From positions 1-64,000 of the forward strand of contig NZ_CAKE01000002.1 of NCBI RefSeq assembly GCF_000296835.1: a stretch of 64,000 bases of DNA, in the 5' to 3' direction. Below, one piece after another: positions 1 through 64,000 of this stretch (the first letter of the stretch is position 1; each line of letters begins with the position of its first letter). The translations under genes and the position numbers were made by a program. The notes under the pieces were generated by a model that saw only the letters and a list, made by a program, of their open reading frames with translations, had not been told where the DNA came from and made no database searches. The stretch comes from Lactobacillus hominis DSM 23910 = CRBIP 24.179 (GTDB lineage: Bacteria; Bacillota; Bacilli; Lactobacillales; Lactobacillaceae).

Positions 1-43
1 ATATTTTTTTCTCAAGCTCCGCTTTCTCAAAAGCAGCTTTTAA

Positions 44-72
44 AATATATCATCTTGCGTTTGCTTTGTCAA
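44..72 (-). promoter_or_regulatory. Leftward promoter P3, near consensus; probable stable-RNA operon promoter
   Basis: On the minus strand: consensus -35 TTGACA (67-72), a 17-bp spacer and TATATT (44-49). Tandem strong promoters with a non-coding leader are typical of lactobacillus rRNA operons. That an rRNA (or tRNA) operon begins left of position 1 is inference. Apart from the three promoters and one small hairpin I see nothing else in 1-259. Confidence 0.65.
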
Positions 73-138
73 CTAATTTTTTCATCTTTTTTATTCCGAT
101 GTTTGTCCTTAGTTGCTTTCTCTCAAACACAATTAAAT

Positions 139-167
139 ATGTTACATTAAAACTTTTATTTTTGCAA
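139..167 (-). promoter_or_regulatory. Leftward promoter P2 of a tandem set
   Basis: On the minus strand: TTGCAA (162-167), a 17-bp spacer and TAACAT (139-144). It is the middle of three promoters with identical spacing. No ORF follows before the window edge, so it serves something outside the window. Confidence 0.6.
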
Positions 168-222
168 GAACTTTTTTCATTCTTTTTAAAACTTAGTTAC
201 CTGTCTCACAGGCGCAATAAGT

Positions 223-251
223 ATATTACATGAATCACCAATTCAATGCAA
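223..251 (-). promoter_or_regulatory. Leftward promoter P1 of a tandem set
   Basis: Read on the minus strand there is a TTGCAT -35 (246-251), an exact 17-bp spacer and a TAATAT -10 (223-228). It lies just downstream of the S1-protein gene and points off the left edge. A short hairpin (CCTGT-ctc-ACAGG, 200-212) lies in the transcribed leader. Confidence 0.5.
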
Positions 252-259
252 GTACTTTT

Positions 260-628
260 TTAAAAATATCTTTTATATGCTTCATCAAGTTGCTCCGACA
301 ACGCCTGCTTTAAAGGCCTAAAGCCAGTTTTAACATTCAATGAAGTCCAAAAATGAACTTGTTGCTTTCTATTTTCTAGCACATGGTTAGTTACTGCTCG
401 ATGCGATAAACTGATCTGATTCGAATAAGGATCGATATCTAAAACCATTACCCTAATTTTTTCGCCTACTTTATAAGTATCGCCAATATTACTTACAAAA
501 CCTGCTTGAATTTCAGAGATATGAATCAATCCTTCCGTATCTTCATCTAGCTTTACGAAAATTCCATATTGCTGAATGCCATTAATAATTCCATCTAAAA
601 TATCGCCGATTTTATATTTCATTGTCAT
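260..628 (-). CDS. S1-domain RNA-binding protein, CvfD/YugI (general stress protein 13) type
   Basis: This 122-aa protein consists mainly of one S1 RNA-binding domain (about residues 5-75), with the typical GxxxxGxV beginning (GDILDGIINGIQQYGIFVKL) and a GLIHISEI strand, followed by a short tail. Family members in Bacillus and streptococci bind RNA or ribosomes and act as post-transcriptional regulators. An alternative ATG two codons inside (622) fits the weak AAGAAGTG ribosome site equally well. It stands alone, divergent from the flavoprotein gene. Its target RNAs cannot be read from sequence. Confidence 0.8.
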   Translation of the reverse strand: MTMKYKIGDILDGIINGIQQYGIFVKLDEDTEGLIHISEIQAGFVSNIGDTYKVGEKIRVMVLDIDPYSNQISLSHRAVTNHVLENRKQQVHFWTSLNVKTGFRPLKQALSEQLDEAYKRYF

Positions 629-739
629 TCACTTCTTTTCTCTATTAAATCATTTTAAAGCTTTCTCTTACTAAATACTAAACTAGTGATTTATTTTGTA
701 TAATATTTTTTGTGTATTTGAAAGGAGAATAAGATAAAT

Positions 740-1675
740 ATGTACGATCTTGCCATAATTGGCGCAGGTCCAGTTGGACTTTTTGCCACTACTTTTGGAA
801 ACCTGCATAATTTAAAAGTAGTTACTTTTGAAGCTTTAGACACTGTCGGCGGACAAGTGCAAATGCTTTTTCCTAACAAAAATATCAAAGATGTCCCTGC
901 ATTTTCTACAATAAAAGGCAAACAATTAATAAAAAATTTAAAAAGCGATATTTCTAATTCAATAGTTGCTAATACTAAAATTCAATCTATTGAACGAAAA
1001 GAAGATTATTTCTTGTTAAATGAAACTTACCAAGCCAAAACTATTCTACTTACTAGCGGACTTGGAGCTTTTCATCCCAAAAAATTACCTTCTAAATTTG
1101 ATAATCCAAGAGTTCATTACTTCATGACTGATTCTCAAAAATATAAGGGCAAAACAGTTGCTATTTTAGGTGGTGGCGACAGTGCATTAGATTGGGCTTT
1201 CGAATTAGCTAACGCTAACTGCAATGTTAGTTTAATTCACCGTCGCAATGAATTTCGCGGATTAGAAAGTACTTTAGAAAAATTGCGAAGTTTAAAAAAT
1301 GTAAAAATATTAACGCCTTATCTTCCCCAAGATATCAATCTACAAGATAATTTACTACAGTTGCAATTACGCAGCGTAGGAAATAGTGAAACACAAAATA
1401 TAGAAATTGACAATATTTTCGTTGCTTACGGCTATAAATCTGATACTCATTTATTAAGAAAATGGCAATTAGATTTAGATTCTGAGGGGGTTGTCGTAGA
1501 CACCACTATGGCTACGAATATTCCCGGAATCTATGCAGCCGGCGATTGCGTCAGCTATCCTGGACGCGTGCCGATGATTGCTTTAGGATTTGGCGAAGCA
1601 CAAGTTGCTATTTCAAATATTATGGCTAAATTATTCCCTGAAAAAAAGATAACTTTACATTCTACAAGTATCTAA
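740..1675 (+). CDS. Thioredoxin-reductase-like ferredoxin-NADP reductase (YumC type)
   Basis: This 311-aa flavoprotein has an N-terminal FAD Rossmann motif (GAGPVGLF, residue 8 on), a central NADPH motif (GGGDSALDW, near residue 145) and a C-terminal FAD motif (AAGDC, near 266). The thioredoxin-reductase fold is complete, but there is no redox-active CxxC between the NADPH motifs, which places it with type-2 ferredoxin/flavodoxin-NADP reductases rather than TrxB. A strong AAAGGAG site precedes the ATG, and a TATAAT -10 lies at 699-704. The electron acceptor is inferred from the family. It precedes the DedA gene by 20 nt and is probably cotranscribed. Confidence 0.85.
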   Translation: MYDLAIIGAGPVGLFATTFGNLHNLKVVTFEALDTVGGQVQMLFPNKNIKDVPAFSTIKGKQLIKNLKSDISNSIVANTKIQSIERKEDYFLLNETYQAKTILLTSGLGAFHPKKLPSKFDNPRVHYFMTDSQKYKGKTVAILGGGDSALDWAFELANANCNVSLIHRRNEFRGLESTLEKLRSLKNVKILTPYLPQDINLQDNLLQLQLRSVGNSETQNIEIDNIFVAYGYKSDTHLLRKWQLDLDSEGVVVDTTMATNIPGIYAAGDCVSYPGRVPMIALGFGEAQVAISNIMAKLFPEKKITLHSTSI

Positions 1676-1695
1676 AATTACGAAAGGTTTTATAA

Positions 1696-2346
1696 ATGAA
1701 TCTGATAGATTTTATTTTGCACATCGATGATCATTTGGTAACTATAGTCAATTCATGCGGAAATTGGACCTATTTAATTCTATTTGCAATTATTTTTATT
1801 GAAACTGGTTTAGTGGTTTTTCCATTTTTGCCAGGTGACTCTTTAATTTTTGCTTGCTGCGCAATGGCTGCTTCGCCAAAATATAATCTTCCATTTTGGC
1901 TATGCTACCTAATTTTTCTTGTAGCTGCTATTGCAGGCGATACAGTGAATTATGAAATCGGTCGCTGGTCTGAAGCAAAAGGAGCTCAACATTCCTGGTT
2001 TAATAAATTAATTGATGAAAATAAGAAAAAAGCCGCCCAAAACTTTTTTGACCGCCATGGCGGAATCACAATTGTTCTAGGTCGCTTTATACCATTTATT
2101 AGAACCTTTGTTCCATTTGTTTCTGGTGCAAGCAAAATGCATTATCCAACTTTTATTAAATACAACCTTGTGGGTGGCTTTTTATGGGTTAGTCTATTTT
2201 CAGCATTGGGATTTTTCTTCGGCAACATCCCAGTAGTGCAGGCTCATTTCTCATTAATCGTAATTGCAATCATCCTCATCTCAGTGGTTCCAATGCTGAT
2301 TATCTGGTTAAAGAAAAAAATAATACTAAAAAAAGAGCTTCGTTAA
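1696..2346 (+). CDS. DedA family integral membrane protein
   Basis: This 216-aa protein has the DedA/SNARE-associated (VTT) domain: an amphipathic start, the FIETGLVVFPFLPGDS motif near residue 40, and the GRFIPFIRTFVPFVSG motif near residue 125 with conserved arginines, followed by C-terminal membrane helices. DedA proteins are thought to move lipids (for example undecaprenyl phosphate) across the membrane and support proton-motive-force and envelope homeostasis. The substrate here is unknown. The gene follows the reductase closely and ends in a bidirectional terminator. Confidence 0.88.
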   Translation: MNLIDFILHIDDHLVTIVNSCGNWTYLILFAIIFIETGLVVFPFLPGDSLIFACCAMAASPKYNLPFWLCYLIFLVAAIAGDTVNYEIGRWSEAKGAQHSWFNKLIDENKKKAAQNFFDRHGGITIVLGRFIPFIRTFVPFVSGASKMHYPTFIKYNLVGGFLWVSLFSALGFFFGNIPVVQAHFSLIVIAIILISVVPMLIIWLKKKIILKKELR

Positions 2347-2390
2347 TGATATAACCTCATCTGAGTTTCATATCATGGAGCTCTTTTTTT
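2332..2390. terminator. Bidirectional rho-independent terminator (dedA / membrane protein)
   Basis: Outer arms AAAGAGCT (2332-2339) and AGCTCTTT (2379-2386) and inner arms ATGATAT/ATATCAT form a long hairpin, followed by a T run on the plus strand and preceded by an A run that serves the minus strand. It sits between convergent genes. Confidence 0.8.
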
Positions 2391-3004
2391 TAATGCTTTA
2401 AAATAAATTTTGCAAAATATAATTCATAAATTATGCCAGCTACAGCAAAACATGCCGCAAAAAATCCTTCAGTTAAAACATTAATTATTGGATCTGTAGC
2501 TGGATCAAATAGCCAATTGCTATTATTGAACAAAATATGATGAAATTGCATAAAGAAACCATCAAAATTAGTGACAGCAAAAGGCAAAATCACCACTGGA
2601 ATTACCATAAAGATTAAGGCAATTGTAGGTGTCAAAACTAAGTAAGCTGTTTTCTTTCGCGCTTTTAAAAAGAAGTAAATAATAATGCCGACAATAAATA
2701 CAATGAGCGCTAGTTGAAACATCAATTTGCATTCATAAAAATGTTCGGCAGCATTTACAGAGGTTGGAAAATTGGACATTTGAAGTTTATTTTTTAAAGG
2801 CCACAGCAAATAAAACATCAGTTGATTATAGTTATGCATAATTACCGATAATGGTTGCTTTACTATCTGATCAGTTTTTTGCAGTTTAACAAATAAGGCT
2901 AAAAGTGGCCAACTAAAAATCAAGGCCCCCACAGTCGCACTGGAAAGCGCCATAAAAAAATTATACAGAATAGAACTTATTGGTTTTTTCTTCATAATTG
3001 CCAC
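2390..3004 (-). CDS. TIGR01906/DUF1461 family membrane protein
   Basis: This 204-aa protein has about four hydrophobic segments (residues ~18-40, 95-115, 125-150, 180-200) and a large central extracytoplasmic loop. It matches the lactobacillus membrane family usually found directly after the NagD-like HAD phosphatase gene, as here, where the two genes overlap by 13 nt. Function is unknown. Last gene of a five-gene minus-strand operon. Confidence 0.75.
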   Translation of the reverse strand: MAIMKKKPISSILYNFFMALSSATVGALIFSWPLLALFVKLQKTDQIVKQPLSVIMHNYNQLMFYLLWPLKNKLQMSNFPTSVNAAEHFYECKLMFQLALIVFIVGIIIYFFLKARKKTAYLVLTPTIALIFMVIPVVILPFAVTNFDGFFMQFHHILFNNSNWLFDPATDPIINVLTEGFFAACFAVAGIIYELYFAKFILKH

Positions 3005-3768
3005 TCATTCAAATTATTTACCACATAAGTTGGTTGAACATCTACAGATTGCAAATCAGTTTTTTTAGTTACACCTGTTAAAGTTAACAATGTATCAATA
3101 TGAGAATTGATTCCAGCACAAATATCCGTTTGATAATAATCTCCGACAATCAACGTTTCAGCTTTAGTTTTATTTATCTTTTTTAAAGCATAATCAATTA
3201 TTGGCTTGGCAGGTTTACCAATAAAAAGAGGCTCTTGACCGCTTGCAGTCGCAATCATCGCACACTGTGACCCATTTCCTGGTAGTAGTTCACCGTTTGC
3301 AGGTAAAACTTTATCAGCATTTGTTGCAATAAAAGTGGCTCCATTTCGAATGCAGCGACAAGCTGTGCGTATTTTATGATAAGTTAAATCTGTATCCATC
3401 CCTACAATTACATATTCTGGATTTTGATCATCTAAAACAAAACGTGGATCTGAAAATAATCCTTTCCTTACACCAATTTGCCCAATAACATAAATTCTAA
3501 TTGGAGTATTTCTAGGATGTTTATCTTTCAAATATGAAGCTGTCGCCATTACTGGCGTATAGATATGACTGACATCGGTTTTTACGCCATGATCTTGCAA
3601 TTTAGCTACAACCATTTCTGGCGTGCGTGTTGTATTATTTGTCAAAAATAAATATGGAATTTTCGTTTCATCTAAGCGATGGACGAATTCTACGCCTGAT
3701 TCAATCGTTTCTTTTCCGCGATAAATTGTTCCATCAAGGTCAATTAAATAGCAACTATACTTTTTCAC
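2992..3768 (-). CDS. HAD-superfamily phosphatase, NagD-like (TIGR01457)
   Basis: This 258-aa hydrolase begins with the HAD nucleophile motif DLDGT (residues 11-15), has the TNNTTR motif II near residue 43, a C2-type cap in the middle, and a GDYYQTDI motif near residue 208 for Mg binding. It belongs to the p-nitrophenylphosphatase/NagD class, which dephosphorylates small sugar or nucleotide phosphates; the physiological substrate is not known. The start is GTG, overlapping the YutD stop by 4 nt, so translation is probably coupled. Confidence 0.85.
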   Translation of the reverse strand: MKKYSCYLIDLDGTIYRGKETIESGVEFVHRLDETKIPYLFLTNNTTRTPEMVVAKLQDHGVKTDVSHIYTPVMATASYLKDKHPRNTPIRIYVIGQIGVRKGLFSDPRFVLDDQNPEYVIVGMDTDLTYHKIRTACRCIRNGATFIATNADKVLPANGELLPGNGSQCAMIATASGQEPLFIGKPAKPIIDYALKKINKTKAETLIVGDYYQTDICAGINSHIDTLLTLTGVTKKTDLQSVDVQPTYVVNNLNEWQL

Positions 3769-4313
3769 ATTTTGTCCTTTCTTTTCTTTATTACAAAACT
3801 CTTATTTTTATGCCCTTTATGACGACTTTTTATTGCAACAGAGCGGTTAGACTTAATTTTAGTTTTGCGCACTCTTCTTTCAGTAAAGTTTTGTTTTTTG
3901 TTAAAGCGACTTCTCTTACGTTTGTTCTTTCTCCCTAAAACGATTCGTTTTACAGGATTATCGCCAAATAAATGGATAACAAAATAAGCACTCCCTGGAT
4001 TACAATATTCTTCCAAATAATCATTAATCGTAGTTGCTTTTTTATCTATTGAAACATGTTCATTTTCATCATAAAAACCCTTTAAGCGTAAATGATCGCT
4101 AGATACATCCCCGACAATATAGTCATATTGATTAAGAAAAGGATCATATTTTTGCCGTAGCAATTCTAAATCTAGGCCATTTCGTACATTAGCTAAGATT
4201 TCATACTTTCGCCCATCAATTAATAAGACATTTTCGCCTAATACTACATGAGCTAGCGGATGTCGGATCACGACTTGCTCTTTTTCGTTTTTTTCTTTTT
4301 GTTTATCTTTCAT
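3765..4313 (-). CDS. YutD family protein (DUF1027) with a very basic tail
   Basis: This 182-aa protein has a YutD core over about residues 15-125 (VLLIDGRKYEI, YDYIVGDVSSDHLRLKGFY, YCNPGSAYFVIH) and a C-terminal ~55-residue extension dominated by K and R. The tail suggests nucleic-acid or ribosome contact, but that is inference. The function of the YutD family is unknown; in Bacillaceae and lactobacilli it travels with the HAD phosphatase gene, as here. Confidence 0.82.
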   Translation of the reverse strand: MKDKQKEKNEKEQVVIRHPLAHVVLGENVLLIDGRKYEILANVRNGLDLELLRQKYDPFLNQYDYIVGDVSSDHLRLKGFYDENEHVSIDKKATTINDYLEEYCNPGSAYFVIHLFGDNPVKRIVLGRKNKRKRSRFNKKQNFTERRVRKTKIKSNRSVAIKSRHKGHKNKSFVIKKRKDKM

Positions 4314-4314
4314 T

Positions 4315-5685
4315 TTACCTATTTTCTTTAAGTGGATATTTTTTAGCTAAATAATCTCCAACAACGGTTCTTAAATATTGTGGGAATAAAAATTCGTTCT
4401 GTCCCACAATTGCCAAAGTCGGAAAGAAAGGAATTAAGACATAATGATCCAGCACTGCAATTGTATAGAATTTTTCTGGCTCTATTTCTTTGCTATTTAC
4501 ATAAACAGTTCTTGATTCAGGGTCAACTGTTATTCCTTTATAGACAATTTCGCCAAAAATCTTGCCACGAAAACTCATCCCTACTAAGTGAAACTTCTTT
4601 AAATAATGTCTATTTTTTTCAACTTCCATTACCAAACGCCACAGATCCTCACCTTTTAAAGTGGATCTGACAACGTGCATCGGATGTGGCAAAGCTTGCT
4701 GAAGATCAGCCTCAGTAAAAACGCCTGAATTAAATGGCTTTAAAAATAAACCTGTACTGAGCATTCCGATATCTGTTTTAGCAAAATCCGTAATTGCATC
4801 TAAACTCGCTTCAATTGCCCGCATTTTATTATTGTCAAATTCTGCAGGTAGGTCTGCTATCTTTTCTTTAGTTAAAATATCAATTCCTTTTTGTCTTAAG
4901 GAGCTAATATATTTTTCATCGTCTTTAAGTTCTTCCATCTTGCTAGTTGGGTGGGTAGTCGGCTTTATTTCGACAACATGGTGATCTTTTAAATTAACAT
5001 GGATATCTCCCACATACTTTCCCCACTTACCAGTTTGAGTAATCCATGTTTTATTTACTTTTTCGCCATTTTCTAGTAAGTCATGGCTATGGCCGCCAAC
5101 AATTAGATTAATCTGTGGATAATTTTGCGCTAAAAAACGATCCATTGTTAAGCCAATATGACTTACAACAATTAACATGTCATATTTATCCTCTAATTGA
5201 GGTAATAAATTATCCATTGTATTGGCAATTAATTTAACATTCCAGCCATTTGGACCGTATGTCATCGGATAAGCTGCGGTCAAGCCAACTACGGCAATAC
5301 GCGTATTTTGCTTAGTAATAAAAATCTTATAAGGCGTGCACCATCTAGGCATGCTATTATCTTTTTCTCTAAGATTGGCTAACACTACAGGAAAATTGGC
5401 ATGATCAAACAGTCCTTCTAAAACTGTATGAGAATTAGAAATTCCTTCATTATTTCCAATTGTGATCGCATTATAATTGAAGCGATTCATTAATTCAATA
5501 TTAGCTTGACCCTTAGTTGCTTCTGACAAAGGATGGGAACGATCCATAAAATCTCCAGCATCAAAAGTAAAAACTTCATCAACAGTTTGATCTTTTTGTG
5601 CTTTTTTTAAAAAACGCTCTATTTTGGGAAAGGTTTCAAAATGCGAGTGTAAATCGTTAGTATGTAAAATTCTGATTTTTTCCAT
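4315..5685 (-). CDS. Cytoplasmic metallophosphatase / 5'-nucleotidase (YunD type)
   Basis: This 456-aa protein has the calcineurin-like metal-binding motifs in order: HTNDLHSH (residue 8), GDFMDR (near 45), GNNEG (near 76), VSHIG (near 172) and GGHSHD (near 195). A 5'-nucleotidase C-terminal domain follows from about residue 290. It has no signal peptide, unlike secreted UshA-type enzymes, so it probably acts on nucleotides or nucleotide sugars in the cytoplasm. It sits 1 nt upstream of yutD and 3 nt downstream of the 110-aa gene, inside one operon. Confidence 0.85.
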   Translation of the reverse strand: MEKIRILHTNDLHSHFETFPKIERFLKKAQKDQTVDEVFTFDAGDFMDRSHPLSEATKGQANIELMNRFNYNAITIGNNEGISNSHTVLEGLFDHANFPVVLANLREKDNSMPRWCTPYKIFITKQNTRIAVVGLTAAYPMTYGPNGWNVKLIANTMDNLLPQLEDKYDMLIVVSHIGLTMDRFLAQNYPQINLIVGGHSHDLLENGEKVNKTWITQTGKWGKYVGDIHVNLKDHHVVEIKPTTHPTSKMEELKDDEKYISSLRQKGIDILTKEKIADLPAEFDNNKMRAIEASLDAITDFAKTDIGMLSTGLFLKPFNSGVFTEADLQQALPHPMHVVRSTLKGEDLWRLVMEVEKNRHYLKKFHLVGMSFRGKIFGEIVYKGITVDPESRTVYVNSKEIEPEKFYTIAVLDHYVLIPFFPTLAIVGQNEFLFPQYLRTVVGDYLAKKYPLKENR

Positions 5686-5688
5686 TTT

Positions 5689-6021
5689 TTACCCAATTCT
5701 ATTTGCTTTTAAAATTGCTTGATAGGCATCAAGGACTTTACCTTTAGGCTTTTCCCACTCTACCCAATCAGGATTTTTCCAATCATCTTCATTTAATAAA
5801 GTTTCAAGATCATAAGTTTCATTAATATATTGTTCGTAAGTCTCTAATGCTTTGGTGCGAGCCAAATTTAACTGCAAAATTCTAACTCTTTTGATTTTGC
5901 CACGATCAACTGCTAATTCAGCAATTCCATTTTGATCAACATTAGAAATCTCATAATACTTGCTTCCATCATTACGAGTAACTTCTTCTATTAAATTTAA
6001 TTGTTGATATTTACTAGCCAT
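5689..6021 (-). CDS. Uncharacterised 110-aa cytoplasmic protein
   Basis: I do not recognise this 110-aa protein. It has no signal peptide, membrane helix or cysteine. The N-terminal half looks like a small beta-rich domain (YYEISNVDQNGIAEL); the C-terminal half is acidic and tryptophan-rich (DDWKNPDWVEWEKP) and then helical. It is the first gene of the operon with the metallophosphatase, yutD and HAD phosphatase genes, three nucleotides from the next start, so a linked role is plausible but unproven. Confidence 0.65.
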   Translation of the reverse strand: MASKYQQLNLIEEVTRNDGSKYYEISNVDQNGIAELAVDRGKIKRVRILQLNLARTKALETYEQYINETYDLETLLNEDDWKNPDWVEWEKPKGKVLDAYQAILKANRIG

Positions 6022-6120
6022 ATTTTCAACTCAATTCTAAAAATATAATAATAAATCTTAATCTTCTAGCAAAAAATGCACAAGCATGCTATTGTTAAAA
6101 CAAGAAATAGAGGTGGATGC

Positions 6121-7494
6121 ATGAAGATTAATAAATCTGGTTTTTTAGTCTTTATTTTAAGTCTAATTTTTATTTTTAATTCCGGCTTTTTGGTTGTCGG
6201 CCATCGTGGTAATCCTTCAAAGTATCCCGAAGAAACTATCCAAAGCGATAATTCCGCTTTTAACGATGGAGCTGATTATGTAGAATTAGATTTACATGTT
6301 TCAAAAGATAATGTCTTAGTTGTCTCTCATGATCGCGACTTAGCGCGGGTTATCGGCTCATCGGTTATTGTATCACAAAACAATTTTTCCTATCTTCATA
6401 GCCTGAGACAACCCAATGGAGAACCAATAATTTCATTAGATCAATTATTTGAATATTATAAAGATAAGCCTAATACCAAGTTTTTATTAGAAACCAAAAA
6501 AACTAAGCATAATAATCCTAAAAATATGGAGTATTTATTAGCAAATAGCATCAAAAAATATAATATGCAAAATAGAGTAATGATTCATAGTTTTTCAGCT
6601 GATAGTTTAAAAACTATGAGCAAATTACTTCCAGATGTCCCCCGCATTTTTATTGTTGGATCATTAAAGCGCATTAACTTTGAAGTTCTATCTTATGTGA
6701 ATGGAATCAATATTTCATCCGACTTAATCACACAAAATCCTCTACTGATTAAACAGCTTCATGCTTTGCATCAAAAAGTTTTTGTTTGGGCTGAAATGAC
6801 TGAATCGCCTAAACTTTGGAATTGGCTAATTAATAATGATATTGATGGTGTCGTAACCAACTTTCCGGCAACCGGATATAAATATAAATTAGCAAAAGCC
6901 GGTACGAAAAAATATTCTGTTGATAAAGATGGCTACTATTATGGTAGAATGCCGACAACTGCTATGGAAAACCCTTATTTACAAATTAGTACTAAGACTA
7001 ATATCAAATTCTTAGAAAAAGTCCATGTTTCCAATGCAGTAATTTCCCAAGGTAAAACTTTCTATCAAATTGGAAATAAGGCTTTCGTTCCTGCAGATTT
7101 AATTAGTTTTGATTTGCAGCCTGAATGGTTGATGCCTTATTGGAACTTGAAAATTATTTCTAAATACCCTGCCATTGCAACTTATAGCGAGCCACAAAAT
7201 AATGCAACTAAAACTGGTTATTTAAATGCTAATAAAAAATATCAAATTTTAGGTGTCAATGGTGGTAGTCAGCCTAGTTGGATCTATACTAGTGACGGAT
7301 GGGTAAAGGCAAAAGACATTTTGTATTACGGCTTGTTTAACCAAAATTCTATTGCCTTTAAGCAATACGCAGCTCTTAAACCAAGTTCTAAGGCTACTAA
7401 TATCGTTTTGCCGTATACTAATTTTGCTAACAAAAATCAAAAAATAAACTTTTGGAAGCATTATAAGAGCGTAAATGCTGTAATATTTAATTAG
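6121..7494 (+). CDS. Secreted or membrane-anchored glycerophosphodiester phosphodiesterase with C-terminal surface-type domain
   Basis: From the ATG at 6121 (AGGTGG site at 6111-6116; an in-frame upstream ATG lacks one) this is 457 aa. An N-terminal hydrophobic segment (residues ~7-25) is a signal peptide or anchor. The GDPD TIM barrel follows, with GHRGNPSKYPEET supplying the catalytic HR and PE..T motif, ELDLHVSKD and SHD for metal and catalysis, and LLETKK later. Residues ~290-400 resemble wall-binding repeats of lactobacillus surface proteins (DGYYYGRMPT, TYSEPQNNATKTGYL), a weaker assignment. Probable role: hydrolysis of glycerophosphodiesters or teichoic-acid glycerophosphate at the cell surface. 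Confidence 0.82.
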   Translation: MKINKSGFLVFILSLIFIFNSGFLVVGHRGNPSKYPEETIQSDNSAFNDGADYVELDLHVSKDNVLVVSHDRDLARVIGSSVIVSQNNFSYLHSLRQPNGEPIISLDQLFEYYKDKPNTKFLLETKKTKHNNPKNMEYLLANSIKKYNMQNRVMIHSFSADSLKTMSKLLPDVPRIFIVGSLKRINFEVLSYVNGINISSDLITQNPLLIKQLHALHQKVFVWAEMTESPKLWNWLINNDIDGVVTNFPATGYKYKLAKAGTKKYSVDKDGYYYGRMPTTAMENPYLQISTKTNIKFLEKVHVSNAVISQGKTFYQIGNKAFVPADLISFDLQPEWLMPYWNLKIISKYPAIATYSEPQNNATKTGYLNANKKYQILGVNGGSQPSWIYTSDGWVKAKDILYYGLFNQNSIAFKQYAALKPSSKATNIVLPYTNFANKNQKINFWKHYKSVNAVIFN

Positions 7495-7517
7495 AAGAAT
7501 AAATAAAGGAGTTAATT

Positions 7518-8915
7518 ATGGAATTAGATTACAAAAAATTAGCTGCAGAAAAAAAGGATGCCATCTTAAACGATCTTAGAGAATTAATCGCCATTAATTC
7601 AGCTGAAGATCTCAATAACACAAGTAAGGAATATCCTGTAGGACCAGGTCCTGTTAAGGCAATGAAGAAGTTTCTTTCATTTGCTCAGCGCGATGGCTTT
7701 GATACAGAAAACTTCGATAACTATGCTGGTCGTATCAACTTCGGTGAAGGTCAAAAACGTGTTGGCGTAATTGGACATATGGATGTTGTCCCTGCTGGCG
7801 ATGGCTGGAAAACTGACCCATTCAAGATGACTATTAAAGATGGCAAAATTTATGGTCGCGGAAGCGCTGACGATAAAGGTCCATCTTTAGCAGCATATTA
7901 CGGAATGCTTATTTTAAAAGAAAATGGCTTTAAACCTAAAAAGAAGATCGACTTTGTTTTAGGAACCAATGAAGAAACCAATTGGGTAGGAATTGATTAC
8001 TACCTTAAGCATCAACCCGCTCCAGATGTTGCCTTTTCTCCAGATGCGGAATTCCCAATCATTAACGGCGAGCAAGGTATTGTTACTCTTAAACTTGACT
8101 TTAAAGATGACTTTAACCAAGGCAACGTTAAATTATGGACATTTAATGCCGGTATTGCAGCAAACGTCATCCCTCAAACAGCAACTGCTCAATTAGAAGG
8201 TGACAATCTTGAAGATATTAAGCCTAAATATGAAGCCTTTTTGAAAGAACATAATCTTGAAGGTAAATTCGAAATGCTCAGCGGTCGCGCTCAACTTACT
8301 TTAACTGGCCACGGAGCTCACGCTTCTGCTCCAGAAACTGGACGCAACGCTGCTACTTACTTAGCTCTTTTCTTAGATTCATTTGACTTCGGTGGACAAG
8401 TAAAGAACTTTTTACACTTTATCGCCACTGTAGAACACAAAGACTTCCATGGTGAAAAATTAGGTATAGCTCACCATGATGACTTAATGGGCGATCTTAC
8501 CAGCTCACCAGCAATTTTTAAAGTTGAAGGTCAAAATGCTTACATTCTAAACAATGTTCGCTATCCTCAAGGCACGGATCCTGAAAAGATGATTGACCAA
8601 ATCAATGCGAAATTCGGCAACATTTTAGTTGCTCGCATTGAAGGCAGCGCTGAAGAGCCTCACTACGTACCAGGCGACGATCCAATCGTTAAAACTTTGC
8701 TTTCTGTATACGAAAAACAAACTGGTAAAAAGGGGCACGAAGTTATCATCGGTGGTGGTACCTACGGTCGCTTATTTAAACATGGCGTAGCCTTTGGTGC
8801 CCAAGCTGAAGGTGCCCCACTTGTAATGCACCAACCAAATGAATACATGACAGTTGATGACCTAATTAATTCCATTGCAATCTATGCTGAAGCTATTTAC
8901 GAATTAAGTAAATAA
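7518..8915 (+). CDS. pepV: Dipeptidase PepV
   Basis: This 465-aa protein is a member of the M20 metallopeptidase family at the length expected for PepV. Visible motifs are [12 protein letters not shown] (zinc ligand His and catalytic Asp), [10 protein letters not shown] (bridging Asp), GTNEETNW (catalytic Glu pair), and a C-terminal GGGTYGR with HQPNEY. It hydrolyses dipeptides, and some tripeptides, in the cytoplasm, the last step of casein or peptide use in lactobacilli. A clear AAAGGAG site precedes the ATG. The gene follows the GDPD gene by 23 nt and ends in a strong terminator. Confidence 0.95.
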
Positions 8916-8928
8916 ATTACTAAATCTT

Positions 8929-8958
8929 AAAAGGACGGTCTGCTACCGCCCTTTTTTT
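8929..8958 (+). terminator. Rho-independent terminator after pepV
   Basis: Hairpin AAGGACGGT-ctgct-ACCGCCCTT (one mismatch) followed by T7. It abuts the PBP promoter -10 region. Confidence 0.85.
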
Positions 8959-8966
8959 GCTATAAT
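8958..8966 (+). promoter_or_regulatory. Extended -10 promoter of the PBP gene
   Basis: TGCTATAAT (TG-N-TATAAT) lies 34 nt upstream of the GTG start. No good -35 is possible because the preceding bases are the pepV terminator; an extended -10 promoter can work without one. Confidence 0.55.
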
Positions 8967-9000
8967 AAGACAAAAGCTAAAGAATAAAGGGATCTTATTA

Positions 9001-11739
9001 GTGAAGAATTTAAAAAACAAAATCTACGATTTTTTAACCTCAGGATCAAAGGTCAGCGATTTAGCTGAAAAGTCTGATGAAAGTCCATTTACCTTTTATT
9101 GTGGAGTTATTTATTTAACCCTTCATCGCATCTTTCATTACGCTATTGTAATTGCGGCCTTTGTCTTATTTTTATTAGTTGGTTTTGGTGGAGGCTACGC
9201 CTTAGGAATTGTACGTCAGCAATCTGTGCCAACTGTCAGTGAATTAAATCAGCAAATCAACCATTCACAAAACTCTGCCACTTTATATTACGCAAATAAT
9301 GTAAAGCTAACCAAAGTTAATTCTGATGTCAAAATAGACAAAGCTAGCGACAGTGAAATAACTCCTTTAGTCAAAAAAGCTGTTACCGCTACTGAAGATG
9401 AAAATTTTTACACCCACCATGGTGTTTTGCCTAAATCATTAGTGCGGGCGGTTATTTCTGAATTAACAGGAATTGGTGTTCAAACTGGAGGATCAACTTT
9501 AACTCAGCAATTAGTTAAAATGCAATTTTTAACTAGCCAGACTACCTGGAGAAGAAAAGTTACCGAAATGTTTTATGCTCATAAAATAGAACAAAACTTC
9601 TCTAAAGAAGATATTTTACGAGCTTACCTCAATGCCGCACCTTATGGTAAAAACAATAGCGGTGAAAATATTAACGGTATAAAAACGGCTGCACAGGGTA
9701 TTTTTGGTAAAAGCATCTCACAACTTAATTTAGCTCAAGTAGCCTTTATTGCAGGACTTCCGCAGTCTCCTTCCATTTATACGCCATATAATTCTAAAGG
9801 AGAAGTTAAAAAAGACATTTCTTTAGGGATGAGACGTAAAGATATTGTTTTATTTAGAATGTACCGCAATGGCGACATCACCAAAAAACAATACAATGAT
9901 GCTAAAAAATATGATCTAAAGGCTGATTTTCTTGAACCTAAGAAAGTTACTCCGCCTAAAAAGCAAAATTCTTATCTTTACAACTTACTTATGAATAAGG
10001 GCTCTGAGTTAATTGCCACCAAATTAATTGAGCAAGATGGTTTAGATGTTAAAGAGATTAAGAAAGATACCAACCGGTACAACCAATATCTTTCAAATGC
10101 GAGCGATTTATTGCATCAAAAAGGTTACAAAATTCACTCAACTATCAGAAAACCTTTATATACAAGAATGCAGCGCGTTGTTAAGCAAGCTACTTTAGGT
10201 CAAGATAAGACAAGTCGCGATTTTGACCAAGCAACCAACCGCTGGGTTAATACTACTGAGCACGTTGAAAATGGTAGTGTAGTGATTGATAACACTACTG
10301 GTAAAATTCTTGCCTTTTCTGGTGGTGTTGACTTTAAGAATTCTCAAGTTAACCACGCCTTTGATACTTACCGTTCGCCAGGTTCTTCAATTAAGCCATA
10401 TTTAGTTTACGGCCCGGCAATTGAACATGGAATTATTTCAAGCAAAACTGCCCTAGCGGACTTTCCAAAGAACTTTGGCAACTACATCCCTACTGACTAT
10501 AACTCCACTATTGAAAATAGATTCTTCCCAGCTCAAGAAGCTTTAGCTAAGTCTTATAACTTACCTGCTGTTAACTTATACAGCAAGTTGCTTCATAGTA
10601 ACATCAATCTTAGATCAGACATGAAGAAGTTAGGTCTTGATTTAAGTAAGAGCGAATATAAAAACCTTGGTTTAGCCTTAGGTGGTACTGATTACGGATT
10701 TTCTGTAGCAGATAATGCTAGTGCCTTTTCTAACTTTTACAATGATGGAAAACGTCAAGATCCTTACTATATTGATGAAATAACAGCTCCAACTGGTCAA
10801 ATAGTTTATAAGCATAAGCAAAGAAGCTACAAGGTCTTTTCTGAAGGTACTTCCTACATTATGCAAAAGATGCTTCATCAAGTCGTAAAAAATGGTACCG
10901 CATCAAGTTTAAACGGCACTTTGCAATTTGATGATTCCACTTTGATTGGTAAAACTGGAACCAGTAACGATTATCGTGATATTTGGTTCAATGGTTCTAC
11001 TCCTGGTATTACAATTTCAAGTTGGATGGGTTATGACAATTTCTATGGTCACTCTTATAACCTTGAATCTAATGCCAGTGAAACTAATCTGGCTCTGTGG
11101 TCGCAGATTGCTAATGCACTTTACGATGAAGATCCATCAATGTTTAAGCTAGAAAATACAATTGAACGCCCTGCTTCAGTACATAAATTCAAGGTATTAT
11201 CTAAGACGGGTACACTCCCTGGAACAGTTAATTTCGACGGCGAAGATATTGATCTTACTGGTAAAGAAACTACTGCTTTAAGTTTGCGTCCTGCTCCAAG
11301 AGCATCAGCTGAATTTGGAATCGGCGCAACGCATAGCGATTACCAATTATTCTATGATCATGAAAATGGCGAAAGCAATGATTATGGCCATACCTTAATT
11401 TACAGCGGTAAGACCATTTCAAAAAAACATAAACTAAGCGACTTGTTTAGTGCAGCCGACGGTACATCAACTAATAACGAAGAATATTATGGCCGCAGAA
11501 CTAACGTAAATTCACGTGAGTCATCTAACACTGAACGGCAAGTTAGAGCAAATGATCAACAGGCTCGTTCAGGTCAAGGTGGCAATAATAATGCTGCCAA
11601 TAACGGTAACAACAATAACCAAACTGCTAATAATGCTAATGGATCAAACAGCAATGCAAATCCTACAAATACAAATGAAGCAAATTCTAATATTGATAGT
11701 GGCAATCCTAACGAAAATAATGCTCAACCAAATCAATAG
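9001..11739 (+). CDS. Class A penicillin-binding protein (PBP1A type), bifunctional peptidoglycan synthase
   Basis: This 912-aa protein has a short cytoplasmic region, one membrane anchor (residues ~46-72), a glycosyltransferase domain with ATEDENFYTHHGV (near 128) and GGSTLTQQLVKM (near 162), and a transpeptidase domain with SxxK (SPGSSIKPY, near 460) and KTGTS (near 657). It polymerises lipid II and cross-links the glycan outside the membrane. The last ~80 residues are a low-complexity Asn/Ser/Gln-rich tail. GTG start with an AAAGGGAT ribosome site. Confidence 0.93.
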   Translation: MKNLKNKIYDFLTSGSKVSDLAEKSDESPFTFYCGVIYLTLHRIFHYAIVIAAFVLFLLVGFGGGYALGIVRQQSVPTVSELNQQINHSQNSATLYYANNVKLTKVNSDVKIDKASDSEITPLVKKAVTATEDENFYTHHGVLPKSLVRAVISELTGIGVQTGGSTLTQQLVKMQFLTSQTTWRRKVTEMFYAHKIEQNFSKEDILRAYLNAAPYGKNNSGENINGIKTAAQGIFGKSISQLNLAQVAFIAGLPQSPSIYTPYNSKGEVKKDISLGMRRKDIVLFRMYRNGDITKKQYNDAKKYDLKADFLEPKKVTPPKKQNSYLYNLLMNKGSELIATKLIEQDGLDVKEIKKDTNRYNQYLSNASDLLHQKGYKIHSTIRKPLYTRMQRVVKQATLGQDKTSRDFDQATNRWVNTTEHVENGSVVIDNTTGKILAFSGGVDFKNSQVNHAFDTYRSPGSSIKPYLVYGPAIEHGIISSKTALADFPKNFGNYIPTDYNSTIENRFFPAQEALAKSYNLPAVNLYSKLLHSNINLRSDMKKLGLDLSKSEYKNLGLALGGTDYGFSVADNASAFSNFYNDGKRQDPYYIDEITAPTGQIVYKHKQRSYKVFSEGTSYIMQKMLHQVVKNGTASSLNGTLQFDDSTLIGKTGTSNDYRDIWFNGSTPGITISSWMGYDNFYGHSYNLESNASETNLALWSQIANALYDEDPSMFKLENTIERPASVHKFKVLSKTGTLPGTVNFDGEDIDLTGKETTALSLRPAPRASAEFGIGATHSDYQLFYDHENGESNDYGHTLIYSGKTISKKHKLSDLFSAADGTSTNNEEYYGRRTNVNSRESSNTERQVRANDQQARSGQGGNNNAANNGNNNNQTANNANGSNSNANPTNTNEANSNIDSGNPNENNAQPNQ

Positions 11740-11742
11740 CAA

Positions 11743-11780
11743 CAAAAAAGAGAAAGAATTTCAATTCTTTCTCTTTTTTG
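11743..11780. terminator. Bidirectional terminator between PBP gene and ccpA
   Basis: Perfect arms CAAAAAAGAGAAAGAATT (11743-11760) and its complement (11763-11780) give a long hairpin with a T run in either direction. It serves the convergent PBP and ccpA genes. Confidence 0.85.
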
Positions 11781-11802
11781 TACTGTCAATAAATATTAAA
11801 TG

Positions 11803-12801
11803 CTATTTGTTCAAAGTAGTGTTAGCTTCAATTACTTCTAATGGCAAAGTAATATGAAGATCATCTACTTCTTCATTGTTCATCATCTTAGTTAACATTC
11901 TCATAGCTACGGCACCAATATCGTAAAGTGGTTGACGAATAGTAGTCATTTTGGGTCTAACAATTTCAGCAACCATAGTGGAAGCAGCAGAAATAAGTTC
12001 CAACTCTTCAGGAATTTTAACGCCTGCATCTTGTGCAGCATTTAAAATTCCTGCAGCAGTCATATCACGTGTAGCAATTGCACCATCGATTTTATCTTCA
12101 TGCATCTGTTCAAAGACTTTATAGCCATCTTCATAAGACTTAACTTGAGGATAAATGTGCGAATTTAAATTATGTTCTGCGATGAATTCTTTATAAGCTT
12201 TTACACGGTGCGCATCATTGACATATGCTCTTTCATCATTAAGCACTAAAGCCAAATTGCGTTTACCATCTTGATATAAAATGTTTAAAGCAGTACGTTC
12301 AGCTTCTTCATAATCGATAGCTACACTACCAAAATCAGGATTTGAATCCATAGTTCCAGCTAAAACTACTGGTGTATTAGTTCTAATCAAAGCATTACGA
12401 GCTTTTTCAGACATTTGATTAGACATATAAATTACACCATCAACTTGTTTATTCAATAAGTTTTGAATAACTTGATCGTCTTCGAGTAATTTATTTTCTA
12501 CACTAGATAAAAGAATATTATATTTATACATCGTCGCAATATCATCAATACCTTGCGATAATTCGGCAAAGTGTAAGTTGGTAAAGCCTGGAACTATTAA
12601 GCCTACAGTAGTAGTCTTTTTTGAGGCTAGTCCTTGTGCTACAGCATTTGGTTGATAGTGCAAACGATCGATAACAGCTAAAACACGGTCTCGCGTTTCT
12701 TTTCGTACATTATTATTTCCATTCACTACTCTAGAAACAGTAGCCATAGAAACTTTAGCTTCCCGTGCTACATCATAAATTGTTACTTCTTGTTTTTGCA
12801 T
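11803..12801 (-). CDS. ccpA: Catabolite control protein A
   Basis: A LacI-family regulator, 332 aa from the ATG at 12801. A GTG three codons upstream is also open, but the GGAG site sits 1 nt from it and 10 nt from the ATG. The N-terminal helix-turn-helix (VTIYDVAREAKVSMATVSRVVNG) and hinge (NAVAQGLASKKT) are intact and are followed by the periplasmic-binding-like core. With HPr-Ser-P, CcpA represses or activates carbon-use genes at cre sites. It is divergent from pepQ, as in other lactobacilli, and the shared cre between them suggests autoregulation. Confidence 0.92.
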   Translation of the reverse strand: MQKQEVTIYDVAREAKVSMATVSRVVNGNNNVRKETRDRVLAVIDRLHYQPNAVAQGLASKKTTTVGLIVPGFTNLHFAELSQGIDDIATMYKYNILLSSVENKLLEDDQVIQNLLNKQVDGVIYMSNQMSEKARNALIRTNTPVVLAGTMDSNPDFGSVAIDYEEAERTALNILYQDGKRNLALVLNDERAYVNDAHRVKAYKEFIAEHNLNSHIYPQVKSYEDGYKVFEQMHEDKIDGAIATRDMTAAGILNAAQDAGVKIPEELELISAASTMVAEIVRPKMTTIRQPLYDIGAVAMRMLTKMMNNEEVDDLHITLPLEVIEANTTLNK

Positions 12802-12853
12802 TGATCTCACGCTCCAATTCTTTCTTATCTAACTTATCAAGAAAAACCCGTCA

Positions 12854-12869
12854 TTGCAAGCGTTTACCC
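12854..12869 (+). promoter_or_regulatory. cre site between ccpA and pepQ
   Basis: TTGCAAGCGTTTACCC matches the cre consensus WTGNNARCGNWWWCAW at all but one defined position (C in place of the final A). It lies about 32 bp upstream of a TATACT -10 for pepQ (12901-12906) and in the ccpA leader, so CcpA could regulate both genes. Confidence 0.75.
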
Positions 12870-12945
12870 ATAATTTACGCTTATTAAGCTAAAATTATGA
12901 TATACTCACGATACAAAGTTAAATATTTTAAAGGAGTTTAAAAAT

Positions 12946-14052
12946 ATGAATTTAGACAAATTACAACAATGGCTAATTGATACTAATAACGATGTTGCAT
13001 ACGTTTCGGATCCAATTAGCATTAATTATTTTACCGGATATAACATGGATCCGCATGAAAGAATTTTTGCATTATTAGCATTTAAAGATGCGCCTGCTTT
13101 TGTTTTTGCGCCTGCCTTAAATGTGGAAGAAGCTAAAAATTCTGCTTGGAATGGCGAAGTTTACGGCTATTTAGACCACGAAAATCCTTGGCAAATGATC
13201 GCAGACTTAGTTAAAAAACGAGTTGACAATCCATTAAATATTGTCGTAGAAAAGAGTCATTTAAGCGTTGATAGATTAGAAAAATTAAAAATTGCTTTTC
13301 CTAACTCTATTTTTACTAACGATCTTTCTCCTTTTATTGCTGAATCTCGTTTAATTAAGACTGAAGACGAAATTGCCCAATTAAAGGCTGCAGGCCAAGA
13401 AGCTGACTTTGCATTTACTGTTGGTTTTGATGCTTTAAGAAATGGCGTGACTGAAAGATATGTTGCAGGTCAAATTGACTACCAATTAAAGCTTAAAAAA
13501 GGTGTAATGCACACTAGTTTTGAAACTATTGTTCAAGCTGGTAAAAATGCCGCTAATCCACACTTAGGTCCAACAATGAATAAGGTTGAACCTAATGAGT
13601 TAGTTTTATTTGATCTAGGAACTATGCACAACGGTTATGCTTCAGATTCAAGTAGAACTGTAGCATATGGTGAACCAAGTGCTAAAGAAAAAGAAATCTA
13701 TGAAGTTGACCGCGAAGCTCAACAAGCTGCAATCGATGCAGCAAAACCAGGCATTACTGCTAGCGAATTAGATGCAGTTGCTAGAAACGTAATTAAAAAA
13801 GCCGGCTATGGCGAATACTTTATTCACCGTTTAGGACACGGAATTGGTTTAAATGTTCATGAATTTCCCCAAATTATGGAAGGTAATGACGTTGTTCTTC
13901 AAGAAGGTATGTGTTTTTCTATCGAACCCGGTATCTACATCCCTGGCTTAGGTGGCGTAAGAATTGAAGACTGTGGCGTGGTAACTGACCATGGCTTTGA
14001 AACTTTCACTCATACTGGTAAAGAATTAAAATACATCCCAGTTAGAGATTAA
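12946..14052 (+). CDS. pepQ: Xaa-Pro dipeptidase PepQ
   Basis: This 368-aa M24 (pita-bread) metallopeptidase has an N-terminal creatinase-like domain (to ~residue 125) and a catalytic domain carrying the two-metal ligand set: [17 protein letters not shown] (Asp pair), [13 protein letters not shown] (His), SIEPGIY (Glu) and RIEDCGVV (Glu). It cleaves X-Pro dipeptides, completing proline-peptide breakdown in the cytoplasm. Good AAAGGAG site. Regulation by CcpA through the upstream cre is likely. Ends in a clear terminator. Confidence 0.94.
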
Positions 14053-14084
14053 AAATAAGCAGGCATAAAGCCTGCTTATTTTTT
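14051..14084 (+). terminator. Rho-independent terminator after pepQ
   Basis: AAATAAGCAGGC-ataaa-GCCTGCTTATTTTTT; perfect stem beginning inside the stop codon. Confidence 0.88.
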
Positions 14085-14101
14085 ACTATTAATTTTTATA
14101 T

Positions 14102-14440
14102 TTAGTTAGATGCGTTTTCTGCATTATTTAAATCAGAAACTGCATCTTTATCAGTCTTGTCATCTTCACCCAAATCTTTAGAGGTATCGTCGATTACAAT
14201 ATCATCAAAATCTTTTAATTCTGAATCATCTTCGACGCTCTTAGGAAATGACTTCAATTGAGTTTTGATAGTTTCAGTACCCTTGTCATACTTTTCCTTT
14301 AAATCTTGAAGTTTGTCATTTTCAGCAATTTTTTTCTTTAATTCATCTTGAGCATCATCAGGCAAAAGCATTGAAGCTGCAACTAAGCCAGCTCCTAAAC
14401 CAATAACGCTACCTAAAATAAAACTACCTACTTTACTCAT
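14102..14440 (-). CDS. YtxH domain-containing small membrane protein
   Basis: This 112-aa protein has an N-terminal glycine-rich hydrophobic segment (FILGSVIGLGAGLVAASMLL, residues 7-26) followed by a charged, mostly helical and strongly acidic region. This is the YtxH layout. The family is general-stress associated and of unknown mechanism. It follows the DUF948 gene by 27 nt with a good AAAGGAG site, so the two form an envelope-associated pair. Confidence 0.75.
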   Translation of the reverse strand: MSKVGSFILGSVIGLGAGLVAASMLLPDDAQDELKKKIAENDKLQDLKEKYDKGTETIKTQLKSFPKSVEDDSELKDFDDIVIDDTSKDLGEDDKTDKDAVSDLNNAENASN

Positions 14441-14467
14441 AATTAAACACTCCTTTTTTAAAACAAA

Positions 14468-14899
14468 TTAATCTTGACCTCTGCGACGTCTGCGACGGGC
14501 AAACATGCGACTAGCTAGAGATGAAAAGATGCCAATACTTGCACTGCCAATGCCAAAATTAGAAAACTTACGGATCATTTTTTTAGAAGAATCGTTAATA
14601 TCAGAAACGCTCTCTCCTAAATCAGCAGCTGCTTTAACGACAGGATCTAATTCGTCCATCTTCTTGTTGACATCAGATAATAAAACATTGCTCTTGTCCA
14701 TTAAATCTTCTGTTTGCTTCATTAAAACATTTGCTTGTGCATTTAAATCATCAATTGTTTGGTTGACACTATCTAAAGTAGAATCCACTTTTTTCATAGT
14801 TTTTGCAGCTTTAACAAGTAAAGGCAATGTGAACAAAACTAAGATTAAAAATGCAATTGCCGCAATTAAGCCGGCTAATGCGCCAAAAGAAATTGTCAT
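14468..14899 (-). CDS. DUF948 domain-containing membrane-anchored protein
   Basis: This 143-aa protein has one N-terminal membrane segment (residues ~5-30), then a coiled-coil stretch (VDSTLDSVNQTIDDLNAQANVL) of the type seen in DUF948 proteins, and a C-terminal arginine-rich end (ARRRRRR). The family often pairs with YtxH genes, as here. Function unknown; the shape resembles chemotaxis-receptor-like signalling helices but without signature motifs. Confidence 0.75.
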   Translation of the reverse strand: MTISFGALAGLIAAIAFLILVLFTLPLLVKAAKTMKKVDSTLDSVNQTIDDLNAQANVLMKQTEDLMDKSNVLLSDVNKKMDELDPVVKAAADLGESVSDINDSSKKMIRKFSNFGIGSASIGIFSSLASRMFARRRRRRGQD

Positions 14900-15022
14900 T
14901 TTCTTTCCTCCATAAAGTTACTTTACTACTCAATAAAAAGTCTAGCATTAATTGCTGTAGCAAGCAATGAATACTCCTCGAGATTTTGATATACTACAAT
15001 CATAATACTAAAGGAGTTTTAT

Positions 15023-15865
15023 ATGAATATTTCTTCACTTTTATCTAAAAGTATCAATAAAAGTTCGACAACGCCGCTTATTGACTGGGGCGACGTTGCC
15101 CATAATCTACTTGGAAAAACCATCCACCTAATCATTACTACATTAATCTTTTTTATAATCTGGCGGATTGGCAAAAGATTAATCAATAAGTACGTAATTA
15201 ATAATAAACTTTTACAAACCAAAGCTTCTGGAAGAACTCGAACGCTTTCAGAATTATCAATCAATATTTTCCAATACACGCTTTTATTTTTCTATTTATA
15301 TGGCGCACTCAGCATTTTAGGGCTTCCTGTTGGCACTTTGCTAGCAAGTGCTGGAATTGTCTCTCTAGCTCTTGGAATGGGCGCTCAGGGCTTTGTAAGC
15401 GACGTTGTCAATGGCATCAATCTTTTAAGCGAAGCACAATTCGATGTTGGTGATACTGTTAAAATCGGCAATTACACTGGTACTGTCGTACAGCTTGGCT
15501 TACGCACAACAAGATTAAAGAGTAATGATGGTACAATAACCTACATCCCTAATCATAATATTAGCGTTGTAGAAAACATAACACGTGGTGGCGTTGGATT
15601 AGACATTGTTTTGCAAATTAATTCAACCAGCGATCTAAAAGTAGTTAAACAATCTATCGAAAGTGCAAATCATATTCTTAAACCTAAATTCATGACTCAA
15701 ATTAAAAAAGGCCCTACTATAATTGGCGTAACTACTCAAAATGGTAGTACTTTAACTTATGAAGTTCATTTTCAAGTTATGCCTGGTAGCGAGGCTAACG
15801 TGCGCAATGCTTATTTTAGCCACTATATTGAAGCTTTAAAAAATAATAATATCAAATTTAGCTAA
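15023..15865 (+). CDS. Small-conductance mechanosensitive channel (MscS family)
   Basis: This 280-aa protein has two or three membrane helices (about residues 30-55, 75-95, 97-120), the glycine/alanine-rich pore helix LLASAGIVSLALGMGAQG, and a cytoplasmic MscS beta domain with the FDVGDTVKIGNYTGTVVQLGLRTT motif. It acts as an osmotic safety valve. AAAGGAG precedes the ATG by 7 nt. Single gene with its own terminator. Confidence 0.9.
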   Translation: MNISSLLSKSINKSSTTPLIDWGDVAHNLLGKTIHLIITTLIFFIIWRIGKRLINKYVINNKLLQTKASGRTRTLSELSINIFQYTLLFFYLYGALSILGLPVGTLLASAGIVSLALGMGAQGFVSDVVNGINLLSEAQFDVGDTVKIGNYTGTVVQLGLRTTRLKSNDGTITYIPNHNISVVENITRGGVGLDIVLQINSTSDLKVVKQSIESANHILKPKFMTQIKKGPTIIGVTTQNGSTLTYEVHFQVMPGSEANVRNAYFSHYIEALKNNNIKFS

Positions 15866-15915
15866 AAAGACGGAAGTTACTTATCACAAACTAAGATAAG
15901 CAATTCCGTCTTTTT
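15864..15915. terminator. Bidirectional terminator (mscS-type gene / rdgB)
   Basis: AAAAAGACGGAA pairs with TTCCGTCTTTTT and an inner CTTATC/GATAAG stem extends it. A and T runs on both sides suit the convergent genes. Confidence 0.85.
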
Positions 15916-15919
15916 ATGA

Positions 15920-16546
15920 TCATTTACTATTTTCCATTTTCTTCCACCAATCAGGCAATTCTTGCAATAATTTTCTTAAAGCCTGTCCCCGGTGAGAAAT
16001 AGCATTCTTTTCATCAGTAGTCATTTCAGCAAATGTTTTTCCTTTTTCAGGAACAAAAAATAATGGATCATAGCCAAAGGTCCCTTTGCCTTGCGGACTA
16101 GTTAAAATTTCACCTTTGATTTCACCTTGAGCAATTAAATCATCTTCAAATTTTCCCGGCCAAGATAAAACCATCGTTGTATGAAAAGTTGCGCTTCGTT
16201 CGTTTTTAGGTACTCCACCTAATTCAGCTAAAAGTTTAGCATTATTTCGTGCATCATTATGATCCTCTCCGCTAAAACGCGCTGAAAACACGCCAGGAGC
16301 TCCATTTAACTTATCTACCGACAAGCCTGAATCATCTGCTAAAGTAGGTAAATTACTAAATTCAGCTAATTTATGCGCCTTTAACTTAGCATTAGCTAAA
16401 AAAGTAGTGCCAGTTTCTACAACCTCAGGTGGATTATCCAGATCTTGATTAGTAATCACATGCAAAGGAAAATTGGCTTTAGCTAGTGCTTCTTGTACTT
16501 CCTTAGCCTTATTTTTATTACTAGTTGCAAACAACAAAGTATCCAT
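15920..16546 (-). CDS. rdgB: XTP/dITP diphosphatase (non-canonical purine NTP pyrophosphatase)
   Basis: HAM1/RdgB family, 208 aa from the ATG at 16546. An upstream in-frame ATG overlapping the murI stop is less likely, because the GAAGGAC ribosome site lies between the two. Motifs: LFATSNKNKAKEV at the N-terminus, ADDSGL near residue 70, GTFGYDPLF near 150 and SHRGQAL near 185. It removes ITP, dITP and XTP from the nucleotide pool. The murI-rdgB pairing is common in Firmicutes. Confidence 0.92.
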   Translation of the reverse strand: MDTLLFATSNKNKAKEVQEALAKANFPLHVITNQDLDNPPEVVETGTTFLANAKLKAHKLAEFSNLPTLADDSGLSVDKLNGAPGVFSARFSGEDHNDARNNAKLLAELGGVPKNERSATFHTTMVLSWPGKFEDDLIAQGEIKGEILTSPQGKGTFGYDPLFFVPEKGKTFAEMTTDEKNAISHRGQALRKLLQELPDWWKKMENSK

Positions 16547-16563
16547 AATTTTGTCCTTCTTCA

Positions 16564-17352
16564 TTAATCTTGTACATGCTCAGCGACAAGGGATGGGTCA
16601 TTCATCCATTGTCGAGCAATTTCAGTAAACTTTCTTGCATTACCTGTAGTATAGTATTCATGCTTAGCTGGTCCCTTTGCAAGCATTTGATCTCGCTTTA
16701 AGACATTATAAGTATACTGTGCAACTTGATCGGCTGGATCCAAGATAAACTTATTTGACGAAATGCAAGCCTGAATTTCATTTAAGAGTAAAGGATAATG
16801 GGTACAGCCCAAAATTAGAGTATCAAAATCAGCTTCTTTTAATGGCGCCAAACTTTGGCTAACCACCTTTAACTTTGTATCTTCATCAGGGTCTTCTTCT
16901 GCTAGTGGCGCTAAAAGCGGCTGCGCAAATTCTTGCACCTCAATATCTCCATTTCTAAAATGAATTTCATCGCGGTAAGCATGACTCAAAGTTGTTGCAG
17001 TTGTTCCAATTACAGCTACTTTATTATTTTTAGTTTGCTTAGAAGCAGCTAAAGCTCCGGACTGAATGACACCGATAATTTGTTGCGAGACTTCTTTTTG
17101 AATAGTAGGCATCGCAGCAGCCGTTGCAGTATTGCAGCCAAAGATAATTGTTTTAACATTCTTTTTTAGTAAAAATTTTACGCTGGCGCGTGTTAATTCA
17201 ATAATTTCTTCTTTTGAGCGATCACCATAAGGCATATTAGCTTGATCACCGATAAACACCGTGGACTCTTCAGGTAATTTAGCAATAACTTTTTTTAAAA
17301 CTGTTAATCCTCCTAAACCTGAGTCTAATACCCCAATTGGACGGTTATCCAT
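16564..17352 (-). CDS. murI: Glutamate racemase
   Basis: 262 aa from the ATG at 17352, which has an AGGAG site; the 40 codons open upstream are AT-rich and antisense to yslB. Motifs: DSGLGGLTV near residue 10 (catalytic Asp), GCNTATA near 74 (first catalytic Cys) and LGCTHYPLL near 185 (second Cys and His). It makes D-glutamate for peptidoglycan. It overlaps no functional part of yslB and is followed directly by rdgB. Confidence 0.94.
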   Translation of the reverse strand: MDNRPIGVLDSGLGGLTVLKKVIAKLPEESTVFIGDQANMPYGDRSKEEIIELTRASVKFLLKKNVKTIIFGCNTATAAAMPTIQKEVSQQIIGVIQSGALAASKQTKNNKVAVIGTTATTLSHAYRDEIHFRNGDIEVQEFAQPLLAPLAEEDPDEDTKLKVVSQSLAPLKEADFDTLILGCTHYPLLLNEIQACISSNKFILDPADQVAQYTYNVLKRDQMLAKGPAKHEYYTTGNARKFTEIARQWMNDPSLVAEHVQD

Positions 17353-17451
17353 AAAAATTTCTCCTTTAATTATTGATGTTGATAATAAATCCCTTTTCTC
17401 CTGTACCCATTTTAGGTTAAAATACAAAAGAAGACAAAAGGAAATGAAATT

Positions 17452-17850
17452 ATGAAAGACAATCAAGAACATCTTTACTTTTTAAATTCACTTTATCGTG
17501 ATTGTATTTTACCCCAAATTCTTGGGACTGACGACCAAGATATTTTATATTGGGCAGGTAAGCACGTCAGTCGGCAATATGACTTATCAGATATTGATGA
17601 GTTGCCTGAATTTTTTGATATGGCAGAATTCGGTACTTTAAAGATTCTCAAACAAAAAAAGCATTCTGCCTTATTTGAACTTTCAGGACAAACCGTCAGC
17701 GACCGTTTAGATAGCGGTAGCGAAGAATTTTCACTTGAAAGTGGAATTATAGCTGAATGCATTGAAAGACAGACACAGACCCCGACAGAGGCTTCTGCAA
17801 CGATCAATCCGAAGAATCACACAGTACAAATCACTGCTCAATCAGATTAA
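17452..17850 (+). CDS. YslB family protein (DUF2507)
   Basis: This 132-aa protein matches the DUF2507/YslB pattern: an RDCILPQILG start, LYWAGKHVSRQY, and a central FFDMAEFGTL. It is a cytoplasmic protein of unknown function, divergent from murI with only about 100 bp between the start codons. Confidence 0.75.
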   Translation: MKDNQEHLYFLNSLYRDCILPQILGTDDQDILYWAGKHVSRQYDLSDIDELPEFFDMAEFGTLKILKQKKHSALFELSGQTVSDRLDSGSEEFSLESGIIAECIERQTQTPTEASATINPKNHTVQITAQSD

Positions 17851-17857
17851 ATCTATC

Positions 17858-17886
17858 AAAAAAGACCTCAAGTTGAGGCCTTTTTT
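17858..17886. terminator. Bidirectional terminator (yslB / trxA)
   Basis: AAAAGACCTCAA-g-TTGAGGCCTTTTTT hairpin (one mismatch) between convergent genes. Confidence 0.8.
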
Positions 17887-17888
17887 AT

Positions 17889-18200
17889 TTAGTCGGTGTA
17901 TTGATCTAAAATAGATTCTAATTTTTCTTTAGGTGTAAAACCAGTTAAACGATCGACAATCTTACCATCTTTTTTAATTAAAAGAGTTGGAATTGCCATA
18001 ATACCTAGATTCTTGGCCGTTTCTTGGTTTTGGTCGACATCCATTTTAGTAAATTTAACGTCATCCATTTCTTGTGAAAGTTCATCAATCACAGGTGATT
18101 GCATCTTACATGGACCACACCAGGTTGCCCAAAAATCTGTTAATACAACGCCTTCACTAGTTTCTTCTTCAAAAGTTGCATCTGTAATTTCATCAACCAT
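17889..18200 (-). CDS. trxA: Thioredoxin
   Basis: This 103-aa protein is a full thioredoxin fold with the WCGPC active site (residues ~28-32), an upstream DFWATWCGPC strand, and the cis-proline motif MAIPTL near residue 73. It is a cytoplasmic disulfide reductant. No thioredoxin reductase gene lies adjacent; the TrxR-like flavoprotein at 740 lacks the CxxC needed to serve it. Single gene. Confidence 0.95.
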   Translation of the reverse strand: MVDEITDATFEEETSEGVVLTDFWATWCGPCKMQSPVIDELSQEMDDVKFTKMDVDQNQETAKNLGIMAIPTLLIKKDGKIVDRLTGFTPKEKLESILDQYTD

Positions 18201-18271
18201 AATAATATCCTCCGTTTAAAAGATTACACTATGATTTTATCCATTATACTTACTTTTTGCAAGTATAATGC

Positions 18272-20635
18272 TTATTTAAAATGAACAATCGTAGCTCCCG
18301 TTCCACCTTCGTTAGCTGGAGCATAACCAAAGTCTTTAACATGACGATTGCGTTTAAGATATTGGTTAACACCGTTTCTAATAGCTCCAGTACCAATACC
18401 ATGGATAATAGTTACAGTGTTTAAGCCACTCAATAATGCGGCATCGATATAGCGATCCAAATTGGTCATAGCTTCTTCATAACGCTGGCCTCGTAAGTCA
18501 AGTTCGGCACGAACATTTTGCGATCTTAAACCTTTGCTTGAACGTACAATTTGTTCAGACTTTTTAGGTTTTGGCAAACTAGTTTTTTCAATATCACGAT
18601 CTGAGGCCTTTACTTTCAAAATTCCAATTTGCACTTCATACTCATGTTCACTAAGCTTTTTCGTAATATGCCCCATTTGACCGTATGATAAAACCTTTAC
18701 AGTATCGCCAACTTTAACATCATGGCGTCGCTTTTCTCGCTGCAAAACGCGATTATTTGCCAAATTGTTGCTCTCCTTTTCTAAACTATTAAGTGCTCCT
18801 TTAGCGTCAATGATCTTATTAGTTTTAATTTGAGCGCCAGAGCGTCTTTGATTTTCTAAGTCTGCAATAATCTTATCCGCTTTTTCGCGCTTTTTAGCAA
18901 TAATTTCGTTAGCTTTTTCTTGTGCTTTTTCTAACTGGCGATTTACTTGTTGATTATACCAATCTAAACCATCTTGCAATTTGCGTTGTAATTCAATGCT
19001 TTGATCAACCTTTTTTTCTAAAGTCTGACGCAAACTCTCAGCTTTCTTAGTTTGGTCGCTTAAGCGCTCAATCATTCGATTAATATCGCTATCTTCGTCT
19101 TTAACCAAGCTACGTGCTGCATCAACTACCGTTTTATCCATCCCTAAATGGCTAGCAATTGCAAAGGCATTACTTTGACCTGGAATCCCAATCCTTAATT
19201 TATAAGTTGGAGAAAGAGTCTTAATATCGAATTCCATTGAAGCATTCGTTGTTTTGACGCGGTTATAGCCATAAAGTTTCAATTCTGGATAGTGAGTTGT
19301 AATTACAATCTTGCAATCTTTAGCTTGCAAATAATCCAAAATAGCAATGGCCAAACTAGCACCTTCTTCAGGATCAGTTCCGGCACCTAATTCATCAATT
19401 AAAACTAAATCTTGATTAGTTACATTTCTCATAATTTTAATAATTTGATCCATATGAGAAGAAAAAGTACTCAAAGATTGTTCAATTGACTGCTCATCGC
19501 CAATATCAGCATATATCTCTTGAAATACGCCAACTTTACTTTCTTCATTTGCTGTAATAAAAAGCCCTGATTGCGCCATTAATTGCAATAAACCTAATGT
19601 TTTTAAGGTAATCGTCTTACCACCCGTATTTGGTCCCGTAATCAGCATCGTATCAAAAGACTTGCCTAATTCAATGTCATTGGCCACAACTTTTTTGGGA
19701 TCAATCAAAGGATGGCGCGCTTTTTTTAATTCGACAACTTGATCTTTTGTCAAAATTGGTTCTGTTGCATGCATATCCTTAGCCAATTTGCTCTTAGCAC
19801 TCAAAAAATCTAGCTGCATCAAAGCTTTGGCATTGGCCGAAACTTCATCAAGATATTGAGTAATCAATCTAGACAAATGATCTAAAATTGCGCGTACTTC
19901 TTGTCTTTCTTGAGCAAGCAGATCTTGCTGACGGTTATTTAGGTTTAATACAGCTTCTGGCTCAATGAATAAAGTTTGACCGCTGGCACTTTGATCATGC
20001 ACTACGCCACCGAATTTATTTTTATATTCTTGCTTTACAGGGACTACATAACGGCCATCGCGAATAGTGATAATTCCTTCAGAAAGATATTTAGTAGAAT
20101 TTCCCTTCACGTAGCGCTGCATATGATTCTTAATATCGATTTCATTAGCATTAATATCATGGCGTAGACGTGCTAATTTTTCTGAAGCGGTATCTAAAAC
20201 ACTACCATCAAATTCAATTGCCCGTTTTAATGCATTAAACAAATCATCATCAACTTGTAAATCATCTAAATACTCATCAATTGAAGTAGTATCAATTTCT
20301 CTATCTTCAAAATCTTGCGTAAAATGATTAATCTCTTTTGCCAAACTTAAAACCAAGAAAATATTGCCAATTTCTGGTCCATTCAAATTTGCCTTCACTT
20401 TCAACCGTTTTAAAGCTGGCGCTACATCAGCAAAATCAGTCAAAGGAAGCGGTCCTTTTAAGCGCATAATATTTGAAATAGCACGCGTTTGATCAATATT
20501 ATGTTTCACTTTTTCAAAATCTGAACTAGGCTTTAAATTACGTGCTTGTTTTTTGGCAGGACCAGTAATAGCAAAATCTGCCAAGCGGTTAGTGATTCTT
20601 TCATATTCTAGTTTTTCTAATATTTTTGGATTCAT
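18272..20635 (-). CDS. mutS2: MutS2 (Smr-domain ATPase/endonuclease)
   Basis: This 787-aa protein lacks the MutS mismatch-binding domain and starts with the MutS2 core. Walker A GPNTGGKT is near residue 333, the DELGAGTDPEEG Walker B near 410, then a long coiled coil (about 515-630), a KOW-like segment, and a C-terminal Smr domain with LDLRG and HGIGTG. MutS2 family proteins act on collided ribosomes and on recombination intermediates. A hairpin lies just upstream after cvpA. Confidence 0.93.
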   Translation of the reverse strand: MNPKILEKLEYERITNRLADFAITGPAKKQARNLKPSSDFEKVKHNIDQTRAISNIMRLKGPLPLTDFADVAPALKRLKVKANLNGPEIGNIFLVLSLAKEINHFTQDFEDREIDTTSIDEYLDDLQVDDDLFNALKRAIEFDGSVLDTASEKLARLRHDINANEIDIKNHMQRYVKGNSTKYLSEGIITIRDGRYVVPVKQEYKNKFGGVVHDQSASGQTLFIEPEAVLNLNNRQQDLLAQERQEVRAILDHLSRLITQYLDEVSANAKALMQLDFLSAKSKLAKDMHATEPILTKDQVVELKKARHPLIDPKKVVANDIELGKSFDTMLITGPNTGGKTITLKTLGLLQLMAQSGLFITANEESKVGVFQEIYADIGDEQSIEQSLSTFSSHMDQIIKIMRNVTNQDLVLIDELGAGTDPEEGASLAIAILDYLQAKDCKIVITTHYPELKLYGYNRVKTTNASMEFDIKTLSPTYKLRIGIPGQSNAFAIASHLGMDKTVVDAARSLVKDEDSDINRMIERLSDQTKKAESLRQTLEKKVDQSIELQRKLQDGLDWYNQQVNRQLEKAQEKANEIIAKKREKADKIIADLENQRRSGAQIKTNKIIDAKGALNSLEKESNNLANNRVLQREKRRHDVKVGDTVKVLSYGQMGHITKKLSEHEYEVQIGILKVKASDRDIEKTSLPKPKKSEQIVRSSKGLRSQNVRAELDLRGQRYEEAMTNLDRYIDAALLSGLNTVTIIHGIGTGAIRNGVNQYLKRNRHVKDFGYAPANEGGTGATIVHFK

Positions 20636-20647
20636 AATTTTTCCTAC

Positions 20648-20671
20648 TAAAAAGGTCCCTGATGGGACCTA
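20648..20671 (-). terminator. Hairpin terminator or attenuator between cvpA and mutS2
   Basis: On the minus strand AGGTCCC-atca-GGGACCT is followed by TTTTTAG, immediately after the cvpA stop and just before the mutS2 start. Partial read-through into mutS2 is likely because no separate mutS2 promoter is evident. Confidence 0.7.
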
Positions 20672-20673
20672 AT

Positions 20674-21216
20674 TTAAACCGAAGTAACAAACAAATTAAT
20701 AAATAAATGCGAAATACCAGGTGAATAACGTAAAATGCTGCTTGCTAAAATAGACTTTCCTAAACTGCGTTGCAAACCAGGTTCAGCAATTGTAGCTAAA
20801 ATAAACAAAAGCAAGAATAAGCTAATTTGAGTAATAATCAAAGAAATTAAAATTCCACCCCAGGCATTAATACTTGCATTAATGTCTACGTATTTTAAGC
20901 GGTTAAATCCTGATAAAATTAAACGCCAAATACAAAAAGCTACAAGCAAAATAATCACGAATGACACTGCAGCATAAAAAGACTGGTCCAATGTCAAACC
21001 GGTTGTTTTATCAAAAAAAGCAAATGTACTTTTATCGTTAGCAGAAGGATATGGCACCCATAAATTTATTAAATTGCTTAAAGGCTTATAAAATAAAGTG
21101 GCTACTAATAAACTGATAATATAGCCAACACCAACCAAGCCTTCCAATACAAGGCCTCGTCTATATCCAACATAGCAACAATATATGAAAATTAAGATAA
21201 TTAGAAAAGAAAACAT
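20674..21216 (-). CDS. CvpA family membrane protein
   Basis: This 180-aa protein has four hydrophobic segments (residues ~2-15, 25-45, 85-105, 125-150) and the family start FIYCCYVGYRRGLVLEGL. CvpA/colicin-V-production proteins sit next to mutS2 in many Firmicutes, as here. The molecular role is not established. Confidence 0.82.
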   Translation of the reverse strand: MFSFLIILIFIYCCYVGYRRGLVLEGLVGVGYIISLLVATLFYKPLSNLINLWVPYPSANDKSTFAFFDKTTGLTLDQSFYAAVSFVIILLVAFCIWRLILSGFNRLKYVDINASINAWGGILISLIITQISLFLLLFILATIAEPGLQRSLGKSILASSILRYSPGISHLFINLFVTSV

Positions 21217-21231
21217 AATTCCCCTTTAACC

Positions 21232-21258
21232 AAAAAAGACCAGCAAAGCCAGTCTTTT
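21232..21258 (-). terminator. Terminator after the alaS operon
   Basis: On the minus strand AAAGACTGGC-ttt-GCTGGTCTTT (two G-T wobbles) is followed by TTTTTT. It ends the alaS-ireB-ruvX-DUF1292 unit. Confidence 0.75.
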
Positions 21259-21265
21259 CTAGCGG

Positions 21266-21577
21266 TTATTCCCCACTTAAACGATCATCTGACAGAAAAG
21301 TATTCAAGACTCCTTGAACCATATTCCATTCATCATCATCAGTTATTTCATGAAGATCTGAACTCGTTACTTCACCATCTTCATCTGCATCATACGAAAA
21401 TGCTTGAACTTCTACATCTTCATCTTCGCCAACAGCTGCAGGATAAAGTAGAACATATGATTTGTTGTAATCATCTGAAGTAAAAGTAAATAATACTTCA
21501 AATAATTCTTCATTGCCTTGATCATCAACTAAAGTGATTTTTTGATCACTATTTTGACCATTTATTTTTTCACTCAT
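21266..21577 (-). CDS. DUF1292 protein (YrzB type)
   Basis: This 103-aa very acidic protein has the DUF1292 pattern ITLVDDQGNEELFEVLFTF and YVLLYP. It is conserved after ruvX in Firmicutes, with unknown function. It starts 2 nt from the ruvX end and is the last gene of the alaS operon. Confidence 0.82.
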   Translation of the reverse strand: MSEKINGQNSDQKITLVDDQGNEELFEVLFTFTSDDYNKSYVLLYPAAVGEDEDVEVQAFSYDADEDGEVTSSDLHEITDDDEWNMVQGVLNTFLSDDRLSGE

Positions 21578-21579
21578 AA

Positions 21580-22008
21580 TTAATCCTTTCTGGTTTTGTC
21601 TAAATAATTTTGTAGGATTAAAACGGCAGCCATTTGGTCAATTACCTTCTTACGCTTAGTGCGATCATGAATACCAGCTTCTTGAATCAGCAAACGATCA
21701 GCTTGTTTTGTCGTGAGTCGTTCATCATTATAGTAAACGGGTAAACTAAACTTCTTAGTTAGTCTTTCGCCATAGCTTTTACTTCTGGCTACTGACGGAC
21801 CATCTGAACCATCCATATTTTTAGGTAATCCTAAAACAAAACCATCTATTTCATATTCACGTACAAGACGTTTAATTCTTTTAATCCCAAAATTAAACTT
21901 ACTTTCATCAATGGGAATTGTCTCGACTTCTTGTGCAGTAATACCTAGCGGGTCACTTACCGCAACTCCTACGGTTTTACTACCTACATCTAATCCCAGA
22001 AGGCGCAT
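21580..22008 (-). CDS. ruvX: Holliday-junction resolvase-like RuvX (YqgF)
   Basis: This 142-aa RNase H-like protein has the N-terminal [20 protein letters not shown] with the catalytic Asp, the central [14 protein letters not shown] motif and YNDERLTT with the acidic residue. YqgF proteins process the 5' end of pre-16S rRNA; a role in resolving Holliday junctions has also been proposed. Start and ireB stop overlap by 1 nt. Confidence 0.92.
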
Positions 22009-22265
22009 TATTTATTTTTACCTAAATAGCTTTTAACTAGTTCCTCAATAATTTCATCACGTTCATGCTTCAAGATTAAATTACGTGCATCATTATGACG
22101 AGGAATATATGCAGGGTCGCCTGAAAGTAAGTATCCTACAATTTGATTAATAGGATTGTAGCCTTTTTCTTCCAAAGCAGCATAAACATCTTGTAAGGTA
22201 TCGTAAACATTCTTGCCTTTATTTTGGTTAAAGTCAAAATGCATTGTTTTATCTAGCGAACTCAT
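22008..22265 (-). CDS. ireB: IreB family regulatory phosphoprotein (UPF0297)
   Basis: 85 aa from the ATG at 22265, chosen because GGGAGG sits 8 nt upstream; the longer reading lacks a site. Motifs [27 protein letters not shown] and [14 protein letters not shown] are diagnostic. In enterococci IreB is a substrate of the PASTA kinase IreK, phosphorylated at threonines near the N-terminus. Thr and Ser residues are present here (SSLDKTM). Between alaS and ruvX, its usual place. Confidence 0.88.
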
Positions 22266-22317
22266 ATTCAATTCCTCCCATCCACTCAATTTTACTTGAA
22301 ATTAGAACATAAGACAA

Positions 22318-24966
22318 TTAATTTTGTTTTTCTTCAATTTCTTTTAATACTTGTTTCAAAGCATCGTCTAAACCTGCTGGATTCTTACCACCGGCTTGAG
22401 CCATGTTTGGACGACCGCCGCCGCCACCACCAAATGTTGGAGCAACTGCTTTAATCAAGTCACCAGCCTTTAAACCTGCCTTAATAGCAGTATCATTTAA
22501 GCTAATAACCATGTTAGCCTTATCGCCAACTTTTGCAGCTAAAACTAAAACATCTGATTTACCAGAATTCTTCCAGTTATCAGCTAATTCACGCAAGTCA
22601 TTCATTGATTCAACATTTGCCATAGTAGCAATTACGCGTAAATCTTTAACTTGTTTAATGTCGCTGAATAAGTCGCCAGCTTTTGCTTTGTTAATTTGAG
22701 CTTTAAGTTGTTCAACTTCTTTTTGACTGGCACGTAAGTTTTCTTCGATTGAGCCAATCTTGTTTTGAACGTCTTCAACCTTAGTAGCTTTTACATCTTC
22801 TTGAATTTCTTTCAAGATGTCGTCACGTTTAGTTACGTAGTCATAAGCTTGTGGACCGGTTACAGCAACAATTCTACGGGTACCTGCACCAACTGCTGAT
22901 TCAGAAACAATCTTGAGCATTCCGATTTGATCAGTATTTTCACAGTGAGTACCGCCACAAAATTCAGTTGAGAAGTCATCGATTTGGACAACACGAACTT
23001 TATCGCCGTATTTTTCGCCAAATAAAGCTAAAGCACCCATCTTAAGACCAGTATCTGGATCAGTTACAGTAGTCTTAACTGGAATTTCTTCCCAGATCTT
23101 TTCGTTAACGATCTTTTCAACGTTAGCAATTTCTTTCTTAGTCATTGGCTCTAAACTAGTGAAGTCGAATCTCAAGTAGTCAGGTTCAACTAATGAACCA
23201 GCTTGGTGAGTGTGATGACCTAAAACTTCGCGAAGGGCCGCATGGAGCAAGTGAGTAGCAGTATGATTGTGCTTAAGTCCACGACGACGTTTTTGATCAA
23301 CTTTTAAGACATATTCTTGTCCTTTTTCAAGTGGCAAAATAATATCTACAAAATGCAAGTTTTGATCATTAGGTGCATGTTGTACATCAACAACCTTGGC
23401 TACCAATTCACCATCTTGATTCAAGATTTCACCGTGATCGGCAACTTGTCCACCACGTTCTGCGTAAAATGGAGTCTTATTAAAAATCAAAGCAGCACTT
23501 TCGCCATCAGCCTTATCAACTAACTTATCGTCAACCACAATATCAATTAATTTTGCGTGTTTTTCTTCTAAGACGCCATATTCAAATTCACTCTTGTCTT
23601 TGATGTTCATCAAAGTTACATCTTGTGAACCCATTGATTGCAAGTTACCACGAGCCTTACGAGCACGTTCTTTTTGTGCTTGCATTTCCTTATCAAAGCC
23701 GTCTTTATCAACCTTTAAGCCAGCGTCTTGAGCAGCTTCAAAAGTTAATTCATATGGGAAGCCATAAGTATCAAACAACTTAAAGGCATCTTTGCCTGAA
23801 ACAGTCCTATCTTTGCTGTTTTTAGCATCCTCAATAATACTGTCAAGTAAGTTAAGACCTGAAGAAAGAGTAACTTGGAATCTTTCTTCTTCGTTTTTAA
23901 TAACTTTTTGAATGAAGGCTTGTTGATCAATAACTTCAGGATAGTGGGTCTTCATGATCTCGCCAACTACAGGAACTAACTTGTATAAAAATGCTCCCTT
24001 AATACCCAAACGTTGACCATTTAAGTCAGCACGTCTAATCAAACGACGTAAAACATAACCGCGACCTGAGTTTGATGGAAGTGCGCCATCACCAATAGCA
24101 AAACTTACAGCACGAACGTGGTCAGCAATAATCTTGAATGCCACATCGTCTTCTTTATTTTTGCCATAAACTTTACCATTGCTCAATTTTTCAGTAGCGT
24201 GAATAATTGGCAAAAACAAATCTGTTTCAAAGTTAGTTGGTGCATCTTGAATAATTGATACAACACGTTCTAATCCCATACCGGTATCAATGTTTTTATG
24301 TGGTTGGTCAACATATTTACCGTTTGGTAAGTGGTTAAATTGTGAGAACACAATGTTCCAAATTTCCAGATAACGGGCATTTTCACCGCCAGGATAGTTT
24401 TCTGGATCATCTTCTGCTACGTCATTATTTTCTTGACCACGGTCATAGAAAATTTCTGAGTCAGGACCACAAGGACCTTCACCAATATCCCAGAAGTTAT
24501 CTTCTAACTTAACAATGTGATCATCTGGCAAGCCAACAACATCATGCCACATATGATATGCATCAGTATCTTTTGGATAAACAGTTACATATAACTTATT
24601 TGGATCAAGACCAAGCCATTTAGGACTAGTTAAAAATTCCCAAGCCCATGGAATGACCTCTTTTTTAAAGTAATCACCAACTGAAAAGTTACCAAGCATT
24701 TCAAAGAAAGTTTGGTGACGAGCAGTCTTACCAACGTTTTCGATATCATTAGTTCTGATTGACTTTTGTGAGGAAGTAATTCGGTGATTCTTTGGTACAA
24801 CTGAACCATCAAAATATTTCTTCATAGTAGCAACACCGGAATTAATCCACAATAAAGTTGGATCATCTTGTGGAATTAATGGTGCACTCTTCATTACCAT
24901 GTGTCCGTGTTCTTTGAAGAAATCAAGGAACATTTGACGAACTTGAGAACTAGTCAATTGCTTCAT
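22318..24966 (-). CDS. alaS: Alanine-tRNA ligase
   Basis: This 882-aa protein is full-length AlaRS: a class II catalytic domain starting at SSQVRQMFLDFFKEHGH, a tRNA-recognition helical region, an editing domain with the HNHTATHLLHAALR zinc motif near residue 563 and FCGGTHC near 667, and the C-Ala domain ending with the glycine-rich PTFGGGGGGRPNMAQ motif. It charges tRNA-Ala and clears mischarged Ser or Gly. The AGGAGAT site sits 7 nt from the ATG. Expression is controlled by the upstream T-box. Confidence 0.97.
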   Translation of the reverse strand: MKQLTSSQVRQMFLDFFKEHGHMVMKSAPLIPQDDPTLLWINSGVATMKKYFDGSVVPKNHRITSSQKSIRTNDIENVGKTARHQTFFEMLGNFSVGDYFKKEVIPWAWEFLTSPKWLGLDPNKLYVTVYPKDTDAYHMWHDVVGLPDDHIVKLEDNFWDIGEGPCGPDSEIFYDRGQENNDVAEDDPENYPGGENARYLEIWNIVFSQFNHLPNGKYVDQPHKNIDTGMGLERVVSIIQDAPTNFETDLFLPIIHATEKLSNGKVYGKNKEDDVAFKIIADHVRAVSFAIGDGALPSNSGRGYVLRRLIRRADLNGQRLGIKGAFLYKLVPVVGEIMKTHYPEVIDQQAFIQKVIKNEEERFQVTLSSGLNLLDSIIEDAKNSKDRTVSGKDAFKLFDTYGFPYELTFEAAQDAGLKVDKDGFDKEMQAQKERARKARGNLQSMGSQDVTLMNIKDKSEFEYGVLEEKHAKLIDIVVDDKLVDKADGESAALIFNKTPFYAERGGQVADHGEILNQDGELVAKVVDVQHAPNDQNLHFVDIILPLEKGQEYVLKVDQKRRRGLKHNHTATHLLHAALREVLGHHTHQAGSLVEPDYLRFDFTSLEPMTKKEIANVEKIVNEKIWEEIPVKTTVTDPDTGLKMGALALFGEKYGDKVRVVQIDDFSTEFCGGTHCENTDQIGMLKIVSESAVGAGTRRIVAVTGPQAYDYVTKRDDILKEIQEDVKATKVEDVQNKIGSIEENLRASQKEVEQLKAQINKAKAGDLFSDIKQVKDLRVIATMANVESMNDLRELADNWKNSGKSDVLVLAAKVGDKANMVISLNDTAIKAGLKAGDLIKAVAPTFGGGGGGRPNMAQAGGKNPAGLDDALKQVLKEIEEKQN

Positions 24967-24989
24967 AAAAGTTATCTCCTAAATAATGC

Positions 24990-25180
24990 AAAAAACACTC
25001 TTGCATAAACAAGGACGCCTCTAGCGCGGTACCACCTTGATTGCAACAGTGTTTGTTACCTCTTAATATTGTTATCGTTAATTATTGGATAGGTAGCATC
25101 TTTAAAGCACTTTTAGACCTTCTCACCATACGATCTTCTCTTTGAAAAAATAACTTTAAAAATATATCCTAAGCTCCGTT
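24990..25180 (-). promoter_or_regulatory. T-box riboswitch, alanine specific
   Basis: On the minus strand the leader carries the T-box sequence AAGGTGGTACCGCG (25038-25025). Stem I is formed by GGATA/TATCC and, above an internal loop, TTTAAAG/CTTTAAA. The loop holds GAT-GCT-ACC, so the specifier is GCU (Ala) at 25097-25095. A terminator hairpin (AAACACT..TTGCA with TGCAA..AGTGTTTTTT) spans about 25054-24990 and competes with the antiterminator CGTCCTT. Uncharged tRNA-Ala would allow read-through into alaS. Confidence 0.93.
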
Positions 25181-25181
25181 T

Positions 25182-25209
25182 ATTTTACTACAAAATTTTT
25201 AGTTGTCAA
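25182..25209 (-). promoter_or_regulatory. Promoter of the alaS T-box transcript
   Basis: Consensus TTGACA (25209-25204) lies inside the last codons of the helicase gene, with a 16-bp spacer and TAAAAT (25187-25182). Confidence 0.7.
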
Positions 25210-26578
25210 AATCGTTGCGACTTCTTTCACGTTCACGCTTTCTGCGACGCTTAGCTTTACGCATTTCGTGACGCTCTTCAAGTTTGCGTTTTTGACGCCG
25301 ATCATCAGCAATAGCTTTTTGAATCTTCTTTTTATAGCCGGGCTTGCGTTTTTTCTTGGCCTTCTTAACCATCCCTACTAGGCGATTATCAAGTTTGTGA
25401 TTGCGCACTTTGCGATTATCGCGACGGTGATAGTGAGTTCTTTCAACTAATTCGCCATTTTTTAGCTCTTTAAAGTCAAAATGCATCCCTAACTTTTCTA
25501 AATCTTCAATATCAGACATCTCGTCATCGTATATTAAAGTAATAGCATGGCCAGGCAAATTATTTCTACCAGTTCTACCAATTCTATGAATTACAAACTC
25601 TAAATCCTTCGGAATTTCATAGTTGATTACTAAACTGACCCCATCAATATCAATTCCACGTGCAGCTAAATCGCTGGCTACAACATATTGGTATTGACCT
25701 TCGCGAACTTGGCGAATAGTACGTTTTCTTTCTCTTTCAGTAATTCCACCATGGATTTTGGCTACTTTAAGACCTTGCTCTTCTAAATAATCACTTAATT
25801 CGTCGACTTTTTGCTTGGTATTAGCAAAAACTAAAGCCAAATATGGCTGCCCCATTGTCAAAAGCTTATACAAAATTGCCTTTTTATCCTTAGATCCAAC
25901 ATCGATCAAATCATTTTGGATAGTTGGTGCAATTACACTCGGATTATCAATAACAATGAATTCCGGCTTTTCCATATACTTGCGTAAAAAGTTCTCCAAT
26001 TTTACTGGAATAGTAGCAGAAAAAGCAGCTAATTGCGTTGTCGAAAGCTTAGAGATAACTTCATTCATCTGAGATAAAAATCCCATATCAAGCGTCATAT
26101 CAGCTTCATCAATCACAAAAGTTTTGACATTGTCTAAATTAATTATTTTTTTAGATGCAAAATCATGCAAACGCCCTGGAGTGGCAATGATCAATTGCGG
26201 AGCCTTATTTTCAGCTTTTTTGATTTGACGATCGCGATCGTTTCCGCCACCTAAATATTCAATAGAGATATTTAAGCCAGAGGCCTTCTTTAATTGCTGA
26301 GCAACTTTATATAATTGATTGCCTAATTCTCTACTTGGGGCAGTGACTACTGCTTGAGTAACAGAAACATTTTCGTCTATTTCATTAAAAATAGGAATCA
26401 AATAAGCATGCGTTTTACCAGAACCAGTAGCAGCTTGGACTACCACATTTTTGCCATTTAATAATTCAGGAATAACTTTTTCTTGCACCTTAGTTGGCGT
26501 TTTAAAGTTAATCTTTTCAAGTGCTTGACGGACTTGTGGTCTTAATTTTTCATTTTCAAAAATATTATTTTGCGTCAT
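25199..26578 (-). CDS. DEAD-box RNA helicase (CshB-like)
   Basis: This 459-aa protein has the ordered helicase motifs: the Q-motif region, AATGSGKTHAY (Walker A), APSRELG (Ia), TPGRL (Ib), DEAD (VIDEADMTLDMG), SATIP (III), ASDLAARGID (V) and HRIGRTGR (VI). A ~75-residue Lys/Arg-rich tail follows, useful for RNA or ribosome binding. Probably a cold-adaptation or ribosome-assembly helicase. A GTG at 26587 could also start it; both starts lie inside the nrnA end, so translation is probably coupled. Confidence 0.9.
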   Translation of the reverse strand: MTQNNIFENEKLRPQVRQALEKINFKTPTKVQEKVIPELLNGKNVVVQAATGSGKTHAYLIPIFNEIDENVSVTQAVVTAPSRELGNQLYKVAQQLKKASGLNISIEYLGGGNDRDRQIKKAENKAPQLIIATPGRLHDFASKKIINLDNVKTFVIDEADMTLDMGFLSQMNEVISKLSTTQLAAFSATIPVKLENFLRKYMEKPEFIVIDNPSVIAPTIQNDLIDVGSKDKKAILYKLLTMGQPYLALVFANTKQKVDELSDYLEEQGLKVAKIHGGITERERKRTIRQVREGQYQYVVASDLAARGIDIDGVSLVINYEIPKDLEFVIHRIGRTGRNNLPGHAITLIYDDEMSDIEDLEKLGMHFDFKELKNGELVERTHYHRRDNRKVRNHKLDNRLVGMVKKAKKKRKPGYKKKIQKAIADDRRQKRKLEERHEMRKAKRRRKRERERSRNDFDN

Positions 26579-27527
26579 GGTCTTCACGGTATTTCTTTGT
26601 TACTTCAACGACTTCGTTAAAAATTTGCTTAACTTCAGCCATATCTTTGGCATTTGCACCACTAGCTAATGCATGTCCACCACCATCATGTTTAGCTGCT
26701 AACTCGTTAATTACAGGGCCTTTTGAACGATAATGAACTCTAAAAGTACCATCTGGCTTTTCGACAAAAACATTCCAAGCAATAATATCTTTAATTCTAC
26801 CTGGAGTAGAAACAGTCACAGAAGCTTGATCATCGGTAATGTCATATTTTTTCAAGTCTTCTTGGGTAAGCACTGCGTATGCAGCACCACTTGGATCCAC
26901 AGTCATATAATCTAAAACCATCGCTTGCAACTTAGCTTGATTTAAAGTTACATCGCTGATATTTCTAGCAATTTCAGTAATATTAATGCCAGTTTTAGCC
27001 AATTGACTAGCAATTTCAAAGGTATGAGCTGAAGTTTCAGGGTACATAAAGCGACCAGTATCGCCGACCATTCCAGCATATAATGCATAAGCAATATCTG
27101 GAGTAATCTCAATATTTTCTGCATTTAAAAAGTCAGCAATAATTTGCGATGCTGCAGGTGCGTCAGGATCTACATAACTCATATCAGCGTATGGATCTAC
27201 GTCTGGATGGTGGTCGATTTTAATTAAAAAATCGCCTTGATCATATAACTTATTAGAAATTCTTGGCGTATTAGCAGTATCAGTAGTAATAACTAAAGCG
27301 CCTTTGTAATCGTCTTTAGTTACTTCATCCATAGTATTAATCCAAGCTAAATCGCCTTCGTCGTTTTCACCAGCACATAAGATTCTTTTTTCAGGAAAAG
27401 TCGCTTTTAACGCCCGAGCAAGACCTGCTTGAGAACCTAAAGCATCTGGATCTGGACTAGTGTGTCTGTGCAAAATGATTGTTGGATATTGTTTTATCTT
27501 TTCGTATATTTCATCAAAAGTTGCCAT
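26565..27527 (-). CDS. nrnA: NrnA-type nanoRNase / pAp phosphatase (DHH-DHHA1)
   Basis: This 320-aa protein has DHH-family motifs HTSPDPDALGSQ (metal ligands), TTDTANTPR, KIDHHPDVDPYADMSYVD (DHH) and the DHHA1 GGGHALASGA near the C-terminus. The family degrades 2- to 5-mer RNA and dephosphorylates 3'-phosphoadenosine 5'-phosphate. It overlaps the helicase start, linking two RNA-turnover genes. Confidence 0.9.
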   Translation of the reverse strand: MATFDEIYEKIKQYPTIILHRHTSPDPDALGSQAGLARALKATFPEKRILCAGENDEGDLAWINTMDEVTKDDYKGALVITTDTANTPRISNKLYDQGDFLIKIDHHPDVDPYADMSYVDPDAPAASQIIADFLNAENIEITPDIAYALYAGMVGDTGRFMYPETSAHTFEIASQLAKTGINITEIARNISDVTLNQAKLQAMVLDYMTVDPSGAAYAVLTQEDLKKYDITDDQASVTVSTPGRIKDIIAWNVFVEKPDGTFRVHYRSKGPVINELAAKHDGGGHALASGANAKDMAEVKQIFNEVVEVTKKYREDHDAK

Positions 27528-27562
27528 TAAAAATTCTCCTTAAATATTAAATTAAATTATTT

Positions 27563-28681
27563 TTACCTAGTTTTAAATAAATCAAGCTTTACTTCTTCAT
27601 AGTTAGTATCGGTTAAATCAGTCACAGTTAAACCTAGCAAACGAATTCCATCTTTTAAAAAGTATTCGAGCGGTGTAAACAATGCTTTGGCACTTTGGAA
27701 AAACTCAATTGGATCGCGACTGGCTTTTTTTAATTTCATTCGCCTGGTAACCGTCTCAAAATTATTATTTCTAATTTTAATTACCACAGTCTGAGCACTA
27801 AAGTTTTTTTCAACTAACTTTTCAACTAATTGATTGCTATAATTTCTAATCAAGGTCAAAGCCTGATCTTGATTATAAATATTAGGTTCAAAAGTTCGCT
27901 CAACTCCAATCGATTTACGCTTACGCTGAGATGCTACTGGCCTTAAATCAATCCCATGAGCATGCTGGGCAATTACATAACCCATCTTTTTGAAATGCTT
28001 TATCAAAAAATCGACTTCTAATTTTTGTAAATCGGCTCCTGTTTCAACGCTAAAACTATGAAGCTGCTCTTGCGTCTTTTTTCCAATACCAGGAAAATCG
28101 CTAATTTTGCGTAAAGCTAAGAAGTCTTTTGCTTCCTGAGGCAAAATTATCGTTCTGCCAAAAGGTTTAGCATATTCTGACCCCATTTTGGCAAGTAGTT
28201 TATTATAACTGATCCCAAAAGAAGAATTCAAATGCACTTTTTTAAAGATATTTTTTTGTAGTTTAATAGCTAATTCTAGAGCTGAATAACTGCCTAGTTT
28301 ATTCTTAGTTACATCAAGATAAGCTTCATCAAGTGCTACTGATTCAACTTGATCAGTTAATTCATACATCAATTCATGAATTTGCGCTGAAATTACCCGA
28401 TATTTTTCAAAATTTGGCTTAACAAACTCAATCTCAGATTCAGGAACTAATTTTAAAGCTTTCATGGTTGACATCGCTGAATGCACGCCATATTGGCGAG
28501 CAACATAATTGGCAGTAGCTACCACGCCATGCCCATTAGTTTGTCGTGGATCTTGCCCAATAATTAAAGCTTTATTTGCTAAAGCGGGATTATCACGCAT
28601 TTCAACTGATGCATAAAAGGCATCCATGTCCAAGTGAATAATTTTTCTTTGAGTATTATTTTTAGGAAGCAGGCGATCCAT
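27563..28681 (-). CDS. dinB: DNA polymerase IV (Y-family)
   Basis: This 372-aa Y-family polymerase has HLDMDAFYASVE near residue 18 and ALDEAYLDVT near 118 (the three catalytic acids), an HhH region (FPGIGKKTQEQL) and the little-finger domain (KRKSIGVERTF). It carries out translesion, low-fidelity synthesis. The start overlaps the zwf stop (TAATG). I see no LexA box nearby. Confidence 0.93.
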   Translation of the reverse strand: MDRLLPKNNTQRKIIHLDMDAFYASVEMRDNPALANKALIIGQDPRQTNGHGVVATANYVARQYGVHSAMSTMKALKLVPESEIEFVKPNFEKYRVISAQIHELMYELTDQVESVALDEAYLDVTKNKLGSYSALELAIKLQKNIFKKVHLNSSFGISYNKLLAKMGSEYAKPFGRTIILPQEAKDFLALRKISDFPGIGKKTQEQLHSFSVETGADLQKLEVDFLIKHFKKMGYVIAQHAHGIDLRPVASQRKRKSIGVERTFEPNIYNQDQALTLIRNYSNQLVEKLVEKNFSAQTVVIKIRNNNFETVTRRMKLKKASRDPIEFFQSAKALFTPLEYFLKDGIRLLGLTVTDLTDTNYEEVKLDLFKTR

Positions 28682-30129
28682 TAGCGGTAAATCCAGTGCT
28701 CTTTAGGATTATCAAAGATGTCATTCGCACTCTTGGGACCGAAAGCCATTGGGGCATATGATTCAGGTTTATCACCTTCACCATCGAGCTTACGCCAGCC
28801 ATCTTCTACAGCATCGACAAATTCCCAGTAGCGCTTTAATTCTGCCCAGTGAGTAAAGTTGGTGCTATCAGCAACAAAGACATCATGCAGCAATCTTTCA
28901 TAGCCATCTGGAACTTGGCCCATTTCTTGTTTAGAAAAAGTATAATCTAAAATTTCACGTCTCAAGCCATCAGTAGAAATCTTTTTACCATTAATTGTGA
29001 AGTAAATCTCACTAGTTGGATCAATGATAATCGAAATATTATTTGAATGAGCTGTACCATAGAGGTTATTCATATGTTTTAAAACGATATCAATGCGAGA
29101 AATTTTTTCTTTCATTTCCTTACCAGTTCTAAAGTAAATTGGCACTCCTGCTAAAGGACCAGCATTAAATTTAACTTGGCCTGCAGCAAAGGTTTCTACA
29201 GTAGAGTTAGGATCAACTTGGTCTTCTTCCAAGTAAGCTGGCGTTGTAGCTCCAGCGCAATATTGACCGCGGGCAAAGTGTTTTTTTATATCGTCTAAGC
29301 CTGGAATTTGCAAACTAGCTAATAAATCTTGCTTAGCTTTATGGATTGCATCAGCTGTTAAATTTTCTGGCTCAGGCATAGCTAGTAAAGTAATAATTTG
29401 GAAAATATGGTTTTGCACCATATCTCTTAAAGCCCCAGACGTTTCATAATAACCACCACGCGTCCCCACGCCTAGACTTTCAGCCAAGGTTACTTGAACA
29501 TTTTGAACAAAATTATTATTCCAGATATTTTTAACAATGGGATTAGTCATGCGCAGCGGCATAATATTTTGGACCATTTCTTTACCAAGATAGTGGTCAA
29601 TGCGGTAAATAGAATCTTCATCAAAGCTGGCTCTAATTTCTTTATTTAATTCTTCAGCCGACTTTAAATCACGTCCAAATGGCTTTTCAACAACTAGTCT
29701 ATTAAAGCCACTACCAGTTAAGTTTTGGTCATGAATGTGCGTTGCAATTGTACCGAAAAAGCGTGGTGCCATTGCCATGTAGAAAATACGGTTGCCTTGA
29801 GCTTGATATTTTTCATCAAGTTCACTAGCTAAGTCTTTTAAAGCAATATAGTGATCTACATGAGTTACATCATGAGATTGGTAGTAAAAATGCGATGCAA
29901 ATTCTTTAACTTCTTGTTCATCAACATCATCGTTATTTTCAAAAACTGCCTGGGTAACTTGCTGACGCAAATAGTCATGACTCCAAGGACGACGTGCTGT
30001 GGCAATTACGCCAAAATGATCATGAATCAAGTTTTTGTGATACAAATTATATAAAGCTGGGTATAACTTTCTGTGTGCTAAATCGCCGGATCCACCAAAT
30101 AAAATTAATACTACCGGAATATTATTCAT
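28681..30129 (-). CDS. zwf: Glucose-6-phosphate 1-dehydrogenase
   Basis: This 482-aa enzyme has the NADP site GGSGDLAHRKLYPALY at the N-terminus and the catalytic RIDHYLGKEMVQN near residue 177 (substrate-binding His and Lys). It oxidises glucose 6-phosphate to the lactone and supplies NADPH. It is the first gene of a zwf-dinB-nrnA-helicase run. An NADPH source is useful next to no obvious pathway here, so this is a housekeeping placement. Confidence 0.95.
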   Translation of the reverse strand: MNNIPVVLILFGGSGDLAHRKLYPALYNLYHKNLIHDHFGVIATARRPWSHDYLRQQVTQAVFENNDDVDEQEVKEFASHFYYQSHDVTHVDHYIALKDLASELDEKYQAQGNRIFYMAMAPRFFGTIATHIHDQNLTGSGFNRLVVEKPFGRDLKSAEELNKEIRASFDEDSIYRIDHYLGKEMVQNIMPLRMTNPIVKNIWNNNFVQNVQVTLAESLGVGTRGGYYETSGALRDMVQNHIFQIITLLAMPEPENLTADAIHKAKQDLLASLQIPGLDDIKKHFARGQYCAGATTPAYLEEDQVDPNSTVETFAAGQVKFNAGPLAGVPIYFRTGKEMKEKISRIDIVLKHMNNLYGTAHSNNISIIIDPTSEIYFTINGKKISTDGLRREILDYTFSKQEMGQVPDGYERLLHDVFVADSTNFTHWAELKRYWEFVDAVEDGWRKLDGEGDKPESYAPMAFGPKSANDIFDNPKEHWIYR

Positions 30130-30198
30130 TGTAAATTACCTTGGCCTTTCTTAATTCACTTTCATTAAATATTTTACAATACCGCCTTAAATTAGTGA

Positions 30199-30231
30199 AA
30201 AAAATAAAAGCACCTGAGGTGCTTTTATTTT
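30199..30231 (-). terminator. Terminator after yajC
   Basis: On the minus strand AAAATAAAAGCACCT-CAGGTGCTTTTATTTTTTT, a perfect stem with a T run, immediately after the yajC stop. Confidence 0.85.
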
Positions 30232-30237
30232 GATAAA

Positions 30238-30693
30238 TTATTTATCTTCTGTTTTGTTTTCTTCAGTAGTTTTTGCTTCATCGCTTGTAGGCTTTTCACT
30301 AGCAACATCTTGAGTTGCTTGCTCTTTTTCAGTCTTTTCTACTTTCTCTTCTTTAGCTTCATTGCTTTCAACGTCTTTTTGTGAAACTGAGTTAGATGGC
30401 AAAACTTGACGAATAGCCATTCTAGCGAAAGTTAAGTAAATTCCATCTGCGTCAATAACAACAGTGTTATCTTCTTTGTTGATAGAGTCAATTTTTCCGT
30501 GAAGGCCACTCATCATCACAACGCAATCGCCTTTTTGCAATTTAGACATCATTTGCATACGTGCTTGTTGTTGCTTTTTTTGTGGACGCATTACAAAGAA
30601 ATACATAAAAGCAAGTAAAGCAATAAAAACAACGATCATAAATATATTATTGCCACCAGCGGCTGCATTTTGAGCTAAATAAATAAAATTCAA
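30238..30693 (-). CDS. yajC: Preprotein translocase subunit YajC
   Basis: One membrane helix (residues ~15-35), the family motif FFVMRPQKKQQQ, then the YajC domain with GDCVVMMSGLHGKI, and a long Glu/Lys/Thr-rich C-terminal tail. The likely start is the TTG at 30693: the GTG three codons upstream is part of the GAGGTGG ribosome site itself. This gives 151 aa. An accessory of SecDF/YidC in the membrane. Confidence 0.88.
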   Translation of the reverse strand: MNFIYLAQNAAAGGNNIFMIVVFIALLAFMYFFVMRPQKKQQQARMQMMSKLQKGDCVVMMSGLHGKIDSINKEDNTVVIDADGIYLTFARMAIRQVLPSNSVSQKDVESNEAKEEKVEKTEKEQATQDVASEKPTSDEAKTTEENKTEDK

Positions 30694-30777
30694 AGTTTCC
30701 ACCTCATAAATATAAAATATTGTTACTTTTTAACCAAATATACAATAGTATTATTATACATTAAATTATTAAAACTT

Positions 30778-31788
30778 TCAGTTATTGTCCTTGGGCTTTA
30801 AACCTAATTGCAAATAAGCTTTTTGCGTTACTGTTCTTCCGCGCTGAGTTCGAGTAATAAAACCTTTTTGCAGTAAATATGGCTCATAAACTTCTTCAAT
30901 AGTATCGGTATCTTCTCCAATATTTGCGCTGATTGTTTTAATTCCAACAGGACCACCATTATAGCCTTCAATCATTACCCGTAAAATCTTGCGGTCAGTT
31001 TGATCCAGCCCTTCATCATCAACTTCCAATTGCGTTAAGGCATGCTGAGTCGTCGCCAAAGAAATTGATTCTTCACCTTTAACTTCAGCAAAATCGCGCA
31101 CTCTTTTTAGCAAACGATTGGCAATTCTCGGCGTCCCACGCGAGCGTCTAGCTAATTCGATACTTGCTTCTGGATCAATTTTAGTCTTAAAAACTTCGCT
31201 TGATCTTTGAATAATTTTCTCTAGATCTTCTTCTTCATAATATTGCATATGTTCAATAATTCCAAAGCGATCTCTCAAAGGAGCTGATAATTGTCCTGCT
31301 CTAGTAGTGGCCCCAATTAAAGTAAAAGGCGGTAGTGGTACATGGACAGCATGCGTAGTTTGACCTTCGCCGACAACAATATCAATATAGTAGTCTTCCA
31401 TTGCAGAATATAGAACTTCTTCTACAGGCTTAGCTAGGCGATGAATTTCGTCAATGAATAAAACATCTCCGGGATCTAATTCAGATAACAGTGCTACCAA
31501 ATCTCCTGCCTTTTCAATTGCCGGACCTGACGTACTTTTTAAATGTACGTGCATTTCATTAGCAATTACAAAAGCTAGCGTGGTCTTACCTAAACCAGGA
31601 GGTCCGTAAAGTAAAACATGGTCCAAAGCTTCATCACGCTGCAGAGCTGCTTTAATATAAACTTTCATTTCGGATTTAACTTTATCTTGACCAATATATT
31701 GAGACAAATATTGCGGACGTAACGACAATTCCATTTCTTGATCTTCGGAATTACTCTTGCTATCTACAATTCTTTCTTCATCTGACAC
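30778..31788 (-). CDS. ruvB: Holliday-junction branch-migration helicase RuvB
   Basis: This 336-aa AAA+ motor has Walker [11 protein letters not shown] near residue 60, Walker B FIDEIHRL, sensor 1 GATTRAG, arginine-finger region LRDRFGI, and a C-terminal winged helix ([15 protein letters not shown]). It drives RuvA-bound junctions. 44 nt after ruvA in the mutS-mutL-ruvA-ruvB cluster. Confidence 0.97.
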
Positions 31789-31832
31789 AAAACTTCACTT
31801 CCTTGATTAATATTTAAACTTATACTCAAAAT

Positions 31833-32411
31833 TTATTTCTTTAATAGTAAAGCTAGTGCTTGTTTAATATAGCCATCAGCAGTATTTTCCTCTAACTCAA
31901 CTAACTTAGGCGTAATGCGATCGACTTCTTTTTGGGTATAGCCTAAAGCAACTAAGGCCATTAAAGCATCTTGCAAACTTGGCGATAAATCTTTATTAAC
32001 GCTATTTTGCTTAACATAGTCGCCTAATTTTCCTTTCAAATCTAACACAATTTGCGAAGCTGTCTTTTTGCCTACGCCAGGAAATCGGGTTAAATATTTT
32101 ACTTCGCCTTTTTCAATAGCACTAGCTAAAGAATCGCTATCTTCAGCTGCCATAATTGCTAAAGCGGATTTTGGTCCAATACCAGAAACAGAGAGCAACT
32201 TTAAAAAGAACGCCTTATCTTCTTTAGTTAAAAAACCATATAAAGTAATCCCGGTATCGCGCACAATCTGTTCCACATATACCTTTGCTGTTTCATTTTC
32301 GCTGTAGCTATAAGGAGACGGACAAAAAAGCTTGTAGCCTACACCGTTAACATCAACAACTATATAACTTGGTTCAATTAGAGTGATTTTTCCTTTTAGA
32401 TATTCAAACAT
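31833..32411 (-). CDS. ruvA: Holliday-junction DNA-binding protein RuvA
   Basis: This 192-aa protein has the N-terminal OB fold ([15 protein letters not shown]), two HhH motifs ([16 protein letters not shown] and [16 protein letters not shown]) and the C-terminal RuvB-contacting domain ([15 protein letters not shown]). It follows mutL by 5 nt. Confidence 0.96.
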
Positions 32412-32416
32412 ATACC

Positions 32417-34294
32417 CTACTCATTCTTTTTAAACATTTTATTTAAATCATTAGCGCTAATTCTAACAATCGTGACGCGTCCTGATGGATCATTATAAGG
32501 ATCTGAACTTAGCATAATCTTATCTAGTAAATCTTGCATCTCAATATTAGATAATTTTTTCCTGCGCACAACATCTTTATTTACTAAAATCTTAGCTAGC
32601 TGCATTTTGGTTTGGTCTAAATCATGATTTTTAGTGTTTAAAAATAAATCTAAAATCTCACGGACGCCAGATTCAACATTATTTCTCAACCATACCGGAT
32701 AAGTTCTTAAAATAAAAGTATTTTGACCAAAATCTTCTAAGAAAATGCCTAACTTTTGGATAAATTCTAGATCTTGCTTAATTTTTAAATAATCTACATT
32801 TGAAAAATCGAGCATTAACGGTTCCAACAAGCCCTGTTGGTCGCTTTTTTGTTTTTGCAGCTGACTTAAAATTTCATCAAAGCGAATTCGTCTTTGCGCA
32901 CTTAATTCATCTATTAAATATAGATCATTTTCATGACTAGCCAAAATATAAGTGTTAATCTTGCCAATTAACTTCAATTCTGGCAAACGATAATTCACAT
33001 TTTCTTGACCTTGAGAAGTTACCGTATTAAAAATGCTATTATCTGAAAATGGCGTAAGCTTTGTTTGATCTTCAACATTTTTAGTCCAAGTAGCAGTAAT
33101 GACATATTGATCGTCATTCCGCGGTTTATCTAAACTAACAAAATCATTTTCAGGATCATGGACCTCTAAATCTTTTTCCTCTTTTTCAGGTGTAAAAATT
33201 ACCGGTCGTTTAGTATCAACGACATTTTTATTCAAGTTAAATTTTAATTGATCAACAGGCATATCTTTAGCTGGTTTAAATAAATTATCTACACCAGAAC
33301 TGACTGTTTCATTTTTTAACAAAGTATCAGTAATTGTCTGCGTAATTAAGCGCTCTAACTCTTTCTCTTTTGATAAACGGACTTCTTGTTTTGTGGGATG
33401 GACGTTAACATCAACCAGCAATGGATCAAGTTCAATATTGATCACCGCAATCGGATAGCGTTTGGCCGCAATTTTACTGCCGTAGCCGCTGATTAAACTT
33501 TGAGTAAGCTGATAATTTTTAACATAGCGTCCATTTAATAAAAATGAAATAAAGTTTCTTGTTGAACGCGTATCTTGCGCACTTGAAATTAAACCCGAAA
33601 TTTTAAAATCAGGCGTCTGACCTTGAATTTTAATCATTTTTTCAGCTAAATGACGCCCATAAATATTAGCAATATCTAAGCGTAAATCATCGCGACCAAC
33701 AGTTTTCAAAATTGGCTTATTGTTATTAGTCAAAGTAAAACTTATCTCAGGGTGACCTAAAGCTAGACGGTCAACAATATCCACAATCTTTAAAATTTCA
33801 GTTCTTTCTGAACGCAAATATTTTAAACGCGCTGGAGTATTGTAAAACAAGTCGCGCACAACGATCTTAGTGCCTTGCGGAGCTGCTGCATCTTCTTGAC
33901 CCAATTTTTTACCAGCAGCAAATTTTGCACTAACGCCATTTGCACCGCTAGTATTCGTCAAAATTTCCACATGTGCAACAGCTGCAATTGAAGCTAGCGC
34001 TTCTCCTCTAAAGCCTAATGTGGATATGTTGAAAAGATCGCGCTGAGTTGAAATCTTACTAGTTGCATGGCGCGTAAAAGCTAGATCTAATTGATCTTTG
34101 GCAATCCCGCTTCCATTATCTTGAACGCTAATTTCTTGAAGGCCTGCATTGATAAAGTTAACTCTAATGCGCGTTGCGCCGGCATCAATTGAGTTTTCAC
34201 ATAATTCTTTAACAACGCTAGCAGGTCTTTCAATAACTTCACCAGCTGCAATTTGATTTGTTAATTCAGCAGATAATTCATGAATTTTAGCCAT
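32417..34294 (-). CDS. mutL: DNA mismatch repair protein MutL, endonuclease site apparently degenerate
   Basis: 625 aa. The GHKL ATPase half is intact: [35 protein letters not shown] and [10 protein letters not shown]. In the C-terminal half the motif positions are altered. The DQHA-xx-E-xxxx-E position reads [13 protein letters not shown] (residues 462-474), so the metal-binding His and first Glu are replaced by Leu and Arg. CPHGRP reads DPSGRV (602-607), and the ACK motif is not recognisable. It may be an endonuclease-deficient MutL. Start and mutS stop overlap (TAATG). Confidence 0.93.
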
Positions 34295-36876
34295 TAATCT
34301 TTATCCTTCAATTCATCTTGCCAATCAGCTACCAGCTGCATAATCTGCAATGGCGTTTTATCAGCTAAGTAAAGATTTTGAATTGCATCTAAGACATCTT
34401 TTTCATCGCTTGAAATGCTATCTTGTTCACTGTCCGCAACTTCTGGTTCGTTAAATAGATCTAATTGCTCGCTTGCTGGCTGCAAACTACCTGCGCCTTG
34501 TTTTTCTAAACGATGCAGCATAGTGTTTGCTTCACGCAATACTTTTCTTGGCAAACCTGCTAATTGGGCTACGTGAATACCATAAGATTGATCAGCTGGT
34601 CCTGGCAATATCTTATGTAAGAAAATCAACTTGCCATTTTCTTCAGTAGCACCAACATGGATATTTTCTAAATGCTCTAAAGTCTGGTCCAAATCAGTCA
34701 ATTCATGATAGTGAGTCGCAAATAAAGTTTTTGCGCCAACTTTATCATGCAAGTATTTCACGATTGCGCCAGCTAAGGCCATCCCATCATAAGTAGCCGT
34801 GCCTCGTCCAATTTCATCAAATAAAACTAAAGAACGCTTGGTAGCATGCTGGAGTGCTTCGTTAGCTTCGCTCATTTCCACCATGAAAGTACTTTGACCA
34901 GAAATCAAATCATCAGCTGCTCCAATACGGGTAAAGATCTGATCAAAAATTGGCAAAGTCGCACTATCGGCTGGAACAAAGCAGCCCACTTGTGCCATAA
35001 TCGCAATCAGCGCCATCTGACGCATATAAGTGGATTTACCAGACATGTTAGGACCGGTAATCAAAAAGATATCCGTTCCTTTGGTCATTTTGATGTCATT
35101 TGGAATAAAACTGCCTGCAGACATTACTTGCTCAACTACCGGGTGACGACCATTCACAACATTTATTTCATTATCATCGCTAGTCATTGTTGGACGCACA
35201 TAATTATTTTGTTCGCTGACTGTTGAAAAGGCTGTTAATACGTCTAAGCTGGCAATTTGTTTAGCTAATTTTTGCAGTGCAGGAATATATTTTTTAACAT
35301 CTTCTCTTAATTTTACGAAAATATCATATTCTAAATCAGTCGAACGCGATTCGGCTTCCAAAATTAAAGCTTCGTGTTCTTTAAGTTCTGGCGTAATATA
35401 GCGTTCGGCATTAGTTAAAGTCTGCTTTCGAGTATAACGATCCGTTGGCACTTTAGTCTTATTTGAGTTAGTAACTTCAATATAGTAGCCAAAAACTTTG
35501 TTAAAGCCAACTTTTAAATTATTGATGCCAGTCTTAGCCCGCTCGCTAGCTTCCATTTCTGAAATCCACTTTTTACCGTTCGTCATAGCATCGCGATAAC
35601 GATCCAATTGCTCGTCAACACCCTCACGAATAATTCCGCCTTCAGTGGTTAAAAGCGGTGGATTATCCACAATTGTTTTTTCAATTAAATCTTGTACGCC
35701 AGACAATGGATCAATATTTTTAGCAAAATCAACTAAGTGCTCATTATTAGATTGCTTCAATGAATCTAAAATTACCGGCACAGCTGCCAGTGAATGAGCT
35801 AATTGCAGCATTTCGCGCGCATTCACAGATCCAAATGCAATACGCCCCGTTAATCTTTCTAAATCATAAACGCCCTTTAAACTATCAATAACATTTTCCC
35901 GCGTGAAATAATCGTCAAATAAGGCTTGAACCATATCTTGACGTTTTTTAATTTCACTGCTTGAAAGTAATGGTCGCTCAATCCAAGACTTCAATAAACG
36001 TCCGCCCATAGCAGTTGAAGTCTTATCTAATAGCCAAAATAGCGAACCCATCTTCTTGCCAGTTTTAGCATTTTTAATTAATTCTAAGTTGGTTTGCACA
36101 ACGTGCGACATTTGCAAGTATTGCGTTGGTTCATAACTTTGTGCTACTTGTAAGTGAGCTAAGCTACGCTTTTGTGTGGATAAAAGATAAGAAACTAATT
36201 GCTTAGCTGCTTTAACTTCGGCAGAATTGGACAACTTTTGCACAACGTAAGAAATTTCAGCGTGTTCTTCATCTAATTTTACTGGATTAGAAACAGTAAT
36301 ATTGGCCTTTTGCAAAAAGTCCTTATTTTGCACAGATAATGGTCCGTCAAAAACAACTTCGCGAGTTTGCAGCGATAGCAACTCATTAGCCACTGCTTCC
36401 CAGTCCTTTAGATGCGTAGCAAAAGTTTCACCTGTAGATAAATCACTATAAGCGAATCCAAATCCACTAGCTGTGGAAACAACTGAAGTTAGATAGTTAG
36501 TATCTTTAGCTTGATCAGGACGCTGCTCCATCATCGTTCCTGGAGTAACTAATTGAATAATTCCCCGTTTGACCATGCCTTTAGCTTTTTTAGGATCTTC
36601 TAGTTGTTCACAAAGCGCTACTTTATAGCCTTTTTCAACCAAAGTATTCACATAAGTATCCACAGCTAAGTGAGGTACTCCGGCCATAGGGATGGGATTT
36701 TTGGTTTTATTTGAACGATGAGTTAAAGTCAATTCAAGTATCTGTGCGCCTTTTACTGCATCATCTTCAAACAATTCATAAAAGTCACCGACACGATAAA
36801 ACAAAAATGCATCAGGATACTGCTGCTTAATTTCATAATATTGCTTCATCATTGGTGTTGTATCTTTTGCTGCCAT
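34294..36876 (-). CDS. mutS: DNA mismatch repair protein MutS
   Basis: This 860-aa protein has all MutS domains: mismatch-contacting Phe-X-Glu in [11 protein letters not shown] (residues ~29-39), core and clamp regions, Walker [14 protein letters not shown] near residue 607, [12 protein letters not shown] Walker B/signature and the ATHYHEL helix. A C-terminal extension lacks a clear tetramerisation motif. First gene of mutS-mutL-ruvA-ruvB. A TATAAT -10 lies upstream on the minus strand at 36921-36916. Confidence 0.97.
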
Positions 36877-36960
36877 ACGTTACCAAATATCCTTTCTTAC
36901 AAAAACCTATGTTCTATTATAACGTAAAAACTGATAAAAAATCTTAACTGTTAAAACGCA

Positions 36961-36994
36961 AAAAATTCTCCATGCTTACTTGCATGAAGAATTT
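36961..36994 (-). terminator. Terminator after the ABC exporter gene
   Basis: On the minus strand AAATTCTTCATGC-aagtaa-GCATGGAGAATTTTTT (one mismatch) with a T run, just after the exporter stop. Confidence 0.85.
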
Positions 36995-37016
36995 AATTAT
37001 CTATCAAAATTTAACC

Positions 37017-38780
37017 TTACAGATATGCATTCTTTTGTAAATCATACATTTCCTTATACTTTGGATTAGTCTGCAACAATTTAGCATGCGTATCAAAACC
37101 ACTAATTTTTCCACGATCTAAAAATAGTACTTTATCAGCAAACCTCACTGCTGACAATCGGTGAGTAACAAAGAAAATTGTCTTTTTATCATTTTCTTTC
37201 AAAAAGCGTTGATAAATTTCTGATTCACTTTTTGCATCTAAGGCTGCCGTTGGTTCATCTAAAAATTCAATCTTACCATCAGCATATAAGTCTCGTGCTA
37301 AAGCTACTTTTTGCCATTGACCGCCCGACAAATCAGTTCCATTTTCAAAATCCTTAGCCAGCATCGTATTCAGATTAAGATGATCATTAACTAATAAATC
37401 ACCCAATCCAGCTGCTTTAAGAACATTATTTACCCTATCTTTATTGAATGAATATCCGGTAATCACGTTTTCTTTAAGAGTTAATTTAAAGCGAGAAAAG
37501 TCTTGAAAAGTAGCTGATAAATTTTTATGTAAGTCAAAGATATTAATGTCTTTTAAATCATAGTTATCAACAGAAATTTTTCCATTAGTCGGGTCATAAA
37601 AACGCATTAATAATTTTACCAAAGTAGACTTTCCCGACCCATTTTCTCCAACAACTGCAATCTTTTCTCCACTTTTAACTGAGAAACTAACATTGTGCAA
37701 AACCTCAGTATCAGAAAATGGATATGTAAAAGACAGATTCTTAACATTAATATCATTAAAATCATCGGGGAAACTTTGCGTACCATTCTTAAAGTCATCT
37801 TGATATCCAAGAAAATTAAAGTATTTTTCAATCCACAACAATGAGTCATATAGCAAACTACTGTCTTCCACTACTCGCGCCATGCTAGTAGAAATATAGC
37901 CGATCACTGAAACAAACATCAATAAGACGCCAACTTCTAATGCACCTGTTCTTACTGAATTAGTAAACCAATAAAAACCATAGCCAAACACTCCGACAGT
38001 TAATACAACAAACAGTGAACTAGTCGCAAGTTGCTTTTTACGAATTTGATTAACATCCCTTTTAGTCTGTTTAAATAAAGTCGTATACTTTTCAATAATT
38101 TTAGGAAACATATTAAAAAGTCTAACTTCTTTAGCATCCCTGCGATCAAGCAATAGTCCACTGTAGTAGTGCAAATACCTAGCGTTCTTGCTTCTTTCAA
38201 CCATTGTTTCAAATGACTGTTGTTGGATACGATAGTAAGAAATACTTTGTGGTACCATGACTACTAATAAAAGCAAAGCTAGCCACCAATTGTATCGTGC
38301 CAGATAAATTAACATAAAAGCTAGCGTTAGAAATGATTGCAAAACCGATACACCAAAAACAATTAAATTAACTGGACGCCAGCTTGCATCATCTCTGAGC
38401 ATTTGTAAATCGTCAAAATACTTACTGTCATCAAAAATACTGATTGATTGTAAGTCTGCTGATTTTTTCATCAAGGTAATATTGATGAAGCCTGTTAACT
38501 TATCTGTTAGAACTCCCTGAACCATAGTTGAAAGGGATGGTAAAAATTGTTGAAATGCAGTAGCAACAATCCAGACAACTATCATTTCCATAAACGGAGA
38601 ATGATTAGTAACTTGATCAATTACCTTTTGACCAGCAGCCACAGCCATTAATGGAATTACTGCTTGAAGTGGTGTTAATAATAAAACAAATGTTGCAACT
38701 AAAGGAGCTGATTTAAAGAATAAACGATAAGTTTGAATTAATTCTTTGAAATATTGAGTAAATTTTTGTAAATGTTTCAT
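37017..38780 (-). CDS. ABC exporter (fused permease-ATPase) resembling lantibiotic/peptide exporters
   Basis: This 587-aa half-transporter has six membrane helices (about residues 25-310) and one ATPase domain with Walker A GENGSGKST near residue 375, signature LSGGQWQKVALARDL and Walker B FLDEPTAALD. The GGQWQ signature is typical of NisT/LanT-like exporters without a peptidase domain; multidrug exporters usually have GGQRQ. There is no partner ABC gene, immunity or modification gene nearby. A 16-codon ORF with a strong ribosome site precedes it, and a 10-bp inverted repeat encloses its ribosome site and start. Substrate unknown. Confidence 0.85.
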   Translation of the reverse strand: MKHLQKFTQYFKELIQTYRLFFKSAPLVATFVLLLTPLQAVIPLMAVAAGQKVIDQVTNHSPFMEMIVVWIVATAFQQFLPSLSTMVQGVLTDKLTGFINITLMKKSADLQSISIFDDSKYFDDLQMLRDDASWRPVNLIVFGVSVLQSFLTLAFMLIYLARYNWWLALLLLVVMVPQSISYYRIQQQSFETMVERSKNARYLHYYSGLLLDRRDAKEVRLFNMFPKIIEKYTTLFKQTKRDVNQIRKKQLATSSLFVVLTVGVFGYGFYWFTNSVRTGALEVGVLLMFVSVIGYISTSMARVVEDSSLLYDSLLWIEKYFNFLGYQDDFKNGTQSFPDDFNDINVKNLSFTYPFSDTEVLHNVSFSVKSGEKIAVVGENGSGKSTLVKLLMRFYDPTNGKISVDNYDLKDINIFDLHKNLSATFQDFSRFKLTLKENVITGYSFNKDRVNNVLKAAGLGDLLVNDHLNLNTMLAKDFENGTDLSGGQWQKVALARDLYADGKIEFLDEPTAALDAKSESEIYQRFLKENDKKTIFFVTHRLSAVRFADKVLFLDRGKISGFDTHAKLLQTNPKYKEMYDLQKNAYL

Positions 38781-38820
38781 TTTGTCTAATCTCCTTAATG
38801 AACGGATTTAACAAAATGAA
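38776..38820 (-). promoter_or_regulatory. Inverted repeat enclosing the exporter start codon
   Basis: TTCATTTTGT (38820-38811) and its perfect complement ACAAAATGAA (38785-38776, containing the ATG) flank the AAGGAG ribosome site on the minus-strand transcript. If paired, the RNA would bury the start codon and hold the ribosome site in the loop, a layout used in translational attenuation. The small ORFs upstream end just before the left arm. Confidence 0.5.
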
Positions 38821-38844
38821 TTTTAGTTATTTTCCGCCCATCTA

Positions 38845-38895
38845 TTATCTAGTAATTTGTTCATCTTGATGAGCGTTTAATACTACCGTTGGCAT
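38845..38895 (-). CDS. Very short ORF (16 aa) with strong ribosome site, upstream of the exporter
   Basis: ATG-started ORF encoding MPTVVLNAHQDEQITR, preceded at 10 nt by AAGGAGG, one of the best ribosome sites in the window, and by an extended -10 (38938-38930). Two further tiny readings follow: a 13-aa ORF in the +1 frame (38864-38823, containing LDNRWAENN) and a 4-codon ORF. It could be a regulatory leader peptide for the exporter, a peptide substrate, or the remnant of a frameshifted longer peptide (~25 aa if the frames are joined). No known family recognised. Confidence 0.45.
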   Translation of the reverse strand: MPTVVLNAHQDEQITR

Positions 38896-38929
38896 ACCTT
38901 TAATCCTCCTTGGTTAATAATTTTATTAA

Positions 38930-38938
38930 ATTATATCA
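38930..38938 (-). promoter_or_regulatory. Extended -10 promoter of the small ORF/exporter unit
   Basis: TGATATAAT (TG-N-TATAAT) on the minus strand, 35 nt upstream of the short ORF start. The -35 region is AT-rich without a clear hexamer. Confidence 0.6.
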
Positions 38939-38980
38939 CATTAAATAAAATTTTGATTAAATCATTTTTATCTTTTACAC

Positions 38981-39015
38981 AAAAACACTCCATGAAGTGT
39001 ATCATGGAGTGTTTT
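38981..39015 (-). terminator. Terminator after groEL
   Basis: On the minus strand AAAACACTCCATGA-tacact-TCATGGAGTGTTTTTG, a perfect 14-bp stem followed by T residues, about 40 nt past the groEL stop. Confidence 0.88.
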
Positions 39016-39052
39016 AAATTCGCTTAAATTAGTTAATGCAATTAATCTTAAA

Positions 39053-40705
<1,653 letters not shown>

Positions 40706-40714
40706 CTATTTTTA

Positions 40715-40999
40715 TTACTTAACGACTGCTAACAAATCGCTTTCACGAAGAACTAAGTACTTTTCGCCTTCGTACTTCAAGTTAGTGCCAGAGTATTTAT
40801 CGAAAAATACAGTTTCACCTTTTGCTACTGACATTGGAATTAAGTCGCCATTCACATTGCGCTTACCTTCACCGACAGCAATAATTTCACCCATTTGGGG
40901 CTTTTCTTTAGCGTTAGAAGCCAGGACAATGCCCCCAACTTTTTCTTCTTCTTCGTCTTTAACTTTTACGATCACGCGATCACCGATTGGTTGTAACAC
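40715..40999 (-). CDS. groES: Co-chaperonin GroES (10 kDa)
   Basis: This 94-aa protein has [12 protein letters not shown] at the start, the mobile loop [14 protein letters not shown] and the C-terminal [14 protein letters not shown]. It caps GroEL. GTG start with a GGAGGG site 7 nt upstream. CIRCE lies about 40 nt upstream of the start. Confidence 0.98.
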
Positions 41000-41037
41000 G
41001 TTATGTCCCTCCTATTTATTAATAATCATGTTGATAT

Positions 41038-41064
41038 TTAGCACTTTCATAAGCTGAGTGCTAA
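41038..41064 (-). promoter_or_regulatory. CIRCE operator (HrcA) of groESL
   Basis: TTAGCACTT-N9-GAGTGCTAA matches CIRCE with one change in one arm. It lies just downstream of the groESL -10, where HrcA blocks transcription until heat stress. Confidence 0.93.
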
Positions 41065-41076
41065 CTTACAATTAAA

Positions 41077-41105
41077 ATAGTAACTTGTTTTCAAAATAAT
41101 TGCAA
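41077..41105 (-). promoter_or_regulatory. groESL promoter
   Basis: On the minus strand TTGCAA (41105-41100), a 17-bp spacer and TACTAT (41082-41077), with CIRCE right after it. Confidence 0.7.
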
Positions 41106-41118
41106 GCATTTACACACA

Positions 41119-41153
41119 AAAATTAGCACTTTATTTAAAAAAGTGCTAATTTC
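41119..41153 (-). terminator. Hairpin that is both a CIRCE-like palindrome and a terminator
   Basis: TTAGCACTT-N9-AAGTGCTAA (41123-41149) is a perfect palindrome with CIRCE arm sequence and the exact 9-bp spacer. It lies upstream of the groESL -35. On the minus strand it is followed by TTTTTG directly after the amidotransferase gene, so it also reads as a rho-independent terminator. Confidence 0.7.
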
Positions 41154-41166
41154 ATAATATTTAATT

Positions 41167-41835
41167 TTACTGACTAATATAATCAAGCAGCCTAAACATA
41201 ATCTCTTTGTTTTTCGCTGGGACTCCATGATTTAAGATTTCTTGTGGAGTTTGATGTAAATCATTATTATCAAGCGCATAAGAGCCGTCGTTGACTACAA
41301 TTTCTCTTAAATTATCTAATTCCGGCTCAAAGTGAAACTGCAAGCCGATCACTTTTTTACCTAAAATAAAGCCCTGATTTTTAACTAAATCGCTTGAAAA
41401 TAAGAGCTTAGCTTGGCTAGGAATTTGCGCCATTTGCTGATGCCAATGAAGAACTTCTACTTCTTTAGGAATGTCTAAAATTTGATTATTTTTTAAATAA
41501 ACTGGTGCCCAGCCGACTTCTTTATGCGGTGCATCTAAAACTTCATATCCCAACGCCTTAGCAATTTGCTGGGCACCTAGACAAATACCAATAATGGGCT
41601 TGTCTTGCTTAATTAATTCATTGATTAAATTGCGCTCTTTAGCTAACCATGCAAAATTATCATTAGGACTCATCGGTCCACCTAAAATAACTAACATATC
41701 GGTTTCAGAACTAGTTGGTAATTTACCAAATTGAGCCGGATGATAAATATACATATCATGATGATTATCATGAGCCCACGTTTGAATTGAACCGGGGCCT
41801 TCATTTGGAGTGTGCTGCAAAACGTTAATTCTCAT
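41167..41835 (-). CDS. Class I glutamine amidotransferase-like protein
   Basis: This 222-aa protein has the class I triad: Cys in GICLGAQQIAKALG (near residue 84), and His and Glu in LQFHFEPE (near residue 170). It resembles stand-alone GMP-synthase-like amidotransferases; no synthetase partner lies nearby, so its amide acceptor is unknown. It overlaps the 69-aa membrane gene by ATGA and is the last gene of the LytTR operon. Confidence 0.82.
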   Translation of the reverse strand: MRINVLQHTPNEGPGSIQTWAHDNHHDMYIYHPAQFGKLPTSSETDMLVILGGPMSPNDNFAWLAKERNLINELIKQDKPIIGICLGAQQIAKALGYEVLDAPHKEVGWAPVYLKNNQILDIPKEVEVLHWHQQMAQIPSQAKLLFSSDLVKNQGFILGKKVIGLQFHFEPELDNLREIVVNDGSYALDNNDLHQTPQEILNHGVPAKNKEIMFRLLDYISQ

Positions 41836-42041
41836 TTTTTCTCCTTATCTTTGGGCCAAAACAAAAATAATAATAAAAAGATAAGTCCTAAAACTAGCTC
41901 CCATAAAAAGGGCTGCTGCCAGGAAAATAAAAATCCAACTCCAGAAGCTGTATATCTAATGATATAAACAATCAAGCTAATGAAGGCAATTCCCCAGCTG
42001 ATAATTGTCATATTTTTAAAAAACATTCTCATCTTCGACAT
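41832..42041 (-). CDS. Small two-helix membrane protein
   Basis: 69 aa from the ATG at 42041, which has AGAGGG 7 nt upstream; a longer reading begins six codons earlier without a site. Two hydrophobic segments (residues ~10-28 and ~37-60) separated by a short loop, and a basic end. No family recognised. Its place between the LiaF-like and amidotransferase genes suggests an envelope-stress role. Confidence 0.65.
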   Translation of the reverse strand: MSKMRMFFKNMTIISWGIAFISLIVYIIRYTASGVGFLFSWQQPFLWELVLGLIFLLLFLFWPKDKEKK

Positions 42042-42065
42042 CGTATTACCCTCTTTCATCTAGTA

Positions 42066-42842
42066 CTAGATATATTTTACCGTAAGATCGCCCATACTAG
42101 ACTTACCTTGCAAAATTAAAGTTGGACCATCACTATCTTTTTTTGGCCGATCTGGAATAGATATCTCGCCAAAACCGCTGTCAATATTGCTTCTAACTTT
42201 CCAATTATCTGGCAGATAAAAAGTGACATCCCCCAAAGAAACATTTATATTTGCATAAACTACATCACCAGCTGCTTTGGCATCATCTAAGTAAACTTTC
42301 ACATCGCCCATCGAAGAATTTACACTGACTGAGCGTAGATTCTTAGAGTGAATAAAACGTGATACATCCCCCATTTTAGAAGAAATTACTACATTTTCTC
42401 CATCATTAGACTCAACTGTAGTTTGAGACTTTTTTCCATTTTTATCACTATTTACTTCATATTTTAAATTCTTTAAATCCGACCAGTTAACATTAACTTT
42501 CTTGCCATTAACTACAACATTTGGCTTAAAATTCCTTTTAAAAAGCATATTAAGCCCAACAGAAATCAATGCTGCAGCTACAAGCACTGTCCAAGGAACA
42601 ATTGCTTGGATATGAAGTGGCTTAGCGTAAATAATCAACAAAAATGCTATCGAAAATACTGTTCCACTAATACTCTTATTCATTAAAGAAAAAATTGCGC
42701 CAACTGCAAAAACTACTGTCCAAACAACCGACCAAAAACCAACATGCAATGCCACTAAGTGCAATTGATCTAAAACTAAAAATACAGCTGCTAATAATAA
42801 TGCGACGCCTAAAATAATTCTTTTACTATGCGTTCTACTCAT
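42066..42842 (-). CDS. LiaF-like membrane protein (cell-wall-active antibiotic response domain)
   Basis: This 258-aa protein has four membrane helices in the first ~110 residues and a C-terminal beta-rich domain with the repeated SSMGDVKVYL, SLGDVTFYL and SSMGDLTVKY motifs typical of LiaF/DUF2154 proteins. LiaF restrains the LiaRS two-component response in Bacillus; here the partner is a LytTR regulator instead. ATGA overlap with the lytTR gene indicates coupled translation. Confidence 0.82.
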   Translation of the reverse strand: MSRTHSKRIILGVALLLAAVFLVLDQLHLVALHVGFWSVVWTVVFAVGAIFSLMNKSISGTVFSIAFLLIIYAKPLHIQAIVPWTVLVAAALISVGLNMLFKRNFKPNVVVNGKKVNVNWSDLKNLKYEVNSDKNGKKSQTTVESNDGENVVISSKMGDVSRFIHSKNLRSVSVNSSMGDVKVYLDDAKAAGDVVYANINVSLGDVTFYLPDNWKVRSNIDSGFGEISIPDRPKKDSDGPTLILQGKSSMGDLTVKYI

Positions 42843-43297
42843 TTTGAAAGCCTTCTTTCTTCAAGTTTTTGTCTTAATTCACGATAATAACGTCTTGAAA
42901 CATAGACTGTTTTATAAGAATCATAAAATTCAATCTGACAATTTGAAATCGACCTTGTTAATGCGTAAATCTGATCTAAATTCAAAATCGTTGATTTTGA
43001 TACTCGCATAAACTGTCCCACAAGCAATTTTTCTAATTCATATAATTTATGCTTAACCAAAAAGGACTGCCTTTTCGTATGAGCCATTACTTGCTTACTG
43101 TCAGTTTCAAAAAAGAGAATCTCGTTCAAGTTCAAATAGTAGGCTTTATCATCTATATACCCTTCAATTTGATCAGGATGATTCGATTCTTGCGTTAGCA
43201 AATGATATAAATGCTCAACTTCAGGCGTTAAACTTTTTGCATGAATTGTAATCTGAGTATCATTTTGATCAGGATCTAAATCCAAATTAACTTTCAC
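42839..43297 (-). CDS. LytTR-family DNA-binding regulator without receiver domain
   Basis: About 152 aa from the GTG at 43297 (a GTG three codons upstream sits only 2 nt from the GAGGA site). The C-terminal ~100 residues are a LytTR domain (YLNLNEILFFETDSKQV, FMRVSKSTILNLDQI, YVSRRYYRELRQKL). It has no phosphoacceptor domain. Such LytTR regulators are usually cotranscribed with a membrane protein that inhibits them; here the partner is the LiaF-like protein. A 21-bp-phased direct repeat lies at its promoter. Confidence 0.82.
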   Translation of the reverse strand: MKVNLDLDPDQNDTQITIHAKSLTPEVEHLYHLLTQESNHPDQIEGYIDDKAYYLNLNEILFFETDSKQVMAHTKRQSFLVKHKLYELEKLLVGQFMRVSKSTILNLDQIYALTRSISNCQIEFYDSYKTVYVSRRYYRELRQKLEERRLSK

Positions 43298-43336
43298 GAT
43301 CTTCACTTCCTCAATTACTTGATGCTTATATTAAAC

Positions 43337-43364
43337 ATGATATTTAAATTAAAATCTAGTGAAA
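43337..43364 (-). promoter_or_regulatory. Probable promoter of the LytTR/LiaF-like operon
   Basis: On the minus strand TTTCAC (43364-43359), a 16-bp spacer and TATCAT (43342-43337). A weak promoter, as expected of an activator-dependent one; the direct repeat ends 6 nt upstream of the -35. Confidence 0.5.
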
Positions 43365-43370
43365 CTGAAT

Positions 43371-43397
43371 AAGTGGTCAAAAATTTATTCCAAGTGG
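43371..43397 (-). promoter_or_regulatory. Direct repeat, probable LytTR operator
   Basis: On the minus strand CCACTT occurs twice exactly 21 bp apart (43397-43392 and 43376-43371), just upstream of the -35. Two LytTR molecules bind direct repeats phased by about two helical turns. The repeat is short, so the match rests on spacing and position. Confidence 0.55.
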
Positions 43398-43398
43398 C

Positions 43399-43432
43399 AA
43401 AAAAAGCCCCAGAGCAAAACTCTGAGGCCTTA
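43399..43432 (-). terminator. Terminator after rex
   Basis: On the minus strand AAGGCCTCAGAG-ttttg-CTCTGGGGCTTTTTTT, directly after the rex stop and before the LytTR operon promoter. Confidence 0.85.
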
Positions 43433-43446
43433 AAAAAATATATAAA

Positions 43447-44085
43447 TTATTTTTCTTTATCTGAATCTAAGAAGTAAATCAACGTCTGTAATTCCGTAGC
43501 TAAATCTACATTTTGCACCCGAACATCTGCTGGTGCTGATAAACGCAGTGGTGTGAAATTCATAATTCCCTTTATACCTGCTTCAATCATTTCATCAGCT
43601 GTCTTTTGTGCAGCACTTTGAGGAACTGATAAAATAGCAATCGTAATTTGCTGTTCTTGCAATTGTTTCTTCATTTCGCTCATATCATATACAGGCACTC
43701 CACTCATAATAGTCCCCGTAATTTCAGGATTAATATCAAAAGCAGCTGAAATTCTGATATTATTAGTTCTCTTGAAGTTATAATTAAGTAGCGCATGTCC
43801 CATATTACCAACACCAACTAGGGCAACGTTAGTTAAGGTATCTTGATTCAAAATCTTTTTAAAAAAGTTAAGCAAATTCTTAACGTCATAACCATAGCCG
43901 CGCTTGCCCAAAGCACCAAAATATGAAAAGTCACGTCTAATTGAAGCTGAATCAACTTGGACAGCTTCTGATAATTCAGTAGATGAAACCTTTTCTTTAC
44001 CTTCATCATTTAAAAATATTAAATACCGATAATATAGTGGCAATCTTTTGGCAGTTGCCTTGGGAATTTTTATTTCTTCGTTCAT
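43447..44085 (-). CDS. rex: Redox-sensing transcriptional repressor Rex
   Basis: This 212-aa protein has an N-terminal winged helix ([36 protein letters not shown]) and a Rossmann domain ([13 protein letters not shown]) that senses NADH/NAD. It ends with the domain-swap helix. It represses fermentative genes when NADH is low. The AAGGGG site is 8 nt from the ATG. Rex-type half sites in its own promoter suggest autoregulation. Confidence 0.94.
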
Positions 44086-44135
44086 CTACATACCCCTTCT
44101 CACTTGTGAATGTGAAATCTTTACTAATCAAATCA

Positions 44136-44165
44136 ATAATACGCGTATCATTAAGGAAAAATCAA
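44136..44165 (-). promoter_or_regulatory. rex promoter
   Basis: On the minus strand TTGATT (44165-44160), an 18-bp spacer and TATTAT (44141-44136). One Rex-like half site overlaps the -35. Confidence 0.6.
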
Positions 44166-44219
44166 GTATTATTTTTCACAAATATTCAAAATTAGACTGC
44201 TTTTTATTATTTTTCACAA
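44164..44219. promoter_or_regulatory. 15-bp direct repeats carrying Rex half sites
   Basis: TATTATTTTTCACAA occurs twice exactly (44167-44181 and 44205-44219), 38 bp apart. TTCACAA is one half of the Rex site TTGTGAA-N4-TTCACAA; the left halves are degenerate. Another half, TTGTGAA, lies at 44104-44110 in the rex leader. They could serve rex and the divergent ABC-F gene. Confidence 0.5.
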
Positions 44220-44280
44220 TATAGAAGTTATTTTGCCTACAAAAGCCCTATGTTACAATATTTGCTAGGAGAAAATTATT

Positions 44281-46206
44281 ATGATTATTGCACAAGGACA
44301 AAATCTAGAACAACGCTTCGGCGCAAATACTATTTTTTCAGGAGTTAGTTTTTCTATTCCTGATAACGCCAGAATTGGTTTAGTTGGGCCTAATGGTGCC
44401 GGAAAGACCACCTTATTAAAAATCATGACTGGTCAACAAGAACCAACCCATGGCGAATTTACTATTAATAAAGGCATTAAAGTCGGCTATATTGCTCAGG
44501 AAAACGGTCTGGATGAAAATAAGACTATTTGGGATGAAATGCTGACAGTGTTTAATGATTTAATTCAAAAAAATAAAAAGATTACTGCTCTGCAGCAAGA
44601 AATTGCTGATCATCCTGAAGATCAAGCCTTGCTCAAGCGCTATGATCAAATGTCTTATGAATTTGAGCAAGAAGGTGGCTTTACTTATCAAGCTGAAATT
44701 AAAAGCATTTTAAACGGCTTTAACTTTAAAGAAGCTACCTGGCATAAAGTAATCGGTACTTTGTCCGGCGGTGAAAAAACACGCCTGGCTTTTGTAAAAC
44801 TGCTTTTGCAAAAGCCACCATTGCTTTTACTTGACGAACCAACCAACTATCTCGATTTAGATACGTTAGATTGGCTAGAAGCATTCTTGAAGAATTATCA
44901 AGGCGCAATTGTTACTGTCTCACACGACCAGTACTTCTTAGATCATTTAGCAAATCAAATTTTTGAATTAGATTTTGGTAAGCTGACTACTTTTAAAGGT
45001 AATTACACGCAATACACTAAAGAGCGTGAACTGATGAACACCCAACAAGAAGCAGCTTATGAAAAACAGCAAGAACAAATCAAAAAAGATGAAGAATTCA
45101 TCCAAAAGAATTTGGTTCGTGCTACTACAACTAAGCGTGCTCAAAGTCGACGTAAACGATTAGAAAAAATGGAACGTCTAACACCACCTAAGCATAAGTC
45201 AAAAGTTAGAATTCATTTTTCAAGCGATCACCCATCGGGTAAAGAAGTATTAATTCTAAAAGACTTAACTATCGGCTATCCAGATAAAACGATGGTTTCA
45301 GATATTGACTTTCAAGTTAACAAAAACGATCGTGTAGCTATCATTGGACCAAATGGTATTGGTAAATCCACCTTATTAAAGACAGTCATGAAGCAGCTTA
45401 AGCCCAAATCTGGTTCTATTAAATATGGTGCCAGCTTAGAGATTGGCTATTATGACCAAGAATTACAAGGACTTGATCCCTCTAAGACTGTTTTAGACAC
45501 AATTTGGGATCGTCACAAGACAATGCCAGAAAAAGACGTGCGTTCAATTTTAGCTAGTTTCTTATTTACTGCTAAAGACATTGATAAAACGGTTGGTCAA
45601 CTTTCTGGTGGTCAAAAAGCTCGTTTAACTTTAACAGTTTTATCATTAGAACACGACAACTTCTTGCTTATGGATGAGCCAACCAACCACTTGGACATTG
45701 AAGCTAAAGAAGTACTCGAAAATGCCTTATCAGATTATGACGGCACTTTGCTCTTTGTTTCTCACGACCGTTACTTCATTAACCAACTAGCTAATAAGAT
45801 CGTGGTTGTTCAAGATGGTAAAGCAAAGATCTACGAAGGTAATTATTCTTACTATCTTGATGAAAAGACTAAACAAGCACAGATTCAAGAAGCTGTTGCG
45901 AAAACTGAAACTACACAAACTTCTAATCCAGTTGAAAATAAAGGTAAGCTTTCTTATCAAGAACAAAAAGCACGTGATTCTCAAAAGCGTAAGTTAGAAC
46001 GCGCAGTTAGCGATAGCGAAAAAGAAATCGAAGAGCTTGAAAATCAAGAAAAAGAAATTCAAGAAGAAATGGCAAATCCAGATATTGCTGCTTCTTTTGA
46101 AAAACTTGGGCCTTTGCAAGAAAAATTATCCGCAGTTCAAGAAAAACTAGATAAAGCTAATGCGGCTTGGGAAAAAGCAATTGATGAATTAGATAATTTT
46201 GAATAA
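44281..46206 (+). CDS. ABC-F family ATPase (translation factor, YdiF/EttA-like)
   Basis: This 641-aa protein has two ATPase domains and no membrane helices: GPNGAGKTTL, LSGGEKTRLA and LLDEPTNYLDL in the first; GPNGIGKSTL, LSGGQKARLT and MDEPTNHLDI in the second. The linker between them (residues ~240-310) contacts the ribosomal P-site tRNA in this family, and a C-terminal Glu/Lys coiled coil follows (~555-641). It probably rescues stalled ribosomes; antibiotic protection is possible but not shown. AGGAG site upstream. Confidence 0.9.
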   Translation: MIIAQGQNLEQRFGANTIFSGVSFSIPDNARIGLVGPNGAGKTTLLKIMTGQQEPTHGEFTINKGIKVGYIAQENGLDENKTIWDEMLTVFNDLIQKNKKITALQQEIADHPEDQALLKRYDQMSYEFEQEGGFTYQAEIKSILNGFNFKEATWHKVIGTLSGGEKTRLAFVKLLLQKPPLLLLDEPTNYLDLDTLDWLEAFLKNYQGAIVTVSHDQYFLDHLANQIFELDFGKLTTFKGNYTQYTKERELMNTQQEAAYEKQQEQIKKDEEFIQKNLVRATTTKRAQSRRKRLEKMERLTPPKHKSKVRIHFSSDHPSGKEVLILKDLTIGYPDKTMVSDIDFQVNKNDRVAIIGPNGIGKSTLLKTVMKQLKPKSGSIKYGASLEIGYYDQELQGLDPSKTVLDTIWDRHKTMPEKDVRSILASFLFTAKDIDKTVGQLSGGQKARLTLTVLSLEHDNFLLMDEPTNHLDIEAKEVLENALSDYDGTLLFVSHDRYFINQLANKIVVVQDGKAKIYEGNYSYYLDEKTKQAQIQEAVAKTETTQTSNPVENKGKLSYQEQKARDSQKRKLERAVSDSEKEIEELENQEKEIQEEMANPDIAASFEKLGPLQEKLSAVQEKLDKANAAWEKAIDELDNFE

Positions 46207-46209
46207 AGA

Positions 46210-46252
46210 AGAAACCTCCAGCACTGATATTACTCAGCGCTGGAGGTTTTTT
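46210..46252 (+). terminator. Terminator after the ABC-F gene
   Basis: AAACCTCCAGC-actgatattactcagc-GCTGGAGGTTTTTT with an inner CTGA/TCAG extension. Confidence 0.88.
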
Positions 46253-46257
46253 ACTCG

Positions 46258-46512
46258 TTATTTTTCGTTATTCTTAATTATTATCAACTGCCCTAAAATC
46301 ATGCACAATTCTGGAAAAAACATTGTTTTAAACGATAAAATGCTAGGTTCTATAAATATTATCAACGTAATCAACAAAAGTGCTGTGGTAATAATTACTA
46401 CTCCCAGATTAGATTTTTCATAACTACTGGAGGACAATTTTATCCTTTTCAATTTTCCATAAATTAGCATCCCTAAACTAACAATTAAATATAGTGCAAT
46501 TAACCAAATCAA
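46258..46512 (-). CDS. Small membrane protein of the signalling locus; start uncertain
   Basis: 84 aa if translated from the TTG at 46512. Three hydrophobic segments (residues ~1-19, 37-55, 63-80). No family recognised. The only good ribosome site (GGAGG, 46542-46538) is ~25 nt upstream of that TTG. Between them the frame stays open, continues the hydrophobic helix (IIFGILIWLIAL), and offers only ATA/ATT codons at a suitable distance. Either a rare ATT/ATA start is used or the gene is poorly expressed. It lies downstream of the response-regulator gene; an immunity-like role is only a guess. Confidence 0.5.
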   Translation of the reverse strand: MIWLIALYLIVSLGMLIYGKLKRIKLSSSSYEKSNLGVVIITTALLLITLIIFIEPSILSFKTMFFPELCMILGQLIIIKNNEK

Positions 46513-46559
46513 TATTCCAAAAATTATATAATGTCTTCCTCCATAATGACTAGCAAACT

Positions 46560-46594
46560 ATGATATACTTTCCACTTATATTATATACCTTCCA
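46560..46594 (-). repeat. Two tandem 15-bp repeats, 20-bp period
   Basis: ATTATATACCTTCCA and ATGATATACTTTCCA (13 of 15 identical), at 46580-46594 and 46560-46574, lie directly after the response-regulator stop and before the small membrane protein. They contain promoter-like TATAAT/TATATC sequence, so they may be a promoter plus operator. Confidence 0.45.
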
Positions 46595-47353
46595 TTACTT
46601 CTCAAAATATTGTTTAATTTTTCTTTTCGCACTAAAAGCAAATTGAATTTCTTCACCTGAAGGAAAAATAATTAATCTTTTTTTCAAATCAACACGAGCA
46701 ATATTCTCCATATTAACTAAATATGATTGCGATACTTTGATAAATTTAGGAACTTCATCTTGGACATTTTTAATATCGCCAGTAAATTCTCCAACTTCAT
46801 TATTAGCCACAATTTTTAATCTATGTGGAAAAGGCGTTGTTGAAATGTAATAAATATCATTAATGTTTATTCGATAAAAACCATTTCCTACTTGGTAAGT
46901 AAATAGATCAGCTTGACTTTGACTAAATTCAGTTATTTTAGTACTTGCTTTTTCTAAGTCACGACTAATTTTTGCCTGAATTTTTTCTTCATTATCATTT
47001 TTAATAATATAATCAAGAGCCTCAATTTGACGTTCAAATGTTAACAATGCTAATTCATCATGCGTTGTCATAAAAATAATTTGAGCATTTTCTTGTTGAT
47101 TGCGAATAAAATTAGCAAGTTCAATACCATTGGCATCGTCAGGATTATCGCTTAATTGAATGTCTAAAAAATAAATATCAGCACAATTCGAAGAAAGAGC
47201 TTTAATTGCATCATCATAAGAATAAAACTTATCTGTAATTTCATACCTACTATTTTCGTCAGACAAAACAGTGCAAGATTTTTGAATCATTTCAGCCAAA
47301 TGAGCATTTTGATTTTCGTCATCTTCGCAAATGGCTATTTTATAAGTTCGCAT
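46595..47353 (-). CDS. LytTR response regulator, AgrA/PlnC type
   Basis: 252 aa from the ATG at 47353 (AGGGG 9 nt upstream; an ATG three codons earlier is also open). The receiver domain has ICEDDENQ and the phosphoacceptor FLDIQLSD (near residue 60). The LytTR DNA-binding domain follows from ~residue 150 (INDIYYISTTPFPHRLKI, FIKVSQSYLVNMENI). Start overlaps the kinase stop. It probably binds the direct repeat at 49645-49674. Confidence 0.9.
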   Translation of the reverse strand: MRTYKIAICEDDENQNAHLAEMIQKSCTVLSDENSRYEITDKFYSYDDAIKALSSNCADIYFLDIQLSDNPDDANGIELANFIRNQQENAQIIFMTTHDELALLTFERQIEALDYIIKNDNEEKIQAKISRDLEKASTKITEFSQSQADLFTYQVGNGFYRININDIYYISTTPFPHRLKIVANNEVGEFTGDIKNVQDEVPKFIKVSQSYLVNMENIARVDLKKRLIIFPSGEEIQFAFSAKRKIKQYFEK

Positions 47354-47354
47354 C

Positions 47355-48611
47355 TTATTCATCCCCTATTATATTCAATTTAAAGATAAACCAGTCTTGT
47401 TTCACTTGATAATTAATAAATAAGTTAGGATATTTTGCTCTAATCTGATTTATATTTGATAGTCCCAATCCTTGATGCTTATTTTTAGTGGAATATCCAG
47501 CTTGTTGAATTTTAGACACTTCTATGTCATTTGACATCTTATTTTCAATTTCAAAAATAAAAGAGTTCTTATTTTGGAACATATAAGATTTTATTTCAGC
47601 AGTAGAATTATTCTCACTTGCTTCAATTGCATTGTCAAAAACAATTCCAATTATTCTACTTAAATCAAACGGATCAATGAACTTATCCAAATTATCAATT
47701 ACAGTACTGCATTCAAAACTAAACTTGATGTGCTTTTTTTCGATCTCATTTATTTTACTAATGAGCAAACTTTTCATTTGTAGATCTTTAATTCGAGTTA
47801 AATTCTTATACTTTTCAAAACTTCCCTGATCAAGCTCTTTTTTGGAATAAGTGTCTAATTTTTCTAAGAGCTTAGAACTATCTTCTTGTGAAGCCAGCGA
47901 CCGCAAACTTAAAAGCATATTTTGATAATCATGTTTGAAACGACGCAGTTTTTCTTCACTATATTCCAAATTTTTAAGATAGGCTTCAAGATTTTGTTCT
48001 CTTTCTTGTTTTAGTTTATTTTTTAGGCTTCGCTTGTATATTTTATTTTGAGCATAAAAAGCATAGATCATAAATAAGAATTGAACAAATAAAAGCATAC
48101 TGCTAATTAAAATACCAGAAACATCTTGATCAGCTCGCATAATAATTAATCCAATTACATGCAAGGCTGCAAAAGCATAAACTATTAACCCTAATAGTAA
48201 ATAATTGTTTTCTCGAGTAAACAATTGATAAAGTTTTAATTTTTCTATTGAGACAAGAACTAGGATAAAGTAAATTACAGCAATTGGGACCATATATACA
48301 GCAAGTGCTGGTAATAGCATTGCAATTAATCTTAAAAATAGATCTCCTGCATAAGTGAACAAGTTTGCAAATAAAATAGTGCTGATAGTGGTAACTATCC
48401 TATTTTTCATACTGTACAAGCAAATAACTATTATCAAAAAGACTAGTTGACTAATTAGAAAATCAGGGATGGCTAAACTAGCTGCCAAAACAATGATAAT
48501 TTTGATGAGATCTTTTCTTAAACTTAATTTACGCTGGTTTAATCTATAAAAAAGTAATAATTGATATGCATCGAAAAAGAAATACATTAGATAATTGAAA
48601 ATTGCGAACAT
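47355..48611 (-). CDS. Sensor histidine kinase, AgrC/PlnB type (HPK10)
   Basis: 418 aa from the ATG at 48611. A 41-codon longer reading would start inside the preceding gene and cross a terminator-like hairpin. The N-terminal ~200 residues form about six membrane helices, then a coiled coil, the H-box RRFKHDYQNML, the N-box IVFDNAIEAS and the G-box GLGLSNI. HPK10 kinases usually sense secreted peptides. The ligand here is unknown; the neighbouring secreted protein is a candidate. Confidence 0.88.
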   Translation of the reverse strand: MFAIFNYLMYFFFDAYQLLLFYRLNQRKLSLRKDLIKIIIVLAASLAIPDFLISQLVFLIIVICLYSMKNRIVTTISTILFANLFTYAGDLFLRLIAMLLPALAVYMVPIAVIYFILVLVSIEKLKLYQLFTRENNYLLLGLIVYAFAALHVIGLIIMRADQDVSGILISSMLLFVQFLFMIYAFYAQNKIYKRSLKNKLKQEREQNLEAYLKNLEYSEEKLRRFKHDYQNMLLSLRSLASQEDSSKLLEKLDTYSKKELDQGSFEKYKNLTRIKDLQMKSLLISKINEIEKKHIKFSFECSTVIDNLDKFIDPFDLSRIIGIVFDNAIEASENNSTAEIKSYMFQNKNSFIFEIENKMSNDIEVSKIQQAGYSTKNKHQGLGLSNINQIRAKYPNLFINYQVKQDWFIFKLNIIGDE

Positions 48612-48666
48612 TATTAAGCCTAGCTTTCTAAAATAAGTCTTAGAATACCATGTAATAAGCCAACAG

Positions 48667-48696
48667 AAAAGAGGATGATTGTGAATCATCCTCTTT
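48667..48696 (-). terminator. Intra-operon hairpin between secreted-protein gene and kinase gene
   Basis: On the minus strand AAAGAGGATGATT-cac-AATCATCCTCTTTT, a perfect 13-bp stem starting 4 nt after the TAA of the secreted-protein gene. Its T run is short (TTTT), so partial read-through into the kinase gene is likely. It may set a higher level for the promoter-proximal genes. Confidence 0.7.
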
Positions 48697-48700
48697 AATC

Positions 48701-49330
48701 TTACCATGTACCAAAAGATGGAACATAAGCCCAATTAATATCCATATATATTCTCTTATTTCTATGAGTATTATTGTAATTTTGTAATTGCATGGCCAGC
48801 CCCTTATAATACAACGAACCAAATGTTGCAATTTTATATTTAGTGACATGACTAATAAGACCAAGTACATCATTATAATGACTATATTTATTTACGGTAT
48901 ATGCTACTGCTGCATTGGAACTGTAATATGAACGTTGTCCCCACCAGAACCATTTAGCTTGTAATCCTGGTCTAATACTAAATGCACCTTGAATAAACAT
49001 AGTATACGGATTATATTGAACAATTTCTTTAGTTTCTGGATCAATTAGGAGATTATTACTTTTAATTCCATTATTTATGTTTTTAATTTATTGTTGAGCT
49101 AAACGGATTTTATTTACTGAAATATTCGTATTTTCTGGAATATTTAGAACAAATTCATTATTTTTCACATTAACATATTGATCGATCTCACTTATATCAT
49201 TTTGCGATAAACTATTATCACTAACTTGTTGGCTAGATTGTGGAACCGTTGCTGCTTGAACATGGTTTACATTAATAATTGCAAAAGCTAAGGTTGCAGC
49301 ACCAAGTAAAACATATTTTTTAATCTTCAT
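48701..49330 (-). pseudogene. Secreted protein gene interrupted by one in-frame TAA
   Basis: ATG at 49330; the first 80 codons encode a Sec signal peptide (KKYVLLGAATLAFAIINV, AxA cleavage at VQA) and a polar segment ending in QQ. A TAA follows at 49090-49088. The same frame then stays open for 128 codons to 48701, with no frameshift, through a Trp/Tyr-rich domain (KWFWWGQRSYYSS) ending in FGTW. The second part has no ribosome site of its own. An undamaged version would be about 209 aa. The family is not recognised. Start overlaps the upstream membrane gene by 1 nt. Sequencing error or read-through are alternatives. Confidence 0.7.
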
Positions 49331-49578
49331 TATTTTAACTTCCTTTTCTTAACTAAAAATACAATCAAAAATATCAATCCCAAAACAAGACTATAAAAAC
49401 TTACAGCATACATCGCTAAATCCCAATTATCTTTTGATAAATAAACCGAAAGAAAGTTAATTAAGGCAAGTCCCATAAAGGCAATTGCTAAAACAAGCCA
49501 AATTCTTTCAGGATGATTTTTACTTATCAATAATCCAATAATAATGAGTGCGGCAATTACAATTAAATCTATCATCAT
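49330..49578 (-). CDS. Small membrane protein, first gene of the LytTR-controlled operon
   Basis: This 82-aa protein has three hydrophobic segments (residues ~3-18, 27-46, 58-76) and a basic C-terminus (VKKRKLK). No family recognised. Size, topology and location directly before a secreted protein and a peptide-sensing two-component system suit an immunity or export-accessory protein, but that is inference. TAATG overlap couples it to the secreted-protein gene. Confidence 0.65.
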   Translation of the reverse strand: MMIDLIVIAALIIIGLLISKNHPERIWLVLAIAFMGLALINFLSVYLSKDNWDLAMYAVSFYSLVLGLIFLIVFLVKKRKLK

Positions 49579-49610
49579 TTTGTTCGACCTCCATTTTTGA
49601 TTTCGTAAGT

Positions 49611-49639
49611 AGTATATCTGCTTTAGATTTCTTATTTCA
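49611..49639 (-). promoter_or_regulatory. Promoter of the signalling operon
   Basis: On the minus strand TGAAAT (49639-49634), a 17-bp spacer and TATACT (49616-49611). The poor -35 and good -10 fit an activator-dependent promoter. A GGAGGTCG ribosome site follows before the 82-aa gene. Confidence 0.65.
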
Positions 49640-49644
49640 TTAAC

Positions 49645-49674
49645 TTCAAATTCGTTAATTATCTATTCAAATTC
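49645..49674 (-). promoter_or_regulatory. LytTR-type operator: perfect 9-bp direct repeat
   Basis: On the minus strand GAATTTGAA (49674-49666), 12 bp, GAATTTGAA (49653-49645), i.e. a 21-bp phase. It ends 5 nt upstream of the -35. This is the repeat length and spacing of AgrA/PlnC-class binding sites; the base sequence itself is not one I know. Confidence 0.75.
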
Positions 49675-49678
49675 ATAC

Positions 49679-49717
49679 AAAAAACTCCAGTGCCAACAAA
49701 ATCAGCACTGGAGCTTT
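49679..49717 (-). terminator. Terminator after purB
   Basis: On the minus strand AAAGCTCCAGTGC-tgattttgttg-GCACTGGAGTTTTTTG with a perfect 9-bp core. It separates purB from the signalling operon. Confidence 0.88.
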
Positions 49718-49722
49718 AATTT

Positions 49723-51018
49723 TTAATCTAATCCACACTTTTTGAAAATATCATCCACATGACGCAAGTGATAATGATAATCAAATGCATCATCAATATC
49801 TTCTTTAGAGAGATAATTCATAATTTCGCTATTTTCCACAAGTGGCCGGAATTGCTTTTGTTCATTCCAAGACTTAGCAGTTAGCTTTTGCACCATATCA
49901 TATGCTTTTTCACGTGATAATCCTGCTTCATCAATTAACTTAAGCAATACTCTTTGTGAATAAATCAAACCATAAGTCCGATCCATATTCTTGAGCATTG
50001 TTTCTGGGAATACATCTAAGTTAGTCAAAATTCGATTGAAGCGGTGAAGCATATAATCAATTGCAATTGTTGTGTCTGGCAAAATCACACGCTCAGCACT
50101 TGAATGAGAAATATCGCGCTCATGCCATAAAGCAACATCTTCATAAGCAGTCACAATATGTCCGCGAACTACCCGAGCCATTCCGCATAAATTCTCTGAT
50201 CCAATTGGATTACGCTTGTGCGGCATTGCAGATGAACCTTTTTGACCTGCTCTAAAGTGTTCTTCAACTTCATGAATTTCACTACGTTGCAGGCCTCGAA
50301 TTTCTGTTGCCCAATTTTCGATGCTAGTTGCAATTAAAGCAAGCATCGCAATATATTCTGCATGCAAATCTCTAGGCAAAACTTGACTAGTAATTGGCTG
50401 CTGAGTTAAGCCTAATTGTTTCATCACGCTCGTTTCAACAGCTGGTGGAACATTGGCAAACGTTCCAACGGCACCGGAAATCTTACCAGATTCAACGCCT
50501 TTAGCAGCATGTTCAAAACGTTCAATATCACGGTTAATTTCGGCATACCAGCGAGCAAGCTTTAAGCCAAAAGTAGTTGGTTCTGCTTGAACGCCATGAG
50601 TGCGTCCCATTTCAACCGTATATTTATATTTCTTAGCTTTTTCGGCAATCGTCTTTTTTAATTCATGCAAGTCTTTTCTGATGATTTCATCGGCTTGCTT
50701 AAGCAATACGCCTTGAGCAGTATCAACTACATCTGTTGAAGTAAGACCAAAGTGAACCCACTTTTTTTCTTCGCCCAAACTTTCAGAAACAGTCCGTGTA
50801 AAAGCAACCACATCATGGTGCGTTACTTGTTCAAGTTCTGCTACGCGCTCAGCAGTAAAGGATGCATTTTTAGCAATTTTTTCAGCATCTTGTTTTGGCA
50901 CTTCACCAAGCTCTGCCCAAGCATTTGTTGCTGCAATTTCAACTTTCAACCAAGCTGAATATTTATTTTCATCTGTCCAAACTTTGCCCATTTCTGGACG
51001 AGTATAACGCTCTAACAT
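49723..51018 (-). CDS. purB: Adenylosuccinate lyase
   Basis: This 431-aa protein belongs to the fumarase/aspartase superfamily, with [10 protein letters not shown] near residue 93, [14 protein letters not shown] near 138 and the signature [15 protein letters not shown] near 260 carrying the catalytic Ser. It cleaves SAICAR and adenylosuccinate. It follows purA by 3 nt, so the two AMP-branch steps are cotranscribed. Confidence 0.97.
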
Positions 51019-51021
51019 AAA

Positions 51022-52311
<1,290 letters not shown>

Positions 52312-52344
52312 TTAAGTTCACCTCATAAAAAATTAAAAATCTCA

Positions 52345-52401
52345 AAACCGAAATCTAGTTTAACAATCGAAAATAATTAAGTCAATCGTTTTCCGAACGT
52401 T
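52345..52401. promoter_or_regulatory. Two PurBox-like motifs in the purA/guaC intergenic region
   Basis: AAAACCGAAATCT (CCGAA core at 52348) and TTTTCCGAACGTT (core 52393-52398) resemble the lactic-acid-bacterial PurBox AWWWCCGAACWWT with two to three mismatches each. Location between two purine genes supports PurR control, but motif quality is modest. Confidence 0.4.
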
Positions 52402-52437
52402 TTAAATATTTATTCAAAATAAAGTTCAACTTTCATC

Positions 52438-52466
52438 TTGACTTTTAATATTTTTACCCGTATATT
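52438..52466 (+). promoter_or_regulatory. guaC promoter
   Basis: TTGACT, a 17-bp spacer, TATATT; 35 nt upstream of the start codon. Confidence 0.75.
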
Positions 52467-52501
52467 AGCCTGTGTGATTTACAAATAGCGAGGTATTTAA
52501 T

Positions 52502-53494
52502 TTGAGTAACTATTTTAGTATGGAAGCATTTGACTACGACGATATCCAATTAGTTCCTAACAAATGTATCATTAAAAGCCGTAAAGAAGCCGATACAAGC
52601 GTTAAATTTGGAAACCGAACATTTAAGATTCCTGTTGTTCCCGCAAATATGGAGAGCGTTATTGATGAAAAGCTAGCTATTTGGCTTGCTGAAAATGATT
52701 ATTACTATGTAATGCATCGTTTTTATCCAGAAAAAAGAGCCAATTTTATCAAGATGATGCATGATAAAGGCTTATTTGCATCAATTTCCGTGGGAATTAA
52801 AGATAGCGAATACGATTTTATCGACCAACTAGCTAAAGAAAACCTGGTTCCTGAATACATTACAATTGATGTGGCTCACGGTCATTCAAATTTTGTAATT
52901 AAGATGATCAAATACATTAAAGATAAATTACCCGATTCCTTTTTAACTGCAGGTAATATTGCTACTCCTGAAGCTGTACGTGAATTAGAAAATGCTGGAG
53001 CCGATGCTACCAAAGTCGGTGTAGGACCTGGCCGAGCTTGCATTACTAAATTAAAAACAGGTTTTGGAACTGGTGGCTGGCAATTAGCAGCTTTAAGAAT
53101 GTGCTCCAAAGCAGCCAGCAAGCCTTTAATTGCTGATGGCGGAATTCGTCATAATGGCGATATTGCTAAATCAGTTCGATTTGGCGCAAGCATGGTGATG
53201 ATCGGCTCGCTTTTTGCTGGTCATGAAGAATCTCCTGGCAATATTATCAAGATTGACGGTAAAACTTACAAACAATACTGGGGCTCTGCTTCTGAGGTCC
53301 AAAAAGGTGCTTATCGCAACGTTGAAGGAAAACAAATGCTAGTTCCTTATCGTGGCTCTATTAAAGATACCTTACAAGAAATGCAAGAAGATTTACAATC
53401 TTCAATTTCTTACGCTGGAGGCAAAGACTTAAACGCAATTCGTTTAGTCGATTATGTAATTGTAAAATCCTCAATCATGGATGGCGATAAATAG
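52502..53494 (+). CDS. guaC: GMP reductase
   Basis: 330 aa from the TTG at 52502 (GAGG 8 nt upstream; the next ATG is six codons in). An IMPDH/GMPR barrel without CBS domains: [14 protein letters not shown], the catalytic-loop Cys in [12 protein letters not shown] near residue 175, [16 protein letters not shown], and [13 protein letters not shown]. Length and the lack of CBS domains favour GMP reductase (GMP to IMP) over IMP dehydrogenase. Divergent from purA, supporting purine interconversion. Confidence 0.92.
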
Positions 53495-53498
53495 ATAA

Positions 53499-53543
53499 AC
53501 AAAAAATCTCACTGTCAAATTTTCAAGCAGTGAGATTTTTTGT
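53499..53543. terminator. Bidirectional terminator after guaC
   Basis: ACAAAAAATCTCACTG and its perfect complement CAGTGAGATTTTTTGT flank a 13-nt loop, between convergent genes. Confidence 0.88.
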
Positions 53544-53552
53544 TGATTTCAG

Positions 53553-54263
53553 TTAAAAGTTGGCAATAACTCTAAAGAATGCAAACAGCAATGCATACGC
53601 AATTGCCAATGCTGCGCTGTAAATAACAGCACCATAAAATGGATCGTGCATTACTGGTTCGTCATCAGGATTGCCACGTAAAGCTACTACAAATGAGCCT
53701 AAGCTAAATAAACTACCAAATAAAATGAATAAGTTATAGCCAGCACTAATAATTCCTGAATTTACTGTAAATAATAAGCAAATAAAGGCAATTACAGCAA
53801 CTATAGTATTGCAGTTGCTTGCTTGAGTAACACGATTTACATAGTGCCAGAAACCTTTTACTGTACCAAATATAAATAAATGTCCGACCATTGAACATAA
53901 AATGGTAACTACTTGGAATAAAAGTAAGATAATAATTAAGTCAAATACCAAGTTCGTTACTTGAGCACCAAACAAGCCAAATAGATGGATTCCAAAAAAT
54001 GCATTTGCAAAAGAAGATCCCGCTATTGCCATTCCGATAAATAATAATGCGTCTTCCCAAAGCAAAGTTACAATTCCATACCATGGGGCAGCTCCACCTT
54101 CACTATTCATTGGATAACGCCATGATCTGTAGATCCATCTCCAATAACCAATTGACTCTTGCTCATCTTTATTTAAACTAACGTCGCTTACATCTTGTCC
54201 ACAATTTGAACAAAACTTTGCATCTGCAGACATTTTCTGCCCGCACTTTGGACATTCTTTCAT
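53553..54263 (-). CDS. Zinc-ribbon multi-pass membrane protein
   Basis: 236 aa from the ATG at 54263, which has GAGGAGG upstream. The N-terminal zinc ribbon has CPKCGQKM and FCSNCGQD (two CxxC pairs, residues 4-24). Five or so membrane helices follow in a Yip1/DUF6574-like arrangement. Zinc-ribbon membrane proteins of this shape are common in lactobacilli and have no assigned function. Confidence 0.75.
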   Translation of the reverse strand: MKECPKCGQKMSADAKFCSNCGQDVSDVSLNKDEQESIGYWRWIYRSWRYPMNSEGGAAPWYGIVTLLWEDALLFIGMAIAGSSFANAFFGIHLFGLFGAQVTNLVFDLIIILLLFQVVTILCSMVGHLFIFGTVKGFWHYVNRVTQASNCNTIVAVIAFICLLFTVNSGIISAGYNLFILFGSLFSLGSFVVALRGNPDDEPVMHDPFYGAVIYSAALAIAYALLFAFFRVIANF

Positions 54264-54349
54264 TTTGCTTACCTCCTCATTAGTCTCGTAACATGCATCT
54301 TTATTATACCAACCAGCAAAGTAAACAATAAGTATTAGCACTCAGAGAA

Positions 54350-54383
54350 AAAATAAAGCTAGCGAATACTAGCTTTATTTTTT
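54350..54383 (-). terminator. Terminator after tsaD
   Basis: On the minus strand AAATAAAGCTAG-tattcg-CTAGCTTTATTTTTT, starting at the tsaD stop. Confidence 0.85.
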
Positions 54384-55428
54384 AATTTAACATACTTTGT
54401 GCATAAGGTAATTCTAACGAAGGATCTGCATTTAAATGTTCATCGCTAAATTTGCCTGCATTATACAAATTATAAGCGGCAGCACCAATCATTGCTGCAT
54501 TATCACCACACAATTTTAAGTCTGGTAAAATTACTTTTGGCTTAATGTCAGAAGGCAATTTTTCAATTTCTTCAGCTAAACGATCACGCAAACCATGGTT
54601 AGCAGCTACCCCACCACCTAAAATAAAGGTCTTAGGCTTATACTGCTTAATGGCTCTCATTGTCTTATGACTCAATACATCAACAACAGAAGCTTGAAAA
54701 CTAGCAGCTAAATCATATTTATTCAGCTTTTCATGAATTTGATCTGCATGGTGGCAAGTGTTGATAAAAGCACTCTTTAATCCGGAAAATGAAAAGTCAT
54801 AGTCATCATCTTCCATCATTGCTCTTGGAAAATGGAAAGTATCCTTCCCCTTATGTGCCCATTCATCAATGGTCTTACCAGCAGGATAATTAACGCCTAG
54901 TACTCGGCCGATTTTATCATAAGCTTCTCCTGCAGCATCATCACGAGTATCGCCAATAATTTCAAAATGGATTGGATCATGCATTAAAACAATTTCAGTA
55001 TGACCACCGGATACTTGCAAAGCTAATGCTGGGTATTCAATTTCATCTTTAAGTTGGGCAGCCATAATATGGCCCATAATATGGTCGACTCCAATTAAAG
55101 GAATTCCTGTTGCCATAGAAGCAGCTTTTGCAGCACTAACTCCAATTAAAAGCGCACCAACTAATCCTGGACCATAAGTTACGGCAATGGCATCAATATC
55201 TTTCCAGCTTGCTTTGGCTTGCTCAAGAGCTTGTTTAGTAATTTGCGTAATTACTTCAATATGGTGACGACTAGCTACTTCTGGGACTACTCCACCAAAG
55301 CGTTGGTGCGATTTGATTTGAGTAGCTACTACTAAACTTTCAATTTCACGTCCATTTTTAATGACGGCAGTTGAGGTTTCGTCACATGAACTTTCAAAAG
55401 CTAAAATTCGAATATCTTTTTTTGTCAC
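54382..55428 (-). CDS. tsaD: tRNA t6A threonylcarbamoyltransferase TsaD
   Basis: This 348-aa ASKHA-fold enzyme has [13 protein letters not shown] at the N-terminus, the metal-binding HxxxH pair in [10 protein letters not shown] near residue 110, and [14 protein letters not shown] near 275. With TsaB it transfers threonylcarbamoyl to A37 of ANN-decoding tRNAs. GTG start overlapping the rimI stop. Confidence 0.96.
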
Positions 55429-56003
55429 TTTATAATTTCCTTCTTTTTAATATCGGACAATTTCAAAATCATGCTTAAAGCATCCGCATGTTCAGAGATA
55501 TAATAATTTCTTCTTACAAAATTAGGCTCAAAACCCAATTTTTTATAAACTCCCTTGGCTTGCTCATTATCAGTACGTACTTCTAATGTCATTTGAACAG
55601 CATTATTTTTTCGCGCTAAATCAATCATTAACTTCAATAAAAACGTACCAATACCCTGATGTTGATAAGCGGGCTTTACTGCAATATTAGTGATATGGCC
55701 TTCTTGAGCTTGCATGCGCATCCCAATAAAAGCTACCAAAGTAGAACCTTCATAAACCACTAAATAAATCGAATTAGTATGTTTTTGCAATTCGTTTTTA
55801 AACGAAAACTTATTCCACGGGGTTCTACCTGAATAAACTTCTTGCTCTAAAACAAGCAAATCAGAAATATTTTCATCGCTTGCTTTCATCACTTGCAAGG
55901 TTTGACCGTTTAGCCTCATTGCAAATGGTGAAAAAGATAAGTCAATTTTATCTGGATGAAAAAAGTAACTAAACTTCTTCCACATAATCGCTATCAGGTC
56001 CAT
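55425..56003 (-). CDS. rimI: Ribosomal protein S18 alanine N-acetyltransferase-like GNAT (RimI)
   Basis: This 192-aa GNAT protein has the acetyl-CoA loop in [18 protein letters not shown] and [15 protein letters not shown]. It has a ~35-residue N-terminal extension compared with compact RimI. The ATG at 56003 has AGGA 7 nt upstream and lies inside the tsaB end (35-nt overlap). Placement between tsaB and tsaD is the classic RimI position. Confidence 0.85.
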
Positions 56004-56700
56004 AAGCTTTTCCTGTCTTCTTATGCCAATCTAACTCAGCTTGCGTTCTGCGCAAATATTTTGGAATCATTTCATCAGGATCCATAGGTTGAGCATCAAG
56101 TGCTAATAAGCCGATATTTTTAGCACTAACTTGATTTACATCTTTAGCCTGCATAAAATTATCGTTTCCTAACAAATCGCTGATTTCTTGACGATATTTG
56201 TCGATATCGCTACCTACAAAAATTAACTTGTGCACGGAGGCTACTTGCTTAGCTTTTTTAATTAGTTCATCAAGATGATAGTGACCATCTTCAACCAGAT
56301 TCTTAACTTCGCCGTTTTCTTTAACATAAATGCCAGCAAAGAAGTTCTTATTTCTGGCATCTAATTCGGCAACAATCACGCCATCTGCCTGTACGCCTTG
56401 AGCTAAAGCTGCTAAAGTAGAAACGCCAACTAATTCTTTATTTAAAATTGAACTAAACATCTTCGCAGTTGTAATTCCAATTCTTAAACCAGTATACGAG
56501 CCTGGACCTTGAGCTACTGCAAACCTATCAATATCGTTTAAAGTTAAATTATTATCTTTTAAAATTTGACTAATCATAGGATCCAAATGTTCGCTATGAT
56601 TTCTTTGATCTTCCTCATTTTTTTCAGCGATTAACTTATTATCTTCGCTGATAGCAACACTTAAATGATTAGTTGCTGTTGTCATACTTAAGATCTTCAT
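55969..56700 (-). CDS. tsaB: tRNA t6A biosynthesis protein TsaB
   Basis: This 243-aa ASKHA paralogue of TsaD has ILSMTTATNHLSVAI at the start and the signature AVAQGPGSYTGLRIGITTAKM near residue 65. It lacks the metal-binding histidines, as expected for the non-catalytic partner. First of the tsaB-rimI-tsaD unit. Confidence 0.94.
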   Translation of the reverse strand: MKILSMTTATNHLSVAISEDNKLIAEKNEEDQRNHSEHLDPMISQILKDNNLTLNDIDRFAVAQGPGSYTGLRIGITTAKMFSSILNKELVGVSTLAALAQGVQADGVIVAELDARNKNFFAGIYVKENGEVKNLVEDGHYHLDELIKKAKQVASVHKLIFVGSDIDKYRQEISDLLGNDNFMQAKDVNQVSAKNIGLLALDAQPMDPDEMIPKYLRRTQAELDWHKKTGKAYGPDSDYVEEV

Positions 56701-56725
56701 TAAGATGTTCCTTCTACAAATAAAA

Positions 56726-57241
56726 TTACTTTTTTATTTTAACACGTTGTAAGGCTTTTAAGACGATATAGATCACAATCATCTGAATCCAGGGAACAAT
56801 TAATTCTTTTAAGATTCTAGATAAAAAGGCGGCTTTTAAATTTAATCCATACAATAAATGAAGCCAGTATGTATTAAGTAAGACATTAACTAATGCTGTT
56901 ACTAGCAATGTTGAAACAATTATTCGCCAAATTTTAATTGGTTGTTTATAAAAAAAGATGCCGTAAATTAAAGCTCCTAGCATTGCTGAAAGAGTAAAGC
57001 CAGGGAAAAATCCCCCTTCAACGCCAAAAGCTGTCGACATTAAAATGTCGCTAACGCCGGCTCCAATGCTGCCCCAGACTGGGCCAAAATAATAGCCTAG
57101 CATAGTTAAGCCAATAAACCCAAGCCCCACTTTTAAATAAGCGGGACCAAATTGAATTTTTTGCAAAACAATATTTATTGCAATTAATAAGGCAAGGATG
57201 ACTAAATCTTGTAAATTTAATCTTAATTTAGTTTCACTCAT
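56726..57241 (-). CDS. folT: Folate ECF transporter S component (FolT type)
   Basis: 171 aa from the ATG at 57241; the upstream ATG at 57274 lies inside the thioesterase terminator. About six membrane helices, with FGPAYLKVGLGFIGLTMLGYYFGPVWG matching the FolT family pattern around the substrate site. It gives folate specificity to the shared ECF module, whose genes are elsewhere. I see no THF riboswitch in the short upstream region. Confidence 0.82.
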   Translation of the reverse strand: MSETKLRLNLQDLVILALLIAINIVLQKIQFGPAYLKVGLGFIGLTMLGYYFGPVWGSIGAGVSDILMSTAFGVEGGFFPGFTLSAMLGALIYGIFFYKQPIKIWRIIVSTLLVTALVNVLLNTYWLHLLYGLNLKAAFLSRILKELIVPWIQMIVIYIVLKALQRVKIKK

Positions 57242-57256
57242 TGGAATCACACTTTC

Positions 57257-57282
57257 TAAAAAAGCATGACCCAAGTCATGCT
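57257..57282 (-). terminator. Terminator after the acyl-ACP thioesterase gene
   Basis: On the minus strand AGCATGACTTGGGTCATGCTTTTTT: perfect stem with T run, just past the thioesterase stop. Confidence 0.85.
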
Positions 57283-57285
57283 ATA

Positions 57286-58017
57286 TTACTTATTCTTCCA
57301 TTTTAATTCCGCCAAAGCACAAATATCTGATTCGTGCGAGATTAGATGATATGAAATCAAATTATCTTGATCTAATTTTAACTTAGATTGAGCTATTTGA
57401 CCATACTTTACTTCCTTTTTAAAAGTAATATTGATTGCAGTAAGTTCATGACTATTTAAAAAGTCGCGGTCTAAACTATCTATAATCCAATCAAAATACC
57501 GACTATTAGTTAGATGATGGTTTGTGTCCAGATCATAATATCTTACGCGATACGGATTTTCTGTATCATATTGTGATAACTTACGTAGACGTTTAAAGTG
57601 GGGCATTTTAGATAGTTTTTGATTATCAAATGCTTTCATTAAATCTTCATTTGCTTCGACAATCTTACGCTTTTTTAAATCTAAGATAACCCACTGGCTT
57701 TTAACATCAATAATTTGATTATCATCTTCATCAAAAGCGCCAAAATCGCGATACTCAAAAAAACGATTATAGCCACTGGCATTTGTAGTAAAAGTTATCT
57801 TTTCACCAGCTTTAGGCAAGCGCCTGATATCAAATTCATAATCAACAACTACCCAGCCTAATCCTTTTTTCAAAAAATCGCTAATGCCAGCCCCACCAGC
57901 TGACAATTGCTTATTGGACGTTTCCATCATGAAGTTAACCAATGATGGCAGCTTTAAGGTTCCATTTTCATCAGTATCGCTATAATTAATTAACTTTTCT
58001 TGTCGATAAATTGCCAT
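57286..58017 (-). CDS. Acyl-ACP thioesterase
   Basis: This 243-aa double hot-dog fold protein: the first half has NYSDTDENGTLKLPSLVNFMME, the second RVRYYDLDTNHHLTNSRYFDWIID with the catalytic Asn-His of the FatA/FatB-like family. It releases fatty acids from acyl carrier protein. It is common in lactobacilli, 8 nt after rsmI. Confidence 0.88.
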   Translation of the reverse strand: MAIYRQEKLINYSDTDENGTLKLPSLVNFMMETSNKQLSAGGAGISDFLKKGLGWVVVDYEFDIRRLPKAGEKITFTTNASGYNRFFEYRDFGAFDEDDNQIIDVKSQWVILDLKKRKIVEANEDLMKAFDNQKLSKMPHFKRLRKLSQYDTENPYRVRYYDLDTNHHLTNSRYFDWIIDSLDRDFLNSHELTAINITFKKEVKYGQIAQSKLKLDQDNLISYHLISHESDICALAELKWKNK

Positions 58018-58025
58018 AATTCGCC

Positions 58026-58883
58026 TCAGTTTTGATGATACTTATCGTAAAGTTCATTTTTGGAAACATTATTTTCTTTAGCCACTTTTTTAATAGCATC
58101 TTTTTTGCTAATATCTTGGTCAACCAATTCATTTACTTGATCAATTAGTTCAGACCAAGACAAAGTTTTCTCCTGTTCAGTATTAGGAGAAACTAAAATT
58201 ACAAATTCACCCCGTGGATCATTTTCTGCAAAATAATCTTGCACTTCTTCAATACTTCCACGAATAAATTCTTCATGAATCTTAGTTAATTCTCGAGCAC
58301 ATACAATTTGCCGATTTCTAGCAATATATTTAGATAATGTTTTTAAAGTCTTTTTCAGACGGTGAGGTGCTTCATAGAAAATAGACGTTGCACTGCTTTG
58401 TGCCATCTTTTCAAAAAATTCCCCTTGCTCGCTGCTTTTTCTTGGCAAAAAACCGTAGTAAGTAAATGGCTGCGCATCAAAACCTGACGCAATTAATGCT
58501 GTCGCAAAAGCAGATGGTCCCGGAAGTGGAACAACAGGAATATCATTCTTAATGCATTCTTGCACCAAAATATAACCTGGATCAGAAATCACTGGCATCC
58601 CTGCATCGGAAATTTCTGCAATATCTTTACCGGACCGCAAAATTTTAATTAATTCTGGCGCCCTTTGCTTAGAATTATACTTATGAAAAGAAATCATATG
58701 GTTATGAACGCCAATTTTTTCTAGCAAAATACCACTAGTTCGCGTATCTTCTGCTGCAATATAGTCAGCTTCAGTTAAAATACGTTTTGCTCTTAAAGTG
58801 ATATCTTCTAAATTTCCAATTGGAGTTGGAACTAAATATAAATGACCAACTTTATCTTGTTTAAAACTACGCTGTATCTGCAT
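58026..58883 (-). CDS. rsmI: 16S rRNA C1402 2'-O-ribose methyltransferase RsmI
   Basis: This 285-aa SAM-dependent tetrapyrrole-methylase fold has GHLYLVPTPIGNLEDITLRA, AEDTRTSG, ISDAGMPVISDPG and FYEAPHRL motifs, plus a C-terminal helix-turn region (KKDAIKKVAKENNVSKNELY). It methylates C1402 in the ribosomal decoding centre. It lies 2 nt after yabA. Confidence 0.95.
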   Translation of the reverse strand: MQIQRSFKQDKVGHLYLVPTPIGNLEDITLRAKRILTEADYIAAEDTRTSGILLEKIGVHNHMISFHKYNSKQRAPELIKILRSGKDIAEISDAGMPVISDPGYILVQECIKNDIPVVPLPGPSAFATALIASGFDAQPFTYYGFLPRKSSEQGEFFEKMAQSSATSIFYEAPHRLKKTLKTLSKYIARNRQIVCARELTKIHEEFIRGSIEEVQDYFAENDPRGEFVILVSPNTEQEKTLSWSELIDQVNELVDQDISKKDAIKKVAKENNVSKNELYDKYHQN

Positions 58884-58885
58884 GA

Positions 58886-59242
58886 TTATTTCCTTTGTGG
58901 CTTTTGACCATGGTTTACAAAATTATCTAAAATGTCCAAGCAAAACATACAATCTTCACCCGCATCACGATGAGAACCATAGTACATATTGCAAATATGA
59001 TATCCAGAGTTATAGATATTTCTAAGAGATTTTAGACCAGCTTGCGATTTTCCAGCAGGATTTTCACTCTTTTTATCTAATTTAGCGATCTTTTCTCTCA
59101 GCAATTGATTTTCAACTTTTAATTCCGTGTTTTCTTTTAAGATATCTAGCATATCATTTTCTAAGCCAGACACAGTCTTGGTCATTGCTTTTAAGCTTTG
59201 TTGTAATTGTGATAATTGTGAAAATGGATCCACTGAAGCCAC
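58886..59242 (-). CDS. yabA: Replication initiation control protein YabA
   Basis: This 118-aa protein has an N-terminal leucine-zipper-like coiled coil (residues ~10-60) and a C-terminal zinc motif, HICNMYYGSHRDAGEDCMFC, with His and three Cys. YabA binds DnaA and DnaN and restrains re-initiation. Between holB and rsmI, its normal place. Confidence 0.92.
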   Translation of the reverse strand: MASVDPFSQLSQLQQSLKAMTKTVSGLENDMLDILKENTELKVENQLLREKIAKLDKKSENPAGKSQAGLKSLRNIYNSGYHICNMYYGSHRDAGEDCMFCLDILDNFVNHGQKPQRK

Positions 59243-59252
59243 CTACTTGCTA

Positions 59253-60101
59253 TTAAAAATTCAAAACTAAATAATCTAAACAATTTATAAAACTAACATT
59301 ACTCGTCTGCATCTTATCGCATTGGATTAATAAATCTAACAAATGCGACACTTGCTGAACATTATTATGTTGATCGAGATCTTGAAGACATAAACTTTTT
59401 AGCCAGTAAAAAACAAACTTTTGCTTAGCTAGACTTGCTGATTGCGCTAAATGGTATGCTCTAACTAAGGCTAAATCATTATGTTCAAAGAGTTCTTGAT
59501 AAAGATATTTTACTTCTTGTTCGAGAGAATCAGTATTTCCTAATTCTTCAATCTCATCAGCAGTTAGTCCATATTCAAGTAACGCACTTTTAAGCGAGTC
59601 AATTTTTTCATTCTCAAAACTGATAATCTGAGTTCTAGAACGAACAGTTGGTAAAATTTGATTTTCATTATTAGTAATCAAAATAGTTACAACTGGCGCA
59701 ACTGGCTCTTCCAGTAAGTTCAAAAGAGCGTTATTAGCAGCTAAAGTTAATTTTTCGGCATCTTTAATAAAGAAAAAACGTCTATTTCCTTCAACAGGAC
59801 TTTTAGACAGTTCCTGCTTTAAGGGACGCACCTGATCAATTGATAAAGTTTTTTTACCATCTGAATCGACCAAAAAAACATCTGGATGATTGCCGCTTAA
59901 AATTCTTTGACATTCATTGCAAGTTCCATCTGGTTTGTTTTCACCAGTGCAATTAAACAAACATGCTAGCCAATAAGCAGTCGCAATACCTTTAACTTGC
60001 ATTGGATCTACAAATAAATATGAATGGGCTATTTTTTTATGAAGAAAGGCATCTTTTAAAAACTCAGTTTGCTCTTTACCCGCATTTTTAAAATCAATCA
60101 T
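59253..60101 (-). CDS. holB: DNA polymerase III subunit delta'
   Basis: This 282-aa clamp-loader subunit has a zinc module (CLFNCTGENKPDGTCNECQRI) near residue 48, IDQVRPLKQELSKSPVEGNRRFFFIKDAEKLT and NALLNLLEEP. The P-loop is absent, as is usual for delta'. It overlaps the darA stop by 1 nt. Works with DnaX, whose gene lies upstream. Confidence 0.93.
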   Translation of the reverse strand: MIDFKNAGKEQTEFLKDAFLHKKIAHSYLFVDPMQVKGIATAYWLACLFNCTGENKPDGTCNECQRILSGNHPDVFLVDSDGKKTLSIDQVRPLKQELSKSPVEGNRRFFFIKDAEKLTLAANNALLNLLEEPVAPVVTILITNNENQILPTVRSRTQIISFENEKIDSLKSALLEYGLTADEIEELGNTDSLEQEVKYLYQELFEHNDLALVRAYHLAQSASLAKQKFVFYWLKSLCLQDLDQHNNVQQVSHLLDLLIQCDKMQTSNVSFINCLDYLVLNF

Positions 60102-60430
60102 TAGAAATGCTCAAATGCCTCTACTGGCAATACAAAGACGGTTGCTCCACCGACGGTAACTTTCACTGGTTGGCTGATCATCGAAGTGCCTGCTGCATCC
60201 ATATTCATATTCGGTGATACGTATTGCTCGCGGGTATGAGACGACTTTTTAATAATTGAGATTACATCATCAACTTTTTCATCATCAATACCAATGATAA
60301 AAGTAGTGTTTCCTTCTCTTAAAAAGCCGCCGCTAGTAGCTAATTTAGTAGCCCGTACGCCTTTTTGAACAAATTCTCTAGCTAATGCACTAGCGTCTTT
60401 ATCTTGTACAATCGCAAGAATTAATTTCAT
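60101..60430 (-). CDS. darA: Cyclic-di-AMP receptor (DarA/PstA)
   Basis: This 109-aa PII-like protein has MKLILAIVQDKDASALAREF at the start, ATKLATSGGFLREGNTTFIIG (ligand loop) and VGGATVFVLPVEAFEHF at the end. It binds c-di-AMP as a trimer; downstream partners are unknown. Conserved between tmk and holB. Confidence 0.93.
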   Translation of the reverse strand: MKLILAIVQDKDASALAREFVQKGVRATKLATSGGFLREGNTTFIIGIDDEKVDDVISIIKKSSHTREQYVSPNMNMDAAGTSMISQPVKVTVGGATVFVLPVEAFEHF

Positions 60431-60442
60431 ATACTCATATCC

Positions 60443-61084
60443 TTACTTAAAAATCTCTGGCAATTGTTTTCTTATTATTTTAACACTTTGCTCAACTACA
60501 TCAGAAATTGGAGCACTGGCATCAACAACTTTGATCCTGTCAGGATATTTCTTAAGAATCTGTTGATAGCCACGATAAACCTTTTCATGAAAGGCAAGCT
60601 TTTCCTGCTCTAAACGATCCTCATTATCCGGACGCAACTTCTCGATCCTGGCTAAACCCTGGGCTGGATCAATATCAAAAAACAAAGTCAAATCAGGCGT
60701 TAAATGATCTGTCGCAAAATCATTAATCATCTGAACTTCATTGATTCCTAATTCTCTACCCACTCCTTGATAAGCTAGGGAGCTATCAATATAACGATCA
60801 GAAAAAACAATTTTATTTTCTTTTAAAGCTGGACGAATAACTTCGTTAACATGTTGACCACGCTGGGCTGCATAAAGCAAAGCTTCAGTACGATCATCCA
60901 TTTCCTTATTATTAGGATCTAAAATAATATCTCTAATTGTCTCAGAGATCTTAGAACCACCTGGTTCACGCGTGACAATTACGGGATGCTTTACCTCATT
61001 GGGAAAAGTCTTCATAATCTCATTAATAATTGTTGTCTTGCCAGCTCCATCTGGACCTTCAAAAGTAATTAAATATCCGCTCAT
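60443..61084 (-). CDS. tmk: Thymidylate kinase
   Basis: 213 aa from the ATG at 61084, which has GGAGG 7 nt upstream; the open frame upstream (35 codons) is AT-rich leader. P-loop [15 protein letters not shown] ([14 protein letters not shown]) and the lid region. Phosphorylates dTMP to dTDP. Head of the tmk-darA-holB-yabA-rsmI run. Confidence 0.96.
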
Positions 61085-61192
61085 TTTTTTCCTCCAAATG
61101 GAATTGTACTGTAAACTAAAAATTAAAAACAGTCTTGTATTTTTCCTTAAGATAAAGTTTACAAAAAATGGCCCACCAAAGATGGGCACATT

Positions 61193-61429
61193 TTATTGTG
61201 TAATTACGCTATCTGAGCTACTAGATTTTGTGTTTCTCCGACGAGCTTCTTCATAAAGAAAATTATATTTTGCTTGCAGAATTTTATTAGCGATTCGATT
61301 ATCGTCGGAATAATCGACTGTTGTTTGATCAAACATTTTTTGGTTAGCTAATTGTTTTTGCAAGCGAGAAATTACATCAATTAGCATTTCATCGCCGATT
61401 TTTTTGACTTTGTTTTTATGTCCAATCAT
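61193..61429 (-). CDS. YaaL family protein (DUF2508)
   Basis: This 78-aa protein is rich in charged helix-forming residues, with the DUF2508 pattern [18 protein letters not shown]. It overlaps the recR stop by 4 nt. The yaaL-after-recR arrangement is standard in Firmicutes; function unknown. Confidence 0.82.
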
Positions 61430-62025
61430 AATGTTGTTCTCCCTTGCACAGCTCTTTTAAGAGTAATTGCATTAGCATATTCAATATCACTACCAACAGC
61501 TAACCCTGCAGCTAAGCGTGAAACTTTAATACCAGCTGGTTTAATCAACTTGCTAATATACATTGCTGTTGATTCACCTTCAGGAGTTGAATTTAAAGCT
61601 AAGATGATCTCTTTTACATCATCATTTTTTTGCAAACGAGTAATCAAACTCTTGATATTAATTTCTTCAGGTCCGACCCCATCCATCGGTGATAATACTC
61701 CACCAAGAACGTGATATAAGCCGTTATATTCGCCCATTTCTTCAAATGCCATGACATCTTTAGGCTGCTCAACAACCATAATCGTTGATTGATCTCGTTC
61801 AGGATTACGGCAAATTTCACAAGGGTCGCTTTCAGTTATATTGCCACAAATTGAGCAAGCATGTAGATCGCTTTTAACCTGCATTAAAGACTTAGAAAAA
61901 TCGCTAACATCTTCTTGTGGCATATCAAGAGTATAAAAAGCTAGCCTTGTAGCTGTTTTTTCGCCGATTCCCGGCAATTTCATATAACTTTCAATTAAAC
62001 GTGCAATTGGTAATGGATATTGCAT
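61426..62025 (-). CDS. recR: Recombination mediator RecR
   Basis: This 199-aa protein has the HhH motif [16 protein letters not shown], the zinc finger [18 protein letters not shown] near residue 57, and a Toprim domain with [17 protein letters not shown]. With RecO and RecF it loads RecA. It follows ybaB by 1 nt. Confidence 0.97.
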
Positions 62026-62026
62026 T

Positions 62027-62356
62027 TTACATCAAACCTTTAGTATATTTTCCCATTGAAGCTTGAGTAGCTTGTTCTACTTCATTAATTCCTTTATTAA
62101 CAGCATCGATAACTAAATCTTGTAACATATCTGGATCATCAGGATCAATAGCTTCTTTATCAATCTTTAAATCTTTTAATTTACGATCGCCACTAAAAGT
62201 AGCAATTACTAAATCATCTGCAGATTTGCCAACGAATTCTTGCGTAGATAAATTAGCTTGTTCTTGTTCCATTTGTTTTTGCATTTTTTTAGCTTGCTTA
62301 ATTAAATTTTGCATGTTTCCCATGCCCATACCGCCAAAATTAGGTCTTTTACTCAT
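62027..62356 (-). CDS. Nucleoid-associated protein YbaB/EbfC
   Basis: 109 aa from the ATG at 62356 (GGGAG 9 nt upstream; the longer reading begins inside dnaX). N-terminal Gly/Met-rich stretch, the helix [20 protein letters not shown], and the beta sheet with [16 protein letters not shown]. It is a dimeric DNA-binding protein always linked to dnaX-recR. Confidence 0.93.
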
Positions 62357-62369
62357 TTTGAAATTCTCC

Positions 62370-64000
62370 CTATTCATCCTTAATTGTAACTAAATCGCCA
62401 AAAAGTTCCTTTGCTTTATCCACAACTTGCTTTTTTTGCTCTTTAGTTACGTTATTATCTGCGTCTTTTTTAGCCTCTTGCTCTTTATGATCTATTTTTT
62501 GTAATTTTTTAGCAAGTAATTCTTCTTTATGGCTAGCCACAAAGTCTTTTCTAACTTGGAGCCATGAAGAATCAGCTACTAACACAATATCATAATTATG
62601 CTTAGTTAGCGTCGCAATTTTAGCTTCTAATTCATTAATTAGCGCATTATCTTTATTTGCTCGCTCAAACCATAATTCATACTTACATTTTAAAACAACT
62701 TGCTTGCTGCTAGCAGCTACAGGCTCTAAAACTTCTAAAACTGCTCTTTGCGAAACCGCCAATGTCGAAAGTAAATCTGGCCAAATATCCTTAATTGTCG
62801 CAATATCTTGCTTAGTAGCGTTTTCTAAGACGTGATATACCTGCTTACGGTTGCTATCTTGGCTAACTTTAGAATTATTAAGCTTTCTTTTTATTGCTTT
62901 AGGCTTTTCTTCAGTCTGAGTATTTGTATCAGCTTTTTGGTTTGGCTGACTATTAAATTTAAAGTCACCTTTAATTTTGCCTGAAAAGTTAGCGGTTTGC
63001 GATCCTACTTGAGTATTTGACTTAAGCAGATTATCGAGTTTTGTTTGTAAATCTAAGATCTGCTTTTTTAAATCAGTAATTTCACGACTGTCCACGCTTG
63101 AAGTAGCACTGTTATTAGAAGCTTGCGCTACTGGCGCATCTTGGCTTGTTTTAACAACAAATACGTCTAAAGGAATTTGCTGCTGGTTAGTATATCGCAG
63201 GTCGTTTAAAGCTTGATTGGCCAAATCAACTATTTGTGAAAGCTTATTAACAGCAATACCTTTAATTTTATCTTGATAATTTTCAGTGAAAAAAGTCTGC
63301 GCAGTATCGCCTTTTAAAGCCATCATTACTTTCACGCTTAAAGCGATGATTTCATCTAAAATGTTTTTACTAGAAGCGCCATTATCAAGCAATTCTTTGA
63401 CAGTTTTAAGAGCAACGTCAGATTTTTGGTTAGCTAAATCAAGCAATAAATTTTCTATTTTTTCTTGATCAGCAAAACCGGTAATCTTCAATGCATCTTC
63501 GTATTTAATTTTATCTTGGTCATAAGACAAAATCTGATCTAAGATGCTGAGTGCATCTCTCATACCACCATCAGCTACTTGAGCAATAATGTCTAAAGCT
63601 TTTGGCTCAAATTCAACGCCTTCTTGATTCAAAATATAAGTCATACGACTAACTAGATCTTGACTATCAATTCTTTTGAAAGTGTAGCGCTGCGTTCTTG
63701 AAATAATAGTAGCCGGAACTTTTTGTAATTCTGTTGTTGCCAAAATAAAGACTACGTGCTCTGGTGGCTCTTCTAGAGTCTTTAAAAGCGCATTGAAAGC
63801 TCCCATTGAGAGCATATGTACTTCGTCGATGATATAGACTTTATATTTTCCTTGAGTTGGAGCATATTTAACTTTATCCCGAATCTCACGAATCTCATCA
63901 ACGCCGTTATTTGAAGCGGCATCAATTTCAATGATGTCGTTTAATGAACCTTGATCAGCAGCTTTACAGTTGGCACATTCATTACATGGCTCGCCATCTT
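62370..64000 (-). CDS. dnaX: DNA polymerase III gamma/tau subunit, N-terminus cut by the window edge
   Basis: The frame runs from the right edge (5' end missing) to the stop at 62370, at least 543 residues. Near the edge it has the zinc module EPCNECANCKAA, then the Walker B/DEAD-like IIDEVHMLSMGAFNALLKTLEEPPEHV, sensor I ATTELQKVPATIISR, domain III, and a long tau-like C-terminal part with a low-complexity linker. The P-loop lies outside. The clamp loader's ATPase. Confidence 0.96.
   Translation of the reverse strand, partial: DGEPCNECANCKAADQGSLNDIIEIDAASNNGVDEIREIRDKVKYAPTQGKYKVYIIDEVHMLSMGAFNALLKTLEEPPEHVVFILATTELQKVPATIISRTQRYTFKRIDSQDLVSRMTYILNQEGVEFEPKALDIIAQVADGGMRDALSILDQILSYDQDKIKYEDALKITGFADQEKIENLLLDLANQKSDVALKTVKELLDNGASSKNILDEIIALSVKVMMALKGDTAQTFFTENYQDKIKGIAVNKLSQIVDLANQALNDLRYTNQQQIPLDVFVVKTSQDAPVAQASNNSATSSVDSREITDLKKQILDLQTKLDNLLKSNTQVGSQTANFSGKIKGDFKFNSQPNQKADTNTQTEEKPKAIKRKLNNSKVSQDSNRKQVYHVLENATKQDIATIKDIWPDLLSTLAVSQRAVLEVLEPVAASSKQVVLKCKYELWFERANKDNALINELEAKIATLTKHNYDIVLVADSSWLQVRKDFVASHKEELLAKKLQKIDHKEQEAKKDADNNVTKEQKKQVVDKAKELFGDLVTIKDE

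Follow-up and report, generated by a model that had tools for sequence, protein, structure and literature searches.

Dysgalacticin is a plasmid-borne protein of 220 aa with a Sec leader, and a membrane-associated immunity factor, DysI, is encoded beside its structural gene, as described in the available portions of a review (PMC8308785). Streptococcin A-M57 shares the Sec leader, the plasmid location and the adjoining immunity factor. Both are streptococcal class III bacteriocins, and in those portions their regulation is described as not elucidated. Geobacillin 26 and alicyclobacillin 24 also carry a Sec signal and are 245 and 238 aa long; their helical core is combined with beta elements, and a putative membrane helix lies at the C-terminus, according to excerpts of PMC13176240. 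Dysgalacticin, alicyclobacillin 24 and geobacillin 26 are antibacterial and have membrane effects (excerpts of PMC8308785 and PMC13176240). In the plnABCD system of L. plantarum, the PlnC/PlnD sites are 9-bp repeats, TACGTTAAT, with a 12-bp spacer, located upstream of the promoter (excerpt of PMC2714321).

Here we compare with these systems a locus of Lactobacillus hominis DSM 23910, contained in a stretch of 64,000 nucleotides (the window; positions 1 to 64,000 of contig NZ_CAKE01000002.1). Along the minus strand, a predicted operator is followed by the 82-aa gene, the secreted-protein gene, a hairpin, the kinase and the regulator. The features are:

49645..49674, minus strand: predicted operator, a 9-bp direct repeat GAATTTGAA in two perfect copies 12 bp apart
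49616-49611, minus strand: -10-like TATACT, downstream of the operator repeats
49330..49578, minus strand: 82-aa protein with three hydrophobic segments, probable immunity protein
48701..49330, minus strand: frame of a predicted Sec-type secreted protein, 209 codons, with TAA at codon 81
48668..48696, minus strand: hairpin that precedes a T-rich stretch in the gap from effector to kinase, probably a leaky terminator
47355..48611, minus strand: AgrC/PlnB-type sensor kinase of ~418 aa, six hydrophobic segments followed by a GHKL ATPase
46595..47362, minus strand: AgrA/PlnC-type response regulator with LytTR domain
46258..46512, minus strand: 84-aa hydrophobic ORF lacking a convincing start, probably outside the module
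46212..46249, minus strand: intrinsic terminator closing the unit, which also serves the ABC-F gene from the opposite side

Judged from sequence, this unit is reasonably likely to consist of a Sec-secreted bacteriocin of class III-like type and its immunity protein, controlled by a dedicated autoregulatory two-component switch that works without a peptide pheromone.

The operator, the two-component pair and the extent of the unit

The copies of GAATTTGAA at 49666-49674 and 49645-49653 are perfect and have a 21-bp period, in agreement with the first-pass annotation, which had described a promoter with a perfect LytTR-type direct repeat. When the 144-bp upstream region was dinucleotide-shuffled 5000 times, 23 of the shuffled sequences contained a perfect repeat of at least 9 bases at a period of 20-22. 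All five loci compared (the window and four relatives) retain both half-sites and a spacer of 12 bp while the flanks diverge; the operator of the related genome G094 carries one substitution, in the left half-site. Searching the whole genome with the operator pattern at ≤1 mismatch revealed one site. The 9-12-9 geometry upstream of the promoter is common to this locus and plnABCD, whereas the repeat itself differs, GAATTTGAA here and TACGTTAAT in L. plantarum (excerpt of PMC2714321). The operator and the gene order were found again in related lactobacilli.

The two-component pair also has the traits of the pln type, namely an AgrC/PlnB-like kinase and a LytTR regulator. Pfam matches were to HATPase_c_5 for the kinase and to Response_reg and LytTR for the regulator, and regulator orthologues of 255-257 aa are present in G094, G012, G088 and G089. 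The kinase ORF had been listed with a TTG start at 48734. Because the kinases of relatives begin at the corresponding MFAIF/MFLIF, the true start is probably the ATG at 48611, and the kinase gene would therefore not overlap the secreted gene. Between these two genes lies a hairpin (~48668-48696) that was absent from the first-pass annotation; it is strong in all four loci folded (z -3.9 to -6.4) and is probably a leaky terminator.

The 84-aa ORF has TTG as its sole start, ~22 nt from a GGAGG box, and had no match at E≤0.001 when 74 further genomes of the genus were searched. The gap between the ABC-F gene and the regulator in G094 is just 44 bp, too short for this ORF. This ORF is probably outside the module. 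The proposal of an ordered unit of five genes thus needs revision: all five frames are present on the minus strand, but the 84-aa protein is not conserved along with the other parts and the kinase probably starts elsewhere. The ORF could have corresponded to the C-terminal portion of a membrane protein of 144 aa (L113, G060), but BLASTP did not support this (E 0.38 and 0.011), the likeness being one of position only. That 144-aa protein adjoins a kinase-regulator pair in G060, and similar proteins occur in G090 and G065.

The secreted protein, its family and its small membrane partner

Sequence comparison places the secreted protein in a large family, as yet unnamed, that extends across Bacilli; within the order, 32 of 395 genomes have a match (own genome counted; several matches are weak or fragments). 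For counting we used 55 distinct members, some of them near-duplicates, at E≤1e-6 and ≥170 aa; this cut drops weak matches over the first 55-60 positions, which were read as signal-peptide matches. The members have the N-terminal region in common and vary at their C-terminal ends. Some are on plasmids, in L. plantarum, Weissella, L. kefiranofaciens, Enterococcus gallinarum and Macrococcus, and the clear matches in the plasmid records examined carry no annotation beyond "hypothetical protein". Downstream of 44 of the 55 members, at a distance of ≤150 bp, there is a hydrophobic ORF of 46-99 aa; among 180 other large ORFs taken as control, 15 have one. The count was similar at other cut-offs (52/65 at E≤1e-4; 42/52 at E≤1e-8). 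By this test 11 of the 55 members have no such ORF downstream, and two members have one only upstream. The partners appear by eye to be mutually dissimilar in sequence; immunity proteins are often unlike each other.

A secreted protein with a small membrane ORF beside it suggests the anatomy of a bacteriocin plus immunity. In the window, the gene for the 82-aa, three-segment membrane protein lies directly upstream of the secreted gene, a dysgalacticin-type trait, whereas the partner follows the effector in 44/55 members, which speaks against the bacteriocin-immunity reading; the 82-aa protein is at most a candidate homologue of these partners. At E≤0.01 in 74 other genomes of the genus, it matched only in G094, G006, G088 and G012, and each match adjoins a secreted gene or its remains. 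The 82-aa protein is probably an immunity protein. Together, the recurrent pairing and the single operator site in the genome support the earlier description of a self-contained signalling or bacteriocin-like module. Relatives carrying the two-component genes without the small and secreted proteins would have spoken against the novelty claimed in the first-pass annotation, and here the picture is mixed: G089 has lost the secreted and 82-aa genes and retains the regulator and a truncated kinase, and the 84-aa protein is not kept with the other parts.

Searches of Pfam, NCBIfam, PHROGs and PDB sequences gave no convincing family and no match to a named bacteriocin family, the latter being one of the outcomes on which the claim of novelty had been staked, and three queries of viral contigs gave no relative. 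The earlier view that all three proteins fall outside recognised families is correct for named Pfam and NCBIfam families, but the secreted protein has the unnamed family described above. Keyword searches of open-licence papers listed none that describes this family or the locus. Plantacyclin B21AG and acidocin B came up only at E 1.8 and at E 4.7, respectively, and matches to garvicin Q genes on plasmids, three in number and at E 2, were read as chance.

The secreted protein is similar to dysgalacticin in its size, its predicted Sec export and the adjoining gene for a small membrane protein, a likeness by description drawn from the available portions of PMC8308785. It differs in that regulation is there called not elucidated for dysgalacticin and streptococcin A-M57, whereas this locus has a two-component pair and an operator. 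No Streptococcus plasmid was among the matches of four family queries (E≤10).

The comparison with geobacillin 26 was prompted by a weak C-terminal match to NF035925 (E 0.022). The secreted family and the geobacillin 26 family have in common a WWG-like motif and a small hydrophobic ORF that follows; such an ORF was found after 12 of 17 NF035925 places over the cut-off, a 13th flag being the protein's own second half. Two hhalign comparisons of the secreted family with NF035925 gave probability 95 (E 3.6e-8) over 22 columns only and probability 93 (E 3e-7) over 74 columns only, both including the WWG motif and both with E-values for a single comparison. At its 40-bit cut-off, NF035925 had no match in the window genome or the two window pieces. 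Nor did it match any of the 11 A3 sequences, which include the second half from the window, and among 20 further relatives it matched only L137, weakly (14.6 bits). The secreted protein may resemble dysgalacticin and geobacillin 26 in its way of working, and is at most a candidate member of either family.

Read by eye, the N-terminus of the secreted protein suggests a signal peptide, with basic residues at the start, then a hydrophobic stretch and a site resembling AxA; hydropathy in the first piece reaches at most 1.6. The frame of the secreted protein is broken in five of six such loci, the window and four of five related ones, and intact in one; G094 has the intact orthologue of 209 aa. Since the frame is broken in 5/6 loci, the system may often be dispensable. 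The dN/dS of the frame against G094 is 0.14 before the stop and 0.10 after it, and because of the latter value any loss of the effector would be recent. Programmed read-through at codon 81 was rejected, as nonsense codons differ in place among relatives and other copies are deleted. The C-terminal part of the window's branch is the least hydrophobic, with a value of 0.6 in the intact orthologue, the lowest of 55 members, and 0.91 in the window piece, compared to at least 1.2 in 50 of the 55, which makes simple membrane insertion doubtful for this branch. We suggest that the secreted protein is probably a bacteriocin-like effector that is inactive in this strain. The 82-aa protein, kinase and regulator are all intact, and the window genes are under purifying selection relative to G094 (dN/dS 0.09-0.20). 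As its effector frame is interrupted, the window strain is probably an immune, still-sensing non-producer, having kept immunity and sensing and lost the toxin.

Signal, mechanism and alternative explanations

In the mechanism that we propose, a dimer of the response regulator would bind the 9-12-9 repeat and turn on one transcript, encoding in order the membrane immunity protein, the Sec-exported antibacterial protein and, past the leaky terminator, the kinase and regulator, whose presence on the same transcript would give positive feedback. The kinase would sense an extracellular cue. Since neither a peptide pheromone at the locus nor a dedicated exporter in the genome was found, the likeliest signal may be the secreted protein, a fragment of it or the damage that it causes; for a kinase to sense a whole protein would be unusual. 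The secreted protein would probably act at the membrane of related bacteria, with the 82-aa protein blocking this action in the producer.

The kinase, the regulator and the operator geometry, all of pln/agr type, could point instead to an ordinary quorum circuit based on a peptide, the gene for which was overlooked or is located elsewhere. A double-glycine pheromone was read by us in 14 of 25 other kinase loci of the genus, but none was accepted near the window locus or any orthologous locus; a script's flag at L041 was rejected on reading. Peptidase_C39 had no match in this genome, rated 99.93% complete, compared to matches in 8 of 14 control genomes, and two weak sub-cut-off AgrB matches in the whole genome were, on reading, neither of them an AgrB. 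The locus thus shares its kind of kinase and LytTR regulator with plnABCD but has neither the double-glycine pheromone nor the C39 exporter. Its resemblance to staphylococcal agr consists in profile matches to AgrC and AgrA, which stay far under the cut-offs of the NCBIfam models, but there is no AgrB over the cut-off, no AgrD was seen, and the output is the linked effector gene. The lack of the usual parts noted in the first-pass annotation was borne out, and together with the single operator-like site in the genome it makes a peptide circuit of this type very improbable.

We consider it rather unlikely that the secreted protein is the signal, or a surface accessory presenting one, rather than a toxin, with the 82-aa protein a part of sensing or processing. 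In its favour, the search turned up no other signal gene, relatives keep the parts together, and a relative of the kinase and regulator adjoins the secreted family in this locus only (1/55, the G094 copy). However, in the other 54 of 55 loci, mostly with ~1.5 kb flanks, no relative of the kinase or regulator is seen, and yet most of them keep the small partner, and G089 retains its regulator and truncated kinase without the secreted gene. The broken effector frames, with the split kinase and broken 82-aa frame of L. johnsonii ATCC 33200, might also suggest a decaying remnant that has no present function in this strain. The intact 82-aa protein, kinase and regulator, their low dN/dS, the post-stop value that would make any loss recent and the intact operator argue against this, and we regard it as improbable. 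A bacteriocin-immunity pair under its own switch remains the reading that we prefer.

A more tentative reading, possible rather than probable, is that these proteins form one polymorphic superfamily of bacteriocins that are exported by Sec and occur throughout Bacilli. The N-terminal half would be common to all of them and the C-terminal halves exchangeable, with tiny membrane immunity proteins to match and a remote relation to geobacillin 26; in this locus, the bacteriocin itself would signal to a pheromone-less AgrC/LytTR-type switch. Because this locus combines a class III-like protein with a defined operator and a dedicated sensor, it allows a direct test of what turns such proteins on. 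With a name for the secreted family, many probable toxin-immunity pairs of food and gut bacteria could be labelled.

In other Lactobacillus, members of this secreted family are followed by a gene for a small membrane protein, but a helix-turn-helix protein of Rgg size replaces the two-component pair. Of seven such regulators, one passed the RGG_Cterm model, and that one lies beside an orphan partner.

Anatomy and disruption of the module

In the genome of Lactobacillus hominis DSM 23910 (1.93 Mb in 36 contigs), the minus strand between an ABC-F gene and purB holds an ORF of 82 aa, the frame of a secreted protein, genes for a kinase and a LytTR regulator, and an ORF of 84 aa. The boundaries and control elements are as follows (the names ABC-F and purB were read from the sequence).

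44281-46206, plus strand: ABC-F gene
46249-46212, minus strand: intrinsic terminator at the end of the unit, common to the unit and the convergent ABC-F gene
49674-49645, minus strand: operator, GAATTTGAA - 12 bp - GAATTTGAA, then a -10-like TATACT
49723-51018, minus strand: purB

The secreted-protein frame comprises 209 codons and carries a TAA at codon 81. Profile searches identified HATPase_c_5 in the kinase and Response_reg plus LytTR in the regulator, and the AgrC and AgrA models scored these two proteins far below cut-off. Comparison with relatives places the probable start of the kinase at ATG 48611. A stem-loop is also present at 49681-49717, past purB and directly upstream of the operator.

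The module or its remains were found in the genomes G094 (an uncultured Lactobacillus MAG, L058), G012 (L. johnsonii ATCC 33200, L060), G088 (L064), G006 (L059) and G089. The G094 site is exactly that of the window, with ABC-F on one side and purB on the other; the module is near purB with other genes intervening in G012, G088 and G089, and in G006 an ABC-F gene is nearby and the contig runs out. Across the window and the five related loci, the secreted frame is whole only in G094. It is interrupted by a single nonsense codon each in the window, G012 and G006, at differing places, and by an internal deletion in G088. Neither this frame nor the 82-aa gene was found at the G089 locus, where an IS30-like transposase (read from the sequence) adjoins a truncated kinase. 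A complete kinase gene is present in the window, G094 and G088; that of G012 is split, and in G006 it is not on the contig. The 82-aa gene is complete in four loci (window, G094, G088, G006) and carries a nonsense codon in G012. The regulator is whole in all five loci where it is visible.

The dN/dS values between the window and G094, which are rough as dS is near saturation, were 0.14 before and 0.10 after the stop in the secreted frame, 0.20 for the 82-aa gene, 0.09 for the kinase and 0.20 for the regulator, with 0.03 and 0.02 for the flanking ABC-F and purB. The ratios on the two sides of the codon-81 stop suggest that it is probably recent, unless it is an assembly error. We conclude that the module is real and conserved, and that it is broken in the window strain.

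Operator, hairpin and signal

When the 144 bp upstream were shuffled with dinucleotide composition kept, a repeat of the operator kind at a period of 20-22 arose in 23 of 5000 shuffles. The promoter was compared between the window and four relatives (G094, G088, G006 and G012): the half-sites and their spacing are conserved in all five, while the surroundings diverge, and the sole operator substitution is in the left half-site of G094. Twelve sites in the L. hominis genome matched the operator pattern at ≤3 mismatches, and only that of the module had 1 mismatch. Seven of the 11 other sites were fetched, and all seven lie within long open frames. The PlnC/PlnD sites of L. plantarum are described as a pair of 9-bp repeats set 12 bp apart, 5' of the -35/-10 (PMC2714321); the module's operator has the same geometry but a different sequence. 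All four loci folded gave a predicted hairpin in the gap that separates the effector stop from the kinase (z -4.1, -3.9, -5.4 and -6.4). Its likely role is partial termination, and the effector genes would therefore be made in excess over the sensor.

A script flagged a double-glycine peptide in 17 of 35 entries, three of which were rejected on reading (L015, L035 and the orthologous locus L041). By this reading, 14 of the 25 further kinase loci from the genus hold a double-glycine pheromone, and none was accepted near the orthologous loci. Peptidase_C39 had no match in the L. hominis genome and was present in 8 of 14 control genomes. No AgrB scored over cut-off in this genome, two weak matches being other proteins by reading. 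In a tree of kinases of at least 330 aa, the three whole orthologues formed a long-branched clade of their own (support 1.0); the kinases nearest to it, at weak support (0.66), are without a double-glycine peptide. A membrane protein of ~144 aa was seen at L112-L115 (G074, G060, G090 and G065). It adjoins a kinase-regulator pair in G060, and G074 has a related stretch; no such pair lies in the DNA retrieved for G090 and G065.

The secreted family and the proposed working of the module

The second half of the secreted frame had matches in 7 of 60 genomes, and when the search was widened to the order and to the class, relatives turned up in 32 of 395 and 24 of 398 genomes, respectively, some by weak or fragmentary matches (own genome counted throughout); three order-level matches are remnants of 24-25 residues. 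In the family of G413, 27 of 295 matched at a looser E≤0.01, many over the signal peptide alone. Plasmid relatives numbered 39 records at a very loose E≤10; the clear ones, at E 6e-8 or better, come from L. plantarum, Loigolactobacillus, Weissella, L. kefiranofaciens, Macrococcus/Macrococcoides and Enterococcus.

The members have in common a signal-like start, a stretch around DxYVxVxNNQYVL, and WWG or HWNY as a further motif; their C-terminal part varies. Among 55 distinct members (E≤1e-6, at least 170 aa, some near-duplicates), a hydrophobic ORF of 46-99 aa lies ≤150 bp downstream in 44; in the control, 180 other large ORFs at these loci, the figure was 15. A small hydrophobic ORF is upstream only in two, including the G094 orthologue, and on neither side in nine. 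No relative of the module's kinase or regulator was seen in 54 of the 55 member loci (flanks mostly ~1.5 kb), the exception being G094. The secreted-family gene is preceded in several Lactobacillus loci by an Rgg-sized helix-turn-helix regulator. Of seven of these that were examined, only one passed the RGG_Cterm model, so 'Rgg' is otherwise our own label.

The module is probably of the bacteriocin type, and we propose that it encodes a predicted bacteriocin-immunity pair that would be under positive feedback through its private two-component system. Its nearest parallels in function are dysgalacticin with DysI (PMC8308785), and geobacillin 26 and alicyclobacillin 24 (PMC13176240). Alicyclobacillin 24 is described there as secreted and inhibitory, with membrane action suggested. 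The curated geobacillin 26 model (NF035925) gave no qualifying match in the L. hominis genome, the window pieces or further family sequences. Profile-profile comparisons aligned 22 columns (E 3.6e-8) or 74 columns (E 3e-7) of the two families, which may or may not be related. The C-terminal part of the G094 orthologue is the least hydrophobic of the 55, which disfavours simple pore formation. Compared with the module, the wider family could be the larger finding.

Secreted proteins of ~200-260 aa at L072, L075, L077, L081, L128, L149-L165 and others, from genomes in other families within the order and the class, are alike in their N-terminal part and differ at their C-terminal ends. Most have a small hydrophobic partner, and the set looks polymorphic. 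At L139, L142, L145 and L146, all in the family of G413, a distinct secreted protein of ~190 aa, matched at the signal peptide only, is followed by a hydrophobic ORF of 55-59 aa, possibly another bacteriocin-immunity pair. At L117 and L118 (G036 and G089, 3' of a GroEL-like gene) and L093 (G095), a mere 30-aa remnant of the family precedes the gene of a 79-aa membrane protein, a probable orphan immunity gene; in L117 an Rgg-type regulator stands ahead of it. L192, on the Listeria monocytogenes plasmid pj1-0208, and an L. seeligeri plasmid each carry a family member annotated as hypothetical, that of L192 with a 66-aa ORF 22 bp downstream.
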